DNA of 64,000 nt from Acetobacter oeni (GTDB lineage Bacteria; Pseudomonadota; Alphaproteobacteria; Acetobacterales; Acetobacteraceae), in the NCBI RefSeq assembly GCF_011516825.1, contig NZ_WOTA01000006.1, positions 62,001 through 126,000 on the forward strand, in the 5' to 3' direction. The notes beneath the pieces were generated by a model. The model was given only the letters and a program-made list of their open reading frames with translations, ran no database searches and was not told where the DNA came from. Positions 1 through 64,000 of this stretch are shown piece by piece; position 1 is the stretch's first letter; every line of letters starts with the position of its first letter. The position numbers and the translations under genes are program-made.

Positions 1-77
1 TCCGTTTTGAAGTGGTTGATGTCGAAGGTTTCCGCATCAACCAGCTTCTTGTGACCCGGCTGGAGCGCAAGGATTAA
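1..77 (+). CDS. C-terminal fragment of a CorC/HlyC-like (transporter-associated domain) protein
   Basis: Only the last 24 codons lie in the window. They read in frame from base 3 to a TAA at 75-77, giving RFEVVDVEGFRINQLLVTRLE. That ending resembles the transporter-associated (CorC_HlyC) domain that closes CBS-domain proteins of the CorC/TlyC family, where an RFEVVD-type strand is followed by a strand ending in R-L-P/E. These proteins are linked to magnesium and cobalt efflux in other bacteria. The gene converges on the hybrid kinase, leaving nine bases between stops. The call rests on a short tail, so it is moderate. Confidence 0.5.
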   Translation, partial: RFEVVDVEGFRINQLLVTRLERKD

Positions 78-86
78 CCGGGGGTT

Positions 87-2591
87 TCACGCTTCTTCGC
101 CGGTTTCCTCCAGGTAGGGCAGCAGGGCGGTCCGGACCCGTGCCAGTTCCTCTTCGACGGCCCTTATCCGGTCTGCCGGTCTGGCCGGACTGTCGGGCGC
201 GCCCCAGCGGCGACAGAGCGCCATAAGCCGGTCGGCGCCGACATTCGCGGCGGCGCTTTTCAGGGCATGGGCTGCATCGGGCAGGCCGTCCATATCTTCT
301 GCTTCGCAGGCGGCTTTCATCTGTCCGACTGTTATTCCGGCATCCTGAAGAAATTCGGCGACCACGTCGGCACGAAAGGCCGCGCCGCCCAGCGTGTCGA
401 GATCCTGCATTGCTTTCCGGTTCACACCGGAGCCGGGGAGTGCGACCACGACGGCATCTCTGGCGGGCGGCGCATCCGGTGCGGGGTCTTTCGCGCTCAT
501 ATCCGGCTCTGTTTTCGCCGATCCATAGAGGTCGAGCAGGTCGAGCAGTTGTCCGGCGTCAACGGGTTTGAGCAGGAAGGCGTCCATTCCGGCCTCGTGG
601 CAACGCTCCCGGATCAGCGGCGAGGCATCCGCGGTCAGGGCGATGATCGGGGTGTGCTGTCCGTCGGCGGCCTCGCGCAGGCGCCACATTCTGGTCGTCT
701 CGATGCCATTTCGTAACGGCATGTTGACATCCATCAGCACCAGGTCGAACGGTTCATGCTCAAGCGCGTCCAGAGCGGCGTCTCCGTTGCTGACGGAGAC
801 CCATTCATGACCGGCCTGCTCCAGAATTTTCGCGGCGACCATGAAGCTGACCAGATAATCTTCCGCGATGAGTACCTTGTATTTTCTACCGTCGTTTTTC
901 ATGACCGGCTGCCTGAGTTCTGAATGATCGGGCATAATATGGGTGAGCAGGGTTAATGCGGCGCGTATCCGGTCGGGATGGTCTGTCAGGGAGACTTCGC
1001 AGAGCGCCATATCACCTGTCTTGCCGGGATGCGTCTCCTCGTTCCGGACGGGCCCGACAAATGTCAGATGAGGCAGAAGAACCGGAACGGTCCTGAGTCT
1101 GTCTTTACAAATGTGTACGGCGAGGGCGGAGGAAGACGGGTCTGTCGCCAGAATGGCGCGTCCGTTCAGTTGCCGAAGCTGTGCGCCGGCTTCTTCGACG
1201 GTTTGCACGACTTCTACAAACAGGTTCATACCGCGTAGCTGCCGGAACAGCGTCTTCCGCTGCTCATGCGACCGGGTGAGAAAAATGATCGGAGGCCATT
1301 TTCTGTTTTCAGGGCCGGTTATTTTTTCGACATCATAGGTGAACTGGAATCTGCTTCCTTCTCCAGGAGTGCTTTCAGCGGTCAGGCGGCCGCCGTGCAG
1401 GTCGACCAGCTTGCGGCAAATCGCAAGTCCGAGCCCTGTTCCGCCAAAACGGGCCGGGACAGTGCCATCCGCCTGGGTAAACGAATCAAAGATATGCGCG
1501 ATTGCAGAAGGGGGTATCCCGATTCCTGTATCCCGCACCGTGACATGTAGTTCCGTTGTTCCGTCTGGTTTTTCTTTTCCGTCGAGTGCGACGGTAACGG
1601 AGCCATGGATCGTGAACTTTACGGCGTTGGAAACTATATTTCGTAAAATATCTTCAAGATGATGTTTATCGCCGTTTGCCCAGGGGGGCACGGATGGCGA
1701 GACGGCGCATGTCAGAGTCAGTCCCTTGCGGCGTGCTTCCACATGGAGCATGCCGATGACATGTCTTACGGAGGCCATCACGGCAAAAGGCTGCGTCCGG
1801 ACGGGCATGCGCCCGTCTTCAAGGCGGGAAAACTCCAGTAATCCGTTGATGGTATTCAGGAGAGACAGACCTGCTTCGTGAATGATGCTGACCATATCAA
1901 GCTGTTCGCTGTTCAGCGGTCCGGATTTTAAAATCGGGCCAAGCCCGAGAATGGCGTTTAAGGGTATGCGCAGTTCATGACTGACAGTGGCGACGAAAAA
2001 TGTTTTGGCCCGACTGGATTCTTCCGCTTTTAGCCGCATTGTCGAGACGAAGCGGGTCAGGGACGCGGCATAAAACGGAATGATCAGCAGGCCGATGACA
2101 AGGCCGCCCAGGAGGTGATCTGTGCCGTTCCACATGGGAAGGGACTGACTGGCAAACAGAAAACCGGATGCGCTGAGGATCGAACCTGCCACCAGATATC
2201 CGGCGCCGAAGCGAAAACCGTATCCCAGGGTTGTCCAGAGGAAGATCGGATAAAGTGGCGTGGCGGGTGCCCCGCAGGTGCACACGACGAATGTCAGGAA
2301 TCCCAGATCCCACAGGAACTGGGTCATGCGTCTCGGGATGGATGGGCTGGGGGCAAGCCACACCGCGCCGCCAAAAAGAAAAGAGACCGCCAGGGCAACG
2401 CCACAGAGTTTCGCCTGAAACAGTGCTTCCTGTGGCGAGGAATTTCCCAGCAGGTAAATCAGGAGAACATAACATGTGGACAGGAGCGTGATCGAAATCC
2501 GGTTCAGGACAACCTGATGCTCTCCGTCTTCGCTCCGGGTCAGCCGGGATAAAGAGGGAGTAGCTGCTGACAGCAAACCCGCGTCGATCAT
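87..2591 (-). CDS. RpfC-like hybrid sensor histidine kinase (TM-HisKA-HATPase-REC-Hpt)
   Basis: This 834-residue inner-membrane sensor kinase should autophosphorylate and pass phosphate through a receiver and an Hpt domain to a partner regulator. A cytoplasmic start with a charged SEDGEH stretch (20-25) precedes about five to six membrane segments (roughly 30-180). The HisKA box SHELRIP has His205, the N box has Asn322, and the G boxes are DTGIGIP (354-360) and GTGLGLA (384-390). A poorly conserved receiver-like stretch (435-555) is followed by a clear receiver with Asp621 in LMDVNMP and by an Hpt domain with His775 in AHALKSAA. Domain order and N-terminus resemble Xanthomonas RpfC, the DSF sensor. 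Its ATG overlaps the stop of the upstream regulator gene as ATGA, so the two are one operon. The ligand is unknown; DSF sensing is inference. Confidence 0.85.
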   Translation of the reverse strand: MIDAGLLSAATPSLSRLTRSEDGEHQVVLNRISITLLSTCYVLLIYLLGNSSPQEALFQAKLCGVALAVSFLFGGAVWLAPSPSIPRRMTQFLWDLGFLTFVVCTCGAPATPLYPIFLWTTLGYGFRFGAGYLVAGSILSASGFLFASQSLPMWNGTDHLLGGLVIGLLIIPFYAASLTRFVSTMRLKAEESSRAKTFFVATVSHELRIPLNAILGLGPILKSGPLNSEQLDMVSIIHEAGLSLLNTINGLLEFSRLEDGRMPVRTQPFAVMASVRHVIGMLHVEARRKGLTLTCAVSPSVPPWANGDKHHLEDILRNIVSNAVKFTIHGSVTVALDGKEKPDGTTELHVTVRDTGIGIPPSAIAHIFDSFTQADGTVPARFGGTGLGLAICRKLVDLHGGRLTAESTPGEGSRFQFTYDVEKITGPENRKWPPIIFLTRSHEQRKTLFRQLRGMNLFVEVVQTVEEAGAQLRQLNGRAILATDPSSSALAVHICKDRLRTVPVLLPHLTFVGPVRNEETHPGKTGDMALCEVSLTDHPDRIRAALTLLTHIMPDHSELRQPVMKNDGRKYKVLIAEDYLVSFMVAAKILEQAGHEWVSVSNGDAALDALEHEPFDLVLMDVNMPLRNGIETTRMWRLREAADGQHTPIIALTADASPLIRERCHEAGMDAFLLKPVDAGQLLDLLDLYGSAKTEPDMSAKDPAPDAPPARDAVVVALPGSGVNRKAMQDLDTLGGAAFRADVVAEFLQDAGITVGQMKAACEAEDMDGLPDAAHALKSAAANVGADRLMALCRRWGAPDSPARPADRIRAVEEELARVRTALLPYLEETGEEA

Positions 2592-4849
2592 GGCGCCAGT
2601 TCAGGCCCCCCTTCGGATGCGCTTATATGGCACATCTGCATTTCATCCCTGTGCGCCGCCTTCATGGAGGTGTGAAACATCTCCGCTATTTTGTCCGCGG
2701 GCTGCGGGCGACTGAAATAGTAACCCTGTCCTTCATCGCAGCGCTGCCGCGCCAGCCAGCGCGCCTGTTCCGGGCGCTCGATCCCTTCCGTTGTCACTTT
2801 GATTTCGAGTTTGCGGCATAGGTCAATCATCGAACGCACAATGGCCTGATCGGAGGGCGAGTTTTCAATCCGGTCGATAAACGATTTGTCGATTTTGATC
2901 CGGTCGATCACGAGCCGGCTCAGATAGGTCAGTGATGCGTAACCGGTGCCGAAATCGTCCACCGCCACGGCGGCGCCGAGTTTGCGGAGATCGGCAAGCT
3001 GCTGGTTCGCGGTATCGGTGTTGCCGATCAGGACTGATTCTGTCAGCTCCAGTTCAAGATCGACCGGGTTAATACCGGTGCGTTCGATCACGTCCATGAC
3101 AAGATTGTGAATGTCCGCCCGGCGGAACAGCACGCCGGACATGTTAACGGCCATCCTGACGGTTATGTCTTCCGCGGTCCAGGCGACCTGCTGACGGCAG
3201 GCTTCGTTGAGCACCCATTCGGTGATCGGCACAATCAGCCCGGTTTCTTCGGCGACCGGAAGGAAGGTTGCCGGCAGGAGAAGTGTTCCGTCCGGTCGTT
3301 GCCAGCGCAGCAGGGCTTCCACGCCGATAATCTTTCCGGATCTGAGGTCGATCTGGGGTTGATAATGCAGAATGAGTTCGCGGCTGGTGACGACCGATTG
3401 CAGATCAAGTTCGATCCGCATGGCGGCGGCTTCGGCGTCTTCCATTTCATGGTGAAACAGCTCGAATGTGTTTCCGCCGGCGGTTTTTGCTTTATACATG
3501 GCCATATCGGCACGTTTGAGAAGCATGTCGACCGTTTCGGAGGCGTCCTGGTGAACCACGATGCCGATACTCGCCGTTGTAATCACCACGCTGTCATCCA
3601 TCGCCGCGTCCGGATGAGTGCTGTCGTCCGGGCCGATGGCGAAGGGCGGGATAAAGGCATCCCGGATGGTCACGGCGCGTTCGCGCGCCTCTTCATGCGG
3701 ATACGTGCCGGTCAGGCGCAGAACGATACCGAATTCATCGCCGCCGAGGCGGCCAACGACGACGGCGTCCGGGAGCACTGTTTCCAGCCGCCCCGCCACG
3801 CTCTTCAGAACGCGGTCGCCGATGCTGTGTCCGAGTGTGTCGTTGATGGCTTTGAAACGATCGAGATCCAGCATGAACAGGGCGAAAGACGGGCTTTTCT
3901 TTCCATTCCCGGAAAGGAGGGCCTGAATTGTTTTTTCGATCCTGAGGCGGTTCGGGGTGCCTGTCAGCTGATCGCGATAGGCGAGAAAATGGAGCCTTTC
4001 CTGTGCGGCTTTCAGATCTGTAATATCAAGCGATGTCCGCAGCCATAGCGGTGCGTCACTGTGGCTGCCCTCAAGCGGTGTTTCCGATGTCAGAAAAACA
4101 CGCTCGGCTCCGTAAGTATCCCGGACGATCTCTTCATATCGTGCCTCGCAGCACGGTCTTCTTTCGCCGCAGCAGCCGACGGGAGGCGCTTTCAGTTCCC
4201 ATCGGGCGGACGCGCAGCGCCTGCCTTCCAGGCCGGGCGGGGCCGGTGAGCCGGTCAGGGCTTCCGGCGTGGACCGCATCGATTCAGCCATGCATCTGTT
4301 AACGAAAACAAACTTTCCGCTTTCATCGGTTGCGCTGATCATGGCCGGGACGGTGTCGATCACCTGCAGCAGGTGCTGCCTGCTGCGGCGCAGCAGGGTA
4401 TTCCGGGCGCGGTGGCTGTCCGCCAGTTCCCGCTCCAGTGCCGTGGCGCGCTGTTTCGCGTGTTTCCGGCTTGTCGCCATATGCAGGAGATTTTTTCCGC
4501 GCGAAACAAACTCGCCGTGATCGACCGGAGCCAGCAGAAAATCTGTTGCGCCCGCGCGCAGGGCCTCGAGACGATGCGCGCGGTCTTCATACGCGGTGAT
4601 GACGATGACCGGGACATCGTGAGCCCAGGGGGTCTCGCGCAGGGCGCTGATGAACTCCGCGCCATCCATGCCTGTCATCCGGAAATCCGTGATGACCATG
4701 TCCGGATGGTGGCCGGTGTTAAAATAAGCGAGCGCCTCTTCAGCGGACGCAAATGATTCAACCTTCAGAGCCGGCGCTATTTTTTTGGCCAGGCGACCAA
4801 AAACAGCCCGGTTCGCGGACTGGTCGTCCACAATAGCGATCAGTTTCAT
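2588..4849 (-). CDS. REC-PAS-GGDEF-EAL response regulator (cyclic-di-GMP turnover)
   Basis: This 753-residue response regulator is predicted to make and/or degrade cyclic di-GMP. The N-terminal receiver has paired acids VDD (7-9) and phospho-acceptor Asp55 in ITDFRM. A PAS-like region (about 160-280) carries an unusual cysteine patch: C212, C226, C227, C233 and C234. The GGDEF motif is intact (369-373). No RxxD inhibitory site lies at the usual place five residues before it, where the sequence is DAVV. The EAL domain has EAL at 511-513 and DDFGTGY at 631-637, both expected of an active phosphodiesterase. The receiver and its link resemble RpfG, but the output is GGDEF-EAL rather than HD-GYP. 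It is the first gene of the operon, and its TGA overlaps the kinase ATG. Net direction of activity cannot be read from sequence. Confidence 0.9.
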   Translation of the reverse strand: MKLIAIVDDQSANRAVFGRLAKKIAPALKVESFASAEEALAYFNTGHHPDMVITDFRMTGMDGAEFISALRETPWAHDVPVIVITAYEDRAHRLEALRAGATDFLLAPVDHGEFVSRGKNLLHMATSRKHAKQRATALERELADSHRARNTLLRRSRQHLLQVIDTVPAMISATDESGKFVFVNRCMAESMRSTPEALTGSPAPPGLEGRRCASARWELKAPPVGCCGERRPCCEARYEEIVRDTYGAERVFLTSETPLEGSHSDAPLWLRTSLDITDLKAAQERLHFLAYRDQLTGTPNRLRIEKTIQALLSGNGKKSPSFALFMLDLDRFKAINDTLGHSIGDRVLKSVAGRLETVLPDAVVVGRLGGDEFGIVLRLTGTYPHEEARERAVTIRDAFIPPFAIGPDDSTHPDAAMDDSVVITTASIGIVVHQDASETVDMLLKRADMAMYKAKTAGGNTFELFHHEMEDAEAAAMRIELDLQSVVTSRELILHYQPQIDLRSGKIIGVEALLRWQRPDGTLLLPATFLPVAEETGLIVPITEWVLNEACRQQVAWTAEDITVRMAVNMSGVLFRRADIHNLVMDVIERTGINPVDLELELTESVLIGNTDTANQQLADLRKLGAAVAVDDFGTGYASLTYLSRLVIDRIKIDKSFIDRIENSPSDQAIVRSMIDLCRKLEIKVTTEGIERPEQARWLARQRCDEGQGYYFSRPQPADKIAEMFHTSMKAAHRDEMQMCHISASEGGPELAP

Positions 4850-5039
4850 CTAGCCCTCAGGAAACAGGATCGCAGTGGCAGGCGGGGCTTCAGCGTGCCC
4901 GGCCAGCGAAAAAACAGTCAGACAAGCGCGACAGAATCAGTGTGCGTAGTCTGAAGGGCTCTATCATAAACCCCGGTAGGTAACGAAACGCTTAACCACA
5001 CTATGAAACGGAGCGGAAGGGCGTCGGCCCGCAATGATT

Positions 5040-6335
5040 TCAGTGCGAATCGCGCTGTCCGACGGCGGCTTTCTGTCGGATTGCGGGCCTGGCGCCCGCG
5101 CGGGAGGTTTTCTCCGGCGGCTCCCATCCGAATACGCTCCGGCCGCCATAGCTGTGCGAGGCGGCACGTTCTCCGGCGATATAAGTTTCAAGCGACGGTC
5201 CTGAGACTTTCGACTCAAGGCGCCGGGCCTGGGCATCCAGCCGCCGGACGGCTTCCAGCCGCTCGGTGTTGCCGAGCTTTGCTGCTGTAACGGCGTTTTT
5301 CAGCATTGTAATCGTCTGGTCATAGACCTCTGTCGGGACGGGGAACGGGTGCCGGTCCTTTCCGCCGTGGGCCATTGAAAACCGGGCGGGATCGGCAAAG
5401 CGGCAGGGGGTTCCGTGCACGACCTCGGCGACCTGTGCCAGCGCCTGGACGGTCCGCGCGCCCACGCCCGGGACCAGCAGCAGTTCCTGAAAATCTTTCG
5501 GTCCGCATTCGGCGGCGGCGGCCAGTGCGCCGTGCAGGCGGCGGATCATGACGTCGCCGGATCGGACGTCATGATGGTCCGGCATGACCAGATGTGGGAG
5601 CGTGGCCTGTTCGGGCTCTTCCGTTCCGCGCCGGAGCAGGGCGATTTCCCGCACCACTGAGTCGGGGCCTGCGTCCAGCAGCAGTTCAAGCTGTGCGCTG
5701 CGCGATCCGGCGGCCCGGCGGTCTGCCAGGTTGACGATGTTTCCGGCGGGTTTGCCGTCGATCCCGCTATGCGGGTCTTCCACAAAGCTCCGGAGCCCTT
5801 CCGACAGCCAGTGATACCGGCGGGCGTATCCGGTTCCGTCGTTCATGCCCTGCTGGACCACGACCCATCGTCCGTCATCCGCCACGACGAAACTGTGCAG
5901 GTAGAGGCTGAAGCCGTCCTGGACCGCCGCGCTGTCCACCTTGGCCACCAGCCGGCTGGCGCGACCGAGGGCGGCACCGTCCAGTCCGGTCACATTGCCG
6001 ACGGCGATCAGTTCGTCCGGTGTGCGGCGCGAATGGCGGCCCCGTCCGCCGCAGACATGCAGCCCCAGCTCAGCCGAAAGGGGTTCCAGGCCGCGCCGGA
6101 GGGCGCCCATCACGCTTGTTGTAATGCCCGATGAGTGCCAGTCCATTCCCATCACGGCGCCGAAGGACTGAAACCAGAACGGGTGGGCCAGGCGGCGCAG
6201 AAATTCGTCGCGCCCGTAATGATGAATCACGGCCTGGGTGATGACCGCGCCGAGCCGGCTCATGCGCTCGGCCAGCCATGCCGGCACGCGCCCGCCATGC
6301 AGTGGCAGATCGGCACTTCCCGCGCGACGTGTCAT
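5040..6335 (-). CDS. DUF763 family protein with a helix-hairpin-helix-like motif
   Basis: This 431-residue protein matches DUF763 along its length. Landmarks are the N-terminal DLPLHGGRVPAWL, the HPFWFQSFGAVMGMDWHSSG block (about 50-70), and ADDGRWVVVQQGMNDGTGYA (about 170-190). The stretch LLLVPGVGARTVQALAQVAE has the LPGVGxxTAxAL shape of a helix-hairpin-helix DNA-binding motif. The family's function is not established; a nucleic-acid role is inferred from that motif. The start is supported by GGAGAAATT just before the ATG. It is the third and last gene of a same-strand run after the SbcC/SbcD-like pair, 101 bases downstream, which fits a DNA-repair or DNA-processing neighbourhood. The last ~60 residues are basic and low-complexity. 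Confidence 0.8.
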   Translation of the reverse strand: MTRRAGSADLPLHGGRVPAWLAERMSRLGAVITQAVIHHYGRDEFLRRLAHPFWFQSFGAVMGMDWHSSGITTSVMGALRRGLEPLSAELGLHVCGGRGRHSRRTPDELIAVGNVTGLDGAALGRASRLVAKVDSAAVQDGFSLYLHSFVVADDGRWVVVQQGMNDGTGYARRYHWLSEGLRSFVEDPHSGIDGKPAGNIVNLADRRAAGSRSAQLELLLDAGPDSVVREIALLRRGTEEPEQATLPHLVMPDHHDVRSGDVMIRRLHGALAAAAECGPKDFQELLLVPGVGARTVQALAQVAEVVHGTPCRFADPARFSMAHGGKDRHPFPVPTEVYDQTITMLKNAVTAAKLGNTERLEAVRRLDAQARRLESKVSGPSLETYIAGERAASHSYGGRSVFGWEPPEKTSRAGARPAIRQKAAVGQRDSH

Positions 6336-6436
6336 AATTTCTCCCGCATGCCATCAGGCCGCCGGCTGTCTGTCCGCCGTGACGCTCTGTGAACATAGCA
6401 TGAACCCGGGTGAATAAGAACCGGGGGATGTGGTTT

Positions 6437-9061
6437 TCAGGTGAGGCTGACGTGGTTTGCGGTCACGTGGCGGAAAGCGCGCTCGCGGCAGGTCAGGAGG
6501 ATGACCTGCATGCGTTTCGCGGCGTCGGCGATGATGTCGATGAGGAGTTCGAGCCGGCCGTCGTCGGAATAGGCGAGGGGGTCGTCGAGGATGAGGGAGA
6601 CGGGGAGGCCCTGTTCGCGGAGCATGTCGGCGAAGGCGATGCGGGTGAGGATGGCGAGCTGTTCCTGGGTGCCCCGGGAGAGGGTGGTGCAGTCTTCGCT
6701 CGTGTCGCCACGGATGAGTGTGTCCAGGGCGAGGTCTTCGCTGAAGCTGAGGTCGGAGCCGGGCATGAGGCGGCTGATGGTCTGTTTCATGCGTTCGGCG
6801 ACGGGGCCGGTGAAGCGGGCGGAGGTTTCCCTGCGGGCGTCTTCGAGGGTGTTGCGAAGGAGTTTGATGGTTTCGGCGTCTTCCGTGACGCGGTGGAGGG
6901 CGGCGCGGGCGGCTTCGACGGCTTCGCGGGCGGCGGCTTCCCGCCCGGCGAGGCCTTTTCCGCCTTCGCTTTCGATGGTGCCTTCGAGTTTTGCGATTTC
7001 GGTTTCGAGTTTGCGGCAGGTTTCGCGGGCGGTGCGGACGCGGGCGTCGATGGTGTCGATTTTGCGTTTTATGGTGGTCTGATCGTGGACGGTCGCGTTG
7101 CGGGTGGCTTCTTCCAGCGCGGCGGCGCTTTCGGCGGCACGTTTGCCGGCCTGGGCGAGGGTTTCGTTCAGGCTGGCGAAGTCGGGATGTTTTTCGAGTT
7201 CGCTGATCCGGGCTGTGGCGTTTGACAGGTCGCTCTGCGCGCCGGCTTCGGCGGCGGCGAAGGGGGCATCTTCTGTTTCCAGCCGGCGCAGGGCTTCGAT
7301 CGCGCTCTGATGGGTGCCGTCGGCCTTGCTGAGTGTGGTGTCCGCGTGTTCGACGGCGCTGGTCAGGGCGGGGAGATCGGGAGTTTCGGCGGGAGGCTGC
7401 GGGTCTTCGGCGGGGAGGCCGGCAATGAAAAGTTTCAGGGCCTGCGGGCCGGGTTTCAGGGCGATGGTGTCATCGGCGGGGGTGGCGGCATCGATGCGGG
7501 CCTGGAGTGTGCGACATTCGGCGGTGGCGTCGCGGGCTTTGTCGTTGCGGAGGCGGGCATCGGTGAGGTTGCGGAGGCCGAGGTCTTCCAGCGCCTGATC
7601 GCGTTTGCGGCGGGCTTCGGAAAGATCCTGTTCCGCACTCGCTGTACTGGCGGGCGGACGCAGGCGGAGTTCGGTGTTGCCGACGCGGATGGTGGTGTCG
7701 CGGGTGATACTGTGCTCGCCGGCCGTGGCGGGCTGGCTGTCGAAGGTGACGGCGGCGGTGTCGCCGGAGAGGGTGAGGCGCGTGGCGCCGACCGTGACGC
7801 GGGCCTGGGCTTCGGCGACTCTTTTCTCGTGTTTTTCAAGTTCGGAGAGGATTTCGGGCGGGATCAGGGTCGCGCTGAGTGCGGTGGCCTGCTGAAGTTC
7901 CTGCTCCAGTCGGGAGAGTTCGGCGTAGCGGGTTCTGGCTGCGGCGATGGCTTTGTGGCGGCGCAGGGCGTCGTGCTGCTTCTGGCCTTCGGCGAGAGCG
8001 GCGCGGGTCTGACGTTGCGCGAGGCGGGCCTGTTCGAGCGTTTCTTTGGTCTGGCTGGTTTTTTCACGGACGGCGACGAGGTCGGTGGCGAGCGTTCTGC
8101 GTTTGTCGCGGGCTTTTGTCAGGGCGGCTTCGGTGGCAGCGTGGGTTTTCAGCGCGGTCTGGTGGCGGGTCTGGAGGTCGGTGAGGGCTTTTACGGTGCT
8201 GGTGGCGGCTTCTTTCTCGGCGCGGCGGGTGGCGAGGATCTGGCCGGCGGCGCGGGCGATTTCGAGTTCTTTTTCGAGATCTTTGCGCGTCTGAATGTCG
8301 GTTTCGTCGGCGATGTCGCGGCTGGCGCGTTTCAGGCCGGCGCGGGCCTGTTCGAGGGCGGTGAAGTTTTCTTCCAGAGCCTGGAGGCGGGCTTTCGCGG
8401 TTTCGGCTTCGGTCTGCGCGTCTTCGGCGGTTTTGCGCGCTTCGGTGAGTTTGCCTTTTTCCTTGCCGGTGGCGGTCCAGAACTGATCGTACTGGGTTCC
8501 GACGCGGTCATGGACCCGGTTCCAGGCCGGACCCCCGAGGACGGCTCCGACTTCGGCTTCCAGAATGGAGCGGACGGTGTCACGGACGAGAGAGCCGGGG
8601 GCGGTGAGGGAGAGGGCTTCGGTCTGGCCGATCCAGAGCAGGCCGAGGATGCCCCAGGATGCGATATCGCCTTTGGTGCTGGTGTCTTTTACGGAGCCGA
8701 GCAGGGTATGCAGGCGGGATTCGGCCTCCTCGCCCTGGGCGCGCCCTTCCGGGGAGGTGACCTCGACTGAGGGACTTTTGAGGAAGCGTTTGGTGAGGCT
8801 CCAGGGGGCGTTGTCGATGGTGAAATCGACCTGGATTTCCGGCCCGACGCTGTCACCGTGCGGGGCGTAGGAGCGGGTGAGCTGATTTTTCGTGCCGTAG
8901 CGGACGAAGAAGGCGGCGCGGAGGGCTTCGAGAAGGGTGGATTTTCCGGTTTCGTTGGGTTCGATGAGGATATTGAGGCCGTCGGTGAGACCGTCGATGG
9001 TGACGGGAGCGCGGAATTTGCGAAAGTTTTCGACGGTGATGTGAGAGATGCGGAGGGTCAT
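6437..9061 (-). CDS. SbcC/Rad50-like (YhaN-type) coiled-coil ATPase
   Basis: This 874-residue SMC-like ATPase has Walker A PNETGKST at 35-42 and Walker B LILDDPLAYSDDGR near 823-836. The signature-like segment TLSRGTQEQLAIL lies just before Walker B. The middle (about 190-700) is rich in A, E, R and L and reads as two long coiled-coil arms. Proteins of this type pair with an Mre11/SbcD phosphoesterase to trim DNA ends. No CxxC zinc hook is visible at the arm apex, unlike true SbcC/Rad50, so it is closer to YhaN-type proteins. The ATG overlaps the TGA of the upstream phosphoesterase (ATGA at 9058-9061), so the two subunits are probably made together. Substrate is unproven. Confidence 0.85.
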   Translation of the reverse strand: MTLRISHITVENFRKFRAPVTIDGLTDGLNILIEPNETGKSTLLEALRAAFFVRYGTKNQLTRSYAPHGDSVGPEIQVDFTIDNAPWSLTKRFLKSPSVEVTSPEGRAQGEEAESRLHTLLGSVKDTSTKGDIASWGILGLLWIGQTEALSLTAPGSLVRDTVRSILEAEVGAVLGGPAWNRVHDRVGTQYDQFWTATGKEKGKLTEARKTAEDAQTEAETAKARLQALEENFTALEQARAGLKRASRDIADETDIQTRKDLEKELEIARAAGQILATRRAEKEAATSTVKALTDLQTRHQTALKTHAATEAALTKARDKRRTLATDLVAVREKTSQTKETLEQARLAQRQTRAALAEGQKQHDALRRHKAIAAARTRYAELSRLEQELQQATALSATLIPPEILSELEKHEKRVAEAQARVTVGATRLTLSGDTAAVTFDSQPATAGEHSITRDTTIRVGNTELRLRPPASTASAEQDLSEARRKRDQALEDLGLRNLTDARLRNDKARDATAECRTLQARIDAATPADDTIALKPGPQALKLFIAGLPAEDPQPPAETPDLPALTSAVEHADTTLSKADGTHQSAIEALRRLETEDAPFAAAEAGAQSDLSNATARISELEKHPDFASLNETLAQAGKRAAESAAALEEATRNATVHDQTTIKRKIDTIDARVRTARETCRKLETEIAKLEGTIESEGGKGLAGREAAAREAVEAARAALHRVTEDAETIKLLRNTLEDARRETSARFTGPVAERMKQTISRLMPGSDLSFSEDLALDTLIRGDTSEDCTTLSRGTQEQLAILTRIAFADMLREQGLPVSLILDDPLAYSDDGRLELLIDIIADAAKRMQVILLTCRERAFRHVTANHVSLT

Positions 9062-10167
9062 GCCTGGTCCTCGCGGTTGTATTCGACGAGCAGGCGCTCG
9101 AGGGCGCGTCGCGCGATGCGGGCTTCGGGGCCGGCGGACTGGCTGAGTGCGTTCAGTTTCTGCGCGGCGATACCGAGGGTTCCTTCGACATCAAGGGCGG
9201 CGAGGTCGTTTTCGGTCGGGCGGCCGACGAGGTTCTCGTCGCGGAGATCGAGAAAACGCAGGCGGTGGGCCAGATCGTTTTCGATTTTCGCGAGGATGGC
9301 GACGCGGTCGGTGAGATCGGTGATTCCGGCGAGGGTGAGTTGCAGCAGGGTATTGGGCGCGTCGGTTTCGCTGAGCAGGGCGGCGCAGTCGGCGTCGAAA
9401 TCGGCGGCGCTGCTGACGGTGCGTTCGCGGATGAGCCAGTGGAATCGTCCGGTGCGCAACGGTGTGACGACGGGGTCCGCGCCGGGGCTGAGTTCGACGA
9501 GGAGGGCGTGGCCGGAATTGTTGTTCTGGAAGCGGTCGGTTTCCGGTGTTCCGGCGTACCAGGTTCGGGCATCGATTTTCAGGACGCCGTGCCAGTCGCC
9601 GAGGGCGAGGTAGTCGAGGCTGGCGCGGCGGGCGCGGTCGGGGGGGATCTGGTTGTTCGTCTCGCCACGGGAGCCGAAATCACGGATGGAGCCGTGGGCG
9701 AGGCCGATGCGCAGCCGGGCGCCGGGTGTTTGTGTGGTGTCGAAGGCTTCGGTGGGGTCGTCGAGATTGTGGCGGTGGGTAAGGGGGGCGGGGAGGAGCC
9801 AGGCACCGTCTTCGAGTTCCCGGGGTTCGGGGGTTGTGAGGATGGTGATTCTGTCGCCGGCTTTTGCGCGGACGCGGTCCCACAGGCCGCCGTTGCGGGC
9901 GAAATCGTGGTTGCCGGGGAGGAGCCACCAGTGGCAGGGGTGGCGTTCCATGCGGGAGACGGCCTGGACGATGGTGCGGTCTTCGGGGCCTTCGGTATCG
10001 AAGATGTCGCCGGCGACGAGGATGTGTCGGGCGCTGTGTTCGGTGGCGGCTTTGCCGAGTGTGTCGATGACATCGAAGCGGGCTTCGGTGAGGGCGGCGC
10101 GGAGTTCGGGGGTGAAGCGGCCGTAGGGCTTACCGAGTTGCCAGTCGGCGGTGTGGAGAACCTTCAT
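9058..10167 (-). CDS. SbcD/Mre11-like (YhaO-type) metallophosphoesterase
   Basis: This calcineurin-like DNA exonuclease subunit of about 369 residues carries the two-metal motifs in order. They are HTADWQLGK at the N-terminus (D-x-H is replaced by D-W-Q), LVAGDIFDTEGPED, LLPGNHDF, GLAHGS and LALGDWHG. I chose the ATG at 10167, which begins MKVLHTADW, because the family starts there. An upstream TTG at 10203 would add a proline-rich extension, and neither start has a strong ribosome site. It is the first gene of the SbcCD-like pair and is followed by DUF763. Expected partner is the overlapping ATPase; role is DNA-end processing by family inference. Confidence 0.85.
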   Translation of the reverse strand: MKVLHTADWQLGKPYGRFTPELRAALTEARFDVIDTLGKAATEHSARHILVAGDIFDTEGPEDRTIVQAVSRMERHPCHWWLLPGNHDFARNGGLWDRVRAKAGDRITILTTPEPRELEDGAWLLPAPLTHRHNLDDPTEAFDTTQTPGARLRIGLAHGSIRDFGSRGETNNQIPPDRARRASLDYLALGDWHGVLKIDARTWYAGTPETDRFQNNNSGHALLVELSPGADPVVTPLRTGRFHWLIRERTVSSAADFDADCAALLSETDAPNTLLQLTLAGITDLTDRVAILAKIENDLAHRLRFLDLRDENLVGRPTENDLAALDVEGTLGIAAQKLNALSQSAGPEARIARRALERLLVEYNREDQA

Positions 10168-10336
10168 GAGAGGAAGTCTGTCATGAGGGGGCGGGGGTGG
10201 CAATATTGGCGCGGGTTGGGGGCGTGGGGAGCAGGGTTACGCGGCGTGTGCGGGCGGTTGTCGTTCGGGTCCGTAACTTATTTGTGGCGTTGATTCAGGG
10301 TGTTACGGATGGTGTGCGTGACCCGGAGGATTGGGG

Positions 10337-11359
10337 TCAGGTTCGTTCCCTGGCGGCGAGGGCACCGGACGTGGCGGGGTCGGACGAGAGCAGGCTGAAG
10401 AGGGTTTCAGTGGCCTGATGCGGCAGCGGAGCGGAAAACAGATTTTCCTTTACGCCGAAATATTCGTAGAAGAAGTCTTTGTTGGTCTCGTTGAACGCGG
10501 CGTAAAAATGCTTTTGTCTGGGGTCGCTTATGGCGCCTCCCAGACGGAACATTCTGAAGCTGGAGATGACATAGACCGCGCGGTCTCTTATCCACGAATA
10601 CTTGCCGTTCCTGTTGTAGCGCGGGAAGACTTTGTTGACCTGGCGTGCCAGGAGCGCCTGGAAGCGTGTCAGGCCTTTATTGTCATGAGTGGATGAAAAA
10701 TCCAGGCTGTCTGATGGTATTTTCAGGCGGCATATATTCAGAAAATCTTTTCTTATATCTTTGTCGGGGAACAGGTTTGTCCGGAAAATTCTGCGGGTGA
10801 TGCAGGATTTGCCGAAGCAGGCGGACCATTTATCCAGCATCTTTTTGTAATTGTAATAGTGGGTTTCTGTCTGGTCGTCATTCTGGAAGTCCTGGATTCT
10901 GCAGGTATCTCCGCCTTTGATTCCTGTGCTGTACAGGCTTTTTCTGACTTCCGACTGTTCTCTGAAATAGCAGACAATCTGTATGGAGGAAAAATTCCGG
11001 TATAGAAAATCGCGCAGTTCCGCGATGTTCTGTTCGCTGGTCATCCTGCGGTGAAAATGCTCGGATGTGATGATCATTGTTGTATGCGACAGGTTCAGCC
11101 ACCGGATTTCGGCTTCGAAATCATCGAGGAAGGTTGCGAAGCGGGCTTTTTTCCCGGCTTCATCCCGGATGCCCATATCCAGGAGATAGTCATCGATTTC
11201 GGGCTGGAACCGCGCGCAGAGTGCCCGGTTATTGCCTTCTCCCAGAACGTGGCTGAGGGCGATGCCGTTACGGGAAAGGGTGGCTTTGTTCTGATACAGC
11301 CAGCTCTGGATGGATGTTGTTGCTGTTTTTTCGGTGCCTATATGAAGGACGCATCGCAT
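10337..11359 (-). CDS. Sulfotransferase-like protein
   Basis: This protein of about 340 residues opens with a P-loop-like LHIGTEKTATTSIQSWL, the 5'-phosphosulfate loop shape of PAPS-dependent sulfotransferases. VCYFREQSEVRKSLYS in the middle resembles the 3'-phosphate loop, where Arg and Ser contact PAPS. The start at 11359 (MRCVLHIG) puts the loop at the N-terminus as usual; an ATG at 11401 is possible but lacks a ribosome site. Such proteins often decorate exopolysaccharide or lipopolysaccharide. The next gene upstream is a permease, so there is no operon clue. The acceptor is unknown. Confidence 0.7.
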   Translation of the reverse strand: MRCVLHIGTEKTATTSIQSWLYQNKATLSRNGIALSHVLGEGNNRALCARFQPEIDDYLLDMGIRDEAGKKARFATFLDDFEAEIRWLNLSHTTMIITSEHFHRRMTSEQNIAELRDFLYRNFSSIQIVCYFREQSEVRKSLYSTGIKGGDTCRIQDFQNDDQTETHYYNYKKMLDKWSACFGKSCITRRIFRTNLFPDKDIRKDFLNICRLKIPSDSLDFSSTHDNKGLTRFQALLARQVNKVFPRYNRNGKYSWIRDRAVYVISSFRMFRLGGAISDPRQKHFYAAFNETNKDFFYEYFGVKENLFSAPLPHQATETLFSLLSSDPATSGALAARERT

Positions 11360-11550
11360 GTTCCGTCGCCCGGCTGATCTGATTGAAACCGGAACGATCA
11401 TCTATGCTGGTCAGGTCGGATGCCAGACGGAAACAGTTTCGCTTCGTGGCGATTTGTGTCTGTTGGTTTCGGTTGTGACCGGGGCCGGTTGACCTTCCGG
11501 TCAGTCCGGCTCTGGTGCTGAGGTGGATTCCCCTCTTTTGGTTTGTTGCT

Positions 11551-11620
11551 GAACAAAGTGGTCTGCAAAACTTTGCGACCTCTGCCGGGCGGGCGCTGCC
11601 CGGCTTCGGGATCTTTCGGG
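11551..11620 (-). repeat. Decayed copy of an interspersed intergenic repeat
   Basis: Read on the minus strand, the stretch CCCGGCAGAGGTCGCAAAG and its continuation resembles 40850-40881 (CCCGGCAGGGGCCACAGGG). Roughly two thirds of positions agree over 30 bases, and most differences are transitions. It lies in the 270-base gap between the sulfotransferase-like gene and the permease. The rest of that gap shows nothing codable. The relationship is judged by eye and is tentative. Confidence 0.35.
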
Positions 11621-11629
11621 GCTGGTTTT

Positions 11630-13081
11630 TCAGCGGTTCAGCAGACTGTGGTGCCGGCTGTAGCTGAAATAAATGACGCCGCCGATGACAAGCCAGACGA
11701 CGAGACGCAGCCAGGTGAGGCTGTCGAGCGAGGCCATGACGGTGAGGCAGGAGACGATGCCGAGCGCCGGGACGACGGGGCCGCCGGGGACGCGGAATTT
11801 TCGTTCCATATCGGGGGCGGTGCGGCGGAGGATGAGGACGCCGGCGCAGACGATGGTGAAGGCGAGCAGGGTTCCGATGGAGGTCATGTGGCCGAGTTCG
11901 GTGATGGGCAGGAAGGCGGCCATTGCGCCGGTTGCAACCATGAAAAACAGGTTGGAGAGCCAGGGGGTATGGAAGCGCTTGTGTGTTTTGCTGAAGAGGG
12001 CCGGGAGCAGGCCATCTTTTGACATGGCGAAGAAGACGCGGCTCTGGCCGAGCAGCAGGACGAGGAGGACGGAGGTGAAGCCTGCGATGATTCCGAGTTT
12101 CACGGCCAGTTTGAGCCAGACGAAGTGGGTTCTGTCGATGGCGGTGGCGACGGGGGCGGCGTCTCCGATCATGTCTTTGTAGTTCACGATGCCGGTGAGG
12201 ACGAAGGAGAAGGTGACGTAGGCGGCGACGCAGACGAGGAGGCTTCCGATGATGCCGACGGGCATATCGCGTTTGGGGTTTTTCGTTTCCTGGGCGGCGG
12301 TGGAGAGGGCGTCGAAGCCGATATAGGCGAAGAAGATGGTGCCGGCGGCGCGCATGACGCCGGAGAAGCCGTAATGGCCGAAGGTTCCGGCGTTGGCGGG
12401 GATGAAGGGGTGGTAGTTGGCGGTATTGATATAGGGCAGTCCGAAGCCGATGAAGGCGGCGATGACGGACAGTTTGATGGTGACGATGACGGCGTTGACC
12501 TTTGCTGATTCCGAGGTGCCGCGGATGAGGAGGAGGGAGACGAGGACGATGATGAAGGCGGCGGGGACGTTGGCGAGTCCTGCTGCTGTGGTGCCGTCGG
12601 GGAGGGTGACGGTCTGGAAGGGGGAGGCGGTGAGGCGTGCGGGGAGGGAGAGCCCCCATCCGCCGAGGAGTGAGGTGACGTAGCCTGACCAGCTGACCGA
12701 GACGGTTGCGGCGCCGACGGCGTATTCGAGCACGAGATCCCAGCCGATGATCCAGGCGATGAGTTCGCCCATGGCGACATAGGCGTAGGAGTAGGCGCTG
12801 CCGGAGACGGGGATCATGCTGGCGAGTTCGCTGTAGCAGAGGCCGGCGAAGCCGCAGGCGATGGCGGCGATGAAGTAGGACAGTACGACGGCGGGGCCTG
12901 CGTTATCGCCGGCGGCGATGCCGGTGAGGGAGAACAGTCCGGCGCCGATGGTGGCGCCGACGCCGAGGGCGACGAGGCTGGCGGGGCCGAGCACGCGTTT
13001 CAGGCCGCTGTCATCCGTATCTGTCATCGGTTTGAGGCGGAAGAGTGCGCTCAGGGCGGACGGTCTCGTCGGTTGCGGCAT
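11630..13081 (-). CDS. APC-superfamily amino acid permease (CAT type)
   Basis: This 483-residue inner-membrane transporter has about 12 membrane segments. The first helix carries GVGATIGAGLFSLTG, the unwound substrate-binding motif of APC transporters. SELASMIPVSGSAYSYAY follows, as in the cationic amino acid transporter (CAT) branch, and the C-terminal half shows FAYIGFDALSTAAQETKNPKRDMP, typical of the same branch. The preferred substrate cannot be told from sequence. It is divergent from glyA, with about 220 bases between them that must hold both promoters. The glycine/serine theme next door is suggestive only. Confidence 0.88.
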   Translation of the reverse strand: MPQPTRPSALSALFRLKPMTDTDDSGLKRVLGPASLVALGVGATIGAGLFSLTGIAAGDNAGPAVVLSYFIAAIACGFAGLCYSELASMIPVSGSAYSYAYVAMGELIAWIIGWDLVLEYAVGAATVSVSWSGYVTSLLGGWGLSLPARLTASPFQTVTLPDGTTAAGLANVPAAFIIVLVSLLLIRGTSESAKVNAVIVTIKLSVIAAFIGFGLPYINTANYHPFIPANAGTFGHYGFSGVMRAAGTIFFAYIGFDALSTAAQETKNPKRDMPVGIIGSLLVCVAAYVTFSFVLTGIVNYKDMIGDAAPVATAIDRTHFVWLKLAVKLGIIAGFTSVLLVLLLGQSRVFFAMSKDGLLPALFSKTHKRFHTPWLSNLFFMVATGAMAAFLPITELGHMTSIGTLLAFTIVCAGVLILRRTAPDMERKFRVPGGPVVPALGIVSCLTVMASLDSLTWLRLVVWLVIGGVIYFSYSRHHSLLNR

Positions 13082-13300
13082 GAAGGTGAGGTCTCCGGGA
13101 TTATGGTTCGGGGAGTTTGTTACGGCGCTGAATAGCGGCTGTTAAACTGTCTGTCGCGGGGGAACGCAGCTTCGGGTGGGTTTTGCCAATGGTTTTGCTG
13201 GTGGTTTTCCGGGCGTGATCGGGCTACAAGCGCGCGGATGGCAAGAGGGACCTGGCTGGTTCGGGGGCCTGCTGCGTAGGTGAAGCTCAGGACAGGGATT

Positions 13301-14593
13301 ATGCAAGTGAGCGAAACGGATCTGCATCGTTTTTTTCGGGCTCCTCTTGGTGAGGTCGATGCGGAAGTTGCTTCCGCCATCGGGGATGAGCTGGTTCGTC
13401 AGCGTGACGGGATTGAGCTGATTGCCAGTGAGAACATGGTTTCCGAGGCTGTTCTTCAGGCTCAGGGCAGTGTTCTGACCAACAAATATGCCGAGGGGTA
13501 TCCGGGGCGTCGCTATTATGGTGGCTGCGTGGATGTCGATAAGGTTGAGGTTCTCGCGATCGAGCGCGTGAAGCGGATTTTTGGCGCGGGTTTTGCGAAT
13601 GTGCAGCCTCATTCCGGGGCGAATGCCAATCAGGCGGCCTTCATGGCGGTTGTGGCGCCGGGTGACACGGTTCTGGGCATGAGTCTGGCGGCGGGCGGGC
13701 ATCTGACGCATGGCGCGGCGCCGAACTATTCGGGCAAGTGGTTCAATGCGGTTCAGTATGGCGTGCGTCGCGAGGACGGTCTGCTGGATTATGACGAGAT
13801 GGAGGCTCTTGCGCGGGAGCATAAGCCGAAGCTGATTGTTGCGGGCAGTTCCGCTTATCCGCGGGTGATTGACTTTGTCCGTTTCCGCAAGGTTGCGGAT
13901 GAGGTTGGCGCGAAGCTGATGGTGGACATGGCGCATTTCGCCGGTCTGGTGGCGGCGGGTCTGTATCCGAGTCCTTTACCGCATGCGGATGTGGTGACGA
14001 GCACGACGCACAAGACGCTGCGCGGGCCGCGTGGTGGCCTGATTCTGACGAATGACGAGGCGCTGGCGAAGAAGATCAATTCGGCGGTGTTCCCTGGTCT
14101 GCAGGGCGGGCCGCTGATGCATGTGATCGCGGCGAAGGCGGTTGCGTTTGGTGAGGCGCTGCGTCCGGAGTTTGGTGAGTATCAGAAGGCGGTTGCGGCG
14201 AACGCGAAGGTGCTGGGTGAGGTTCTGGTGGATCGCGGTTTCGATCTGGTGACGGGCGGTACTGACAGCCATTTGCTGCTGGTGGATCTGCGTCCGAAGA
14301 AGGTGACGGGCAAGATTGCCGAGAAGGCGCTGGAGCGGGCGGGGATTACCGCGAACAAGAACGCGGTTCCGTTTGATCCGGAGAAGCCGGCGGTGACGTC
14401 CGGCATTCGTCTGGGCAGCCCGGCGGCGACGGCGCGCGGGTTCCGCGAGGCGGAGTTCCGGGCTGTTGGCGAGATGATTGACGAGGTGCTGACGGCGCTG
14501 GCGGCTTCGGGTGGCGAGGGTGACGCGGCGGTGGAGAACGCGGTGCATGCGCGGGTGAAGGCGCTTTGTGCGAAATTCCCGATTTATAGGTGA
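13301..14593 (+). CDS. glyA: Serine hydroxymethyltransferase
   Basis: This cytosolic PLP enzyme interconverts serine and glycine and loads tetrahydrofolate with a one-carbon unit. It has 430 residues, the normal length. Family motifs run in order: [50 protein letters not shown], and the PLP-lysine site [14 protein letters not shown]. The ATG at 13301 is preferred over an in-frame GTG at 13280 because the conserved protein begins near SETDLHRFF and a purine-rich CAGGACAGGGA precedes the ATG. The gene stands alone and ends at a hairpin terminator. Confidence 0.97.
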
Positions 14594-14640
14594 GGAGAGG
14601 GCGCCGCCTGTGAGGGTGGGGCGCTTTTGAGGGTGTGCCC

Positions 14641-14672
14641 GCCGGATCCTTTGCGGGGTCCGGCTGTTTTTA
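14641..14672 (+). terminator. Rho-independent terminator after glyA
   Basis: GCCGGATCC (14641-14649) and GGGTCCGGC (14656-14664) form a nine-pair stem with one G-T wobble and a six-base loop. TGTTTTTA follows directly. It sits 48 bases after the glyA stop and separates it from the convergent gene at 14770. Confidence 0.7.
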
Positions 14673-14769
14673 TGTGAGGCGTTCCGCCCCTGTAACGCTC
14701 AATAACTGTTACGTGTGACGGAGCGCGTATTTCATCGGGTACAGGTGCTGCTGGCCGGATCGGCCGGGT

Positions 14770-15594
14770 TTATAGTTCGTTTTTTATGTATTGTCGTGAA
14801 ATCAGTTGCAGTGCGAAAGCGGGGGTCCGCGCGATTGTATCTGAATAACCTGAGAGCAGGACACCGAGAAATTCAGGAGCATTTTCCATGATGGTGGCGC
14901 GGTTTCTCAGTGTTCCGGAAAATGTTTTGATGTAGTCCGCATTTATATTGTGAGTGTTTGTAACCCGATACAGCTCCGATAGCAGCTTTTTTTCTGCCTC
15001 TTTGTCTTGCTGGGAGGTGAGAGGTCTCGTGTGGAGAAGCGGTGTGTCATCAATGATGAACATCGCATCAAAATCAATTAATTTCGGCCACAGATTGTCC
15101 AGCCCCCAGCCACATCCTGTGTGTCCGAGCGAAAACGTATGAAGGAGCTTTTCAAGGATATCGCGTCGGAAGCATGGTACCATGATTTCAACAAAGCTGG
15201 TGTTTCTGAAAAGGAAATTTTTATTCTCAATCGTAATGATATGCGTAAAAAAAGATTGCGACATGAGCGCGGGCTGAGCGATTTTTGCGTTCAGGCAGTG
15301 ACAGTGAGTGAAGAAGTCCGATATATTTTTCTGACAGGACAGAATATCGTCATCCGCCAGCATGATGTAATCGTAGGCTTTCCAGCCGTCCCATGATTCC
15401 AGGAGTGTTTTCAGGCCCGACCATTTCTGCCCCGGGATGATGTCGGTCTGTCTGAGCAGGGGAAGTAAAGCTTCAGGAGTTTTCGTTTCTTCATAAGGAC
15501 AGCACAGCAGATCCCACTGGCGATCGGAATCTGATATAAAGCTGGTGTGCAGGGAGTTCTTTCCGGTTCTGCAGATGACAAGGTCTCTGGACAT
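14770..15594 (-). CDS. Putative glycosyltransferase, DUF707-like
   Basis: This 274-residue protein has YDYIMLADDDI near residue 75, a DxD-type metal/sugar-nucleotide motif. GHTGCGWGLDNLWPKLI near 180 matches the W-G-x-D-x-W region of DUF707-type proteins. It has no signal peptide or membrane helix, so it should be cytoplasmic. The gene is clearly richer in A+T than its neighbours and uses AAA, AAT and ATA freely, which suggests acquisition. It lies 24 bases downstream of a GT25 gene on the same strand, so the two probably form a surface-glycan pair. Donor and acceptor are unknown. Confidence 0.55.
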   Translation of the reverse strand: MSRDLVICRTGKNSLHTSFISDSDRQWDLLCCPYEETKTPEALLPLLRQTDIIPGQKWSGLKTLLESWDGWKAYDYIMLADDDILSCQKNISDFFTHCHCLNAKIAQPALMSQSFFTHIITIENKNFLFRNTSFVEIMVPCFRRDILEKLLHTFSLGHTGCGWGLDNLWPKLIDFDAMFIIDDTPLLHTRPLTSQQDKEAEKKLLSELYRVTNTHNINADYIKTFSGTLRNRATIMENAPEFLGVLLSGYSDTIARTPAFALQLISRQYIKNEL

Positions 15595-15618
15595 TATTAT
15601 CGCTCGCTTTTATCGAAA

Positions 15619-16344
15619 TTATGATCTGAGAATGGTTGATTTGCCGGGCTCATTTTTTGTGATGCAGAGCGGAGGAAAGCTCGTAAAGGCATTCATTTTT
15701 CGATAGTGGTCAGCCATGACATGATCGATCGATGTATTCCGCAGTTTTCTGTCAAGGCCGACATGGTAGAACGAGCGATCGGGAAGGGGGAGGGTTTGGC
15801 TGATCAGGTTTCGCGCTCCGGCGGGCGAGATGGCGTAGCCGCAGATTCCAAGGGTCTGGAACAGTTTGAACGGCAGGGATCTGACGTTCATGTTCCTGAA
15901 AGTATGGGCGCCTTTCCTGAGTGACTCCTGATCGAACTGGCTGATGCAGTGTGAGATTCCAGGCAGAAGTTCGAAGGTCAGGGTTGTATCGTAATTATTG
16001 CCCCAGAGAATGATGTCCCAGTTTTTGGGAAGTTGTGAAATAATGGCTTCAGATTCTTCGGCAAAGTTTCCGCACAGCATGGCGTCATCTTCAAAGATGC
16101 AGGCGGGTTCGTTGTTTTCAACGACGGCGTTCCACAGCAGAAGGTGGGACATGGCTGAGCCCAGAGCGCCTTTTGTATAATTCAGATATTCTTCAATGAT
16201 ATTGTTCTGTATCAGTTCCCTGCTATCCAGGTGCCTGCCGTCAATAGCGCTGAACTTTCGGATATCACTGATGTGGCTGTTATCTGATGTAAATTCTGAA
16301 TACCGGTCCTGATCGCAATCTCTGTTGATGACAATATATTTCAT
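15619..16344 (-). CDS. Glycosyltransferase family 25 protein
   Basis: This 241-residue protein begins MKYIVINRDCDQDR, the usual short strand of family 25 enzymes. GALGSAMSHLLLWNAVV (about 60-76) is the family's G-C/S-x-x-S-H motif, and IFEDDAML (about 83-90) is the metal-binding acidic motif. Family members add galactose or similar sugars to lipooligosaccharide. The start is well supported by ACGGAG seven bases before the ATG. Like its downstream partner it is A+T-rich, and the 137 bases upstream are strongly A+T-rich and likely hold the promoter. Confidence 0.8.
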   Translation of the reverse strand: MKYIVINRDCDQDRYSEFTSDNSHISDIRKFSAIDGRHLDSRELIQNNIIEEYLNYTKGALGSAMSHLLLWNAVVENNEPACIFEDDAMLCGNFAEESEAIISQLPKNWDIILWGNNYDTTLTFELLPGISHCISQFDQESLRKGAHTFRNMNVRSLPFKLFQTLGICGYAISPAGARNLISQTLPLPDRSFYHVGLDRKLRNTSIDHVMADHYRKMNAFTSFPPLCITKNEPGKSTILRS

Positions 16345-16481
16345 GAAAAACTCCGTATATTTAGATATTATAAAATCATTAAAATTATAAAATATAATTA
16401 ATTAATTGTAGATTTTTTCGCGGACTTCTTCTGTGCTGTCCGGGGCGGCTGAATCTGCTTTTCTGGCGGGATGAGGGAAGG

Positions 16482-17186
16482 ATGCTCAGGCGGGTTGGGA
16501 AGCGGCGAAGTTTCGGGGCTGACTGGAAACTGGGCTGTACACTGGCGAGTGTGGCGGGTGCGGTGAACGCGGCAGGCTTTATGGCTGTTGGTTATTATTC
16601 CGCGAATATGACGGGTAATCTTTCGACGCTGACGATGGCGCTTCATCAGCATGATGTGGCTGTTATCGGGACGGGGATCGGTCTGATCTTCTGTTTTGTG
16701 TGCGGGGCCAGTCTGGCGACGATTCTGGTGAATGCGGGGCGCAGGCGGCGGCTTGTTTCGGTTTATGCCTGGAGCATTCTGCTGGAGGCGGGGTTGCTTG
16801 CGGCCCTGGGTCTTGATGACATTTTTCTGCCGGGTGTGCTGCGGGAGGCTGTTCTGGCTTATGGCCTGAGTTTTCTGATGGGATTACAGAATGCGACGGT
16901 GACCCGGATTTCGGATGCCCGTGTGCGTACGACGCATATGACCGGCATGCTGACGGATATCGGGATCGGGATTGTGGACTCATTCGGTGGCGATGAGGCG
17001 GCGCGGAAAACGCGAAAAAGGCTGCTGCTTCATACATCTGTTGTTATGAGTTTTGCGCTGGGCGGAACTGCCGGCGCGTTTCTTTATGGCTCGATGGGCG
17101 GGCGGTGTTTGCTGGCGTTCGCCGTGGTGCTGGCGGTGGTGTCGGTGCAGGGGATTCGGGGGCGGAGACAGACGGCTGATCTGTGA
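16482..17186 (+). CDS. DUF1275 (YoaK-type) membrane protein
   Basis: This 234-residue integral membrane protein has about six hydrophobic helices. It shows the family's opening VAGAVNAAGFMAVGYYSANMTGN and the later FLMGLQNATVTRISDARVRTTHMTG block. DUF1275 proteins are found widely but their role is not known; some are suspected transporters. It is divergent from the GT25 gene and converges on the bd-oxidase operon, so it stands alone. Confidence 0.88.
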   Translation: MLRRVGKRRSFGADWKLGCTLASVAGAVNAAGFMAVGYYSANMTGNLSTLTMALHQHDVAVIGTGIGLIFCFVCGASLATILVNAGRRRRLVSVYAWSILLEAGLLAALGLDDIFLPGVLREAVLAYGLSFLMGLQNATVTRISDARVRTTHMTGMLTDIGIGIVDSFGGDEAARKTRKRLLLHTSVVMSFALGGTAGAFLYGSMGGRCLLAFAVVLAVVSVQGIRGRRQTADL

Positions 17187-17357
17187 GAAGGGCCGGGCTG
17201 AGTGTTCCGGGGCGGGAATGGTCCGGGGCTGTCAGATCCCGGCAGGGGCTGTGGTGCCTGTGCCGGGGAAACGGTGGTTTGCGGAGAAGGCAGGTGCCGG
17301 CCTGCGATCCGGGTGTCGCGGGTTTCCGGAGGTCATTTCGTCAGAACAGGCCGGTTC

Positions 17358-17489
17358 TTAATTGTGGATGACGAAATGGAGGGCGCCGGCGACGAGGCCG
17401 AGGGCGCCGACGCCGGCGAGCCAGAGGCCCGCGAACCAGATGAGTTTGACGGGCAGGCTGTTTTTCGTGTCCTGCATGGTGTTTTTCAT
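17358..17489 (-). CDS. DUF2474 small subunit of the CIO-type bd oxidase
   Basis: This 43-residue protein has one membrane helix. A short polar start (MKNTMQDTKNSLPVKL) is followed by a W- and G-rich helix with IWFAGLWLAGVGALGLV. That matches DUF2474, a single-helix family encoded right after cydB/cioB in many proteobacteria and thought to stabilise the oxidase as CydX does. Its ATG overlaps the cioB stop by one base (TGATG at 17487-17491), so translation is coupled. Confidence 0.82.
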   Translation of the reverse strand: MKNTMQDTKNSLPVKLIWFAGLWLAGVGALGLVAGALHFVIHN

Positions 17490-18535
17490 CAGTGGTAGCT
17501 TTCGCTGTGTTCGTTCACGGTGCCGCGGAACACGTGATAGGCGTAGGCGGTGTAGGCAAGGATCAGCGGCAGCAGGAACATGGAGCCGGCGAGCAGGAAG
17601 GCCTGGCTGGCGGGTGGGGATGAGGCCTGCCAGATGGTCATGGCGGGTGGCACGATATAGGGCCAGATATTGATGCCGAGGCCGGTGAAGGAGACGAAGA
17701 ACCAGGCCAGCGCGCAGAAGAACGGGACACGGCGTGAGGTTTTACCGCGCAGGGCGAGGAACATGACGCCTGTGATGGCGATGACGGCGAGGGGGACGGG
17801 GGCGACGAGGAGGATCTGGGGCCAAGCGGTCCAGTTCTGCATGTAGGTGGTGTGCAGGGCGGGGGTCCAGACGGAGACGCCGGCGATCATGACGAGCATG
17901 GCGACGGAGAGGATACCGGCCCATTTTCTCATGGTGCTTTGCAGATCGCTTTCGGTGCGCCAGATCAGCCAGGTGGCGCCGAGGAGGGAATAGCCGCAGA
18001 CGACGGCGAGGCCGCAGAAAATCGGGAAGGGGGCGAGCCAGTCGAGGCTGCTGCCGGCGAATTTATTGTCTTCGACATGGATGCCGGAGACGAGGGTGCC
18101 GAGGATGATGCCCTGCATCAGCGTGGCGACGAAAGAGCCGCCGCAGAAGCCGATATCCCAGAGGTTCTGCGCTTTTTCCGTGTGCATGCGGGAGCGGAAC
18201 TCGAAGCCGACGCCCCGGAGGATGAGGGCGAACAGCATGATGAGCACGGGCAGGTAGAGCGCGGGCAGGATGGTGGCGTAGGCATTGGGGAAGACGCCGT
18301 AGAGGGCGGCGCCGCCGAAGATCATCCAGGTTTCATTGCCGTCCCAGACCGGGGCGATGGTCTGGATCATGATGTTGCGGTGTCGCTTGTCGCGTTCGGC
18401 GAGGAAAAGTATGCCGAGGCCGAGATCGAAGCCGTCCAGCACGACGTAGATGAAGATGGCGGTGGCGACGAGGACGGCCCACACGATGGGGAGCCAGTAA
18501 GCGGCGCCTGTGAGGCCCGTGGTTGCGAGATCCAT
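17489..18535 (-). CDS. cioB: Cytochrome bd-type (CIO) ubiquinol oxidase subunit II
   Basis: This 348-residue inner-membrane protein has about eight to nine helices. It opens with YVVLDGFDLGLGILF, the conserved acidic helix of subunit II, followed by APVWDGNETWMIFGGAALYG and RGVGFEFRS, all hallmarks of CydB/CioB. It scaffolds the haem subunit of the quinol oxidase and takes part in the oxygen pathway. It starts three bases after the cioA stop and overlaps the DUF2474 gene. Confidence 0.93.
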   Translation of the reverse strand: MDLATTGLTGAAYWLPIVWAVLVATAIFIYVVLDGFDLGLGILFLAERDKRHRNIMIQTIAPVWDGNETWMIFGGAALYGVFPNAYATILPALYLPVLIMLFALILRGVGFEFRSRMHTEKAQNLWDIGFCGGSFVATLMQGIILGTLVSGIHVEDNKFAGSSLDWLAPFPIFCGLAVVCGYSLLGATWLIWRTESDLQSTMRKWAGILSVAMLVMIAGVSVWTPALHTTYMQNWTAWPQILLVAPVPLAVIAITGVMFLALRGKTSRRVPFFCALAWFFVSFTGLGINIWPYIVPPAMTIWQASSPPASQAFLLAGSMFLLPLILAYTAYAYHVFRGTVNEHSESYH

Positions 18536-18538
18536 CGG

Positions 18539-19972
18539 TTATTCTCCTGAACCGGTGTGACCGGCGGCGGCTGTGTCTGAGACGGCGGCTGCCATGGCGG
18601 CGGCGCGCTGCGGATGGTGGGCGTCGGGACCGGGTTCACCGCGATGGGGTTCTTCGGCGAAGCCGCGCAGGAGGATGCTGATTCCGGAGGCGAAGACGAT
18701 GAAGTAGACCACGACGAAGGCGGCGAGCGTGATGCCGATGCTGGCGCCGGGTACCGGCGAGGCGCTGTCGGCGGTGCGGAGCAGGCCGTAGACCGTGAAG
18801 GGCTGACGGCCGACTTCCGTTGTGACCCATCCGCAGAGCAGGGCGATGAAGCCGGCGGGTGTCAGGAACAGGGCGGCCCGGAGGAGGAGCGGGTTTGTCC
18901 AGAGCGTGCCTTTCCGGCGCAGCCAGAGGGAGAACAGTCCGGTTCCGGCCATGAGGACGCCGAGCAGGATCATGATTCGGAAGCTGAAGAAGACGACGTA
19001 GGAGGGCGCGCGCTGGTCTTTCGGGTAATCCTTCAGGCCGGGGACTTTGCCGCTGAGGCTGTGGGTGAGAATCAGCGATCCGGCGTAGGGGATGGCGATT
19101 TTGTAGTGGGTGACCTCATTTTTCATGTCGGGGATGCCGAAGAGCAGTTCGGGGGCGTAGCCTTCGGACTCCCAGTCGCCTTCCATGGCGGCGATTTTGG
19201 CGGGCTGGTATTTCAGTGTGTTCAGGCCGTGGGCGTCGCCGGCGAGCATCTGGAGCGGGCCGACGAGGGCGGCCATCCACATGGCCATGGAGAACATGAC
19301 TTTGACGGCTTCTGTCGGCTGGTTGCCTGTGCGTTTTGCGCGGAGCAGGTGCCAGGCACCGACGCCGGCGACGATGAAGGCGACGGAGAGGAAGGCGGCG
19401 AGCGCCATGTGGACGAGGCGGAAAGGGAAGGACGGGTTGAAGACGATGGCGAGCCAGTCTTCGGGGATGAATCGTCCGGTTCCGGGTTCGATGCTGTAGC
19501 CGCGCGGGGTCTGCATCCATGAGTTGGAGGAGAGAATCCAGCTCATGGAGATGAGGGTGCCGAGGGAGACGACGCAGGTTGCGAAGAAGTGGAGTTTTTT
19601 TCCGACTTTATTCATGCCAAACAGCATGATTCCGAGGAAGCCGGCTTCGAGAAAGAAGGCGGTCATGACTTCGTAGCCGAGGAGCGGGCCGAGGATGGGA
19701 CCGGCTTTTTGTGCGAACTGCGCCCAGTTGGTGCCGAACTCGTAGGACATGACGAGGCCGGAGACGACGCCCATGCCGAAGACGATGGAGAAGGCGCGGA
19801 GCCAGTACTGGAACAGGTCGAGATAGACCTGTTTGTCCGTCTTCAGCCACAGGCCTTCGAGGACGGCGAGGAAGGCGGCCAGTCCGATGGAGAAGGCGGG
19901 GAAGACGATATGGAAACCGACTGTAAAAGCGAATTGCAGTCGTGCCAGGAAGATGGCGTCTGCTCCGGTCAC
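18539..19972 (-). CDS. cioA: Cytochrome bd-type (CIO) ubiquinol oxidase subunit I
   Basis: This 477-residue inner-membrane haem subunit oxidises ubiquinol and reduces oxygen to water without proton pumping. His21 in QFAFTVGFH fits the haem b595 ligand. Other landmarks are GVVSGLVMSYEFGTNW and FLEAGFLGIMLFG. GWVTTEVGRQPFTVYGLLRT matches the conserved stretch after the Q loop. The Q loop is short, as in the cyanide-insensitive branch. Translation starts at a GTG with GGAG eight bases upstream. It is the first gene of a three-gene operon. In acetic acid bacteria this oxidase type is linked to growth at high oxygen demand and low pH. Confidence 0.94.
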   Translation of the reverse strand: MTGADAIFLARLQFAFTVGFHIVFPAFSIGLAAFLAVLEGLWLKTDKQVYLDLFQYWLRAFSIVFGMGVVSGLVMSYEFGTNWAQFAQKAGPILGPLLGYEVMTAFFLEAGFLGIMLFGMNKVGKKLHFFATCVVSLGTLISMSWILSSNSWMQTPRGYSIEPGTGRFIPEDWLAIVFNPSFPFRLVHMALAAFLSVAFIVAGVGAWHLLRAKRTGNQPTEAVKVMFSMAMWMAALVGPLQMLAGDAHGLNTLKYQPAKIAAMEGDWESEGYAPELLFGIPDMKNEVTHYKIAIPYAGSLILTHSLSGKVPGLKDYPKDQRAPSYVVFFSFRIMILLGVLMAGTGLFSLWLRRKGTLWTNPLLLRAALFLTPAGFIALLCGWVTTEVGRQPFTVYGLLRTADSASPVPGASIGITLAAFVVVYFIVFASGISILLRGFAEEPHRGEPGPDAHHPQRAAAMAAAVSDTAAAGHTGSGE

Positions 19973-20367
19973 GGGATTACTCCGATTTTTGAGAACGTGT
20001 ACGGTATAAGAGGTGTAATGATACGATTTCAGACGTGATGTATTTAAGAATCGCGTCGTTTTCTGTGGCTTTGTATTGTCAGACTATCCGGTATTCGGGC
20101 TGTTTTTTTATGTTCATTTGCAGAAGTTGCGAGATGTTAGGCGGGTGACAGAACTATAACAAACTGTTTCTCGTTATCGCATCATAAGCACAATTTATCA
20201 TGCGACTGTGCTGTGCGCGGACCGGGTGTGTGGAGAAATTCTTACGGGCGCTCAATACGCGGAACGTCTGCAGTCCGGCAGGGGATGCATCACGAAGTGT
20301 TTCATGGTGGGGTCGCGGCTTGCATACTATAACTTTCATAATTTAGTTAATTATGTATATTCGTATT

Positions 20368-20385
20368 GATATAAGTCATTATCAT
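20368..20385. promoter_or_regulatory. Fur-box-like inverted repeat
   Basis: TGATATAAGTCATTATCA has perfect five-base arms (TGATA/TATCA) and the CATTATC half of the classic Fur box. It lies in an A+T-rich promoter-like stretch 153 bases before the secreted-protein ATG. The assignment to Fur is by resemblance only. Confidence 0.35.
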
Positions 20386-20460
20386 TTTGGCTGTCAAGCG
20401 CGTCTCTGAGTGGGTTCCGGGCGAACAAATTGTTTTGAAAGTGTTTTGAGAAAGCGGAAT

Positions 20461-20477
20461 TGTATCGGAATGATACA
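20461..20477. promoter_or_regulatory. TGTATC-N5-GATACA operator-like palindrome
   Basis: TGTATCGGAATGATACA has perfect six-base arms and a five-base spacer, the size of a dimeric regulator site. It lies about 60 bases before the ATG of the secreted-protein gene. No regulator can be named. Confidence 0.4.
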
Positions 20478-20537
20478 TTTGCTGATTTGGCACGACTTTC
20501 TTTTTTCTCTTCTGTGTCCCTGAGGTCACAGTGATGG

Positions 20538-21074
20538 ATGTCAGGCAGAATGAGGGAACGGAGTGTGAAAGACCGGTTTGCGCCGGTGCGGAAGGGACCG
20601 TTGTCTCCGGCCGTCTGTCTTATGGTTCCGTTCCTGCTGGCCGGCGGGGCGGCACGGGCTGAGGCCGGGGGGTATTTCATGCCGCCGGGACAGCCGGGAG
20701 AGCGCAAAACGCCGGGGGTCGGTTTAACCGGCCAGGGAAGTGCTGTGGATGCGACGAAGTCGGCGGGGCAGGCTGCTGCTGCGGCTAACAGCCGGATCGC
20801 GGCGGAGCAGTATTACGTGACAGCGCTGCGACCGGTTCTGAAACCGGATTTCGGGGCGCATGATTTTTCTCAGGCGGGGCCGTTTACTGTCGAATACTCG
20901 GATACGGGTCCGTCACTGTCGGAGCATGGTCGGACAGTGACGTTCGCTTATCCGGTGAAGGGGGTGAAGGGGATGGACCTGACGGTGAACACTTTTGCCG
21001 GTCATCGCGACACGAATACGGGGAGCAATGTCGGGTCGGCGGCGCTGACGGCCGGGGTGCGGTTTAAGTGGTAG
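20538..21074 (+). CDS. Small secreted / outer-membrane-associated protein of unknown function
   Basis: The 178-residue product has a basic N-terminus and a hydrophobic stretch (LSPAVCLMVPFLLAGGAARA), so a Sec signal peptide cleaved near residue 42 is likely. The rest is polar and Gly-rich, with alternating residues toward the end and a final AGVRFKW. An aromatic last residue after a beta-like strand is common in outer-membrane barrels, but this chain is short for a full barrel. A GTG start at 20565 with AGGGA upstream is an alternative to the ATG used here. I do not recognise a family. It stands alone, with two palindromic sites upstream. Confidence 0.6.
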   Translation: MSGRMRERSVKDRFAPVRKGPLSPAVCLMVPFLLAGGAARAEAGGYFMPPGQPGERKTPGVGLTGQGSAVDATKSAGQAAAAANSRIAAEQYYVTALRPVLKPDFGAHDFSQAGPFTVEYSDTGPSLSEHGRTVTFAYPVKGVKGMDLTVNTFAGHRDTNTGSNVGSAALTAGVRFKW

Positions 21075-21085
21075 GGAGGGAGAGG

Positions 21086-21113
21086 CATTTCCCGGTGCTG
21101 AGGCCGGGAAATG
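21086..21113. terminator. Bidirectional hairpin between convergent genes
   Basis: CATTTCCCGG (21086-21095) and CCGGGAAATG (21104-21113) are perfect ten-base arms with an eight-base loop. It sits in the 50-base gap between two convergent stops, so it probably ends transcripts from both sides. There is no long T-run on either strand. Confidence 0.6.
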
Positions 21114-21124
21114 AAAGGCATGTT

Positions 21125-22453
21125 TCAGGCCGGGTCGAGGCCGAGATTGTCTCTTAACGTGGTGCCTGTGTACGCGTCTCTGATAATGCCTCTTTCCCGG
21201 AGGCGGGGAAGGACTTCGCTGACAAGCCGGCGGAACTGGGAGGGGTGCTCCAGGTAGATATTCACGGCATCAAAAGCACCTTTTTCAAACCATTCGGTGA
21301 TTTTGTCCGCGACTGTGGCGGCTGAGCCGATGAATGGGGAGCCTTTGCCCACGCCGGCGGATTTATTACCCTGCTGTGTCTGTTCGATCACCTGCCGTAA
21401 TGTCAGATTTTCAGAAATGGCCTGTTCGGTGATTTTCTTTGCGCTGGTGTACCAGCTTCGCTCGGCGAATTTCAGCACATCATCGGGAAACGGTGCGTCG
21501 GGATCGTAGCGGGTGAAGTCATGCCAGCCGAACAGGCGACCGAATTCTCCGAGTGCCTGTTCGAAGCTGTGGTCGGTTGCGTTGTAATGGCGGGCGATGT
21601 CCCGGGCGTGTTCATCGGTATCGCCGATAACGAATTTGATTCCGGGTGCGATCAGCACGCTGTCGGGGTTGCGGCCTGCGCGGGAGGCGCGTTCTCTCAG
21701 ATCTTCCCGAAACCGGCGGGTTTTTTCGAGGGTTGTGGCGTGGGTGAAAATGACATCGGCGTAGTGTGCGCCGAGGTCGCGGCCGGGCACGGAGTCACCG
21801 GCCTGAAAGATGACGGGTTCGCCTTGCGGTGAGCGTTCAATATTAAGCGGTCCGGTAACACTGAAGTATTTTCCTTTATGATTCAGCTGGCGCAGTTTGT
21901 CCGGGTTGAGGAATTTTTTCTGTTCGCGGTCGCGGGGCAGGCTGCCTTCTTCGTAGGAGCGCCAGAGGCCGCGTATGACGTCGATGCTTTCCGCTGCCCG
22001 TGCGTGGCGTGTTTCGTAATCATAGTGTTCTTCGAGGCTGAAATTTCCGGCGGTACCGGCGTCTCCGGTTGTGACGACGTTCCAGCCGGCGCGGCCATGG
22101 CTGATGAGATCGAGCGATGCGAGGCGGCGGGCGATACTGAAAGGATCGTTGTAGGAGGTGCTGAGTGTGCCTGCGAGGCCGATGTGGCGTGTCACGACGG
22201 CGAGGGCTGACAGGAGTGTCAGCGGTTCGAGGCGGCTGAGGTAGTGGGGCGGAGACTGAGGCGTGATGAACTGGCTGTCGACGATGAAGATCCAGTCGAA
22301 TTTTGCGTCTTCGGCCTGTCTGGCGACATCGACATACCAGTCGATATTCACACTTGCATCTGCCGGAATCTCCGGATCGAGCCAGCGGTTATAGGCGCCG
22401 GGGCCACCGACGCCGCTTGGAACGAGGCCGAGTCTGAGCTGTTTCTTTGTCAT
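21125..22453 (-). CDS. LLM-class flavin-dependent monooxygenase (NtaA/SnaA/DszA-type)
   Basis: This 442-residue cytoplasmic enzyme is predicted to use reduced FMN and oxygen to cleave an organosulfur or aminocarboxylate compound. It has the family's WYVDVARQAEDAKFDWIFIVD opening, the PPHYLSRLEPLTLLSALA block, GRAGWNVVTT and the IFQAGDSVPG region. Length is normal. It is the last gene of an apparent operon behind an SsuA-like binding protein (34 bases upstream) and a TonB receptor, which favours an organosulfur substrate. No flavin reductase gene is nearby. Substrate is inferred from context only. Confidence 0.85.
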   Translation of the reverse strand: MTKKQLRLGLVPSGVGGPGAYNRWLDPEIPADASVNIDWYVDVARQAEDAKFDWIFIVDSQFITPQSPPHYLSRLEPLTLLSALAVVTRHIGLAGTLSTSYNDPFSIARRLASLDLISHGRAGWNVVTTGDAGTAGNFSLEEHYDYETRHARAAESIDVIRGLWRSYEEGSLPRDREQKKFLNPDKLRQLNHKGKYFSVTGPLNIERSPQGEPVIFQAGDSVPGRDLGAHYADVIFTHATTLEKTRRFREDLRERASRAGRNPDSVLIAPGIKFVIGDTDEHARDIARHYNATDHSFEQALGEFGRLFGWHDFTRYDPDAPFPDDVLKFAERSWYTSAKKITEQAISENLTLRQVIEQTQQGNKSAGVGKGSPFIGSAATVADKITEWFEKGAFDAVNIYLEHPSQFRRLVSEVLPRLRERGIIRDAYTGTTLRDNLGLDPA

Positions 22454-22486
22454 GGCTTCGGTTTTCTCCTGAGTTTCCGGATTTCG

Positions 22487-23449
22487 TTATGCGATGAGAG
22501 GGATTGTGCTCATGTCGCTGCCGGGGGCGAGGATTCCGGCGGCGGTGTAACGGGCGGCGATGTCCTGGAGCGCGGCGATGTCGGACTGGTCCGCGGGACG
22601 GATGCTGAATGTTCTGCTGCGCAGAACCTGGGACACGATTTCGACCGGCATGTTCTGCCAGTGTTCCGAGAGGGTCTTTGCCGCTTCGTCCCTGTTGGCG
22701 GCAATCCAGGCGGCGGCGTCCTTCAGGGCGGTGCGGATGAGGGGGACGGTTTGCGGATTGTCCCGGACGAAGTTGCGGTTTGCCATGTAATAGCGATTGT
22801 ACTGCATGCCCGCGGCGGCGCCGTCTGTCAGGACGGCGGCTTCGGGGAGCGCGCGTCCGAATGTGAGGAACGGATCGAACGTGGCCCAGGCATCCACCGA
22901 TCCGGTTCTGAAGGCCTGGAGGCATCCGGGTTCGGGGAGGAAGATTGTGTGGATATCTGAGAGTTTCAGGTCAGCCTGTTGCAGGGATCTGATGAGGAGA
23001 TCGAGCGCGCTGCCAGATTTTGCGACGCAGACGGACCGGCCGGCGAGGGCGCGGACGGAGGTGATGTTTCTGTCTTTCCGGGTCAGGATGCCGAGGGCGT
23101 GGGGGCTGGGACCTTCCGCGGCGTAGAGGGCGAGGTCGGGGAAAACCCGGTGAATGAAGGTGGGGACGGCTTCCGCGACATCGCTGAGAAAATCGACCTG
23201 GCCCATTTCGACAGGCGAATGTCCGAGCGTGCTCCAGACTGTTTCGAATCCGGCATTGTGCAGGGCGGGTTCGAGCAGGTTCCTGGAGCGGGCGATCTGA
23301 AACAGGATCGAGGACTCCTGGGCGCTGATGCGCAGGGTGCGCGGGGCGGCGGCCCGCGACGGTTTTGCCGCTGCTGCGAGGAGGGCCGTGATGCCGCCGG
23401 CCAGCACCTGTCTTCTGCCGGGGCGCCGGAGTGTTTCTGTTTCTGTCAT
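22487..23449 (-). CDS. SsuA/TauA-like periplasmic substrate-binding protein
   Basis: About 320 residues. The N-terminus RRPGRRQVLAGGITALLAAAA ends in an A-x-A site and has a twin-arginine look, so export is expected. The body reads as an NMT1/aliphatic-sulfonate binding protein: LRISAQESSILFQIARS, then PVEMGQVDFLSDVAEAVPTF and AGRSVCVAKSGSALDLL. Such proteins deliver sulfonates to SsuBC-type importers. An upstream GTG at 23476 would overlap the receptor stop (GTGA) and add nine residues; I prefer the ATG because AGGACAGGA precedes it. No permease or ATPase gene is next to it, so transport must use components elsewhere. Confidence 0.8.
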   Translation of the reverse strand: MTETETLRRPGRRQVLAGGITALLAAAAKPSRAAAPRTLRISAQESSILFQIARSRNLLEPALHNAGFETVWSTLGHSPVEMGQVDFLSDVAEAVPTFIHRVFPDLALYAAEGPSPHALGILTRKDRNITSVRALAGRSVCVAKSGSALDLLIRSLQQADLKLSDIHTIFLPEPGCLQAFRTGSVDAWATFDPFLTFGRALPEAAVLTDGAAAGMQYNRYYMANRNFVRDNPQTVPLIRTALKDAAAWIAANRDEAAKTLSEHWQNMPVEIVSQVLRSRTFSIRPADQSDIAALQDIAARYTAAGILAPGSDMSTIPLIA

Positions 23450-23472
23450 GAAGTGAGATCCTGTCCTGTCTG

Positions 23473-25998
23473 TCACAGGGAAAATCCGACGCGCGTGTAA
23501 TAATAGGAACCGGAAATCGGGATGCCTGATGAGGCGGTGTCGTAAATGGAGTTGCCTTCATAGCGGAGAATGAGCGGGAGCTTGCGGGGGCGGATATTGA
23601 ACAGGTTGTTGATGCCCAGGGTTACATGCAGGCGGTGTGACATGAAGTGACGCGTGACTTCGAGATCGGTCATCCATCGTGGTTTATTTTCGAACTGTGC
23701 GAATTTTTCGATGGAGTACTGAAGCGCTGCCGGTGCGGCGATCTGATATGTCATGTTATCGGTGGTCTGCCCGTAGCGGGTCTGTCGCACGTTGACGTCC
23801 CATTCGCCGAGGGTCCACCGGGCATTGAGGATGATTTTGCTGCGGGGCATGGACGTTGTCAGCCAGCTGATGGCCTGGGCGTTCAGGAGGGGCTGTCCGT
23901 TTGTGTCGTTCGCCAGATGATGCAGGCGGGTTCTGTTGAGATCGATTCCGGCGGACCAGTCCACGCGGCCGAAGCGACCCAGGCGTGTGACATAGTCGAT
24001 ATTGATGTCGGCGCCCTGTGTGCGGGTGCTGGCGCCGTTTGAAAAATAATTGGCGGTGACGTCGCTGGATTCCAGACCGGCGGGCAGGGAGATCCCGGTC
24101 AGCGCTATGGCCTGTTCGGCGATGGCGCCGCTGTAGTTTCCGCCGCCGACGATACGGTCCCGGATGTTGATCTGGTAGACGTCGGCTGTGACGTGCAGGC
24201 GTGGGAACGGTTCGAAGACGACGCCAGCGCTGACATTGGTTGAGCGTTCCGGTTTGAGGGCGCTGGCGCCGAGGAGGCGGGCGGCGGCTGAATCGACGGC
24301 GAGGCTGCCGGAGGCGCCGGTGGGGGTAACGCTGAGACTGCTGAAATGCTGTTCCGCGAGGGTGGGGGCGCGGAAGCCGTTGCTGATGGTGGCGCGGAAT
24401 GCCAGACGTTTCGAGACTTCGTAGCGGGCTGAGATTTTACCGCTCTCGGAATTTCCGAAATCCGTATAATGCTCGAAGCGGCCGGCGAAATCGAGATCGA
24501 GCTTTCTGACCGGCGAGATATCGACATCGACGTAGCCGGCCCAGACATCGCGGCTCCAGCTTCCGGCGGATTGCGGGGTGAGACCGGGGGCGCCCTGCAG
24601 GCCGCCCAGTATCCAGGTCGGGGTATTGCCTGATGTGACCGTATAGGTTTCCAGGCGATGTTCCGCGCCGAAGGCGAGTTTAAGGGGATGTGTCAGAACC
24701 CTGAAGGATCTTGTGACGTCGAAATTGTTTGTCCACTGCGCGTTTCTGTAAGCTGCGGTGAAGCCTTTTGTCGGCGTGTAGCCATAGGTTGCGTAATAGC
24801 TGAGATTTGCTGAGTTGATGGTTGAGAGTTTGCTTTCATCGGCTCCGTATGTCGTGCTCAGATCCCAGTGGAAGCCGCCGAACAGGTTGTCGCCTGTCAT
24901 GCCCAGTGTGGCGGCATAATCGTTTTCTTCGTTCACGACGGACGGGTTGAAACCGTAGGGGTAGACTTCGGGCAGTATGGAGGCGACACGGTTGGTCATG
25001 TAGTTCTGAATATGCCGGTGCATATAGGTAATGTTCATATAGGCTTTGATGTCATCGGTGATGTCGCGTCCGGCTTCGATGGCGAGGGATTCCCGTGTTT
25101 CTTCGGGGAGGCTGAAATTGTAGTCCTGTGGGCGGTAGTTTTTTGAACCGGTGACGTAGTGATCGGCGTGATACATCTGGCCGCTGAGATGAAGATAGCC
25201 GTTGCCTGCAAAACCGATGCCGCCATCGGCGTTCAGCTGATAATCCCATCCCGGCGAACCGTAGAGATCGCCGAAAGGATGGGCGCCGCTCTGGAAAGAG
25301 GTGTTCAGGCCGTTGGGTGTTTTTTTCAGAATGATGTTGACGACGCCGGCGATGGCGTCTGAGCCGTACATGGCTGCGGCGCCGTCCCGCAGGACTTCGA
25401 TATGATCGATGGCGGAAATCGGGATGGCGTTGAGATCGACCGGGGTGGCGCCGTGTTCGGGGCCGGAATAGGTGGCGACGACGCCGGTTGCGTGCCGTCT
25501 TTTGCCGTCGACCAGCACCAGTACTTCGTTGGGGCTGAGGCCGCGCATTCTGAGGCCGGCGACGATGCCGGAGCCGCCGGTGATGCTGCTGTTGATGGAC
25601 GGGTCCGTGCGGGTGAGTGCATCGCTGACGTTGAGCGCGCCGGTTCTGGCGAGTTCGGCGGCGGTGATGATATCGATCGGGCTGCTGCTGCTGCGGGCCG
25701 TGCGGTGGGCGTCGCGCGTGCCGGTGACGATGAGCTGCTCCGTTTCGGCGACGGGGAGCGAATGGCGCGTGTTTTTTGTTGTCTGACTGATTGTCGCAGC
25801 CGGGCCTGGCGCCACAGCGGGCTGGCCCGGGGGCTGTCCGGCGCCGGTCCGGACGGTGGACCTGGTTTTTTTTTCAGTCTTTTTGCCGGCTTTGTCGTTC
25901 TGGCTGACCGGGGTGGCCGCGGCGGAAGCTGGCAGTATTGTGTGTTGTACGGCAAGAAGAGTTGCGGTTACGTATAACCGGTGCCGAAACGACCGCAT
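23473..25998 (-). CDS. TonB-dependent outer-membrane receptor
   Basis: This 841-residue protein has a Sec signal peptide (about 1-27) and a proline/lysine-rich stretch. A TonB-box-like segment EQLIVTGTRD sits near residue 87. The plug domain follows, with ALTRTDPSIN, GLRMRGLSPNEVLVLVDGKRR and IDHIEVLRDGAAAMYGSDAIAGVVNIIL. The remaining ~600 residues form a 22-strand barrel, ending YYYTRVGFSL. As the first gene of a run with an SsuA-like protein and an LLM monooxygenase, it probably imports an organosulfur compound rather than a siderophore. The regulator downstream on the other strand is a LacI type, not a sigma/anti-sigma pair. Confidence 0.9.
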   Translation of the reverse strand: MRSFRHRLYVTATLLAVQHTILPASAAATPVSQNDKAGKKTEKKTRSTVRTGAGQPPGQPAVAPGPAATISQTTKNTRHSLPVAETEQLIVTGTRDAHRTARSSSSPIDIITAAELARTGALNVSDALTRTDPSINSSITGGSGIVAGLRMRGLSPNEVLVLVDGKRRHATGVVATYSGPEHGATPVDLNAIPISAIDHIEVLRDGAAAMYGSDAIAGVVNIILKKTPNGLNTSFQSGAHPFGDLYGSPGWDYQLNADGGIGFAGNGYLHLSGQMYHADHYVTGSKNYRPQDYNFSLPEETRESLAIEAGRDITDDIKAYMNITYMHRHIQNYMTNRVASILPEVYPYGFNPSVVNEENDYAATLGMTGDNLFGGFHWDLSTTYGADESKLSTINSANLSYYATYGYTPTKGFTAAYRNAQWTNNFDVTRSFRVLTHPLKLAFGAEHRLETYTVTSGNTPTWILGGLQGAPGLTPQSAGSWSRDVWAGYVDVDISPVRKLDLDFAGRFEHYTDFGNSESGKISARYEVSKRLAFRATISNGFRAPTLAEQHFSSLSVTPTGASGSLAVDSAAARLLGASALKPERSTNVSAGVVFEPFPRLHVTADVYQINIRDRIVGGGNYSGAIAEQAIALTGISLPAGLESSDVTANYFSNGASTRTQGADINIDYVTRLGRFGRVDWSAGIDLNRTRLHHLANDTNGQPLLNAQAISWLTTSMPRSKIILNARWTLGEWDVNVRQTRYGQTTDNMTYQIAAPAALQYSIEKFAQFENKPRWMTDLEVTRHFMSHRLHVTLGINNLFNIRPRKLPLILRYEGNSIYDTASSGIPISGSYYYTRVGFSL

Positions 25999-26174
25999 AA
26001 AATTACCACCGTCAGAGAGTTATATCGGGGTGTTTGAATAGGTACCGTTCAGGACGTGAACAAACGACATATTTTAATTTTTCGGGTGAGTGATATTTAT
26101 CAGTAGGGGAAAGTTCCTGTGCCGGGCTGACCTGAGGGTGTGGCGTCCGGAGAGTTTTTTTACGGAGTGCGGGT

Positions 26175-27188
26175 GTGGGGGTGCGGGAGCGACGTCCGGT
26201 TACGTCTGTTGATGTTGCGAAGCGGGCGGGCGTTTCGCAGTCGGCGGTGTCGCGGGCCTTTTCGCGGACGGCGAGTATCGCGCCCGGGACGCGGGAGAAG
26301 ATTCTGAAGGCGGCGGCCGAGCTCGATTACCGGCCGAACCGGATTCCGGCGATTATGCTGTCGGGCCGGTCCGGGATGGTGGGTGTTGTGGTCGGTGGCC
26401 TTTCCAATCCGTTTTATGCGGGGGCGCTGGAGCATCTGGTCTGTTCGCTGAGGGAGCGGGGATTGCAGGTTCTTCTCGTGCATGTGGACGATGCGCTGAC
26501 TCTGGACGATGCGCTGGAGCAGTTGCTGGGGTATCGGATCGATGCGGTGGTGACGGCCCTGGCGATCGGTTCGAAGGCGGTTGCGAAGGCTCTGGATGCG
26601 CTGCGGATTCCGGTGATCTGTTTTAATTCACGCCTGACGGGACAATGGATTTCCACGGTGTCGTCGAACAACCGGGCGGCGGGTGTCGTGGCGGCGCGGG
26701 TACTGCGGGAGCGGGGGGTTATGCAGCCGGTCTGGCTGGCCGGGGCGCTGCGGAATGCGGCATCGGTGGCGCGGGGCGAGGGGTTTCGCAGGGGGCTGGG
26801 GGCGATGGCTGGCGAACTGGTATCTTTGCAGGGGGCTGACACCTATGAGAGCGGCTACGACGCGGTGAGCGCGATGCTGTTGCGGGGTGTGCGGCCGGAC
26901 GGGATGTTTTGCAGCAATGACATGATGGCGTGCGGGGCGATCGATGCGTTGTGCGAGCGTGCGGGGCTCAGCTGTTCCCGGGATGTGATGCTGCTGGGAT
27001 ATGACAATATTCCGCAGGGTGCCTGGCGGGCTTACGATCTGACGACGTTCGATCAGGGGGTCGGGCAGCTTGTGAAAACGGCGTGCGAGGTTCTGGCGAA
27101 CGCCCTGGAGGCAGGCGGGGAGCCGGTTTCGCAAAATATTGTGATTGAGGCGCGGCTGGTGGAGCGGGGGAGTACGGCGGGCGGATGA
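26175..27188 (+). CDS. LacI-family transcriptional regulator
   Basis: This 337-residue repressor has a LacI helix-turn-helix at the N-terminus: VTSVDVAKRAGVSQSAVSRAFS, with hinge PNRIPAIMLSGRSGMVGVVV. A periplasmic-binding-like effector domain follows, with MFCSNDMMACGAIDAL and VMLLGYDNIPQGAW. Translation starts at GTG with ACGGAG upstream. It precedes an AroE-like dehydrogenase and a sugar porter in the same direction. An 18-bp perfect palindrome lies between it and the dehydrogenase, so it very likely controls those two genes. The effector is unknown. Confidence 0.9.
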   Translation: MGVRERRPVTSVDVAKRAGVSQSAVSRAFSRTASIAPGTREKILKAAAELDYRPNRIPAIMLSGRSGMVGVVVGGLSNPFYAGALEHLVCSLRERGLQVLLVHVDDALTLDDALEQLLGYRIDAVVTALAIGSKAVAKALDALRIPVICFNSRLTGQWISTVSSNNRAAGVVAARVLRERGVMQPVWLAGALRNAASVARGEGFRRGLGAMAGELVSLQGADTYESGYDAVSAMLLRGVRPDGMFCSNDMMACGAIDALCERAGLSCSRDVMLLGYDNIPQGAWRAYDLTTFDQGVGQLVKTACEVLANALEAGGEPVSQNIVIEARLVERGSTAGG

Positions 27189-27225
27189 GAGTTTTCGCTT
27201 GCATGATGGGTGTGCCGGGTCTTTG

Positions 27226-27243
27226 ATTGCATAGCTATGCAAT
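27226..27243. promoter_or_regulatory. 18-bp perfect palindrome, probable LacI-family operator
   Basis: ATTGCATAGCTATGCAAT is identical to its reverse complement. A central CG is typical of LacI-family operators; here the centre is G-C (TAGCTA). It lies 21 bases before the ATG of the AroE-like gene and 38 after the regulator stop, a position where binding would block the downstream genes. Confidence 0.7.
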
Positions 27244-27264
27244 TTCTTTGACCGGAGCGCGGCG

Positions 27265-28122
27265 ATGAGCAGCCAGAGTTTTCTCAGTATTCTGACGGGA
27301 TCTTTTTCAACGCCGTGTGCGGACAATCCGACGGTGGCGATGATTGAGGCGGGATATCGGGCGGCGGGGATCGACGCGCGGTATATCAACTGTGACGTTC
27401 GGCCGGACAATCTGGCGGATGCGGTTCTCGGGGCCGTGGCGATGGAGTGGGCGGGATTTAACTGCTCGCTGCCGCATAAAGTGGCGGTCATCGATCATCT
27501 GGATGAACTGGCTGAGTCGGCAAAGATTATTGGTGCGGTCAACTGCGTTTCGATTCGGGACGGGAAGCTGATCGGCGATAACACGGACGGGAAGGGTTTT
27601 CTGGCGTCTCTGAAGGATGTGACGGACCCGGCCGGAAAACGGGTGCTGCTGCTGGGGGCGGGCGGGGCCGCCCGGGCGATTGCGGTGGAGCTGGGTCTGG
27701 CCGGGGCGGCGCATATCATGGTGGTCAATCGCGACCCCGAAAAGGCGGAGACGATTGCGGCGCTGGTGCGGGACAACACGGGGTGTGAGGCGAAGGCATC
27801 GGGCTGGGAAGGTGAGGTGAAGGTGCCGGGAGATGTCGGGATTGTGATCAACGCGACGTCGATCGGGCTGGGGGATGCGGAGGCGATGCCGTCGGTCGCC
27901 CCGGACACACTGCGGAAAGATCTTGTGGTTGCCGACGTTATTCCGAATCCGCCCCGGACGAAGCTGCTGCGGCAGGCGAAAGAGCGGGGCTGCACGGTTC
28001 TGGACGGCTTGGGGATGCTGGTGAATCAGGGTGTGATCGGGGTGGAACTGTGGCTGGGGAAGACGCTGGATGCAGGTGTGATGCAGGAGACGCTTCAGGA
28101 AATTTTCGGGGCTGATGCATAG
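27265..28122 (+). CDS. Shikimate/quinate dehydrogenase-like oxidoreductase (AroE family)
   Basis: This 285-residue cytosolic NAD(P)-dependent dehydrogenase keeps catalytic Lys in CSLPHK and Asp in GDNTDGKGF, then the nucleotide fold LLLGAGGAARAIAVEL and VVNRDPEKAE. The N-terminal substrate loop reads GSFSTPCADNPT instead of the usual G-x-P-x-x-H-S-x-S-P of biosynthetic AroE. It is therefore likely a paralogue acting on quinate or another hydroxy-acid rather than the shikimate-pathway enzyme. GGAG precedes the ATG by eight bases. It is controlled by the operator just upstream and followed by a sugar porter 130 bases later, which suggests a catabolic pair. Confidence 0.85.
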   Translation: MSSQSFLSILTGSFSTPCADNPTVAMIEAGYRAAGIDARYINCDVRPDNLADAVLGAVAMEWAGFNCSLPHKVAVIDHLDELAESAKIIGAVNCVSIRDGKLIGDNTDGKGFLASLKDVTDPAGKRVLLLGAGGAARAIAVELGLAGAAHIMVVNRDPEKAETIAALVRDNTGCEAKASGWEGEVKVPGDVGIVINATSIGLGDAEAMPSVAPDTLRKDLVVADVIPNPPRTKLLRQAKERGCTVLDGLGMLVNQGVIGVELWLGKTLDAGVMQETLQEIFGADA

Positions 28123-28252
28123 GCTTTCAGGTTTTGCTTCAGGATGTGTGAAGTATCGGGAACTGCCCGATCCCTGTCGGCTGGATGAGGCACCGGACTG
28201 TGGCGCCCCTGGCGGGGCTCTGTGACGGGCGGTAGCGGAAGAGGACAGTGTG

Positions 28253-29707
28253 ATGGCGACCGTTCTGAATGATGGGGCCGGATCGGGTCTTCGTGACAAG
28301 GCGATGTCCTGTGTTCCCGAATTTGAGGTGCTGGGGGACCGTCGGAAGGCGGCAGCGCGGTATGTGCGGATCGCGGCGGCTGTCGCGGCGGCGGGCGGGC
28401 TTCTGTTCGGGTATGACACGGGGATTATTGCGTCGGCTCTGATTTTTGTGACGCAGAGTTTTTCGCTGACGACGGGCGGGCAGGAATGGGTCGCGGCGGC
28501 GCTGAATATTGGCGCGATTTTCGGGGCTGTGCTGAGCGGGCCGGTATCGGACCGGTTCGGGCGGCGGCCTGCGGTGATGGCGGCGGCGGTTGTGTTTATT
28601 CTGGCGTCGTTTGGTTGCGGGCTGGCGCCGGGGATGGGGACGCTGATTTTCGCGCGGCTGTGGCTGGGGGTGGCGATCGGGGCGACGACGCAGATTGTTC
28701 CGGTTTACCTGGCGGAACTGGCGCCGCCCGCGAAGCGGGGCGGGCTGGTTTCGTTGTTTCAGTTTGCTTTTTCCATTGGCCTGCTCACGGCTTTTTTCGT
28801 AGGTTATGAACTTTCGGGGGCGCGGGATTGCTGGCGTGCGATGTTCATGCTGGGGGCTGTGCCTGCGGCGTGTCTGGGCGTGGGGATGGTGTTTTTGCCG
28901 GAGAGTCCGCGCTGGCTGTTGCATAACGGGCAGGAAAAGCGGGCGGTGGCCATTCTGTACCGGCTGCGGGGCCATTGTGACGAGGTCCGGCGGGAACTCG
29001 ATGAGGTGCTGGCGGTCGATAAGGCGGAAGCGGGCGGGGGATGGCTGGAGCTGACGCAGGGCTGGGTGCGTCCGGCGCTGGTGGTGGCGCTCGGGATTGC
29101 GGCGCTGTCGCAGCTTTCAGGGCCGAATGTGATTGTTTATTATGCTCCCATCATTCTTTCGCAGGCGGGGCTTGGGCACTCGACGGCGTTGCTGACATCG
29201 GTTTCGGTGGGGGTGACGTCAGCGATCACGACGGCGATGGGGATTGCGCTGATCGACCGGGTGGGGCGGCGGCGGATGATGCTGGTGATGTTGCCGTTCG
29301 CGGCGCTGTCGCTGTTTGTGCTCGGGGGTATTTTTCTGAGTCCGGCGCCGGTTGCGGGGTTTCGTCTGGCGCTGATGGTTGCGTCTTTGCTGGGCTACAT
29401 CTTTTTCAATTTCGGTTCCCTGTCGGTTGCGGTCTGGCTGGTGGGGTCCGAGGTGTTTCCGCTGGCGGTGCGGAGCCGGGCGATGGGGCTGGCGAGTGCG
29501 ACGGTCTGGCTGGCGGATACGATTGTCTCGCTGGTGACGCTTTCGCTCGTGAACGCGCTGGGCGCGACGGGGACATTCTGGCTGTTCGGGGCGGTCAATG
29601 TTCTGTCGTTTCTGTTTGTCTGGCGGTATGTGCCGGAGACGGCGGGGAGCAGTCTGGAGGAGATTGAGACGTCGTTGCGGGATGGCACATTCCGGCCGGG
29701 GCGGTGA
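28253..29707 (+). CDS. MFS sugar-porter family transporter
   Basis: This 484-residue inner-membrane protein has 12 helices and sugar-porter signatures: GGLLFGYDTGIIASAL, DRFGRRP, PVYLAELAPPAKRGGLV, PESPRWLL and the late PETAGSSLEEIE. Substrates of the family include hexoses, pentoses, inositol and quinate. The ATG at 28253 is used because GAAGAGGA lies eight bases upstream; a GTG directly before it is less likely. It belongs with the AroE-like gene and LacI regulator, so quinate, shikimate or a polyol are reasonable guesses. Confidence 0.9.
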   Translation: MATVLNDGAGSGLRDKAMSCVPEFEVLGDRRKAAARYVRIAAAVAAAGGLLFGYDTGIIASALIFVTQSFSLTTGGQEWVAAALNIGAIFGAVLSGPVSDRFGRRPAVMAAAVVFILASFGCGLAPGMGTLIFARLWLGVAIGATTQIVPVYLAELAPPAKRGGLVSLFQFAFSIGLLTAFFVGYELSGARDCWRAMFMLGAVPAACLGVGMVFLPESPRWLLHNGQEKRAVAILYRLRGHCDEVRRELDEVLAVDKAEAGGGWLELTQGWVRPALVVALGIAALSQLSGPNVIVYYAPIILSQAGLGHSTALLTSVSVGVTSAITTAMGIALIDRVGRRRMMLVMLPFAALSLFVLGGIFLSPAPVAGFRLALMVASLLGYIFFNFGSLSVAVWLVGSEVFPLAVRSRAMGLASATVWLADTIVSLVTLSLVNALGATGTFWLFGAVNVLSFLFVWRYVPETAGSSLEEIETSLRDGTFRPGR

Positions 29708-29864
29708 CGTGACGGGGGGGGCTGTGGTCCAGGGGAGCGGGATGTCCGATTTGTAATGCTGTTCTGACCTGAATCATTCTCCTTTTCTGGTGTGTGGCGC
29801 ATATCGTTTTACATTGTGGCGCGGGCCGGATGTGCGCGTGCGTGAGCAAAGCGGAGTGAGGCGA

Positions 29865-31457
29865 ATGACGCGGACCGGGAATACATCTCCTGAAAATGCC
29901 CATATTTATCTGACTGGCAGCGGGATTGCGGCGCTTGCGAGCGCGGTGTTGCTGATCCGCGATGCGGGTGTGCCGGGCGGGAACATTCACATTCTGGAAA
30001 AGGCGCGGGTTGCGGGCGGGGCTCTGGACGGGTCCGGCGATGCGGAGAAGGGGTTTGTGACGCGCGGCGGGCGGATGCATGAGCGGCATTATACCTGTTA
30101 CTGGGATCTGCTTTCGGGGATTCCTTCTCTTGAGAACCCGGATGTTTCCGTCACGGATGAGACGTTCGAGTTCAATGAGCGGCTGATTGCGCATGGTCAG
30201 GCGCGGTTGCTGAGAGCGGGGCGGCGGCTGGATGTGTCCTCTTACGGGCTGTCTCTGATGCAGCAGGGACGGCTTCTGAAACTCATTTATGAATCCGAGG
30301 CGTCTCTGGGAGATCGCCGGATTGAGGAGTGGTTTGACGGGGCGTTTTTCGAGACGAATTTCTGGCTGATCTGGTCGACGATGTTCGCGTTTCAGCGCTG
30401 GAGCAGTCTGGCTGAGATGCGGCGCTATATGCGGCGTTTCATCCACATGGTGGAAGGGCTGCCGCGACTGGGTGGCATATTACGGACGAAATACGAGCAG
30501 TATCATTCGGTGGTTGTGCCGTTGCAGCGCTGGCTGGAGAATAAAGGGGTTGAGTTCCGGTTTGGCGTGGAAGTGGTTGATATCGGATTTGAGATCGCGG
30601 GCGGCAGAAAGCGGGCGACGGTTCTGGAGCTTGCGGAGGGCGGGAGTCTTCCGCTGGGTGTGAACGATTATGTGTTCACGACTTTGGGGTCGATCACGGA
30701 AAGTTCGGATAACGGGGCGTGGGATCGGGTGCCGGTGCTGAAGGGGCTGGCGGAGTCCGGTGCGTGGAAGTTGTGGAAGAAGATTGCGGCGAAAGATCCG
30801 GCTTTTGGAAATCCGTCGGTATTTTGCGATCATATTGACGGGTCGAAATGGTATTCGTTTACGGCGACACTGAAAGACCCTGTTTTTCATGATTATATGG
30901 AAGAGTTTTCCGGCAATCTTTCCGGGACCGGCGGGCTGGTGACGCTGACGGATTCGAACTGGCTGATGTCATTTGTTATTGCACGGCAGCCGCATTTTCC
31001 GAATCAGCCCCGTGATGTGAAGATTTTCTGGGGATATGGGCTTTATCCGGACCGGAAGGGGAATTTTGTCGACAAAACGATGGCGGAGTGCACGGGAAAG
31101 GAAATTCTCGATGAACTCTGGGGGCATCTGAAGATTCAGGATCTGATGAAGCCTTTTGTCGATGAGGGGAAAGTGAACTGCATTCCGGTGGCGATGCCGT
31201 TTGTCGATGCGCTGTTCATGACGCGGAAGATCGGGGACCGGCCGGATGTGTTGCCGGAGGGGACGGAGAATTTCGCGTTTCTCGGTCAGTTCGTGGAAGC
31301 GCCGCATGACTGTGTGTTTACGGTCGAGTATTCGGTGCGGACGGCGCAGATGGCGGTGTACGGGTTGTTCGATACCGGGAAAGCGGTGAGTCCGGTTTAT
31401 GATTCGATCCATAATCCGAAATATCTGATTGAGGCGGCGCGGGCGATCAGCCGATAG
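29865..31457 (+). CDS. ohyA: Oleate hydratase
   Basis: This 530-residue FAD protein of the myosin-cross-reactive-antigen family adds water to the cis-9 double bond of oleate, giving 10-hydroxystearate. The dinucleotide motif is GSGIAALASAVLLIRDAG. The family blocks RGGRMHERHYTCYWDL, FNERLIAHG, STMFAFQRWSSLAEMRRYMRRF and EYSVRTAQMAVY all occur in order. The ATG at 29865 has GGAGTGAGGCGA upstream; an earlier in-frame ATG at 29790 would add an unrelated stretch. It stands alone between an MFS gene and a convergent hydrolase. The enzyme is thought to detoxify unsaturated fatty acids or alter membranes. Confidence 0.93.
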   Translation: MTRTGNTSPENAHIYLTGSGIAALASAVLLIRDAGVPGGNIHILEKARVAGGALDGSGDAEKGFVTRGGRMHERHYTCYWDLLSGIPSLENPDVSVTDETFEFNERLIAHGQARLLRAGRRLDVSSYGLSLMQQGRLLKLIYESEASLGDRRIEEWFDGAFFETNFWLIWSTMFAFQRWSSLAEMRRYMRRFIHMVEGLPRLGGILRTKYEQYHSVVVPLQRWLENKGVEFRFGVEVVDIGFEIAGGRKRATVLELAEGGSLPLGVNDYVFTTLGSITESSDNGAWDRVPVLKGLAESGAWKLWKKIAAKDPAFGNPSVFCDHIDGSKWYSFTATLKDPVFHDYMEEFSGNLSGTGGLVTLTDSNWLMSFVIARQPHFPNQPRDVKIFWGYGLYPDRKGNFVDKTMAECTGKEILDELWGHLKIQDLMKPFVDEGKVNCIPVAMPFVDALFMTRKIGDRPDVLPEGTENFAFLGQFVEAPHDCVFTVEYSVRTAQMAVYGLFDTGKAVSPVYDSIHNPKYLIEAARAISR

Positions 31458-31529
31458 GACTGGATTCTCGCTTTAACCGACCGGGTTGTTTCAGAGACCT
31501 GTGATTTTCGTTTCTTTCGGGGCGATGCT

Positions 31530-32591
31530 TTACGAGGGGGATGCTGTTGTCAGGCGGGCGAGGCGGACGGCGGTGTGGCTCCGGGCGGTTCGGAAATTGG
31601 GAATGACGAGCAGGCAGTTGTCGTAGGGGGTTCGGATTTCGTCCGGGCCGTCCTGCGCGATGAGTGTGCCGCGTTTCGGGATGATCTGGCCGCCGCTGAT
31701 CGTGGGGAGAAAGGTGAAGCTGGCGGTGCGGGCGACGATACGGTCGGTGACGGTGGCCTGTTGTGGCGGGGGAAGCGCTGTCGCGGCGGCGTTTGTGAGG
31801 CCGTTGAGGGCGAGGAAGCGGGTGGTGGTTTCGCGGGTTACGGCGAGGGTGTCGCGGCTCCAGTGCTGGCCGGCTTCGAGGAGGCAGGCGCGGGCCTTTG
31901 TGCCGGTGAAATGGTGGCTGTCGATGAGGCGGGGGCCGGTGGCGTGGCCGTGGTCGGAAATGACGAGGGGCGGGGTGGCGATGTCTGTGGCGAGGGAGCG
32001 TCCGCCTGCGGCGGGCCCTGCGAGGAGCATGGGGGGCGCCGGCCAGAGCATGGAGTGGAGATCGAGCAGGGTATCGACGGTTTCGATATAGGGCAGGAGG
32101 GTGGCGACGCGGTCGCGTTCGAGGGAAGGCTCTGTTGTGGTCAGGAGTTTCCGGCACCAGAGGCGGTTCATGTCGTCATCGACGAAGCGTGAGACGGTGG
32201 GGGCGTTGCGGGTGAAGCGGCCGAAGGCGTTCAGGTTGAGGAAGATCAGGGAGAGTGTACCGCGTTTCGGGGTGAAGGCGGCGCGCAGAAGGTCGTCCAG
32301 CACGATGGCGCCGGCGTATTCGTTGCCGTGCATGAGGGCTGTGATGGCGATGTGGGGGCCAGGTGCGGGGCCGGTGAGGCGGTGGACGCCGGCGAGGCCG
32401 GTATTGCCTTCGCGCCAGGGGGCGAGATCGGGCGGGGTGATTTCGATGGCGAAGCCGGGAATTTTCTGTGGCAGGGGCGGGAGTTTGTCGGACAGGCGAG
32501 GGGCCGGAACGCGGATGGGGTTGTCCTGTGGCGGACTGGCCTGCTGTGATCCGGGGACGGGGCCGGACGGGGCGGGAGCGTCCGGGATCAT
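31530..32591 (-). CDS. Succinylglutamate desuccinylase/aspartoacylase family hydrolase
   Basis: This 353-residue zinc amidohydrolase has MHGNEYAG near residue 75, giving the first zinc His and Glu, and DTLLDLHSM for the second His. Both fit the M14-type AstE/AspA fold. The N-terminus is proline-rich and poorly ordered. I chose the ATG at 32591, which overlaps the argE stop as ATGA; reading further upstream would only give out-of-frame argE sequence. Coupling to argE suggests deacylation of an N-acyl amino acid, but substrate cannot be told. Confidence 0.83.
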   Translation of the reverse strand: MIPDAPAPSGPVPGSQQASPPQDNPIRVPAPRLSDKLPPLPQKIPGFAIEITPPDLAPWREGNTGLAGVHRLTGPAPGPHIAITALMHGNEYAGAIVLDDLLRAAFTPKRGTLSLIFLNLNAFGRFTRNAPTVSRFVDDDMNRLWCRKLLTTTEPSLERDRVATLLPYIETVDTLLDLHSMLWPAPPMLLAGPAAGGRSLATDIATPPLVISDHGHATGPRLIDSHHFTGTKARACLLEAGQHWSRDTLAVTRETTTRFLALNGLTNAAATALPPPQQATVTDRIVARTASFTFLPTISGGQIIPKRGTLIAQDGPDEIRTPYDNCLLVIPNFRTARSHTAVRLARLTTASPS

Positions 32592-33808
32592 GGAGTATTC
32601 CGGGCGGGCACGCAGACGCGGCGGACCATATCGCGGAGGAAGGCGTCGCAGCGGGTGAGCTGGTCGCGGTCGATCCATTCGTCGGGGCGATGGGCCTGTT
32701 CGATGCTGCCGGGGCCGCAGACGATACTGTTCATGCCCGCGCGCTGATAGATTCCGGCTTCGGTGCCGTAGGAGACGAAGCCCTCGCCATTGTTGCCGGA
32801 GGCGAGGCGGACGGTGGTGACGAGCGGGTCGGTGGGGGCGAGGTCGAGCGGGGGGAGTTCGTTGAGGATTTCGAAGGTGAGTCCGCAGCTGGCGTCGGCG
32901 GTTTTCATCCACTGGCCGGTGGTCTGGTTCAGGGCGTTTTCCATGCGGGCGAGCAGGGCGTGGGCGTCGTCGCCGGGGACGGTGCGCCATTCGATCTGGG
33001 CTTCGGCGTATTCCGGGATGATATTCAGCGCGGTGCCGCCGTGGGCGATTCCGATCTGGATTGTGGTGTGAGGCGGATCGAAGCCGTCGACCTGGCGGCC
33101 TTCGAGGGCGAATCGGCGGGCTTCGGCGGCGACCCAGGCCATGGCCTCGCCCAGGGCGTGCAGGGCGTTGACGCCTTCATCGGGGCGGGACGAGTGGCCT
33201 GCCTTGCCGTGGACGGTGAGTCTGACGGCGAGGCGGCCTTTATGGGCGATGACGGGGATCATGAGGGTTGGTTCCCCGACGACGCACCATTCGGGGAGGA
33301 GATTGCGCTCCGTGGCGTCTTTCATGGCGACGCGGGCGCCGTCGCAGGTGATTTCCTCATCGAAGGTATAGAGCAGGTGGACGGGTCTGCTCAGAGGCAT
33401 GCGGACGATGTCGGGGATGGCGGCAAGTGTGCAGGCGACGAAGCTTTTCATGTCGGCGGCGCCGCGCGCAATAAAGTGGTTACCATTTTCCCGCAGAGTG
33501 AAGGGATCTGATGTCCAGTCCTGGCCTTCGACGGGGACGGTATCGACGTGACCGGCGAAGGCGAGGCCGCCTTTTGTATGAGGGCCGAGGATGGCGTGGA
33601 GGTTGGCTTTTGTTCCGTCCGGATTGTGGCTGAGGGTCCATGACACGCCGTGGGCGTCCATCCACTGACCGATCCAGTTTATGAGTGGCAGATCGGTGCG
33701 GTCGCTGGTGGTATCGAAGGACACGAGATGCGCGAGCAGGGCGGCGCTGTCGGTGGTGCCGGCGGCCGGAGTGGTGAGGGTATCGGGCTGTTTCGGGGCA
33801 TCGTCCAT
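32588..33808 (-). CDS. argE: Acetylornithine deacetylase
   Basis: This 406-residue M20 metallopeptidase-family enzyme removes acetyl from N-acetylornithine in arginine synthesis. Metal and catalytic motifs are AFAGHVDTVP, ARGAADMKSF, YTFDEEITCDGA and VGEPT, followed by GKAGHSSRPDEGVNAL in the dimerisation lid. GPGSIEQAHRPDEW near the end holds the last metal His. Other M20 deacylases are similar, so argE is likely but not certain. The downstream AstE-like gene overlaps it by four bases. Confidence 0.85.
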   Translation of the reverse strand: MDDAPKQPDTLTTPAAGTTDSAALLAHLVSFDTTSDRTDLPLINWIGQWMDAHGVSWTLSHNPDGTKANLHAILGPHTKGGLAFAGHVDTVPVEGQDWTSDPFTLRENGNHFIARGAADMKSFVACTLAAIPDIVRMPLSRPVHLLYTFDEEITCDGARVAMKDATERNLLPEWCVVGEPTLMIPVIAHKGRLAVRLTVHGKAGHSSRPDEGVNALHALGEAMAWVAAEARRFALEGRQVDGFDPPHTTIQIGIAHGGTALNIIPEYAEAQIEWRTVPGDDAHALLARMENALNQTTGQWMKTADASCGLTFEILNELPPLDLAPTDPLVTTVRLASGNNGEGFVSYGTEAGIYQRAGMNSIVCGPGSIEQAHRPDEWIDRDQLTRCDAFLRDMVRRVCVPARNTP

Positions 33809-33940
33809 AACGGGGAGTATTCACGTCCGGCGGGATTGCTGCAATCCCGCCGGGTGTATTGCTGTCACGCCGCTGTTTCGGGTAGGGCGGAGCGGGCCTG
33901 CGGGTTGCGGAGCGCGGGAAACAGGGGGCTGGACGAGGTA

Positions 33941-35209
33941 GTGAGCAGGGCATTCCATCCGTTGCACGGTCTCTGGCGGCGTCTTCCGGTCGAACAGAGG
34001 CGGCGGGGATTTGCGGCTCTGACGGCTCTGGCGGCGCCGAAAGTGTCGTTGCCGGCGCCGGTGTCCGATGGTCGTGTGATTGTCGGGGGCGAGATCGGGC
34101 GGGAGTCCGGGCTGGGCGAGGCGGCGCGGATCATGCTCCGGGCTTACGGGGCGTTCGGGGTTCCGGCGACGGCGCTTCGCGCGGGGTTGCTGGAGGGGAC
34201 GGATCGTCCCGTGCCGGGGCCGGAGGGCGGGGACGGGCGCGCGGCGCTGGTGCTTTTTGTCAATTCTCCTTTTCTTCCGGCGGTTCTGCTGCGTCTGGGG
34301 CGCCGGTTTCTGCGGCATCGCCGGATTATCGGTTACTGGCACTGGGAATTGCCGACGTTGCCGCCGTTATGGCGGGTGGGGGCGGGCTGCGTGCATGAGG
34401 TATGGACCTCGTCGCGTTTCAGCGCTCAGGCGCTGGAGGGGCTGGCGCCGGGACGGGTGCGGGTTGTGCCGCATGCTCTGGCGGCGAATCCCGTGCGGCC
34501 GGCGGTGATGGACCGGGCGGCGTTCGGGCTGCCGGATGATGCGGTGATCGTACTGGTGTCGTTCAGTCTGGCGTCGAGTTTTGAGCGCAAAAATCCTCTG
34601 GCGGCGATCCGGGCGTTTCGGGCGGCGTTCGGGGACCGGTCCGACAGGATGTTGCTGCTGAAGGTGGCGCATGGCGGACAGTATCCGGAGGACATGGCGC
34701 GGCTGCGGGCGGCGATGGGCGGGGCCGCGAACATTCGTGTTGAGGAGCGGCTTTTTCCGGCTGATGAGTCTTATGCGCTGATTCACTGCGCGGATATTGT
34801 TCTGTCTCTGCATCGGAGCGAGGGGTTCGGTCTGGTTCCGGCGGAGGCCATGCTGCTGGGGCGGACGGTGATTGCGACGGACTGGTCGGCGACATCGGAG
34901 TTTCTCTCGGCGGATTGCGGGATTCCGTTGCCGTATCGTCTGATTCCGGCGCGGGATCCGCGCGGGGTTTTTGAGGCGGAGGGGGCGGTCTGGGCGGATG
35001 TGGATCTGCATGCGGCGGTGAGCGCGCTGCAGCGGGCGGCGGACGATGTTGCGTTGCGGCAGCGGCTTGGGGGGCGGGCGGCGGAGGTGGCGCGGGAGCG
35101 ATTTTCCGGGGCGGAGCTGCTGGCGGCGACGCGGGCTTTGTCGCGGTTGCCGGGTCATGTGGCCGCGGGTGATGCCGGGGGGGCGCGTCTGGCTGAGGGG
35201 GCCGGATGA
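33941..35209 (+). CDS. Glycosyltransferase (GT4-like, GT-B fold)
   Basis: A cytoplasmic glycosyltransferase of about 422 residues. IVGGEIGRESGLGEAARIML forms the first loop. IIGYWHWELPTLP and EVWTSSRFSAQAL lie mid-protein. The nucleotide-sugar site is RSEGFGLVPAEAMLLG, an E-x7-E motif. The start is uncertain: GTG at 33941 is used because similarity-like sequence begins soon after; a TTG at 33905 is possible. It overlaps the next glycosyltransferase by four bases, so the two likely act on one glycan. The pair is divergent from argE. Confidence 0.8.
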   Translation: MSRAFHPLHGLWRRLPVEQRRRGFAALTALAAPKVSLPAPVSDGRVIVGGEIGRESGLGEAARIMLRAYGAFGVPATALRAGLLEGTDRPVPGPEGGDGRAALVLFVNSPFLPAVLLRLGRRFLRHRRIIGYWHWELPTLPPLWRVGAGCVHEVWTSSRFSAQALEGLAPGRVRVVPHALAANPVRPAVMDRAAFGLPDDAVIVLVSFSLASSFERKNPLAAIRAFRAAFGDRSDRMLLLKVAHGGQYPEDMARLRAAMGGAANIRVEERLFPADESYALIHCADIVLSLHRSEGFGLVPAEAMLLGRTVIATDWSATSEFLSADCGIPLPYRLIPARDPRGVFEAEGAVWADVDLHAAVSALQRAADDVALRQRLGGRAAEVARERFSGAELLAATRALSRLPGHVAAGDAGGARLAEGAG

Positions 35210-36330
35210 GCCGGGTTCTGGTCTGGCAGTGGGGGCGTCGGGGCGCGGGGCCGCGTTTTGCGCTGAATCTCGCGGAAGCGATCGACTCATTGCCGGGGCT
35301 GGATGTTGTGCTGTCGTTGTCGGCGCGGGCCGAGATTCTGGCGGGGGATAAAAAAGTCCCTGTCCGGATGCTGCCGATGGAGACGTATGGGAGTCTTCCG
35401 GGGCTGCTGATGCGGCTGTTGCAGGCGCCTGTTCTTGTGCCGCACATTATGCGGGCCGTGCGTGCCCGGAGGCCGGATTTTGCAATCTGCGCGATGACCG
35501 GGCCGCTCGATCTGCTGATGGCGGTGGCATTGCGGTGTTCGGGCGTGCCGTATGCCGTGGTGGTGCATGATGCGGTGATGCATCCGGGGGACGGGTTTCC
35601 GTTGCAGTTCATGTTGCAGCGTCTGCTGCTGTGGCGGGCGGACGTGATGGTGGTGCTGAGCCGGCATGTGGCGGCGCAGTTGCGGCAGCAGCGGGTGTTG
35701 CGGGGGCGGGAGATCGTGATGTCTTCGCATCCGCCGTTCGATTATTTTTCCGGCGGGGCGGGGGCTGTTGTTCTGTCGGCCGGGCGCGTGGCGGGGCCGG
35801 TGCGGTTTCTGATGTTCGGGCGGCTGCTGACGTATAAGGGGCTGGATCTGCTGGCCGCGGCGCTGGCGATGATGCCGGCGGGGCTGGCTTTTGAATGCCG
35901 GATTGTGGGGCACGGGCCTGAATCGGCGGCGCTGCGGGCGCTGGCGGGTCTGCCGCATGTGCGGGTTGAGAATCGATGGGTTCCGGAGAGTGAGATTCCG
36001 GCGCTGATTGCCTGGGCGGATGTGATGCTTCTGCCGTATCGCGAGGCGAGTCAGAGCGGGGTCGGGGCGATTGCGCTTTCGGCCGGGCGGTGGGTGGTCT
36101 CGACGAATGTCGGGGGGCTGCGGGAGCAGTTTCAGGACCGGTCGCGGGCGCTTTTATGTGAGCCGACGGCGGTGGCGTTCTGTGCGCGGCTGGTGGAGCT
36201 GGCGGAGAGGCAGCCGTTATTGCCTGAAGTGCCGGCCGATCCGGGAGAGGGGGGCTGGTCGGCGGTGGCGGCGCGGATGGTTGCGGATATTGAAAAGGCT
36301 CTGGTCGGCAGGGCGGCGATGGCGATCTGA
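35206..36330 (+). CDS. Glycosyltransferase family 4 protein
   Basis: This 374-residue protein has a GT-B fold. VLVWQWGRRGAGPRFALNLA is the N-terminal glycine loop. VVVHDAVMHPGDG is mid-protein, GRLLTYKGLDLL marks the start of the donor domain, and LLPYREASQSGVGAIALSAG carries the C-terminal donor-binding motif. The ATG sits inside the upstream stop (ATGA), giving translational coupling to the preceding glycosyltransferase. Donor sugar and product are unknown. Confidence 0.85.
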   Translation: MSRVLVWQWGRRGAGPRFALNLAEAIDSLPGLDVVLSLSARAEILAGDKKVPVRMLPMETYGSLPGLLMRLLQAPVLVPHIMRAVRARRPDFAICAMTGPLDLLMAVALRCSGVPYAVVVHDAVMHPGDGFPLQFMLQRLLLWRADVMVVLSRHVAAQLRQQRVLRGREIVMSSHPPFDYFSGGAGAVVLSAGRVAGPVRFLMFGRLLTYKGLDLLAAALAMMPAGLAFECRIVGHGPESAALRALAGLPHVRVENRWVPESEIPALIAWADVMLLPYREASQSGVGAIALSAGRWVVSTNVGGLREQFQDRSRALLCEPTAVAFCARLVELAERQPLLPEVPADPGEGGWSAVAARMVADIEKALVGRAAMAI

Positions 36331-36537
36331 CGTTTTCCGGGGGTGTTCGGAAAGCTCAAAGAACGCGGCCTGGGTCTGGCTGGTTTCTGTCAAATCTGAC
36401 CGGGAAATTTTCACAGTCACCGGACCGGCTGAGGGGGAACTGGGCATGGGCACAGGAAACGGGAGGTTCGTCCTGTCTTTGCCCGGACGGCATGCGCCGG
36501 AAATAAGAGCTCCGGCTTCTGATGTCATTCGGGTCCG

Positions 36538-36978
36538 TTATACCGTGGTTTTCCGGGAGTTCAGATCGGTCTGGTCCTCGCCGGTATTTGAAAACAGACT
36601 TGCGACCAGTTCCTCTTCATTATTCCTGAGTGTGGAGCCGGATGCTGTGTAGAGAGTTGTCGAAGACGACGAAGAGGCAAGAGTTACTTTTTGATCGCCG
36701 TTGACCAGTACTGCGCCCGGCAGGTCCTTCGCGGATGTTCCGTCAAAGCTGCTGTCAGCCGCAATGCGCATCACGCCACCATCGACGGCAAGCAGAACAG
36801 CCGGCCCGCTTGCATCGTACATATCCGTGGTGGAGGTTTCAGTGGTGGTCATTGATCCCCGGGCCGTGGTTACGGATGCCGAAGTGCTTGTTGAGGTCTC
36901 CGTATCCCCTTTTATCCCGCCCTCGTTTGCCAGAAACTGTTGGGCCAGTACGTAGCCCTGATACAGACTTACTGACAT
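36538..36978 (-). CDS. Ser/Thr-rich hypothetical protein
   Basis: The product has 146 residues. A short amphipathic start (SVSLYQGYVLAQQFLANEGG) is followed by a long Ser/Thr/Asp stretch (about 25-55). Next is a beta-like part with VLLAVDGGVMRIAADSSFDG and AVLVNGDQKVTLASSSS, and then a polar tail. It has no signal peptide, no helix bundle and no cysteine. The start is firm: AGGAGG lies ten bases before the ATG, and an A+T-rich promoter-like tract follows further upstream. I recognise no family. The flanking IS5 remnant hints at an accessory region. Confidence 0.55.
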   Translation of the reverse strand: MSVSLYQGYVLAQQFLANEGGIKGDTETSTSTSASVTTARGSMTTTETSTTDMYDASGPAVLLAVDGGVMRIAADSSFDGTSAKDLPGAVLVNGDQKVTLASSSSSTTLYTASGSTLRNNEEELVASLFSNTGEDQTDLNSRKTTV

Positions 36979-37100
36979 GATCCGATCCTCCTGAAAACAT
37001 GACGACACCGAATTTTTTGTTCTATTTATTTATTAATAGTTAAATTTATATAGTATAACTGATACAGGCAGCTGGTTCAGGTTCCGTGAGGAGACTGACG

Positions 37101-37461
37101 ATGAGTGATCTGTACTGGTTCACGGATGGCGCGTTTGCGACCCTTTTTCCCGGAAAGCCACGGCAGGGTCTCATATGGATGACCGTCGGGTGTTGAGCGG
37201 GGTCATCTTTGTCAATCGGAACGGTCTGCGCCGGGGGGAGATTCCGCGCGGGTATGGCCCGGACAGGACGTTCTGCAACCGCCGGAAACCCTGTGGAAAA
37301 TCCATCGGATACGGCAGGCGACGCTATAAGCGCCGCAATCGTATCGGGATCATGTTCGGCAGGCTCAGGGAGCGACGGGTCGCCTCGGCTCGCGTTATGA
37401 CAGAGACCTGACTGTCTTCTTCTCTGAGATCTGTCTCACCGCTGCCATCCTGTTCTGGTGA
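37101..37461 (+). pseudogene. Decayed IS5-family transposase (frameshifts and internal deletion)
   Basis: Three short pieces in different frames match consecutive parts of an IS5-family (IS427/IS1031-like) transposase. From 37101 the sequence reads MSDLYWFTDGAFATLFPGKP. From about 37173 in another frame it reads MDDRRVLSGVIFVNRNGLR and YGPDRTFCNR. After an internal deletion of most of the catalytic core, RRRYKRRNRIGIMFGRL appears near 37318-37368. Finally, from about 37393 in a third frame, SRYDRDLTVFFSEICLTAAI runs on to the last codons and a stop at 37459-37461. It cannot be active. No clear terminal inverted repeats could be fixed. Confidence 0.85.
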
Positions 37462-37600
37462 TGATTCCTGACTCCGGGTGTGATGTTTGTTGTGGTATCG
37501 GAACGGAACGCCGGTGACATGGACGCGATGCGCGGGTTGTTTTACGACGGGAACGAACGGGCCTGTATTTTTGTGGCCTGCTGTCGTTCCGGGGAGACGT

Positions 37601-38968
37601 GTGCTGACTGAGTTCTCTTCTTCAGACGTGCCGGCTGGTGGGCGACTTTTGCGGTTTTTTTCGGCTGACCGGAGCCGGCCGCCGGTTACGACGATCGGAC
37701 GCGAAGTTGTGGCGGCTTGTACCACATTCGGGGCCATGGGCTACGTGATGGTGGTTAATCCGCAGATTCTGTCGGTCACGGGTGTGGACCGGCATGCGCT
37801 GATCGTCATTACGGCGCTGGCCGCGATGGTGGGCTCGCTGATGATGGGGCTGGTCGGACGTCTGCCGGTGGCGCTGGCTCCGGCGATGGGCACGAACGCG
37901 GTTTTTGCCATGGCTGTGGCGCAGGGGCATGGGATTACCTATGGCACGGCGCTGGCCATGGTGCTGAGCGGCGCGCTGGTTTTCACGTTGTTTTCGGCCA
38001 CGCGGCTGCGCGAGCATGTGGTGATGGCGTTTCCGGAGGCGGTGCGCACGGGGCTGCAATGCGGGCTGGGGCTGTTTATTGCCCGGATCGGGCTGAGGGG
38101 CGGGGGGCTGCTGACGTCGGGCGGACAGTTCGGCGATCTGCGGCAGCCGGCGGTGTTGCTGACTTTCGCGGCAGTTTTGCTGACGCCTGTTCTGGTGGTG
38201 CTGCGGGTGCCGGCGGCGATTCTGCTTTCGATTGTGGTGGTGACGCTGGCCGGGCTGTTTGTGCCGGGGGCGAACGGGCTGCCGCTGACGCATCTGCCGT
38301 CGGCGCTGCTGCGGGTGCCGCCGTGGCCGTCTGACTATGTCATGGGCTTCGATTTTGCCGGTTTCTTCGGGCATCTTGCGCTGTCGCTGCCGCTGGCGGG
38401 GTATTTCTTTCTGGGGGATTTCTTTTCGGCGACGGCGACGCTGATCGGGGTGACACGTCGGGCGGGCCTTATGGATGAGGCCGGACGGATTCCGAATGCG
38501 CGGGCGGCTTATCTGGCGGACGGGCTGGGGTCGATTGTCGGGTCCTGTCTGGGGAGTCCGACGGTGGCGGCTTATGTGGAGTCCGCGACCGGTGTGGAGA
38601 GCGGGGGCCGCACGGGGCTGGTGGCGGTTCTGGTCGGGCTGTTTTTTGCCCTGGCGACGTTTTTCTGGCCGCTGATCGCGGCGGTTCCGGCGCAGGCGAC
38701 GACGGCGGCGTTGGTGATGGTGGGGGTGATGATGATGGAGGGTATTCGTCATCTTGACTGTTCACGGCTGGAAAATGTTGTGAGCGCCGTGCTGATCATG
38801 CTGCTGACGGTGACGACGGGGAATCTGGTTGTCGGGCTGGCGGCGGGGTCGTTCGCCTATACTCTGATGGCGCTGGTTCTGCGTATCCGGACGGGGCCTG
38901 TGCTGCTTCTGACGGATGCGTTGCTGGCGCTTTATCTGATCCTGAGTGCCGTGGCGCTCCACTCCTGA
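37601..38968 (+). CDS. Purine permease, AzgA-type (NCS2 superfamily)
   Basis: This inner-membrane importer of about 455 residues and 12 or more helices carries adenine, guanine or hypoxanthine in the AzgA family. Motifs include the TFGAMGYVMVVNPQILS first-helix region, LPVALAPAMGTNAVFAMAV, and LGDFFSATATLIGVTRRAGLMDEAGRIPN near the middle, followed by LGSPTVAAYVESATGVESGGRTGL. The start is a GTG with GGGGAG just upstream; earlier codons in this frame run back into the IS5 remnant and are not plausible. Adenine deaminase follows 42 bases later, so import and deamination of adenine are coupled. Confidence 0.9.
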   Translation: MLTEFSSSDVPAGGRLLRFFSADRSRPPVTTIGREVVAACTTFGAMGYVMVVNPQILSVTGVDRHALIVITALAAMVGSLMMGLVGRLPVALAPAMGTNAVFAMAVAQGHGITYGTALAMVLSGALVFTLFSATRLREHVVMAFPEAVRTGLQCGLGLFIARIGLRGGGLLTSGGQFGDLRQPAVLLTFAAVLLTPVLVVLRVPAAILLSIVVVTLAGLFVPGANGLPLTHLPSALLRVPPWPSDYVMGFDFAGFFGHLALSLPLAGYFFLGDFFSATATLIGVTRRAGLMDEAGRIPNARAAYLADGLGSIVGSCLGSPTVAAYVESATGVESGGRTGLVAVLVGLFFALATFFWPLIAAVPAQATTAALVMVGVMMMEGIRHLDCSRLENVVSAVLIMLLTVTTGNLVVGLAAGSFAYTLMALVLRIRTGPVLLLTDALLALYLILSAVALHS

Positions 38969-39010
38969 CTGATTTTTTCTGACTCTGATCCATTTCCGAG
39001 GGGACCGGAC

Positions 39011-40825
39011 ATGACTTTTCCGATTGCGACATCTGCGGCTGATCCTGATGCTCCGGCGCTGCGCGACAGGGCGGTGCGTGCGGCGGCGGGGAAGCTGCCG
39101 TTCGACGTTCTGCTGAGCGGCGGTCTTGTGGCCGATATGGTGACGGGCGAGCTGCGGGAGGCGGATGTCGGTCTGGTTGGCGCGCTGATTGCGAGCGTTC
39201 ATCCGCGAGGCAGCCGGCAGGACGCGGCGCGGGTTGTGGCGCTGGACGGCGCGGTTGTGGCGCCGGGGCTGATCGACACGCATCTGCATATTGAAAGTTC
39301 GATGATTACGCCCCGGAGTTATGCCGAGGTGGTGGTGCCGCAGGGGACGACGACGATCTGCTGGGACCCGCATGAGGTGGGGAATGTCGGCGGGCTGGAG
39401 GCTGTGCGCCGGGCTGTGACGGCCTCGCGGGATCTGCCTTTGCGTATTCTTGTTGAGGCGCCGTCCTGTGTGCCGTCGGCGCCGGGGCTGGAACGGTCGG
39501 GGGCGGTGTTCGATGTGGCCGCCATGACGGAGATGCTGTCCTGGCCGGAGGTGATCGGTGTGGCGGAAGTCATGGACATGCGCGGGGTGATCGAGCGGTC
39601 CGCGAATATGAGCGGCATTGTTCAGGCGGGGCTGGCGAGCGGCAAGACGGTGTTCGGTCATGCGAGGGATCTGAAGGACGCGCCGTTGCAGGCGTTCTGC
39701 GCGGCGGGAGTGGCATCCGATCATGAGCTGACGGGCGAGGCGGATGTGCTGTCCAAGCTGCGAGCCGGGCTGACGATTGAGTTGCGCGGGTCGCATCCGG
39801 GGATGGCGATCGAGGCGGTGCGGGCCTTTGAGAAGATCGGGCATGTGCCGCAGACGGTGACGCTGTGTACGGATGATATTTTCCCCGATGATCTTGTGAC
39901 GAAGGGCGGGATTATCGAGCTGATGCGGGTGCTGGCTGGCGCGGGGATGAAGCCGGTTGATGTATTGCGTTGTGCCACGTTGAATGCGGCGCGCTGGCTG
40001 AAGCGGAACGATCTGGGTCTTGTCGCGCCGGGGCGGCGGGCCGATCTGGTGGTGTTCGGCGATCTGGACTCCTTTCCGGTAAGGCGTGTTTTTGTATCGG
40101 GCTGTGAGGTGGCGGCTGACGGTGCCATGACCGTGCCGGTGCGGCCGGACACGGAGCTGGCTCCAACGCAGACGATGCGGCTGGCGCCGGTGACGGAGGA
40201 GGTGTTCCGCATTCCGGCGCCGGGTGTGTCCGATGGGGGCACGGTGCGGATTCATACTGTGAATACGCCGCGTTTTACGCGATGGGCGGAGCGCGAGGCT
40301 GAGGTACGTGACGGTGCGGTGGTGGTGCCGGACGACTGCATTCTGATGGTGGTGTTCAACCGGTATGGCGCGTCGGCGAAGCCGGGGATCGGCGTGCTGG
40401 AGGGCTGGGGGGAGTGGCGGGGGGCGTTTGCTACCACGATCCTGCATGACAGCCACAATCTGGCGGTGTTCGGGCGTGATCCGGCTGATCTGGCGGCGGC
40501 GGCGAATGCGCTGATTGCGTGTGGCGGTGGCATGGCGGCGGTGATGGGTGGCAGGCCGGTGAGTGTGCTGGATCTGCCGGTATACGGACTGCTGTCGGAG
40601 GACCCGCCGGAGATGGTGGCGGAGCGTTTCGCGGCGCTGCGGGCGGCCTCGCTGGAGGTGGCGAGCGGGTTGTCCTATCCGCTGGTGAAGCTGGTGATCG
40701 GGGCGAGCCTGGCCTGCAATCCGGGGCCGCATGTGACGGATCTCGGGATCACGGACGGCATGAGCGGGAAGATCGTGACGGACAGTGTGATTGCCGGCGG
40801 GGAGGCGGAAGGCGTCGGGGTGTGA
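39011..40825 (+). CDS. ade: Adenine deaminase
   Basis: This 604-residue metal-dependent amidohydrolase converts adenine to hypoxanthine and ammonia. It has the metal motif APGLIDTHLHIESSMITP, then TTTICWDPHEVGNVGG, VMDMRGVI, FGHARDLKD, CTDDIFPDDLVTKGG and the C-terminal ade block HDSHNLAVFG. The length and order match bacterial Ade proteins. It is in an operon with the purine permease upstream. AGGGGACCGGAC precedes the ATG. An interspersed repeat begins about 55 bases after the stop. Confidence 0.95.
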   Translation: MTFPIATSAADPDAPALRDRAVRAAAGKLPFDVLLSGGLVADMVTGELREADVGLVGALIASVHPRGSRQDAARVVALDGAVVAPGLIDTHLHIESSMITPRSYAEVVVPQGTTTICWDPHEVGNVGGLEAVRRAVTASRDLPLRILVEAPSCVPSAPGLERSGAVFDVAAMTEMLSWPEVIGVAEVMDMRGVIERSANMSGIVQAGLASGKTVFGHARDLKDAPLQAFCAAGVASDHELTGEADVLSKLRAGLTIELRGSHPGMAIEAVRAFEKIGHVPQTVTLCTDDIFPDDLVTKGGIIELMRVLAGAGMKPVDVLRCATLNAARWLKRNDLGLVAPGRRADLVVFGDLDSFPVRRVFVSGCEVAADGAMTVPVRPDTELAPTQTMRLAPVTEEVFRIPAPGVSDGGTVRIHTVNTPRFTRWAEREAEVRDGAVVVPDDCILMVVFNRYGASAKPGIGVLEGWGEWRGAFATTILHDSHNLAVFGRDPADLAAAANALIACGGGMAAVMGGRPVSVLDLPVYGLLSEDPPEMVAERFAALRAASLEVASGLSYPLVKLVIGASLACNPGPHVTDLGITDGMSGKIVTDSVIAGGEAEGVGV

Positions 40826-40879
40826 GTCTGGCAGGGCTCTGCCCGCACCCGGCAGGGGCCACAGGGCTCTGCACCCCGA

Positions 40880-40975
40880 TTTGTGATGACTAAAAGGTTT
40901 CCAGAGGCCCCGGCCTTTGGTGGGTTTCAGGGCAAAGCCCTGAGAAAAGCAGCAACACTTAACGCGAACAGAGGC
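40880..40975 (+). repeat. Interspersed intergenic repeat, copy A
   Basis: About 96 bases from TTGTGATGACTAAAAGG to GAACAGAGGC align with 59730-59825, including long identical stretches such as CTTTGGTGGGTTTCAG and AGAAAAGCAGCAACA. Weaker similarity runs on for about 90 bases, to near 41067 here and 59936 there. An open frame crosses this copy but is a by-product. The rest of the 338-base gap after ade (40826-41163) shows no gene. Confidence 0.75.
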
Positions 40976-41163
40976 TCTTTTTTCGTTACGCCTGATCCCG
41001 ACGGAAGATTTTGTGATCCGAAGCGGGCTCTGTTTGAGCGGCGTGTTGCGGGGAAGGCCGGTCTGAACGTTATCCCCGGCTTGTGCGGGCTGAATGTTCG
41101 GGGCGGTTTCGTGGGGCGGACGTGGGGGCGGCCTTCAGGACTCTTGTGAGATTGAAAGACGAG

Positions 41164-44163
41164 TCAGGCAAAACGCACGTGGCCGCGACCGCAGAATTCG
41201 TCCTCGACGGCGAGTGTTTTCAGGATGTCGGGGGAGATGTTGATGCGGTTTTCGGTGAAGGCCGTGAGCAGGGCGGTTCCGGCCGGGGCTGATGTGCGGA
41301 GGGTGTGCAGGACGTCCGGTCCCCAGGAGCGGATGAGGTCATGGCACCAGGCTGAGGCGCCGGCGAAGATGTCCTCAACGAGGGTGAGTTCCTGTCGGGG
41401 GCGGGTGTCCGGGGCGAATATGGGTTGTGGGAGGCTGGTTTCGCGGGTGTAGCCGATGGTCTGGCCGTGGGGGGCGGTCAGGACGGATTCGATGAAAAGC
41501 CCATGTCTGCGGCGGAAGGCTTCGGCATCCGGACCTGTGGCGAAGAGGCCGAAGGCGGTGCCGCCGGAGTTTTCGACAGCGGCGCAGGCGGTTTCCGCGG
41601 CCATGTAGAATCCGGTGAGGGGCAGGTTGAAGGTGGTCTGGAGGTGGCGCTGGATTGTGGCGCTGTAGCCGACATCGACGATCCCGTATCCGGGGTGTGT
41701 TTCGGGTGTGAGGCCGCAGGCGCGGGCGTAGGCGGTGAGGGCGTCGTGGGAAATGCGGGCCTGAGCGAGGATGTCGTCGCGCAGGAGGAGGGTCAGGTTG
41801 CGGACGGTGTCGCGATCTTCCGGGAGTACGACAGTGAGGTGGTGAAGGGGGCTGTCGGGCGGGATTTGGACGCCGAGGCGGGCGGTGAGGAGGCTGGCCA
41901 TGGTGCCGCGAAAGCCGTCGCCGCTGGTGGTGAGGATATCCGGGTCGAACCGGATGGTCTGTGCGGCGCTGATGGCGACGCGGCGGGAGCAGTGGAAGTG
42001 CATCGCGTCGGGGATTTGCAGGGCGTATGTCTCGCGCAGGTCTCTGTAGAGGCGCGACAGGAAATAGCCTTCCCGTGACACGAACAGGAGTTTTTCGGTT
42101 CTCTCCGTGGCGGGGTGGGTGATGAGCTGCGCCATGAAGGAGAGGAGCAGGGGGCCGAACAGGGTGCGTCCGACTTCCTCCGGGGTTGTGAGTGTGCGCG
42201 GGACGGTCAGACGCCGGTCGGGTGTGCAGGCGAAGGGGGAGGCGAAGAGGTCGCTGACCAGGGGGCCGAGCAGGATGTCGCCGGCGAGGCGGCGTTCTTC
42301 CAGGGGCTGATCCGGGGGCAGGCTGGCGGGTGTGACGACGGCGGCGACGTCCGGGCCGATCGGGTTGAGGCGCAGCATGTTGAGGCCGGACATGACGTGG
42401 AAGTGGCGGATGCCGAGATCGTCGGCGCGCTGGATGTCGGCGTGTTCGTTGTCGCCGATATGGAGCAGGCCTGAGCTGTCTTCGGCGGCCTGGACGAGAT
42501 CCCACATATCGCCGCGGTCTTTGCGGGCAAGGCGTTCCGACGAGAGGTAGATCTCGTCGATCAGGGGGAGGATACCGGTGCGTTCCAGGACGGGCGCGAT
42601 GTCGTCGCGGCTGAGGAAGGTGTCGCTGATGAGAAGGGTGCGCCGGCCCTGTTCGCGGGCGTAGCGCAGGGCGTCGATGATCTCGGGTCGGGGGCGGAGC
42701 ACGGCGCGGTCGGTTTCGACTTCGAGCTGGCGGGCGATGGTGAGGATGTTCTCGTTCCAGGCGGTGAGGGCGGCCAGGGCGCTGTAGATGTCGTCGAGGC
42801 CGACATCGTCGGTCCAGGCGAGGGCTTCGCGGGCGTTGTGTTCGGCCTGTTTGCGCAGGGCGACGAAGGCGGCGGGCGCGGGGGTGAGGTCCGGGAAGCG
42901 TCGGGCGAGGCGGGCGGCGACGTAATAATGGATGGTGTCGGGGGTGAGGGCGATGCGGGTGAGCAGAGTGTCGAACAGGTCGAAGGAGACGGTGCCGGCC
43001 TGACGGATGGCGGTGCGCAGATCGTCTTCCGAGCGGCGTTCGTACTGATCGAGGTCCATGCGTGAGTGACCGATGCGGATCAGCCCGGCTTCCGGGTCGT
43101 ATTCATCGGTATGGCAGTCCTGGGAGCGGATGACGGGTTCCAGGATTCGGGTGATGGCGTCAGCGATGTTGCCGTTTTCCGGGATCTCGCGGGGGGTGTC
43201 CTCGGCGGGGAAGTCGGCTTCGCTCCAGGGCGTGTTGAGCAGGGGAGCGATGGCGTGGGTGCGCGCCCAGAACTGGCCTTCGGGCGGGTGGCTGAAATAG
43301 CCGGACGGCGCGCTGATGTTCATGCGGGCGAGCAGGGGGCGGGCGAGGTGATGGTTGCCGAGCCAGGTGCAGCGCCACCAGGGGGTTCTGGCTGACGGGG
43401 TGGTCTGGAGGAGGCCGAGGCGGGGTTCTTCCCGGAAGCGGTTGAGGATGGCGGCGATGGCGTCGGACCGGGACGGGAGGAGGCGGGCCAGGGTTTCGGG
43501 GTTTGTGTCTGTATGCAGGTGCAGCATCAGTTCATGGCCGCGCAGCGGGGTGGCGAAGGTGGTGAGGAACGGGCCGAAATGGCTGCCGTGGCGCCTTGCG
43601 ACCCGGACGAGGACGGGAGCGGCTTTGAGTTCCGCGCGGGCGATACGGGCTTCGATCTCGTGTCGCTTTTCGGTGGTGTCCGTGGTGATGAGCAGGGTGA
43701 AGGTTTCGGGGAAGTGGCGGAGTCTGTCGAAGATGGCGTCGAGGATTTCGGGACGAGGGGCGTGGATGGTGACGGCGGCTTTTGGAGCGTCGGGGCGCAG
43801 GGGGCGGAGCTCGGTCGGGGCGACGGGGCCGGTGTCGTCGCGGAGCCGTGTGTCGCAGACGCCGTCCACCTGCTGGTTTTCGGCGATGCCGCACCGGAGG
43901 TAGTGCAGGAGGCCGTTGAGAGTGCCCGGTTCGAGATTCCAGTAGCGGTCGAAATAGCGTTGCGTGTCGAAGAGGGGGCCGGGGGAGAGGCGGCGGACGG
44001 TACCTTCGGTCAGAAAATGGCCGATCAGGTCTTCGGTGTTCCGCTCGTGTTCGGGCAGGCGGGCGCGGTACCAGTCCGGATCGAAGAGGCCTGAGGTCTG
44101 AATAAGGGTGTGGGGCGCGTCTGCCTTCCGGGCTGACAGGGCGGCGCGTCTGATGATCTGCAT
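41164..44163 (-). CDS. Large RgpF-like / HAD-domain fusion protein, putative glycan biosynthesis
   Basis: A 999-residue cytoplasmic protein. Residues 1-95 hold two FDxxxY...HFLxxG / HYLRxG repeats (FDPDWY with GHFLTEG, FDTQRY with LHYLRCG), common at the front of rhamnan-synthesis F-like proteins. Residues 130-345 resemble the RgpF domain, with HLHTDTNP near 215. A HAD-type domain begins with SFDLFDTLLT (Asp395, Asp398), continues with LLISDTFLS and has HIGDNEHADIQRA near 580. The last ~350 residues, with LLFVSREGYFLSRLY and GYGIVDVGYSATIQRHL, follow HAD domains in similar surface-glycan proteins. It stands alone. Whether the HAD part is a phosphatase in the same pathway is inference. Confidence 0.7.
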   Translation of the reverse strand: MQIIRRAALSARKADAPHTLIQTSGLFDPDWYRARLPEHERNTEDLIGHFLTEGTVRRLSPGPLFDTQRYFDRYWNLEPGTLNGLLHYLRCGIAENQQVDGVCDTRLRDDTGPVAPTELRPLRPDAPKAAVTIHAPRPEILDAIFDRLRHFPETFTLLITTDTTEKRHEIEARIARAELKAAPVLVRVARRHGSHFGPFLTTFATPLRGHELMLHLHTDTNPETLARLLPSRSDAIAAILNRFREEPRLGLLQTTPSARTPWWRCTWLGNHHLARPLLARMNISAPSGYFSHPPEGQFWARTHAIAPLLNTPWSEADFPAEDTPREIPENGNIADAITRILEPVIRSQDCHTDEYDPEAGLIRIGHSRMDLDQYERRSEDDLRTAIRQAGTVSFDLFDTLLTRIALTPDTIHYYVAARLARRFPDLTPAPAAFVALRKQAEHNAREALAWTDDVGLDDIYSALAALTAWNENILTIARQLEVETDRAVLRPRPEIIDALRYAREQGRRTLLISDTFLSRDDIAPVLERTGILPLIDEIYLSSERLARKDRGDMWDLVQAAEDSSGLLHIGDNEHADIQRADDLGIRHFHVMSGLNMLRLNPIGPDVAAVVTPASLPPDQPLEERRLAGDILLGPLVSDLFASPFACTPDRRLTVPRTLTTPEEVGRTLFGPLLLSFMAQLITHPATERTEKLLFVSREGYFLSRLYRDLRETYALQIPDAMHFHCSRRVAISAAQTIRFDPDILTTSGDGFRGTMASLLTARLGVQIPPDSPLHHLTVVLPEDRDTVRNLTLLLRDDILAQARISHDALTAYARACGLTPETHPGYGIVDVGYSATIQRHLQTTFNLPLTGFYMAAETACAAVENSGGTAFGLFATGPDAEAFRRRHGLFIESVLTAPHGQTIGYTRETSLPQPIFAPDTRPRQELTLVEDIFAGASAWCHDLIRSWGPDVLHTLRTSAPAGTALLTAFTENRINISPDILKTLAVEDEFCGRGHVRFA

Positions 44164-44250
44164 GGAACTTCCCTGGCGGCGTGGTCCGTTGGGGGTGGGA
44201 TAGCATGCGCGGGCGGGGGTGTCGTCCCGGGGTGGAGGGTGTGGCGGGGG

Positions 44251-44505
44251 TCAGCGTCGCCTGACGGTGCAGAGCAGGGCGGCGAGCAGGGCTTCCAGGC
44301 TGAACAGGCCGATCCATTCGACGAGGGCGGCGCCTGTGTTGTCGCTGCGGGCGATCAGGAGGGCGCACTGGACGGCGAGGCAGAGAAAGCCGGTGAGGCG
44401 GAGGGCGCGTCGTTGCGGAAGGGAGAAGCGCGGGGCGGCCTCGCGATATGTTGAGCAGGCGAGGAGCAGGGTGGCGATGAGACCGGTCGGCAGGGCGAGC
44501 AGCAT
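44251..44505 (-). CDS. DUF3325 small membrane protein
   Basis: The product has 84 residues and three predicted helices (about 1-17, 35-51 and 63-79), with a YREAAPRFSLPQRRALRLTG loop. Size, topology and position after a PepSY gene match DUF3325, which recurs next to siderophore-uptake modules. It starts one base after the PepSY stop, so the two are one transcript. The biochemical role is unknown. Confidence 0.75.
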   Translation of the reverse strand: MLLALPTGLIATLLLACSTYREAAPRFSLPQRRALRLTGFLCLAVQCALLIARSDNTGAALVEWIGLFSLEALLAALLCTVRRR

Positions 44506-44506
44506 G

Positions 44507-45964
44507 TCAGGCGTGGCGCTGTTTCAGGAGGGATTGCCGGGCGGCCGTGGCGAAGGCTGCGGCGAGAGTGAGGGCGACGAGGGCTATGGCGATATCGACC
44601 GGGCGATGCCATGGGGCGCTGAGCAGCGACACGGTGGCGCAGCTCAGGGCGGCGAGGATCAGGAGCGCGGGCCAGGTTTTCGCGGCGGGCCGGAGTGCGG
44701 CGATGAGGAGCAGGGCTGCCCAGGTGATGAAGACGGCGCGGATTTCCAGCGTGGCGCGGCTGGCGAGGTCTGAAGGGATAAGGTGGCCGGCGATAAAATA
44801 GCTGGCGAAGGCGGTGGGGGTTCCGGCGAGGAAGCCTGCGTTCAGGCGTTCGACGAGCCGGGTGCTGAAGCGGGGAGTCCCGCGGGCGCGGCTGATGGTC
44901 CACAGGCGGAGGCCGGTTCCGATAAGGGCTGTCAGCATCAGGCCGGAGATGAAATAGAGCCAGCGAGTGACGGACGGGGCGAAGCGGGCGACGTGCAGGC
45001 CGTAGAGGACGTTCCAGGTTGTGATGGCGGGGCGGTGTTCGGTGTGTTCGGCGAGAATGGCGCCGGTGGGACCATCGAAGCTGATGGTGTGGCTGGTGAT
45101 GCCGATGGTGTCGACGTTGCCGGCGGTGACGGTGATGACGGCGGCCCGGTCGCCGGGGTTTGCGACGACGATCTGTTCGATGCCGGTTTTGCCGAAATGC
45201 TGTTCGGCGGTTTGGAGGATGGGGATGACCGGCGCGAGCGGGGCGTGTTTGCCGGAGGCGGGGCGTTCGATGGCGCCCGGATTGAGGTCGTGCTGCGCGG
45301 CGGCGGGGTCGGTTCTGTAGACCGCATCGTTACCCCAGGGCATCAGCAGGCTGCCGAGGGTCATGGCACCGGTGAAGACGATCATCAGGTGGAAGGGCAG
45401 GGCGATGACGCCGAGGAGATTATGGGCATCGAGCCAGCTTCTCTGGCCTTTGCCGGGCCGGAAGGTGAAGAAATCGGCGAAGAAGCGGCGGTGGGCGACG
45501 ATGCCGGTGATGAGGGTGAGGAGCAGGGCCATGGCGGCGAGGGCGGCGATGAGGCGGCCCCAGGGGTAGGGGAGCTGGAGTTCGAAATGGAAGCGGTAGA
45601 AGAACTCGCCGCCATGGGTGTCGCGGAGTGTGTCGGGACTGCCGGTGACAGGGTCGAGCGGGCGGAGGACGTAGCCGGTTTTGTCGGACCAGAAGGCGAG
45701 TGTGAACGGCGCGCGGGGTGTGGGGGCGGAGAGATACCAGGCGGGGGAATGGGGCGCGTGTGTGGTCAGCCAGGCGATGGCGGCGGCTGAGGCGGGCACG
45801 GGACTGACGGTTTCGTGTGTGAGTTCGGGGTGCATCCAGACGGTGATTTCCGGTCTGAAGACACTGAGGGTTCCCGAGAGGGCGATGGTGAACGCCAGCC
45901 ATCCGGTGAGGATGCCGGACCAGTCGTGCAGCCAGGTCATGGCGGGGCGAAAGTTGCGTTTCAT
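44507..45964 (-). CDS. PepSY-associated transmembrane protein (iron-uptake type)
   Basis: This 485-residue inner-membrane protein has a first helix after LHDWSGILTGWLAF, then a large periplasmic part (about 45-125) and more helices near 135, 185, 320 and 385-460. ARG-rich loops and HNLLGVIALPFHLMIVFTGA match PepSY_TM proteins, some of which reduce ferric siderophores in the periplasm or inner membrane. It sits between DUF3649 (58 bases upstream) and DUF3325, the usual three-gene arrangement. A TonB receptor normally found with this set is not adjacent. Confidence 0.85.
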   Translation of the reverse strand: MKRNFRPAMTWLHDWSGILTGWLAFTIALSGTLSVFRPEITVWMHPELTHETVSPVPASAAAIAWLTTHAPHSPAWYLSAPTPRAPFTLAFWSDKTGYVLRPLDPVTGSPDTLRDTHGGEFFYRFHFELQLPYPWGRLIAALAAMALLLTLITGIVAHRRFFADFFTFRPGKGQRSWLDAHNLLGVIALPFHLMIVFTGAMTLGSLLMPWGNDAVYRTDPAAAQHDLNPGAIERPASGKHAPLAPVIPILQTAEQHFGKTGIEQIVVANPGDRAAVITVTAGNVDTIGITSHTISFDGPTGAILAEHTEHRPAITTWNVLYGLHVARFAPSVTRWLYFISGLMLTALIGTGLRLWTISRARGTPRFSTRLVERLNAGFLAGTPTAFASYFIAGHLIPSDLASRATLEIRAVFITWAALLLIAALRPAAKTWPALLILAALSCATVSLLSAPWHRPVDIAIALVALTLAAAFATAARQSLLKQRHA

Positions 45965-46022
45965 GCGGGCGGGGTCATCGGGGGCCGGGGCGGGTCATGC
46001 GTGTCTGTTTATCTTCGCCGCT

Positions 46023-46295
46023 TCAGCCGGGCCAGCAGGCGAGGGAGGCGAGCAGGGCCGCGACCAGGGCAAGGCCGGTGCAGAGGTATTTCAGGCTGTG
46101 GACGGCGAAGGCGGTCATCACGACCGGGGGCCAGACGAGCAGGGCGAGGATCATGCCGGTGGTGACGGCGTCGATGCGGGGCATGGGAAACCAGCGGGCG
46201 GCGGCGACGGAGATGAGGGCCGCGAGAATGTAGCCGCCGCCGGTGCCGGCCAGAGCGCGGGCGGCGATGTCGAGGCGGTAGCGGGCGGTGGTCAT
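46023..46295 (-). CDS. DUF3649 small membrane protein
   Basis: The product has 90 residues and about three helices, with ALAGTGGGYILAALISVAAA, TGMILALLVWPPVVMTAFAV and LCTGLALVAALLASLACW. These match DUF3649 in size and in the GGY...W-P pattern. It is the first gene of a DUF3649-PepSY-DUF3325 run, which in many proteobacteria is iron-regulated. Function unknown. Confidence 0.78.
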   Translation of the reverse strand: MTTARYRLDIAARALAGTGGGYILAALISVAAARWFPMPRIDAVTTGMILALLVWPPVVMTAFAVHSLKYLCTGLALVAALLASLACWPG

Positions 46296-46925
46296 GAGGC
46301 TGGTCCTTGCGCGCCGGGGTGTCTGATGAGTGGCTGTGGCCGGCGCTTGTCCGGGCGGGGTTCTGTGTTTGCCGTACCGGCGTCTTTTGTCACGGGGTTT
46401 AACCGTAGCGGCGGGTGTTTGCGTTGCGTTTCCAGGGGATCGGGGCCGGGTTCTGTCGTGCTGGCCGGATCGTGGCGGCGCTGGCTCTGACCGGGGTTCA
46501 GCACGTTGCGGATATTCATTTCGTGCCGGTTGAGGGGGCGGGCTGTGCTGTTCCGCGTGTGATGTGGCCGCGGTGGGGACGGGTTTTCCGTCACGGTCAA
46601 ATGAGGGCGGCTTGCTTTCAAGGTCTGTGTCTCACGGGGGCTGATTACTGCCACAAAATGAGAATGGGTCGCAATAGCAAAAAGAGATTTCGGGCAGGGA
46701 ATGAGCGCCGGGGTGAATTTTTGCGGGGCTGCCTGACGGAGGTTTCGGGTTTCGGGTCCGGATCTGAAAACATGCTGATATGCGGGGGATGGATTACAAT
46801 CCTGTTTTGTTGTTCGTATCGGGTCTGAATTGTCTTGCGGTGGTCGGTTCGCTTTGGATAACTGGCAGGAGCGCAGAGTGCGGGTTTCCGGTCGGGGTGA
46901 CCCTGCCGGTGTCGGGAGACGGGGC
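46296..46925. other. 630-base region without a supported gene
   Basis: This divergent gap lies between the DUF3649 gene and the solute-binding-like gene. Open frames on both strands cross it but have no recognisable product and follow the codon bias of high-GC DNA. It contains one Fur-box-like site (46659-46673), annotated separately. I see nothing else. Confidence 0.5.
46659..46673. promoter_or_regulatory. Fur-box-like 7-1-7 site
   Basis: TGAGAATGGGTCGCA differs at two positions from TGAGAATGATTCGCA, a 7-1-7 Fur-type form with imperfect arms. It lies about 364 bases before DUF3649 and 253 before the divergent gene. The link to iron control comes from the PepSY module; resemblance alone is weak. 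Confidence 0.3.
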
Positions 46926-47666
46926 ATGAGCGACAGATCTGAAAGCGTTCTGAGGCAGATGGCCCCTGGCGGGGTGATACGAACGGCCATCAATCTGGGG
47001 AATCCGGTTCTGGCGCAGAAAGACGCGGCCACGGGGACGCTTCAGGGTGTGTCGGTGGCGCTGGCCCGTGAAGCTGGGCGCAGGCTGGGTGCGGAGGTAG
47101 CGTTTCGGACGTTTGATTCGGCCGGGAAGGTATTTGAGGCTGTGCCGGGCGGGGAGCTGGATCTGATGTTTCTGGCGATCGATCCGGTCCGGGCGACGGA
47201 GATTCTGTTTACGTCGCCCTATGTGGTGATTGAAGGGACGTATCTGGTCCGGAAGGCCTCGCCTTTGCGGGATGTGGCGGAGTTTGACCGGGAGGGGGTA
47301 CGGATCGCGGTTGGCCGGGGGGCGGCTTACGATCTGTATCTGAGTCGGGCACTGCGGCATGCGACGCTGGAGCGGGCGGCGACGTCGGCGGCGGCGATCG
47401 ATCTGTTTGCGGAGGTGGGGCTGGACGCGGCGGCGGGGGTCAGGCAGCCGTTGCAGGCCTATGCGGCGCGACATCCGGGGTTTCGTGTGATTGACGGTCG
47501 GTTTACGGCGATTGAGCAGGCGGCCGGGGTGCCTGTCGGGCGTGAGGCGGCGCGGGCGTGGTTGCAGGCGTTTATCGAGGATGTGAAGGCGTCGGGGTTT
47601 GTGGCGGAGGCGCTGGCGGCGAGCGGGCAGGGGTCGGCGAGTGTGGCGCCGGCGTGCGCGGGGTGA
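46926..47666 (+). CDS. Leaderless solute-binding-protein-like protein (amino acid SBP family 3)
   Basis: The product has 246 residues in the SBP_bac_3 fold: VIRTAINLGNPVLAQKDAATG, LQGVSVALAREAGRRLGAEV, DLMFLAIDPVRATEILFTSPYVVIEGTYLVR and VRIAVGRGAAYDLYLSR. The ATG at 46926 has GGAGACGGGGC before it and puts the fold at the very N-terminus. There is no signal peptide, so the protein should stay in the cytoplasm, which is odd for this family. No permease or ATPase is nearby. It may bind or sense a metabolite; that is inference. Confidence 0.75.
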   Translation: MSDRSESVLRQMAPGGVIRTAINLGNPVLAQKDAATGTLQGVSVALAREAGRRLGAEVAFRTFDSAGKVFEAVPGGELDLMFLAIDPVRATEILFTSPYVVIEGTYLVRKASPLRDVAEFDREGVRIAVGRGAAYDLYLSRALRHATLERAATSAAAIDLFAEVGLDAAAGVRQPLQAYAARHPGFRVIDGRFTAIEQAAGVPVGREAARAWLQAFIEDVKASGFVAEALAASGQGSASVAPACAG

Positions 47667-47798
47667 GTGTCGTGCTCTGATGGGACGTTTGTTTCGGTGC
47701 GGCGGGCTAAAGCCGTTTATTTGTCTCCGGACCGTCTTTGCGGCATGACGGGGCACGATTATCAGACGCTCCACCTTACTTAATCAGCGGGTTTTTTT

Positions 47799-48827
47799 AT
47801 GTCAGAACGCCTTCCTCCTGATCCTGGCGAGAGAGCCGTGCCGGTCAGAGCCCTTACACATTCGGGAAATTTTCATCTCGATGAGACGATGGGGTATGTG
47901 ATTCTTCACTACGCCTTTGCGCCGGAAGGGGATCTGCGCGGTCGGGTTCTCGGTGAAAAATCTCCTGGCGACCGGCTGGAATTCGTACGGACGAGGTCTC
48001 CCGAGCGCATTCAGGAGGCTGACATCGTGTTCGATGTGGGCGGTGTGTACGATCCGGCGCGGGGGCGTTTCGATCATCACATGAAGGACAAGCCGCTTCG
48101 TGATGACGGTTCTCCTTACAGTGCGGCTGGGTTGCTGTGGAAGGAGTACGGGCTTGCGGCGCTCCGTAATCTTGTCACGACGTCGCTGGACGAGGAGGCG
48201 CTGGCGACGCTCTGGCAGAGTCTTGATAAATCGCTGATTCTGCCGATTGATCTGGATGATAACGGTGTGGCGAAGATGGGCAGGCTGTCGCTGGCGGATA
48301 TTGTCTCGGCCTGTGGTCCGGCCTGGGATACCGCGGAAGTGTATGGTATCGGGGAGGCCCGGAAGAGGGAATCTCTGGGATTTGCGAATGCCGCGACGAC
48401 GGTGGCGGGGCATCTGGTGAATGTTGTCGACCGGATGAGGGCGGGTCTGAAGGCGACCAGCCGGATTCTGGCGGCTTATGAGGCGGCGGAGGATAAGCGG
48501 ATTCTCGTTATGGACACGGGGATGCCGACGGAGAAGGTGATTTTCGAACGCGATCTGCCGGTTGTTTATGTCGTGTCGCCGGCGGGGCCTGACCGGTGGA
48601 ATGTGAAGGCGATTCCGCCGGTTCGCGGAGATTTCGGGCAGCGGGTTTCGCTTCCGGAGGCGTGGCGGGGGCTGGACGGGCAGGCGCTGGCGGAGGTGTC
48701 CGGGGTTCCGGACGCGGTGTTTGCGCATCCGGCCCGGTTTATCTGCGGGGCTGCCAGCCGGGAGGGTGCGGTCAGGATGGCGTGTCTGGCGCTGGAAATC
48801 GATGCCGCGCTGAAGCCTGCGGGGTGA
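47799..48827 (+). CDS. MYG1 family (UPF0160) putative metal-dependent hydrolase/nuclease
   Basis: This 342-residue protein has the MYG1 opening THSGNFHLDETMGYVILHYA, a DHH-like metal motif. FDVGGVYDPARGRFDHHMKD follows, then YSAAGLLWKEYG, ANAATTVAGHLVNVVDRM and the late FICGAASREGAVRMACLAL. Eukaryotic MYG1 is a 3'-5' RNA exonuclease of nucleus and mitochondria; the bacterial role is not settled. It stands alone ahead of a GT2 gene 54 bases downstream. Confidence 0.88.
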   Translation: MSERLPPDPGERAVPVRALTHSGNFHLDETMGYVILHYAFAPEGDLRGRVLGEKSPGDRLEFVRTRSPERIQEADIVFDVGGVYDPARGRFDHHMKDKPLRDDGSPYSAAGLLWKEYGLAALRNLVTTSLDEEALATLWQSLDKSLILPIDLDDNGVAKMGRLSLADIVSACGPAWDTAEVYGIGEARKRESLGFANAATTVAGHLVNVVDRMRAGLKATSRILAAYEAAEDKRILVMDTGMPTEKVIFERDLPVVYVVSPAGPDRWNVKAIPPVRGDFGQRVSLPEAWRGLDGQALAEVSGVPDAVFAHPARFICGAASREGAVRMACLALEIDAALKPAG

Positions 48828-48881
48828 GGTTTTCAGCCAGGCGTTCCGACTGACGCAACCGGAGGGCTGCCCGGGAGTTTA

Positions 48882-50072
48882 ATGAGCTCCATGGGATGGA
48901 TGCCTCGTTTTATGTGCGATCAGTTCAGTCGGTCTTTGCTGGTTGTTGCCATTCCTGTTCGTGATGAGGCGGAGAAGATCGGGGTCTGTCTGCTGGCGCT
49001 TGCCGGGCAGATGGGGGCGGCTGTCGATCATGTGGTTCTTCTGCTGAATAACTGCACGGACCGGACGCGGAGTGTTGTTGCCGGACTTGCGTCGTCCCTG
49101 CCATTTGGTCTGACGGTTGTGGAGCGGACTTATCCGCCGGAACTGGCTCATGCCGGGTCCGCGCGGCGGGAGGCTCTGGCTGTTGCGGCGGAGATAGCCG
49201 GGCCGGCGGGATTTTTGTTCACCACGGATGCGGATGGTTGTGTGGCGCCGGACTGGCTGGCGCGCAATCTTGAGGCGTTTGCGGCCGGGGCGGCTGCGGT
49301 GTGCGGGCGGGCGGTGATCGATCCGGTGGAGGCGCGCGCGATTCCGGCCTGTCTGCATGAGGATGACGCGGCGGAGGTGGCTTACGGGACGTTGCTCGAT
49401 CAGATCCATGATCTGGTCGATCCTGACCCTGCTGATCCCTGGCCACGGCATACGGAGCATTCGGGTGCGAGTATTGCGGTGAGTGTTGCGGCGTGGAAGC
49501 GGGCGGGCGGGGTTCCGGCTTTGCCGCTTGGCGAGGATCGCGGGTTTATCGCGGCATTGCGGCAGGTGGATCTGCCGCTTCGGCATGCGCCGGATGTTCT
49601 GGTGACGGTGTCCGGGCGGACGACCGGGCGGGCGCGGGGCGGGATGGCGGAGACGATTGCCCGCAGAATACGATGTCAGGATGAGATGCTGGATGATGCT
49701 CTGGAGCCTGCGGTGGTGTGTCTGCGACGGGCTCAGGCGCGGGTCTGGCTGAAGTCGCTCATGGGGGCGGCCGGGTGGACGGAGGAAACGACGGACAGTT
49801 TGCGCGGTCTGGCGGCATTTCTGGTTTTGCCGTTTGAGGATGTCATGGTGCAGACGGAGGCGCATTTTTGCGGGCGGGCCTGGTCGGTGCTGGAGCGGAT
49901 GAGTCCGGTGTTGCGGCGACAGATGGTCCGGCGTTGCGATCTGGGATGGCAGCGCGCGCAGGCCGAGGCGATCGTGAGAGATCTGATTGTGCGGGAGAGG
50001 GTGTTGCCGCTGGTGACGCATTGTCCGCCGGAGGCGGGGAACCGGGTCTCCGTGGGTGAGATGGTCAGGTAA
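48882..50072 (+). CDS. Glycosyltransferase family 2 protein (PIG-L/NodS cluster)
   Basis: This 396-residue cytoplasmic GT-A enzyme has VVAIPVRDEAEKIGVCLLAL at the start of the fold. LNNCTDRT follows, then FTTDADGCVAPDW with the D-x-D motif, and GEDRGFIAALRQ in the acceptor region. GGGAG lies five bases before the ATG. Its stop overlaps the convergent methyltransferase stop region by eight bases. It probably transfers an amino sugar or similar unit to an unknown acceptor, with deacetylase, methyltransferase and acyl-CoA-dehydrogenase-like genes on the opposite strand. Confidence 0.85.
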   Translation: MSSMGWMPRFMCDQFSRSLLVVAIPVRDEAEKIGVCLLALAGQMGAAVDHVVLLLNNCTDRTRSVVAGLASSLPFGLTVVERTYPPELAHAGSARREALAVAAEIAGPAGFLFTTDADGCVAPDWLARNLEAFAAGAAAVCGRAVIDPVEARAIPACLHEDDAAEVAYGTLLDQIHDLVDPDPADPWPRHTEHSGASIAVSVAAWKRAGGVPALPLGEDRGFIAALRQVDLPLRHAPDVLVTVSGRTTGRARGGMAETIARRIRCQDEMLDDALEPAVVCLRRAQARVWLKSLMGAAGWTEETTDSLRGLAAFLVLPFEDVMVQTEAHFCGRAWSVLERMSPVLRRQMVRRCDLGWQRAQAEAIVRDLIVRERVLPLVTHCPPEAGNRVSVGEMVR

Positions 50073-50649
50073 GGCGGTCGAAGCGACAGGTTTCGCGACG
50101 GTCGGCGGGGTGAGTGGTCAGACCCTGCGTGCGGCAGAATTCGATGAAGAGATCGGCGGCGGTGTCTCCGGTGCAGGGGGTGTTGGTGGGGCCGGTCCAG
50201 TTGACGAGAATGATCGGGGTGTGGGGGCGTCGGATGGCGAGGCAATGCTGTGCGAGATGCAGGATGTCGGCCGGGGCGAGGAAGTAGAGCAGTTCCGAGA
50301 TCAGAATCAGATCGCAGCTTTCCCGAGGGAGAGTGGGGAACTCATCCGGAAGTCTGGCGCGGCGGAACGTGACATTCGGGAATGTGGCGCAGCGCCGGCG
50401 GGCGTGGGTGAGGGCGGTTTCCGCGATATCGACGGCGAGCAGGTGTTTGCAGCGGGGCGTCAGGGAGGCGGTCAGGACGCCGATGGAGCAGCCGAGTTCG
50501 AGGGCCTGATCGAACGGGCCGGGGCCGGTGAGGGCAAGCGTGGTTGCGTATTTGTCCTGTTCATACGGGCTGGTTTCGAACCCCCAGGGGTCGGGGTTCT
50601 GTTTGTAGAGCTGTTCGAAGACGTTGCGGGGCCAGGTTTTTGCGGTCAT
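50065..50649 (-). CDS. NodS-like SAM-dependent methyltransferase
   Basis: The product has 194 residues. The N-terminal block NPDPWGFETSPYEQDKY is a hallmark of NodS-type enzymes, and SAM motif I is ALELGCSIGVLT (49-60). RRARLPDEFP and LILISELLYFL follow. NodS in rhizobia methylates the free amine left after NodB deacetylates a chitin oligomer. Here the gene follows a PIG-L deacetylase with ATGA overlap, the same order of chemistry. The tail overlaps the convergent GT2 gene. Confidence 0.85.
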   Translation of the reverse strand: MTAKTWPRNVFEQLYKQNPDPWGFETSPYEQDKYATTLALTGPGPFDQALELGCSIGVLTASLTPRCKHLLAVDIAETALTHARRRCATFPNVTFRRARLPDEFPTLPRESCDLILISELLYFLAPADILHLAQHCLAIRRPHTPIILVNWTGPTNTPCTGDTAADLFIEFCRTQGLTTHPADRRETCRFDRLT

Positions 50650-51374
50650 GGATGAAGAAAGACCTCGTAAGGGGCATCGAAGATGCTGAGGAGTGTCTCG
50701 GGGAGCCGGAAAGCCTGCGGGTCGTCGGTGATGAGGTTGCCGTACTGGCTTTCGTGCAGGTGGATGGCGCGGGTTTTGATGGTCTGGAATGGCGTGATGT
50801 CGAGGCGGAAGCCTTTGGGGGGTGGTTCGTCGATGTTTGTTTCGGGCGGGATCAGCCAGCCCCAGACGGGGTAGGCGAAGAGAGCGATGTTAAGGGTGTT
50901 GCTGATGGTGACAGCCATTTTCCATGCGGATTCATGATCGCAATGGGGATCGTGTCGCCAGGGCGCGAGGAGTGTGGTGCTGTTCGTGGTGCGGGCAAGT
51001 TTTGTGAGGTGGTGAACGGCGTGATCGAAATCCGGGCCGTCATGCGGGGCCTGGGTATCGTGAAGGCGGAGAAAAACAAGGTGGTGATCGGGCAGGCCGA
51101 GGCAGGCGGTGGCATTGCGGGCTTCCTGTTCGCGCTGCGCGCGGAGACGGGAAGCGGGCCAGGTGAGGGAGTTGGGATGTGAGCCGGTGCCGTCTGTCAG
51201 GATGACGATAACGGGGGGGCGTCCGGCGGCGCAGAGGGTTGCGATAAGGCCGCCGCAGCCGAGGCTTTCGTCATCGGCGTGGGGGACGAGGATCAGGGCG
51301 GTGCCGGGGGCGATGTCGTCCGGTGTGCCGACAGGCAGCGTGCGGAAGGCGGTTTGAATCTCTCCGGCTTTCAT
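50646..51374 (-). CDS. PIG-L (LmbE-like) N-deacetylase
   Basis: This 242-residue zinc hydrolase carries PHADDESLGCGG at 31-42. That is the PHPDDE motif with Ala for Pro, keeping His32, Asp34 and Asp35. WRHDPHCDHESAW supplies the remaining His. Family members remove acetyl from N-acetylglucosamine groups. It overlaps both neighbours by four bases (ATGA at 50646-50649 and 51371-51374), so it is translated with the acyl-CoA-dehydrogenase-like gene and the NodS-like gene. Confidence 0.9.
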   Translation of the reverse strand: MKAGEIQTAFRTLPVGTPDDIAPGTALILVPHADDESLGCGGLIATLCAAGRPPVIVILTDGTGSHPNSLTWPASRLRAQREQEARNATACLGLPDHHLVFLRLHDTQAPHDGPDFDHAVHHLTKLARTTNSTTLLAPWRHDPHCDHESAWKMAVTISNTLNIALFAYPVWGWLIPPETNIDEPPPKGFRLDITPFQTIKTRAIHLHESQYGNLITDDPQAFRLPETLLSIFDAPYEVFLHP

Positions 51375-52465
51375 GATCGCGGCGGGTCGCGGCGGGTGAA
51401 ATGGGCGGCGGCTTCAGCGAGGGTTTCGTCCGGGGCGGGCTGGCGGAGATAGGTGGCCAGATCGCGCATGATGCGTTCGACGACATTGGATTTGATGAAA
51501 GCGGAGAGGCCGAGGCCGCGCTGGGTGAGTTCGAGCACGTCCAGCCCGGCGCGTTCGACGGCGATGCGGGCGAGGTTGACTGTTGCGGCGGCATCGGCGG
51601 GGGCGATTGTGTCGTCATCCGCGACGAGCGCGGCTTTGCGGGTCCAGAGGGCGGCGGTTTCGCGGGCGATGAGGGCTTCGCCGATACGGGCGCGCTGATA
51701 GGGGTTTGAATCGCGGCCACGGGTAACGAGCTGGGCGCGGAGAAGGGTGACGAGGCGGTCGATGCCGCCGAGCGCGACGGCCATGCCGCGCCAGGCGCCG
51801 GCGGAGAATTCGGGCTGGCGGAGATAGTCGCCGGGTTCTCCGACGATGGCATCGGGGGTGGTTCTGAAGCCGGTGAAACTGAAGCGTCCGGTTCCGGAGC
51901 CGCGCATGCCTGACAGGCTGACGACGGAGGACGATGTCTGGCGATTGTTGCCGACCGGGACGACCAGCATGCAGGTTCCGCTTTCCGGCAATTCGGCGGT
52001 GATGAGGGGGTGGGTGACGTGCAGGGCTCCGGAGGCGAAGGATTTCTCACCTTCAAGTGAGAGGCCTGCTTCTGTGCGGACGAGGCGGACGGGGTTTGTG
52101 GTTTCGGTGACCCAGATCCCGCAGAGGGCGCCGTTGCGGATATGTGTGGCGAGCTGGCGGAGATGGGCCGGGGTGCCGTAGCGGGCGACCAGGCGGATGG
52201 CGTTGATATGGCCTTCCAGGAGGCGGCCGAGGGGGAGGCTGGCCTCGCCGGTGAGGCGTAGCAGGTGGAGGAGGCCGGTAGCGCCGCCGGGATCGGTGCC
52301 GAAACCGCAGCCGTCGAGAGATTTTGGCAGGGCGGCGGAAAGGGCGCCCAGGCTGCGGATGAGGGTGAGGCCGCCGGCGGGAAAACTGCCGTCGCGGTCA
52401 TTTTCCGTGGCTTCGGCTTCGAGTTCGGGAAGGCAGGCTTTCAGGCTCTCGAAGGGAAAGGTCAT
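51371..52465 (-). CDS. Acyl-CoA dehydrogenase-like protein
   Basis: This 364-residue flavoprotein-like protein is at the short end for its family. It reads LLRLTGEASLPLGRLLEGHINA, ALCGIWVTETTNPVRL, LSLEGEKSFASGALHVTHPL in the middle domain, and SNPYQRARIGEALIARETAALW near the C-terminal bundle. The catalytic Glu cannot be placed with confidence, so true dehydrogenase activity is uncertain. It is the first gene of the three-gene minus-strand run ending in the NodS-like enzyme. Confidence 0.75.
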   Translation of the reverse strand: MTFPFESLKACLPELEAEATENDRDGSFPAGGLTLIRSLGALSAALPKSLDGCGFGTDPGGATGLLHLLRLTGEASLPLGRLLEGHINAIRLVARYGTPAHLRQLATHIRNGALCGIWVTETTNPVRLVRTEAGLSLEGEKSFASGALHVTHPLITAELPESGTCMLVVPVGNNRQTSSSVVSLSGMRGSGTGRFSFTGFRTTPDAIVGEPGDYLRQPEFSAGAWRGMAVALGGIDRLVTLLRAQLVTRGRDSNPYQRARIGEALIARETAALWTRKAALVADDDTIAPADAAATVNLARIAVERAGLDVLELTQRGLGLSAFIKSNVVERIMRDLATYLRQPAPDETLAEAAAHFTRRDPPRS

Positions 52466-52789
52466 TGGTACGGGGGCCTAACCGGAATGGGGATATGTAT
52501 GAGAAGCGTGAAAAGATGGCGCGGGTTGCATGGCAAGGAAAAAACGACTGTGAATCCGGTCGTGTGCGGGGTGGTGTGATGTATTTTTATCTGGTTTCAG
52601 GTTGTTGTTCTGATTAGATACGGAGCGTATTTTTGATATTGCAGTGGTAATAAAATATCAATAAAATTAGTATTAAAGTAAAATTATTATTTATAAATTT
52701 CCTTGCGTGTTTAATTTTTTATTTACAAAAATTATGTAATTTAATTGTCTGGGATTTAATTAATTTTCATAGAAGGTAGGTGGTATTTA
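52466..52789. other. 324-base A+T-rich intergenic region
   Basis: Divergent region between the acyl-CoA-dehydrogenase-like gene and the next plus-strand gene. The right two thirds (about 52590-52780) is strongly A+T-rich with runs such as TTTAATTTTTTATTTAC, quite unlike the surrounding DNA. It must hold promoters for both sides. No gene is seen. Confidence 0.6.
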
Positions 52790-54139
52790 ATGTCAGTGAT
52801 AATCGGATTCAGAACTCACATCTGGAATGATGACATTGAATATATAGCCCGACGATTAAAAGGAGCGTTTTCAAAAGCTGATTTTGTTATTTTAGCAGAT
52901 GAAACACACCAGACGTTAGATACGGGATCGCTTCCAAAGATTACTCATACAGCAGATTTTTCAGAGTTCGGATTGCCGTCAGTTCCGGACTGGAATGTGT
53001 TATGGCACAATGGTGATTATCCTTTGTATGTTCTGCGTCGGGCATTTCCGGACATTACCCATTATCTTATGGTTGAAAATGATGTTCTCGTTAATTTTGA
53101 TCTGGATGTATTGTTAGATTATATACAAAAAAACAATATTGATCTGGTTGTTCATCAGATTGAAAAAACGTCTTCTGAATGGGGTGGTTATGCGAGCATA
53201 GCTGAATATTTTTCCAACCCGATGAAATGTCTTTTTCCATTTATTGCGATCTCAGGGCGGGCAATAGATGTATTGTATAAAAACAGAATAAATCATGCGC
53301 GGATGTTTCTGGAAAAGAAAACTTCTCAGTGGCCTTATTGTGAGGGTTTTATTGCATCATCCATCATGGAGGATGAAAATTTATCAGTAAAAGATATTTC
53401 TGAATTTTGCGATCCTGAGCATTATAGTTTTAATGGCTGTTACCATTACCTTGACCGCGAAGCTAATATTCATGGAACAATCTGTCACCCGGTGAGGGGG
53501 ATCGGTTTTGTTCAGAGGCGTCTGGATGAAGATGGTCCGGATATCATTTTCGATCGCAACTCTGTTCTTCGCAGAGGATTATCAAATTTAAAGCCACGGG
53601 ATTTTTATAATACGCTTTACAGAGCAGTTGTGGGAACAAAAAGGATAGATAAAGTTAATCAGTTTAATGATATAGCGTTGCAGGAAGGGTGGATTATGAA
53701 ACCGGAGTCAATCAACCGGGCTCTTGGGGCGAAATCATCTCAGTCTTCTGTTTGTCAGTATTCAAGGGTTCAGGACGTATGTCTTGATGCGGAAGGCGCC
53801 GTGAGTGGTGTTCCGGGGAAGGATCATTTTTTTCATACTGATCTGGAATTCTCTCCATGGTGGAAGGCTGAATTGTATCAGTCAGTTAATATAAAGCATA
53901 TTATTATATATAACCGTTCGATTCATAAAGAAAGAGCTTCAAAAATTCATGTTGAGATTTCGGAAAATGATCAGGACTGGGTAACTGTTGCCTCCTACCC
54001 GAATGGAATTATATTTGATGGCATTGGTGGTGTGCCTCTCGTTATCTGTGTGAATAGTATAATGGCGCGATTTATTAAAATAAGTCTTCTTGATGAGAAC
54101 TTTCTTCATTTAAGTCAGGTCGAGGTGTACGATCAATAG
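52790..54139 (+). CDS. Glycosyltransferase-like protein with C-terminal discoidin (F5/8 type C)-like domain
   Basis: The product has 449 residues. The front half (about 1-260) looks like a small glycosyltransferase-type fold, with LMVENDVLVNFDLDVLLDYI as an acidic metal motif. The last ~140 residues resemble a carbohydrate-binding F5/8 type C domain, with FSPWWKAELYQSVNIKHIIIYNR, RASKIHVEISENDQDWV and RFIKISLLDENFLHLSQVEVYD. The gene is markedly A+T-rich (many ATA, AAA and TTA codons), so it was probably acquired. AGAAGGTAGG precedes the ATG. It has no signal peptide. Fusion of a transferase and a discoidin domain recurs in surface-glycan genes; the substrate is unknown. Confidence 0.65.
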   Translation: MSVIIGFRTHIWNDDIEYIARRLKGAFSKADFVILADETHQTLDTGSLPKITHTADFSEFGLPSVPDWNVLWHNGDYPLYVLRRAFPDITHYLMVENDVLVNFDLDVLLDYIQKNNIDLVVHQIEKTSSEWGGYASIAEYFSNPMKCLFPFIAISGRAIDVLYKNRINHARMFLEKKTSQWPYCEGFIASSIMEDENLSVKDISEFCDPEHYSFNGCYHYLDREANIHGTICHPVRGIGFVQRRLDEDGPDIIFDRNSVLRRGLSNLKPRDFYNTLYRAVVGTKRIDKVNQFNDIALQEGWIMKPESINRALGAKSSQSSVCQYSRVQDVCLDAEGAVSGVPGKDHFFHTDLEFSPWWKAELYQSVNIKHIIIYNRSIHKERASKIHVEISENDQDWVTVASYPNGIIFDGIGGVPLVICVNSIMARFIKISLLDENFLHLSQVEVYDQ

Positions 54140-54524
54140 CAGGATTACACTGCATTTAACGTTTTTAGATTCAAAATTTAGATCGGGATTGGGACGGCAG
54201 CGGCGCGACGGATTGCCGGGAAAGAGGCCGGAAGAGCCACCGTCTTCAGTGGAGAGCGAATAGTCCGGGCACGTCACCAGAGGAAAGCGCGCGGATCGGG
54301 CATCGAAAGTATTTTTAATTTTATGGTTATAAAACCTGCTGGCTGAGGTTCTTGCCAAACCATAGCCAGCAGGTTTTATAAAGAGACTATATTCGGAAGT
54401 CTGTGATCCCGGGTGGAATTTGCGGGAATTCTTAAGCGTCAGAAAATAAAATCCTGAAATCTGTCATTTAATAAATCCGGTTCAGATCAGGTTGAATTTT
54501 TCCGGGTGCGGGAAAGCCCTTGTC
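54140..54524. other. 385-base convergent intergenic region
   Basis: It lies between convergent stops. A GC-rich block (about 54180-54300) inside otherwise A+T-rich DNA has an open reverse-strand frame but no recognisable product. It may be debris of a mobile element. The long hairpin at 54327-54381 is annotated separately. Confidence 0.5.
54327..54381. terminator. 18-bp perfect inverted repeat, probable bidirectional terminator
   Basis: TTATAAAACCTGCTGGCT (54327-54344) and AGCCAGCAGGTTTTATAA (54364-54381) are perfect arms around a 19-base loop. Each arm gives a T-run (TTTTAT) on one strand. The site lies between convergent genes. Its size is larger than a usual terminator, so a small mobile-element relic is possible. 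Confidence 0.6.
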
Positions 54525-56333
54525 CTATTCCTGCTTCGGTACGAAATCTCCTGTGCTGTAAACGGTTTTTCCGCCTACCATTGTCAGAAGGACATGTGTG
54601 CCGGCGATGTCGTTTGCGGGGATGGTGGTGACGTCACGATCCAGGATGATGAGATCAGCGAATTTTCCGGGTTCCAGTGAGCCGGCGACGGTGTCTGAGC
54701 GGAGTTCGTAGTTTGAGTTGATGGTGATGGCGCGCAGGACGCTGTTACGGGACAGGCCCGGTTCGGTTCCGAGGGGGCGGGCGTATTGCGGGCCGGCATC
54801 GGGAGCATTGGTGCGGGTGACGCCGACTTTCAGGGCGAACCATTCGTTCAGCGGGTCCACGGGCCAGTCGCTGCCGTAGGCGATGCGGGCGCCGGTCTGT
54901 TCGAGCAGGGCGGCGGGTTCCATGTCGCGGAACCGGTCCGGGCCGAGATAGTCGCGGGCGCCTTCGATGGTGTCGGGCGCCTGTTTTTCCCACTGGAAGG
55001 ACAGGACGGGGATGGCATTGAGCTGTTTGTAGCGGGGTCGGTCCGCGGGGTCGACGAGTTCGTCATGGGCGATGGCGGGGCGGAAGGTGTTGCCGGGGAG
55101 CGCCTGGCGGGTGGCTTTGATGGCATCGAGGGCGATTCGGACGGCGCCGTCGCCGTCGGCGTGCAGGTGGGGATCGAAGCCTGCCTCCACGACGGCTTTC
55201 AGGAGCGGAGCGAGAACTTCGGGCGGGAAGTAGGGGGCCGGGCCGTATGAGGTGCCGGGCCGCCAGTCGGGATGGGTCGCCGTGCCTTTATTGACGAAAT
55301 AGGGCGCGAGGACGCGGCCGGTCAGGGCCGGGGCGCTGATGACGCCGTCCATGAAAAACTTGACGTTGCGGACGGTGATGGCTGGCGCGGTTTGCAGGGG
55401 GCCCTGATCATATTGTGCGGCGATGTCGCGCAGGCGGCGGATGTTGCCGTCAATGTCTTTTGCCTCGCCGGGGGAGATGAGGGGAGCGAAGTGGGCGCGG
55501 GCAGTGAGGTGGCCGCTTTTTTGCAGGGCGGAGAAGGCGGAGAGGTCTTCGGTGAGGGCCCAGGCGTCCAGGAAGCCGGTGATGCCCTGGGCGCGCATGG
55601 CTTTGAGGGCGGCGTCGGCGGCGGCGATGTCATCCTGCGCGGTGGGTTTCGGGAGGACGGCTTGCATGAGGGTCTGGGCGGTGTCTTCCAGGTTTCCGGC
55701 TGGCTGGCCGCTGGAGTCGTGGACGATTTCGCCGCCTGCGGGGGCCTGGGTTTGCGCGGTGATGCCGGCGGCTTTGAGCGCGGCGGAGTTGGCGAGGATG
55801 GAGTGGCCGAAGGTGGAGAGCACGATGATGGGGTGCTGGCTGTCGACGGTGTCCAGGGCCTGTTTTGTCAGCCGTGTGCCTTCCGGTTTCATGGCTTCCT
55901 GGAACCAGTTGCGGACGATGAGCCAGCCGTCGGTGGTGTGCATGGCGGGACTGGCGGCGCATGTCCGGATGCGGCTGGTGAACTCGCCGGCGGTGAGGGC
56001 GAGGTAATCGAGTGAGCAGCCGACGAGGTTCCGGCCGCCATGGAGCGGGTGCATGTGGCCGTCGGTGAGGCCGGGCATGACCATATGGCCTTTCAGGTCG
56101 ATGCGTTTTGTGTGGGGGCCTGCATGGGCGGGGGCGTCCCGGTCGGAGCCGGTCCAGGTGATGCGGCCGTTGCTGATGGCGAGGGCCTGGCGGACGCTGT
56201 TCCCGCTGTCGATTGTGTGGATGGCGCCGTTGGTGAGGAGGATGTCGGCGGGGGGTGTTGCGGCCTGTGTGGTGGCGATGTGCGCGGTGGTGGCGAGGAG
56301 AGCGGTCGTGAAGAGGGCGGTGAGGCGGTGCAT
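54525..56333 (-). CDS. Secreted YtcJ-type amidohydrolase
   Basis: The product has 602 residues. A Sec signal peptide ends at TTQAA (about residue 25). The amidohydrolase fold opens with LLTNGAIHTIDSG, has metal motif MPGLTDGHMHPLHGG, then HLHADGDGAVRIALDAI in the second metal region, AIAHDELVD, and ARIAYGSDWPVDPLNEW for the last Asp. Targets in this family include amides, dipeptides and cyclic compounds; the substrate here is unknown. Export to the periplasm is a clue for nutrient hydrolysis. It stands alone. Confidence 0.88.
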   Translation of the reverse strand: MHRLTALFTTALLATTAHIATTQAATPPADILLTNGAIHTIDSGNSVRQALAISNGRITWTGSDRDAPAHAGPHTKRIDLKGHMVMPGLTDGHMHPLHGGRNLVGCSLDYLALTAGEFTSRIRTCAASPAMHTTDGWLIVRNWFQEAMKPEGTRLTKQALDTVDSQHPIIVLSTFGHSILANSAALKAAGITAQTQAPAGGEIVHDSSGQPAGNLEDTAQTLMQAVLPKPTAQDDIAAADAALKAMRAQGITGFLDAWALTEDLSAFSALQKSGHLTARAHFAPLISPGEAKDIDGNIRRLRDIAAQYDQGPLQTAPAITVRNVKFFMDGVISAPALTGRVLAPYFVNKGTATHPDWRPGTSYGPAPYFPPEVLAPLLKAVVEAGFDPHLHADGDGAVRIALDAIKATRQALPGNTFRPAIAHDELVDPADRPRYKQLNAIPVLSFQWEKQAPDTIEGARDYLGPDRFRDMEPAALLEQTGARIAYGSDWPVDPLNEWFALKVGVTRTNAPDAGPQYARPLGTEPGLSRNSVLRAITINSNYELRSDTVAGSLEPGKFADLIILDRDVTTIPANDIAGTHVLLTMVGGKTVYSTGDFVPKQE

Positions 56334-56643
56334 GAGTGGGTCCGGTGCGGTGGAGCGGGGAGAAATGTGTCGGTCGGGTCTTTGGGGACGTCTGAAAAGG
56401 CGGACGCGTTATTCTGTTACAGAAACGATAACGGGAAATTTGCCGGAGTTACAGCCCGATTGGAGTAACGGCCGGAATATTCCGGATGAGTTTGCCGGGT
56501 GCGGCGGGGCTGGCGCCCTGGACGGTTCTGTCCGGCTGCGTTTCGGTCGGTCCGCTTTTCCGGAGTGGTCGGATCGCGGGTGTCTGACCGGGACGAGACG
56601 GTGAATCGCCATCAGGCTATGCGGTGGGCCTGATTTAAGGGGA
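56334..56643. other. 310-base intergenic region
   Basis: Promoter region for the amidohydrolase at one end and the 3' side of a truncated SMP-30-like gene at the other. I see no open frame that looks real, no repeat and no hairpin worth naming. Confidence 0.45.
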
Positions 56644-57015
56644 TCAGGAAAGACCTTCGCCGGGGCCGTCGGGCGGGATGAAGCAGCGGTATTGCTCGCT
56701 GCGGATTGTGTCGCTGAGGAGGAGGAGGCGGGCTTCGCCGGGCCAGGTCGGGCCTTCGAGCCAGCCGCCGCCGGTGAGGACGCGCCGGATGCTGGTTCCG
56801 GAGAATGTGAGGGCTTTGAAAGAGGGATCGAGGGCGATCACGTCCGGGTCGGGGAGGCAGCCGGTCGAGGCTGTTCCGCCCCGACTTCGGGGTGGCCAGG
56901 TGGTGACATCGGGGGGCTGGCTTTGCGGGGTTGCCGCGGAGGCGGTTGTGCAGGTCCGGCCCGCGATGGTGGCGCTCAGTGTGCCTGTGAGGAAAGCGCG
57001 TCGTCCTGAAAGCAT
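56644..57015 (-). pseudogene. Truncated SMP-30/gluconolactonase-family gene
   Basis: Only 123 residues are present, where the family has about 300-360. A twin-arginine-like leader, SGRRAFLTGTLSATIAG, is followed by DPDVIALDPSFKALTFSG, IRRVLTGGGWLEGPTWPGEARLLLLSD and then a stop. That matches the first blade of secreted SMP-30 lactonases, where a further ~200 residues should follow. Sequence after the stop shows no continuation. It is either a 3'-deleted pseudogene or a very short exported relic. Confidence 0.7.
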
Positions 57016-57239
57016 CGTGCTGTAAGTCTCCGGGTCTTTCTGGTGAGGCTGCTTTTTGTGGTGGCAGCGCGACCTGATTCTCTCCGGCCGAGGGTCGGTG
57101 GATGTTCGGTCCTCGTCAGGGAAAGCGGGTGCAACAGCCTGTGAGATGACTGGCCCGGCTTCTGTTTCGGGGTGGCCGGGCGGGTGCATCTTTCCGGGCG
57201 TACTTTTCTTTGCGTGACGGTTCGGGCAGCATATGCGGC

Positions 57240-58325
57240 ATGAGCGATATGTCTGAAAAACTGATTTCTCCCTTGCTTCCTCTGGTTCGCAGGCTGGATG
57301 CGGAGCAGGCCCACCGGCTGGCGATCGACGCGCTGATGCTCGGGGTGGGGGTTCCGCCTGTGTCTGTCAAAGACGATCCGGCGCTGGCGATCCGGACGCT
57401 GGGGATGCGGTTTCCCAATCCGATCGGGATTGCGGCCGGGTTCGACAAGGATGCGCGTGTGCTGCGTCCGCTGGCGCGGCTGGGATTCGGGTTTGTTGAG
57501 GCCGGGACGGTAACGCCGCTTCCGCAGTCGGGCAATCCGAAGCCGCGTCTGTTCCGTCTGGTGGAAGATCGGGCGATTATTAACCGGATGGGGTTTAACA
57601 ATCAGGGTATTGACCGGGTTGCGGTGCGGCTGGCGCGGCTGTTCCGGGGTCGGGCGCGGCATCCGATGGTGCCGGTGGGCGCGAATATCGGGATCAACAA
57701 GAGCGGCGCGGACCCGGAGCGGGATTATCCGGAGCTGATCCGGCGAGTGAAGCCTTATGTGGACTATATCGTTCTGAACCTGTCCTCGCCGAACACGCCG
57801 GGTTTGCGGGCGTTGCAGGGATCGGAGCGTCTGGCGGGGCTGCTGTCGGCGATTGCGGCGCAGCATGCGGAGCGGCCGCCTTTGCTGATCAAGCTGGCGC
57901 CGGATCTGTCTGCGGAGGAACTGGGGCCGATTGTGGAGGCGGCTGTGGCTGGCGGCGCGCAGGGGCTGATTATCGGCAATACGACGCTGGCGCGGCCCTC
58001 CGGACTGCGGAGTTCGCATGCGTCCGAGGCGGGCGGCTTGTCGGGGAGGCCTCTGAAGCAGAAGGCGCTGGAGGTTCTGCGTGAGGTGGCGCGGCAGGCG
58101 GACGGGCGGCTGGCACTGGTTGGTTGCGGCGGGATTGAGACGGGCACGGATATTGTTGCGCGGATACGGGCCGGGGCGGATCTGGTGCAGGTTTACACGG
58201 CGTTTGCTTATGACGGCCCGGCCTTGCTCGGGCGTCTGAAGCGGGAGGTTCTTACGATCCTGCGGGAGCAGGGGGTTGAGTCTCTCGGGGATCTGAAAGG
58301 TGCTGATGTGGGGGTGCGGTTATGA
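57240..58325 (+). CDS. pyrD: Dihydroorotate dehydrogenase (quinone), class 2
   Basis: This 361-residue membrane-associated FMN enzyme oxidises dihydroorotate to orotate in pyrimidine synthesis and passes electrons to ubiquinone. Motifs are NPIGIAAGFDKDARVL, RMGFNNQG, ANIGINKSG, LNLSSPNTPGLR with the class 2 catalytic Ser, and LVGCGGIETGTD. The N-terminal helix pair, typical of quinone-linked enzymes, begins at MSDMSEKLISPLLPLVRRLD. The ATG at 57240 is used; a TTG at 57210 is unlikely. It overlaps the HAD gene by four bases. Confidence 0.96.
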   Translation: MSDMSEKLISPLLPLVRRLDAEQAHRLAIDALMLGVGVPPVSVKDDPALAIRTLGMRFPNPIGIAAGFDKDARVLRPLARLGFGFVEAGTVTPLPQSGNPKPRLFRLVEDRAIINRMGFNNQGIDRVAVRLARLFRGRARHPMVPVGANIGINKSGADPERDYPELIRRVKPYVDYIVLNLSSPNTPGLRALQGSERLAGLLSAIAAQHAERPPLLIKLAPDLSAEELGPIVEAAVAGGAQGLIIGNTTLARPSGLRSSHASEAGGLSGRPLKQKALEVLREVARQADGRLALVGCGGIETGTDIVARIRAGADLVQVYTAFAYDGPALLGRLKREVLTILREQGVESLGDLKGADVGVRL

Positions 58326-59218
58326 GCGGGCGTCGGATGGAGGTTTTGTCGGGCGTTTCAGCGCTGGCTGACCGGTATGACGGGTATGTCGTTGATCTCT
58401 GGGGAACGGTGCATGACGGGGTGCAGCCGTATCCGGGGGCGGTTGACTGTCTGAAGGCGTTACGCGCGGCGGGGAAGCGGGTTGTGCTGCTTTCGAATGC
58501 GCCGCGTCCGGCGGCGGTGATCCGAGAGCAGCTTGCGGGTCTTGGCGTTGATGAAGGGCTTTATGACGGGGTGATGACGTCGGGGCAGTTTACCTGGCAG
58601 TTGTTATCTTCGCGTGGAGATAAAGCATTTTATAAAGACTGGCCGTGGCTTGAGGGGATCGGGTCACGGGTGCTGCATCTTGGCGGCGACCATGATCTGT
58701 CTCTGTTAGAGGGGCTGGGTCTGACGCTTGCGGATCATCCGGGTGATGCGGATTTTGTTCTGAACACGGGGCCGGACGAGCGGCGGGGCAAGACGGATAT
58801 TGAGCCGTATCTGGAACCGCTGGCGGCGTGCGCGCTGCGTGATCTGCCGATGGTGTGCGCCAACCCGGATCTGGAGGTGATCCGCGGGGGGGAGCGTCTG
58901 ATCTGCGCCGGTCTGCTCGGGAAAGTTTATGAGCAGAAGGATGGCGTCGTTCACTGGATCGGCAAGCCTTATGCGGCTGTTTACGAGCCCGTGATGGAGA
59001 TGCTGGGTGTGCCACGGGAGCGGGTTATCGGCGTTGGCGATGCGCTGGCGACGGATATTCGCGGCGCGGAGGCGGCGGGAATTGCCGGTTTATGGGTTCT
59101 CGGGGGGATTCACGGGGAAAAACTCGGAGATGATCCGGTGCTGGCGCAGGAGGAAGCGGACGGTGCCGGTCTGGCGCCGGTGGCGACGGTGCCGACATTT
59201 GTCTGGCAGGCGCGATGA
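58322..59218 (+). CDS. HAD-IIA family hydrolase (TIGR01459 type)
   Basis: The product has 298 residues. Motif I is YDGYVVDLWGTVHDG, where D-L-W replaces D-x-D as is usual for this subfamily. LLSNAPRPA holds motif II, and GVGDALATDIRGAEAAGIAGL is motif IV. It is a likely phosphatase with unknown substrate. Its ATG overlaps the pyrD stop (ATGA), and this pyrD-HAD pairing hints at nucleotide house-cleaning. Confidence 0.88.
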   Translation: MSGRRMEVLSGVSALADRYDGYVVDLWGTVHDGVQPYPGAVDCLKALRAAGKRVVLLSNAPRPAAVIREQLAGLGVDEGLYDGVMTSGQFTWQLLSSRGDKAFYKDWPWLEGIGSRVLHLGGDHDLSLLEGLGLTLADHPGDADFVLNTGPDERRGKTDIEPYLEPLAACALRDLPMVCANPDLEVIRGGERLICAGLLGKVYEQKDGVVHWIGKPYAAVYEPVMEMLGVPRERVIGVGDALATDIRGAEAAGIAGLWVLGGIHGEKLGDDPVLAQEEADGAGLAPVATVPTFVWQAR

Positions 59219-59410
59219 ACGCCTGAAATGCGAGGGAGACCGGAATCCTCCGGAACGCGGTGTGTTTTTGTGGATCGGGTTCATGGATGTCTGATTTTTG
59301 GCGGAAATGCGTAAATCAGCACTGGTCCATTGCGATTTTTGTAGCGTGCGGTGAGCGGAAGCGAGCAGTCTGAGCACAGAGGCAGACCTGCTTTACGGGA
59401 GACTGTTTCC

Positions 59411-59650
59411 GTGACCGACAATATGTTGAAACCCTGGTTTGCGGCAAAGCGATATGGCTATGGGGCGGGCTGGCCTGTTGCCTGGCAGGGGTGGGTTTTG
59501 CTGCTGGTGTTTGTGTGTGCGCTGGTGGAGATTATTGCTCTGGTTTCGGGGTGGAGGCAGAGTCTGGCGATTTTTGGGACTACGGTGGTTTTCGGAGGCA
59601 TTGCTTCGCGGAAAACAGTGGGTGGCTGGCGCTGGCGATGGGGCAGGTGA
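59411..59650 (+). CDS. Small membrane protein of unknown function (KRYGYG...WQGW type)
   Basis: The product has 79 residues. After VTDNMLKPWF comes AAKRYGYGAGWPVAWQGW, then two hydrophobic stretches (WVLLLVFVCALVEIIALVSG and SLAIFGTTVVFGG) and a basic RWRWGR end. I recall similar short proteins with KRYG and TWQGW motifs from other bacteria, with no known role. GTG at 59411 has GGGAG ten bases upstream; ATG at 59423 is an alternative. It lies 192 bases after the HAD gene. Confidence 0.7.
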   Translation: MTDNMLKPWFAAKRYGYGAGWPVAWQGWVLLLVFVCALVEIIALVSGWRQSLAIFGTTVVFGGIASRKTVGGWRWRWGR

Positions 59651-60205
59651 TGGTTTATTCCGGCTCTGTTCGTGTCCGGCGGGGAGCGTCACGCGAAGGC
59701 GTGGCAGGCATGATGGTTTCTGTACTCCGTTTGTGAGGACTGAAAGGTTTCCGGAGGCTCCCGGTCTTTGGTGGGTTTCAGCGCAATGTCCAGAGAAAAG
59801 CAGCAACATTGAATGAGAACCAGGCCATCGCTTTTTGTCGCGCGTGTGTCGTCCGGAAGATGCGTTTGTCTGTCACGCTTCTTGTCAGAGGCGGGCTTTT
59901 AGCGGCTGGTGTTTGGCGGAGCGCGCCGGTTGAAGCCGGATGTGCCTGAAATTGCGGGCAGACCGGATGTTTTCTGATCGTCCTCAGTTTCTTCGCCGGT
60001 TTTCCTTAACGGTCATAAGAGGCTGGGGCTGATCATTTGAAAGTCTTGTTTGCTTCTGATCTTCTTACAGATCTTTGAAGGTCTGTTATTTGTCTTCCAC
60101 GGGTTTGTATAAAGGCAGGTTCTGATTTTATTCAGTATAATGCTGAATAACATAAATATAAGTGTGTTTTCAGCACTAAATTCAATCAACTTATATCGCG
60201 ATATC
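59651..60205. other. 555-base intergenic region
   Basis: It lies between convergent genes. The left part holds repeat copy B (annotated separately). The right part (about 60000-60200) is A+T-rich, with short direct and inverted runs such as GATCTTCTTACAGATC, but no gene or clear terminator. Confidence 0.5.
59730..59825 (+). repeat. Interspersed intergenic repeat, copy B
   Basis: This matches 40880-40975 in the same orientation. The best stretch is CTTTGGTGGGTTTCAG with AGAAAAGCAGCAACA. It carries a few one-base gaps. Weaker similarity continues to about 59936. Confidence 0.75.
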
Positions 60206-61444
60206 TTATTTCGCTCTCCGGACCGGTCGCGCGCGGGTTACCGGATCGCAGAACGCGGTGAGGGCGGCGGCGAAGCCGGAGGCCGCGCCGAGGCCGAGCG
60301 CCCAGCGGGGGCCGTAATGGCTGGCGACCCATCCGACGAGCGGGGCGCCGACGGGGGTGCAGCCGAGGGCGACGGCGAGGCGGATGGCCATGACGCGGCC
60401 GCGCATTTCGGGGGCGCTGGAGAGCTGCATGAGGCTGTTGGTTGAGGTGGTGAAGGTGAGGGTTGCGCTGCCGATGAGGGCCAGGGCGGCAGCGAAGAGT
60501 GTGAAGGTCGGGGCGAGCGCGGCGAGCAGGCAGCCTGTTCCGAATATCAGTGATCCGGACATGAGGGTGTTGAGTGTAACATTTTTCCGGCCCGCGGCGA
60601 GGAGGGCGCCGGAAATGGTGCCGATGGCCATGATGGAATTGAGCAGGCCGTAACGGCCGGCGCCGGCATGGAAGACGGTGACGGCCATGGTTGAAATGAA
60701 GATGGGAAAGTTGAGGCCGAAGGTTCCGATCAGAAACAGCATCAGGATGATGGTCCGGAGATCGCGGCGGTGCCAGACATAATGGAAACCTTCGCTGATG
60801 CCTTTTGAGGTTTTAACGGAACGGGACGGGTGCAGATCCCGGATACGCAGAGTGGTCAGGGATATCAGCACGGCGCAGAAGGAGAGGCCGTTGAGCAGGA
60901 AGGCCCATCCGGTGCCGACGGTGGCGATGCAGAATCCGCCTGCCACGGGGCCAAGCATGCGTCCGGCGTTAAAGGAGACGGAGTTCAGGGCAACCGCGTT
61001 AGGGAGATCTTCATCACCTGTGAGTTCGGCGACGAAGGTCTGGCGCGCGGGGCCGTCGAAAGCGGCGACGGTGCCGAAGGTGAAGGCGAAGAGCCAGACT
61101 TCCCACAGGCGGATGGTGCCTGAGAGGGTCAGTATGCCGAGGGCCAGCGAGAGTGCGCCCATGAGGCCCTGGGTCAGCATGAGGAGCGTGCGGCGGTTGA
61201 AGCGGTCTGCGGCGTAACCGGTCCAGGGGAGCATGAGCAGTTGCGGGCCGAGCTGGAAGGCCATGGTGATGCCGACCGATGTTGCGTCCTGGGCGGTCAG
61301 TTCGGTCAGAACCAGCCAGTCCTGGGCGGTGCGCTGCATCCAGGTGCCTGTGTTGGACACCAGAGCGCCTCCGGCCCAGATAGCGTAGTTACGGTGACGC
61401 AGGGAGCGGGTGACGCGTTCGGCGAAAAGAGAGAGGGGTTTCAA
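60206..61444 (-). CDS. MFS exporter, DHA3-type
   Basis: The product has 412 residues and 12 predicted helices. The opening RSLRHRNYAIWAGGALVSNTGTWMQRTAQDWLV is typical of DHA3/EntS-type exporters. GYAADRFNRRTLLM, FDGPARQTFVAEL and VALNSVSFNAGRMLGPVAGG follow as in the same family. Members export drugs or siderophores. No regulator or biosynthesis gene is adjacent, so the substrate is open. Confidence 0.88.
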   Translation of the reverse strand: MKPLSLFAERVTRSLRHRNYAIWAGGALVSNTGTWMQRTAQDWLVLTELTAQDATSVGITMAFQLGPQLLMLPWTGYAADRFNRRTLLMLTQGLMGALSLALGILTLSGTIRLWEVWLFAFTFGTVAAFDGPARQTFVAELTGDEDLPNAVALNSVSFNAGRMLGPVAGGFCIATVGTGWAFLLNGLSFCAVLISLTTLRIRDLHPSRSVKTSKGISEGFHYVWHRRDLRTIILMLFLIGTFGLNFPIFISTMAVTVFHAGAGRYGLLNSIMAIGTISGALLAAGRKNVTLNTLMSGSLIFGTGCLLAALAPTFTLFAAALALIGSATLTFTTSTNSLMQLSSAPEMRGRVMAIRLAVALGCTPVGAPLVGWVASHYGPRWALGLGAASGFAAALTAFCDPVTRARPVRRAK

Positions 61445-61836
61445 AGCCTGTCAGCACAGTCCTGATTTATCGGGGTGATGATCCCGGTGGTGCCGGAACC
61501 CTTGTGTGCGGGGCGGGCGTGTTGTGACCGGCTGAGAGCCTTGTACCCGGTTGCCTGCGCAGGCGTGTTCCGGGGTGATGGGGAGGGCTGAAGCGGGGGG
61601 CCGGAGAAGCACCGGAACGAAGCGGGGCGCGTTGACCACGACTGGTTATATCCTGACTGAAAGTGCTGGTCAGGTTAGCTGTGCCGTTTGAAGCTGCGCA
61701 AGGGCTTTGTTCCGGGCGGCGGCTTCGGGGGATGGGTTTGCCGGGTGTCCTCAGCGGGGAAGCCCCGCCCGGTGCGGGCAGGCGGGGCTCCGGTCTGAAG
61801 GAACGGGATGTGATCCTTCGGAAAGAGGGAGTTATC
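61445..61836. other. 392-base intergenic region
   Basis: It lies between the MFS gene and the GH5 gene, both minus strand, so it should hold the MFS promoter and the end of the GH5 transcript. AGCCCCGCC (61761-61769) and GGCGGGGCT (61781-61789) make a perfect nine-base hairpin without a T-run, 48 bases after the GH5 stop. It is a possible weak terminator. No gene is seen. Confidence 0.5.
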
Positions 61837-62769
61837 TTATGCGGAGAGGCAGGCCAGCATGACCTGTACACGCGGATCGGTCTGGTCCGGGGTGAGGTAA
61901 TTTCCGTTGTTGGCGAGCCATTTGTCGTCACACCAGACGGTTGTGGCCAGGACACGGGAATCCGCGGTCAGGTCCGTTAGCATGGCTTTGAGGGCGGCGA
62001 CGGAGACAGCGTCGGACGGGCCGCCGGTTTCACCGAGGATGATGCCGGAGTAGCAATCGGGCAGGGTTGAGGCGAGCAGCCCGGCGAAGCGGTCGACGCC
62101 GACTGTGGTGCTGGTTGAGGCGTCTCCGGCTCCGGAATTGTCCGGGTCCAGGTAGCAATGGACCTCGACGACGCAGGGGCCGACGGAATCCACCACGGCG
62201 GGCACGGGGTTGCTGACGCTGAACTGGCTGGCGGCCTGATAGGCTGTCCAGGGAACGGTGATCACGCCTGTGTAGCCGGTGGCGCGGATTGCGGCGATGG
62301 CTGTGTTCCAGAGCGGCTGATAGGTTGCGTTGTCGTGCTGGGAGGGTTCGTTCATGAGGCCGATGGCGACGCGCCAGGGATCGGCGTCGCCCATCCAGTC
62401 TTTGATGCCGGTGGCGAGGCGGGTCATGTAATCGATATACTGGGCCTGGCCGTCGGTGGTGGTGATGTCGACGGTTGTTCCGCTGGTCTGGATGCTGCCA
62501 AATCCGTGCGGGTCGAAAATGACGAAGCCGTTTGCATCGAGATAGGGCTGTGCGAGGCTGGTGGAGTATCCGAGGTAGGTTGCGTCGAGTGCGGTGCCCT
62601 GACCGCCGGGCTGCATACGATACAGGTTATGGGGGATGCGCGCTGCGAGGCATCCCAGGGAAATCCAGTTTTCCGCGAGGGAGACTGAGGGAACATTGTA
62701 ATCATAATTGGCTCTGGCGGAAAATGTGCTTCCGTCTTCAAGGCCACCGAGGTTAACGCCGATAAGCAT
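61837..62769 (-). CDS. Glycoside hydrolase family 5 (endoglucanase-like)
   Basis: This 310-residue TIM-barrel enzyme cuts beta-glucan or cellulose-type chains by retention. Acid/base Glu141 lies in AIGLMNEP, and nucleophile Glu247 in ILGETG. HCYLDPDNSG carries the conserved His-Tyr before the nucleophile. ARIPHNLYRMQPGG and FVIFDPHG fit the family. The start is MLIGVNLGG with no signal peptide, so secretion would need another route or a fused start missed here. Cellulose-making acetic acid bacteria use such enzymes, but no bcs genes are in the window. Confidence 0.85.
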   Translation of the reverse strand: MLIGVNLGGLEDGSTFSARANYDYNVPSVSLAENWISLGCLAARIPHNLYRMQPGGQGTALDATYLGYSTSLAQPYLDANGFVIFDPHGFGSIQTSGTTVDITTTDGQAQYIDYMTRLATGIKDWMGDADPWRVAIGLMNEPSQHDNATYQPLWNTAIAAIRATGYTGVITVPWTAYQAASQFSVSNPVPAVVDSVGPCVVEVHCYLDPDNSGAGDASTSTTVGVDRFAGLLASTLPDCYSGIILGETGGPSDAVSVAALKAMLTDLTADSRVLATTVWCDDKWLANNGNYLTPDQTDPRVQVMLACLSA

Positions 62770-62982
62770 GAGGTTCTCCTGAGAAACGATCGGCGACGTA
62801 TTTGCGGAAAATACAGATCAGCCGTTCCGGAATTGTCCTGTTTCCGGCAGCGAAGTTGCTGATATCTGGAAAGGACACCCCAAAGGTGGCCGTCTCGCCG
62901 GCCTGTCGATGTAACGAAGTAATACGATTAGTATGCGCATGGGTGCTGGTGAGGCTGTGCGGGCAGTAGGAAAACCGGACAC

Positions 62983-63018
62983 AAAAAAGCCCCTGCCGGG
63001 AGGTGTTCCGGCAGGGGC
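62983..63018 (-). terminator. Rho-independent terminator of the DegP-type gene
   Basis: On the minus strand GCCCCTGCCGG pairs perfectly with CCGGCAGGGGC (11 bp, eight-base loop), followed by TTTTTTGTG. It lies 34 bases after the protease stop, a textbook terminator for that gene. Confidence 0.9.
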
Positions 63019-63051
63019 GCCTGATAGTCTGCTGAAATGTTCAGGCAGTAT

Positions 63052-64000
63052 TCAGTTGTTATCGTCGTCGTCGCCATTATCGGGGGAGGCGCCGCTGTCG
63101 TTGCTGTTATCGCCGCTCAGAGAGACGGCGACAAACAGGGACTGGCCATCACGGAGGACCCGAAGCAGCACGGCCTGGCGGGATTTCAGCGCGGCGGCGA
63201 CGGCGGTGACGGCGGCTTTCGGGTTGTCGATCTGCTGATCGCCTACTGCCTGGATGACGTCACCGGGGCGGATGCCGGCCTGTTCCGCGGGCGAGCCGGG
63301 TTTGACGTCGCTGACGACGACGCCTTTCACGGACTGGTCGAGACCGAGCTGCTGGCGGGCGTCGCTGTTGAGCGGAGCGAGCGAGACGCCGAGTTTCTGG
63401 CCGTTGCTGCCCAGGCTGGCCGGGGCGCCGGGGGCACTGCCGGAGCCTGCCTGATTGGAGATCTTCACGGTGAGGTCGCGTGGTGCGTTACCACGCAGGA
63501 TTGTGAAGGTGGCGTCTGTTCCGGGGATCAGCGAGGCGACTTTGACCGCGAGGTTATGCGGTGTGTCGATGGATTTGCCGTTCAGCTTTGTAATGACGTC
63601 TCCGGCTTTGATACCGGCTTTTTCGGCCGGGCTGTCGGAGGAGACGCTGGCGACGAGGGCGCCTGCGGGCGCTGCGCCGGGGGTGGCGGGTTTGAGGCCC
63701 AGGGCGCTGGCGATGGTGGGCGAGACCACCTGTGCCTGGACGCCGAGATAGCCGCGCGTCACATGTCCGGTGGTCCGGAGCTGGGTGACGACGGTCTGGA
63801 CGATATCGGAGGGGATGGCGAAGCCGATGCCGATCGAGCCGCCGGAGGGTGAGTAGATCGCGGTGTTGACGCCGACGACTTTGCCATCCTGGGTGATGAG
63901 CGGGCCGCCGGAGTTGCCACGGTTGATGGGGGCGTCGACCTGGAAGAAGTTGTCGTAAGGTCCGTCTCCGATATCGCGGCCGAGAGCGGAGACGATGCCG
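63052..64000 (-). CDS. DegP/DegQ-type periplasmic serine protease, 5' end outside window
   Basis: The C-terminal part, about 316 residues, is visible. The catalytic serine sits in [20 protein letters not shown], and then [12 protein letters not shown] ends the protease domain. Two PDZ domains follow: [12 protein letters not shown] with [12 protein letters not shown], and [19 protein letters not shown] with [14 protein letters not shown]. The tail is a poly-Asp/Asn run. Family members are envelope chaperone-proteases. The upstream His and Asp of the triad and the signal peptide lie beyond 64000. A strong terminator ends the gene. Confidence 0.93.

Follow-up and report, generated by a model that had tools for sequence, protein, structure and literature searches.

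Four neighboring genes in Acetobacter oeni encode a GT2 glycosyltransferase, a PIG-L family deacetylase, a NodS-like methyltransferase and a flavoprotein resembling acyl-CoA dehydrogenases. This arrangement raises the question of whether the four proteins serve one pathway and, if so, whether its product is a Nod factor. The genes lie in a 64,000-nucleotide stretch of DNA that we analyzed as a whole (hereafter the window). Open reading frames and the sequence itself confirmed the layout claimed in an earlier note on this DNA, with the four genes in place, an ATGA overlap at two of the junctions and a tail-to-tail overlap of 8 bases at the third (Table 1). No description of the set was found in titles and abstract openings of the openly licensed literature.

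Table 1. Positions within the window of the four genes and of the motifs and overlaps discussed in the text
Feature	Position	Strand	Remarks
GT2 glycosyltransferase	48882..50072	+	396 aa; convergent with the other three genes; PF00535 36.7 bits
GT2 Thr-Asp-Ala-Asp (DxD-type) motif	49224..49235	+	from translation
NodS-like SAM methyltransferase	50065..50649	-	194 aa; PF05401 (NodS) 57.2 bits, Pfam cut-off 24
Glu-Leu-Gly-Cys-Ser-Ile-Gly, methyltransferase SAM-binding loop	50479..50499	-	from translation; role as known for the fold
PIG-L/LmbE family deacetylase	50646..51374	-	242 aa; PF02585 80.7 bits, cut-off 28.2
Pro-His-Ala-Asp-Asp-Glu, PIG-L metal-site motif	51267..51284	-	from translation
Acyl-CoA-dehydrogenase-fold flavoprotein, read as likely amine oxygenase	51371..52465	-	364 aa
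Flavoprotein Gln342 codon, aligned with the acyl-CoA dehydrogenase catalytic Glu	51440..51442	-	
ATGA overlap, flavoprotein stop and PIG-L start	51371..51374	-	raw sequence
ATGA overlap, PIG-L stop and methyltransferase start	50646..50649	-	raw sequence
Tail-to-tail overlap, GT2 and methyltransferase	50065..50072		8 bases; raw sequence

The earlier note proposed a search for the four families side by side in other genomes, with a lack of conserved co-occurrence counting against its idea. No such lack was seen. Of the 80 best named loci, 66 contained all four families, as did 25/33 loci of a phylum sample. Among 44 plasmid records, 17 loci were opened and 13 contained the full set (8/10 by profile and 5/7 by annotation). 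When the search was entered from the PIG-L side, the set lay within 3.7 kb in 21/29 loci. The module is also present in Deinococcus and Nostoc, and among laboratory acetic acid bacteria it occurs in Gluconobacter oxydans NBRC 14819 (locus L062) and Komagataeibacter xylinus NBRC 15237 (locus L041). These counts place the grouping far above chance. The flavoprotein itself was found in 38 of 397 sampled genomes of the phylum, with the window genome counted in, and one predicted protein (P0095) consists of a dehydrogenase-like part fused to PIG-L. Where PIG-L was missing beside the module, a member of its family was encoded elsewhere in the genome in 10 of the 11 genomes tested. Clustering of open reading frames within 10 kb of 84 loci, the majority from Acetobacteraceae, identified no fifth family broadly common to the surroundings; judged by eye from coordinates, no extra family other than shadow frames exceeded 17/84 loci. 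Hence an acyltransferase is not among the broadly shared neighbors of the set. We conclude that this group of genes is a conserved module, which is predicted to carry out a single pathway.

The deacetylase belongs to the PIG-L/LmbE family and its metal site is intact, as H32, D34, D35, E36, H144, D146 and H147 were invariant in all 15 aligned rows. Its nearest solved chains were PH0499 (34.9 bits) and diacetylchitobiose deacetylases (about 31 bits). For the methyltransferase, the closest solved chains were NodS (56.8 bits) and the orphan structure 4isc (56.1 bits), which were level, and its SAM-binding-loop segment aligned with LEIGCAAG of NodS. The score against the NodS equivalog NCBIfam NF041650 was 72 bits, below the cut-off of 300. 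The 4isc chain scored 247.5 bits against the methyltransferase of a module that lies behind trehalose genes (locus L161).

In the glycosyltransferase, D116, D118, E218 and D219 were invariant in 25/25 rows, as was T115 together with D116 and D118 in the 25 rows of alignment A4. No solved relative was found by sequence at E 0.01, and a structure predicted with no alignment as input was of low quality (pLDDT 39). QxxRW, the mark of NodC-type membrane processive GT2 enzymes, was absent from all 67 GT2 rows. The GT2 protein P0001 has one hydrophobic peak (19-residue mean up to 1.76, windows 35-37), similar to those of its methyltransferase (1.72) and PIG-L (1.66) partners. Thus the reading of the GT2 as a NodC-like chain synthase is not supported.

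The flavoprotein was the least straightforward of the four to classify. The window protein gave no Pfam match at E 1e-3, 19/31 family members match PF00441, and its relatives are annotated as acyl-CoA dehydrogenases. Its predicted model (pLDDT 86, pTM 0.88) has the acyl-CoA dehydrogenase fold and matches that fold structurally over the whole length. In acyl-CoA dehydrogenases a Glu in a C-terminal motif is catalytic. At this position Gln occurs in all 31 aligned family members, so that the family lacks the residue expected of a functional dehydrogenase; without a one-residue gap in the alignment the facing residue is Pro in 24, Ala in 6 and Gly in 1. The genome's own acyl-CoA dehydrogenase and AidB-like paralogue retain the Glu. 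With phmmer the best match of the window protein was DnmZ (36.6 bits), and the top four distinct chains were DnmZ, a nitrososynthase and two KijD3 entries, the latter name being taken from the Foldseek result. Foldseek ranked DnmZ and KijD3 first and second by a small margin, but neither was nearest by either family profile: the best five chains of the broad profile were DszC, TdsC and MsuC entries (84.5 to 87.6 bits), whereas the A1 profile was topped by a very-long-chain acyl-CoA dehydrogenase. Most searches, although not all, therefore place the flavoprotein nearest flavin monooxygenases, including amino-sugar N-oxygenases, a resemblance that the earlier note did not mention. Because Gln replaces the catalytic Glu and most searches lead to flavin monooxygenases, the flavoprotein is likely an amine oxygenase, as judged from sequence and model. 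Four flavin-reductase-family proteins encoded in the window genome could serve as the source of reduced flavin.

Taken together, these features are compatible with a pathway in which the GT2 would transfer an N-acetylated amino sugar to an acceptor and PIG-L would strip off the acetyl group. The flavoprotein would then likely oxidize the freed amine, at least to the hydroxylamine stage, and methylation of the freed or oxidized amino group would likely fall to the NodS-like enzyme. We hold this whole explanation tentatively, at somewhat below an even chance. The product is predicted to be an undescribed sugar decoration rather than a Nod factor.

Judging from its neighborhood, the module may help cells to survive drying or osmotic or oxidative stress, since trehalose, catalase and DNA-repair genes recurred nearby; this inference is weaker than that of the pathway. 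Such genes lay near the module in 11/42 loci and in 2/60 control regions. By marker group the counts were 6 versus 1 for trehalose or glycogen, 5 versus 1 for catalase, 2 versus 0 for Ku or LigD and 0 versus 0 for Dps. The Fisher p value of 0.0009 overstates the case because the markers and the 200-bit threshold were picked after seeing L161 and the plasmid loci, several loci share a family, and the controls came from 19 of the genomes. None of these markers occurs in the window itself. We also considered the general-stress sigma factor EcfG as a general regulator and rejected it. The strict consensus motif (GGAAC-N15-18-CGTT) was found upstream of the flavoprotein gene in 0/36 other alphaproteobacterial and 1/43 acetic acid bacterial loci, compared with 1.0% and 0.7% of random stretches, respectively, and it was absent in the window. 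A looser form was present in 13/43 acetic acid bacterial loci (2.1% of random stretches) and in 2/36 of the others (1.3%); 10 of the 13 acetic acid bacterial carriers were Komagataeibacter or Novacetimonas, so we record the looser form as an observation and nothing more.

Several other explanations of the module were weighed. In a Nod-factor-like pathway the GT2 would assemble a chain of amino sugars, to be trimmed and methylated by PIG-L and the NodS-like enzyme, and the task of the dehydrogenase-like protein would be to desaturate an acyl chain, either attached or bound to a carrier. The NodS match of the methyltransferase, the closeness of PIG-L to diacetylchitobiose deacetylases and the top match of the A1 profile fit this scheme, but the universal Gln in the flavoprotein family, the lack of QxxRW, the absence of a broadly shared fifth family and the affinity of the broad profile for monooxygenases all argue against it, and we consider it improbable. 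A search for NodA found no match in the window genome or in any of 14 control genomes. Of the product proposed earlier, a deacetylated and methylated amino-sugar compound is a fair expectation given the conserved unit, the PIG-L residues and the NodS match; the added acyl group is not, in view of the missing fifth family and the Gln substitution.

The enzymes might instead act on a small cofactor of thiol-like or pseudo-disaccharide type, given that in the mycothiol and bacillithiol pathways a glycosyltransferase is followed by a PIG-L enzyme. Stress genes at some loci would suit such a product, and PIG-L scored 48.9 bits against BshB1 (TIGR04001). However, the BshB1 cut-off is 182.5 bits, BshA and MshA are of the GT4 rather than the GT2 type, and no broadly shared fifth family offers a candidate ligase, leaving this idea a slim prospect. 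Alternatively, the module could decorate an extracellular or lipid-linked glycan (exopolysaccharide or LPS) within a larger glycosyltransferase set, with the flavoprotein oxidizing carbon rather than an amine. In Sphingobium and Novosphingobium the gene run does include further glycosyltransferases, and the module of Deinococcus AJ005 adjoins genes for a UDP-galactopyranose mutase, another glycosyltransferase and a family 1 glycosylhydrolase. Moreover, in D. radiodurans a glycosidase-like half precedes the flavoprotein in a fusion protein and shares 24% identity with the AJ005 glycosylhydrolase (74.3 bits), although this half matched no Pfam family at its cut-off and has no counterpart in the window genome. 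As the 84 clustered loci, mostly from Acetobacteraceae, yielded no other broadly shared family, we regard this explanation as doubtful.

Returning to the amine-oxidation pathway, its broadest form would be that a widespread, horizontally mobile module makes a new class of amino-sugar glycoconjugates, N-oxidized and methylated on N or O, that shield cells in dry, osmotic or oxidative stress, and that the acyl-CoA-dehydrogenase annotations of the family across databases are wrong; in this full form we think it unlikely. Should the amine-oxidation pathway itself prove right, genes that are now annotated one by one in many genomes would together produce a single, so far undescribed class of compounds, and an oxygenase would stand behind the name 'acyl-CoA dehydrogenase'. 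N-oxidized amino sugars are known mainly from actinomycete antibiotics, and their occurrence through a conserved module shared by Proteobacteria, Deinococcus and Nostoc would shift where such chemistry is sought. It would also connect Nod-type amino-sugar chemistry with stress survival in a way that can be tested.

The module shares with rhizobial nodBCS the logic of a glycosyltransferase, an N-deacetylase and a NodS-type methyltransferase acting on an amino sugar, and its methyltransferase is related to NodS. It differs in that its deacetylase is PIG-L, whereas that of rhizobia is of the NodB type, in its GT2 without QxxRW, in lacking a broadly shared acyltransferase and in the added flavoprotein. 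The other solved relative of the methyltransferase, PDB 4isc, is listed merely as 'Methyltransferase', with no function given. With PIG-L/LmbE deacetylases, BshB1 and PH0499 the module enzyme shares family and metal-site residues, but it falls below the BshB1 cut-off and has different partners. DnmZ, KijD3 and the Micromonospora nitrososynthase act on amino-sugar amines. They are the best sequence or Foldseek matches of the window flavoprotein and share its fold, but they are only 18 to 21% identical to it, are not the best matches of either profile, and the module surrounds the flavoprotein with PIG-L, NodS-like and GT2 partners. The group D flavin monooxygenases DszC, TdsC and MsuC, the best matches of the broad profile, act on sulfur compounds to judge by their names, whereas the gene setting of the flavoprotein points to an amino sugar.

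Four adjoining genes in the window encode a GT2 protein, a NodS-like methyltransferase, a PIG-L deacetylase and a flavoprotein that resembles acyl-CoA dehydrogenases. An earlier note, made from the sequence alone, had taken this module for a Nod-factor-like enzyme set, and open reading frames, raw sequence and families bore out its description of the genes.

Genes of the module in window coordinates
Gene	Position	Strand	Basis
GT2	48882-50072	+	ORFs, sequence, family match
NodS-like methyltransferase	50065-50649	-	ORFs, sequence, family match
PIG-L	50646-51374	-	ORFs, sequence, family match
Acyl-CoA-dehydrogenase-like gene (flavoprotein)	51371-52465	-	ORFs, sequence

The best named relatives came from Acetobacter musti (83% identity for the flavoprotein and 79% for PIG-L). 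Among 24 other genomes of the genus, PIG-L gave five strong matches (E below 1e-60), one weak match and none in 18; the distribution of the module within Acetobacter is patchy. Directly upstream of the GT2 gene, on the same strand, lies an MYG1-family (UPF0160) gene (47799-48827). On the other side, G+C drops to 36-42% at 52500-54400, between flanks of 61-68%. This stretch looks recently acquired, and a gene within it (52790-54139) has an F5/8 type C, galactose-binding domain.

The earlier note had proposed looking for the four families side by side across genomes, and such co-occurrence was found. A flavoprotein search of the genome collection yielded at least 530 confirmed relatives; among the best 80, some from the same species, the four families stood together in 66 loci, spanning 3.1 to 4.5 kb. 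The remaining 14 loci, a few of which sit at contig ends, held flavoprotein and methyltransferase (6), three of the four (6) or flavoprotein alone (2). Flavoprotein, PIG-L, methyltransferase and convergent GT2 was the commonest gene order (56/80), and GT2 headed the run in 8/80. When ORFs of at least 90 residues from 84 loci were clustered and the 40 largest families judged by eye, flavoprotein occurred in 83 loci, methyltransferase in 79, and PIG-L and GT2 in 73 each. The next family, short-chain-dehydrogenase-like, occurred in 17 of the 84; other large families among the 40 were, by coordinates, antisense or shadow frames of the four.

A 31-member flavoprotein profile matched 38 of 397 sampled phylum genomes, the window's own included (E 1e-25 or better). 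From the 37 other matches we counted 33 loci, took genomes G036 and G280 separately and left out G522 and G637. A stretch of 4 kb or less contained the four families in 25 of these loci (7/10 from the same class and 18/23 from other classes), one of which (L191) rests on a weak PIG-L match of 29.6 bits. G036 had all four families, and G280 was without neighbouring PIG-L and GT2. Matches also turned up on 44 plasmid records. We examined 17 of them, ten by profiles and seven by annotation alone; all four families were present on 13, including those of Nostoc sp. UHCC 0926, Deinococcus sp. NW-56, Deinococcus AJ005, Bradyrhizobium japonicum, Sulfitobacter faviae and Paracoccus alcaliphilus; D. radiodurans, D. 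proteolyticus, Roseomonas haemaphysalidis and Methylobacterium sp. FF17 had partial loci. A search from the PIG-L side matched 54 of 150 Acetobacteraceae genomes, the window's own included. Among the best 29 of the 57 other matches, a flavoprotein match lay within 1.5 kb in 25 (one weak, 38.6 bits), all four families were present in 21 and PIG-L stood alone in 4. We conclude that the module is a real, conserved unit, present on plasmids of several genera.

Sixteen loci in hand had no neighbouring PIG-L. In 10 of 11 of their genomes tested with the same PIG-L profile, PIG-L was found elsewhere (E 1e-41 to 1e-85), in G429 on the module's own contig about 12 kb off; G555 was the sole genome without a match. 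This presence of PIG-L elsewhere is a further sign of one shared pathway. In 4 of the 10 genomes (L258-L261) the unlinked PIG-L was followed by a second methyltransferase of the module family, which leaves the module split or partially duplicated. One predicted protein (P0095) joins flavoprotein and PIG-L. A second PIG-L gene flanks the module on its methyltransferase side in loci L161, L167 and L168. Three Deinococcus records (L105:6741-9080, L117 and L118) have the flavoprotein fused behind a glycosidase-like half, which in the one fusion compared was 24% identical to a family 1 glycosylhydrolase of Deinococcus AJ005, where this gene and one for UDP-galactopyranose mutase adjoin the module.

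The flavoprotein could be read as an acyl-CoA dehydrogenase or as an oxygenase, and in most searches, though not all, its nearest solved relatives were flavin monooxygenases. By sequence, the best four distinct chains were the amino-sugar N-oxygenases DnmZ, a nitrososynthase and two KijD3 entries. Next came DszC (a group D flavin monooxygenase), a probable monooxygenase and, after these, short-chain acyl-CoA dehydrogenases. Foldseek with the flavoprotein model, which was good (pLDDT 86, pTM 0.88), also gave DnmZ and KijD3 the top two ranks, narrowly ahead of an entry labelled putative acyl-CoA dehydrogenase and DszC; VIA-align Z values did not discriminate. With a narrow profile the top entry was a dehydrogenase at 53.6 bits, and DszC-type and KijD3 entries scored 50 to 52. 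With a broad profile the group D enzymes DszC, TdsC and MsuC scored highest, at 84.5 to 87.6 bits. Below them came putative acyl-CoA dehydrogenases (78.5 and 76.5), a flavin-containing monooxygenase (76.0), KijD3 (73.1), short-chain-type dehydrogenases (69.9 and below), the nitrososynthase (69.3), the human short-chain enzyme (about 63), the very-long-chain enzyme (62.2) and DnmZ (61.3).

In an alignment with the acyl-CoA dehydrogenase of the window genome (YEGT motif), all 31 flavoprotein members had Gln in the catalytic Glu column; this alignment has a one-residue gap, and the ungapped residue is Pro, Ala or Gly, again not Glu. An AidB-like paralogue has Glu in this column, and four monooxygenase-like paralogues, named by eye, have Asp, Ser, Thr and Ala. 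Around the alternative catalytic position of acyl-CoA dehydrogenases, no Glu was conserved, with Glu in a nearby column in 1 of 31 members. Arg341, Gln342 and Asp346 were invariant in the family. With no conserved Glu at either position, the family is unlikely to dehydrogenate acyl-CoA by the usual mechanism and is better read as an oxygenase. Since this putative oxygenase resembles N-oxygenases and has PIG-L and NodS-like partners, we infer that it would act on a sugar amine.

Metal-site residues of PIG-L were kept in 15/15 rows. Its nearest solved relatives were PH0499, a PIG-L-family protein, and diacetylchitobiose deacetylases (31 to 35 bits), and it scored under the cut-off for the bacillithiol deacetylase BshB1. 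Over residues 12-127 the methyltransferase aligned with NodS, DPW segment and SAM loop included; its score of 72 bits fell under the 300 bits of the NodS equivalog model. PDB 4isc, a solved methyltransferase listed without function, belongs to the methyltransferase family of the module (247.5 bits with L161:11041-11640). In the GT2 family the DxD and ED residues were invariant (25/25 rows), and QxxRW, the motif of NodC-type GT2 proteins, occurred in 0 of 67 rows. The window GT2 is likely soluble, judging from its single hydrophobic peak, comparable to those of its module partners. Sequence comparison with solved structures found no GT2 relative, and a model built without an alignment was poor.

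Stress genes adjoin several module loci. The trehalose/glycogen genes treZ, treY and glgX immediately precede the module in one family from another class (L161, L167 and L168), as does treY in Acetobacter cerevisiae (L061) and A. malorum (L057 and L065); L169 and L175 have trehalose or glycogen genes no more than 10 kb away, and other loci have catalase, Dps, Ku or LigD genes nearby. Any stress marker was present at 11 of 42 module loci versus 2 of 60 control regions, taken at preset positions from 19 of the genomes (Fisher p 0.0009, with markers picked after a first look and related loci not independent). The window itself had no stress marker. In the available parts of one paper, the trehalose operon of Pseudomonas syringae, glgA to glgX, was deleted (PMC8982409), and those parts make no mention of the four module genes. 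Eleven loci of Komagataeibacter, Novacetimonas and Gluconacetobacter entanii (L030, L034, L035, L037-L043 and L045) carry, upstream of their flavoprotein gene, the paired elements GGAAC[CT]AA ... CTGTT, separated by a divergent spacer. This pair, which is absent in the window, resembles an ECF sigma promoter.

The predicted chemistry of the module is deacetylation by PIG-L, which would free the amine of a glycosidically bound amino sugar, and then likely N-oxygenation and methylation of that sugar. The open-licence papers searched held no description of its product. The analogy with Nod factors drawn in the earlier note is restricted to deacetylation and methylation.
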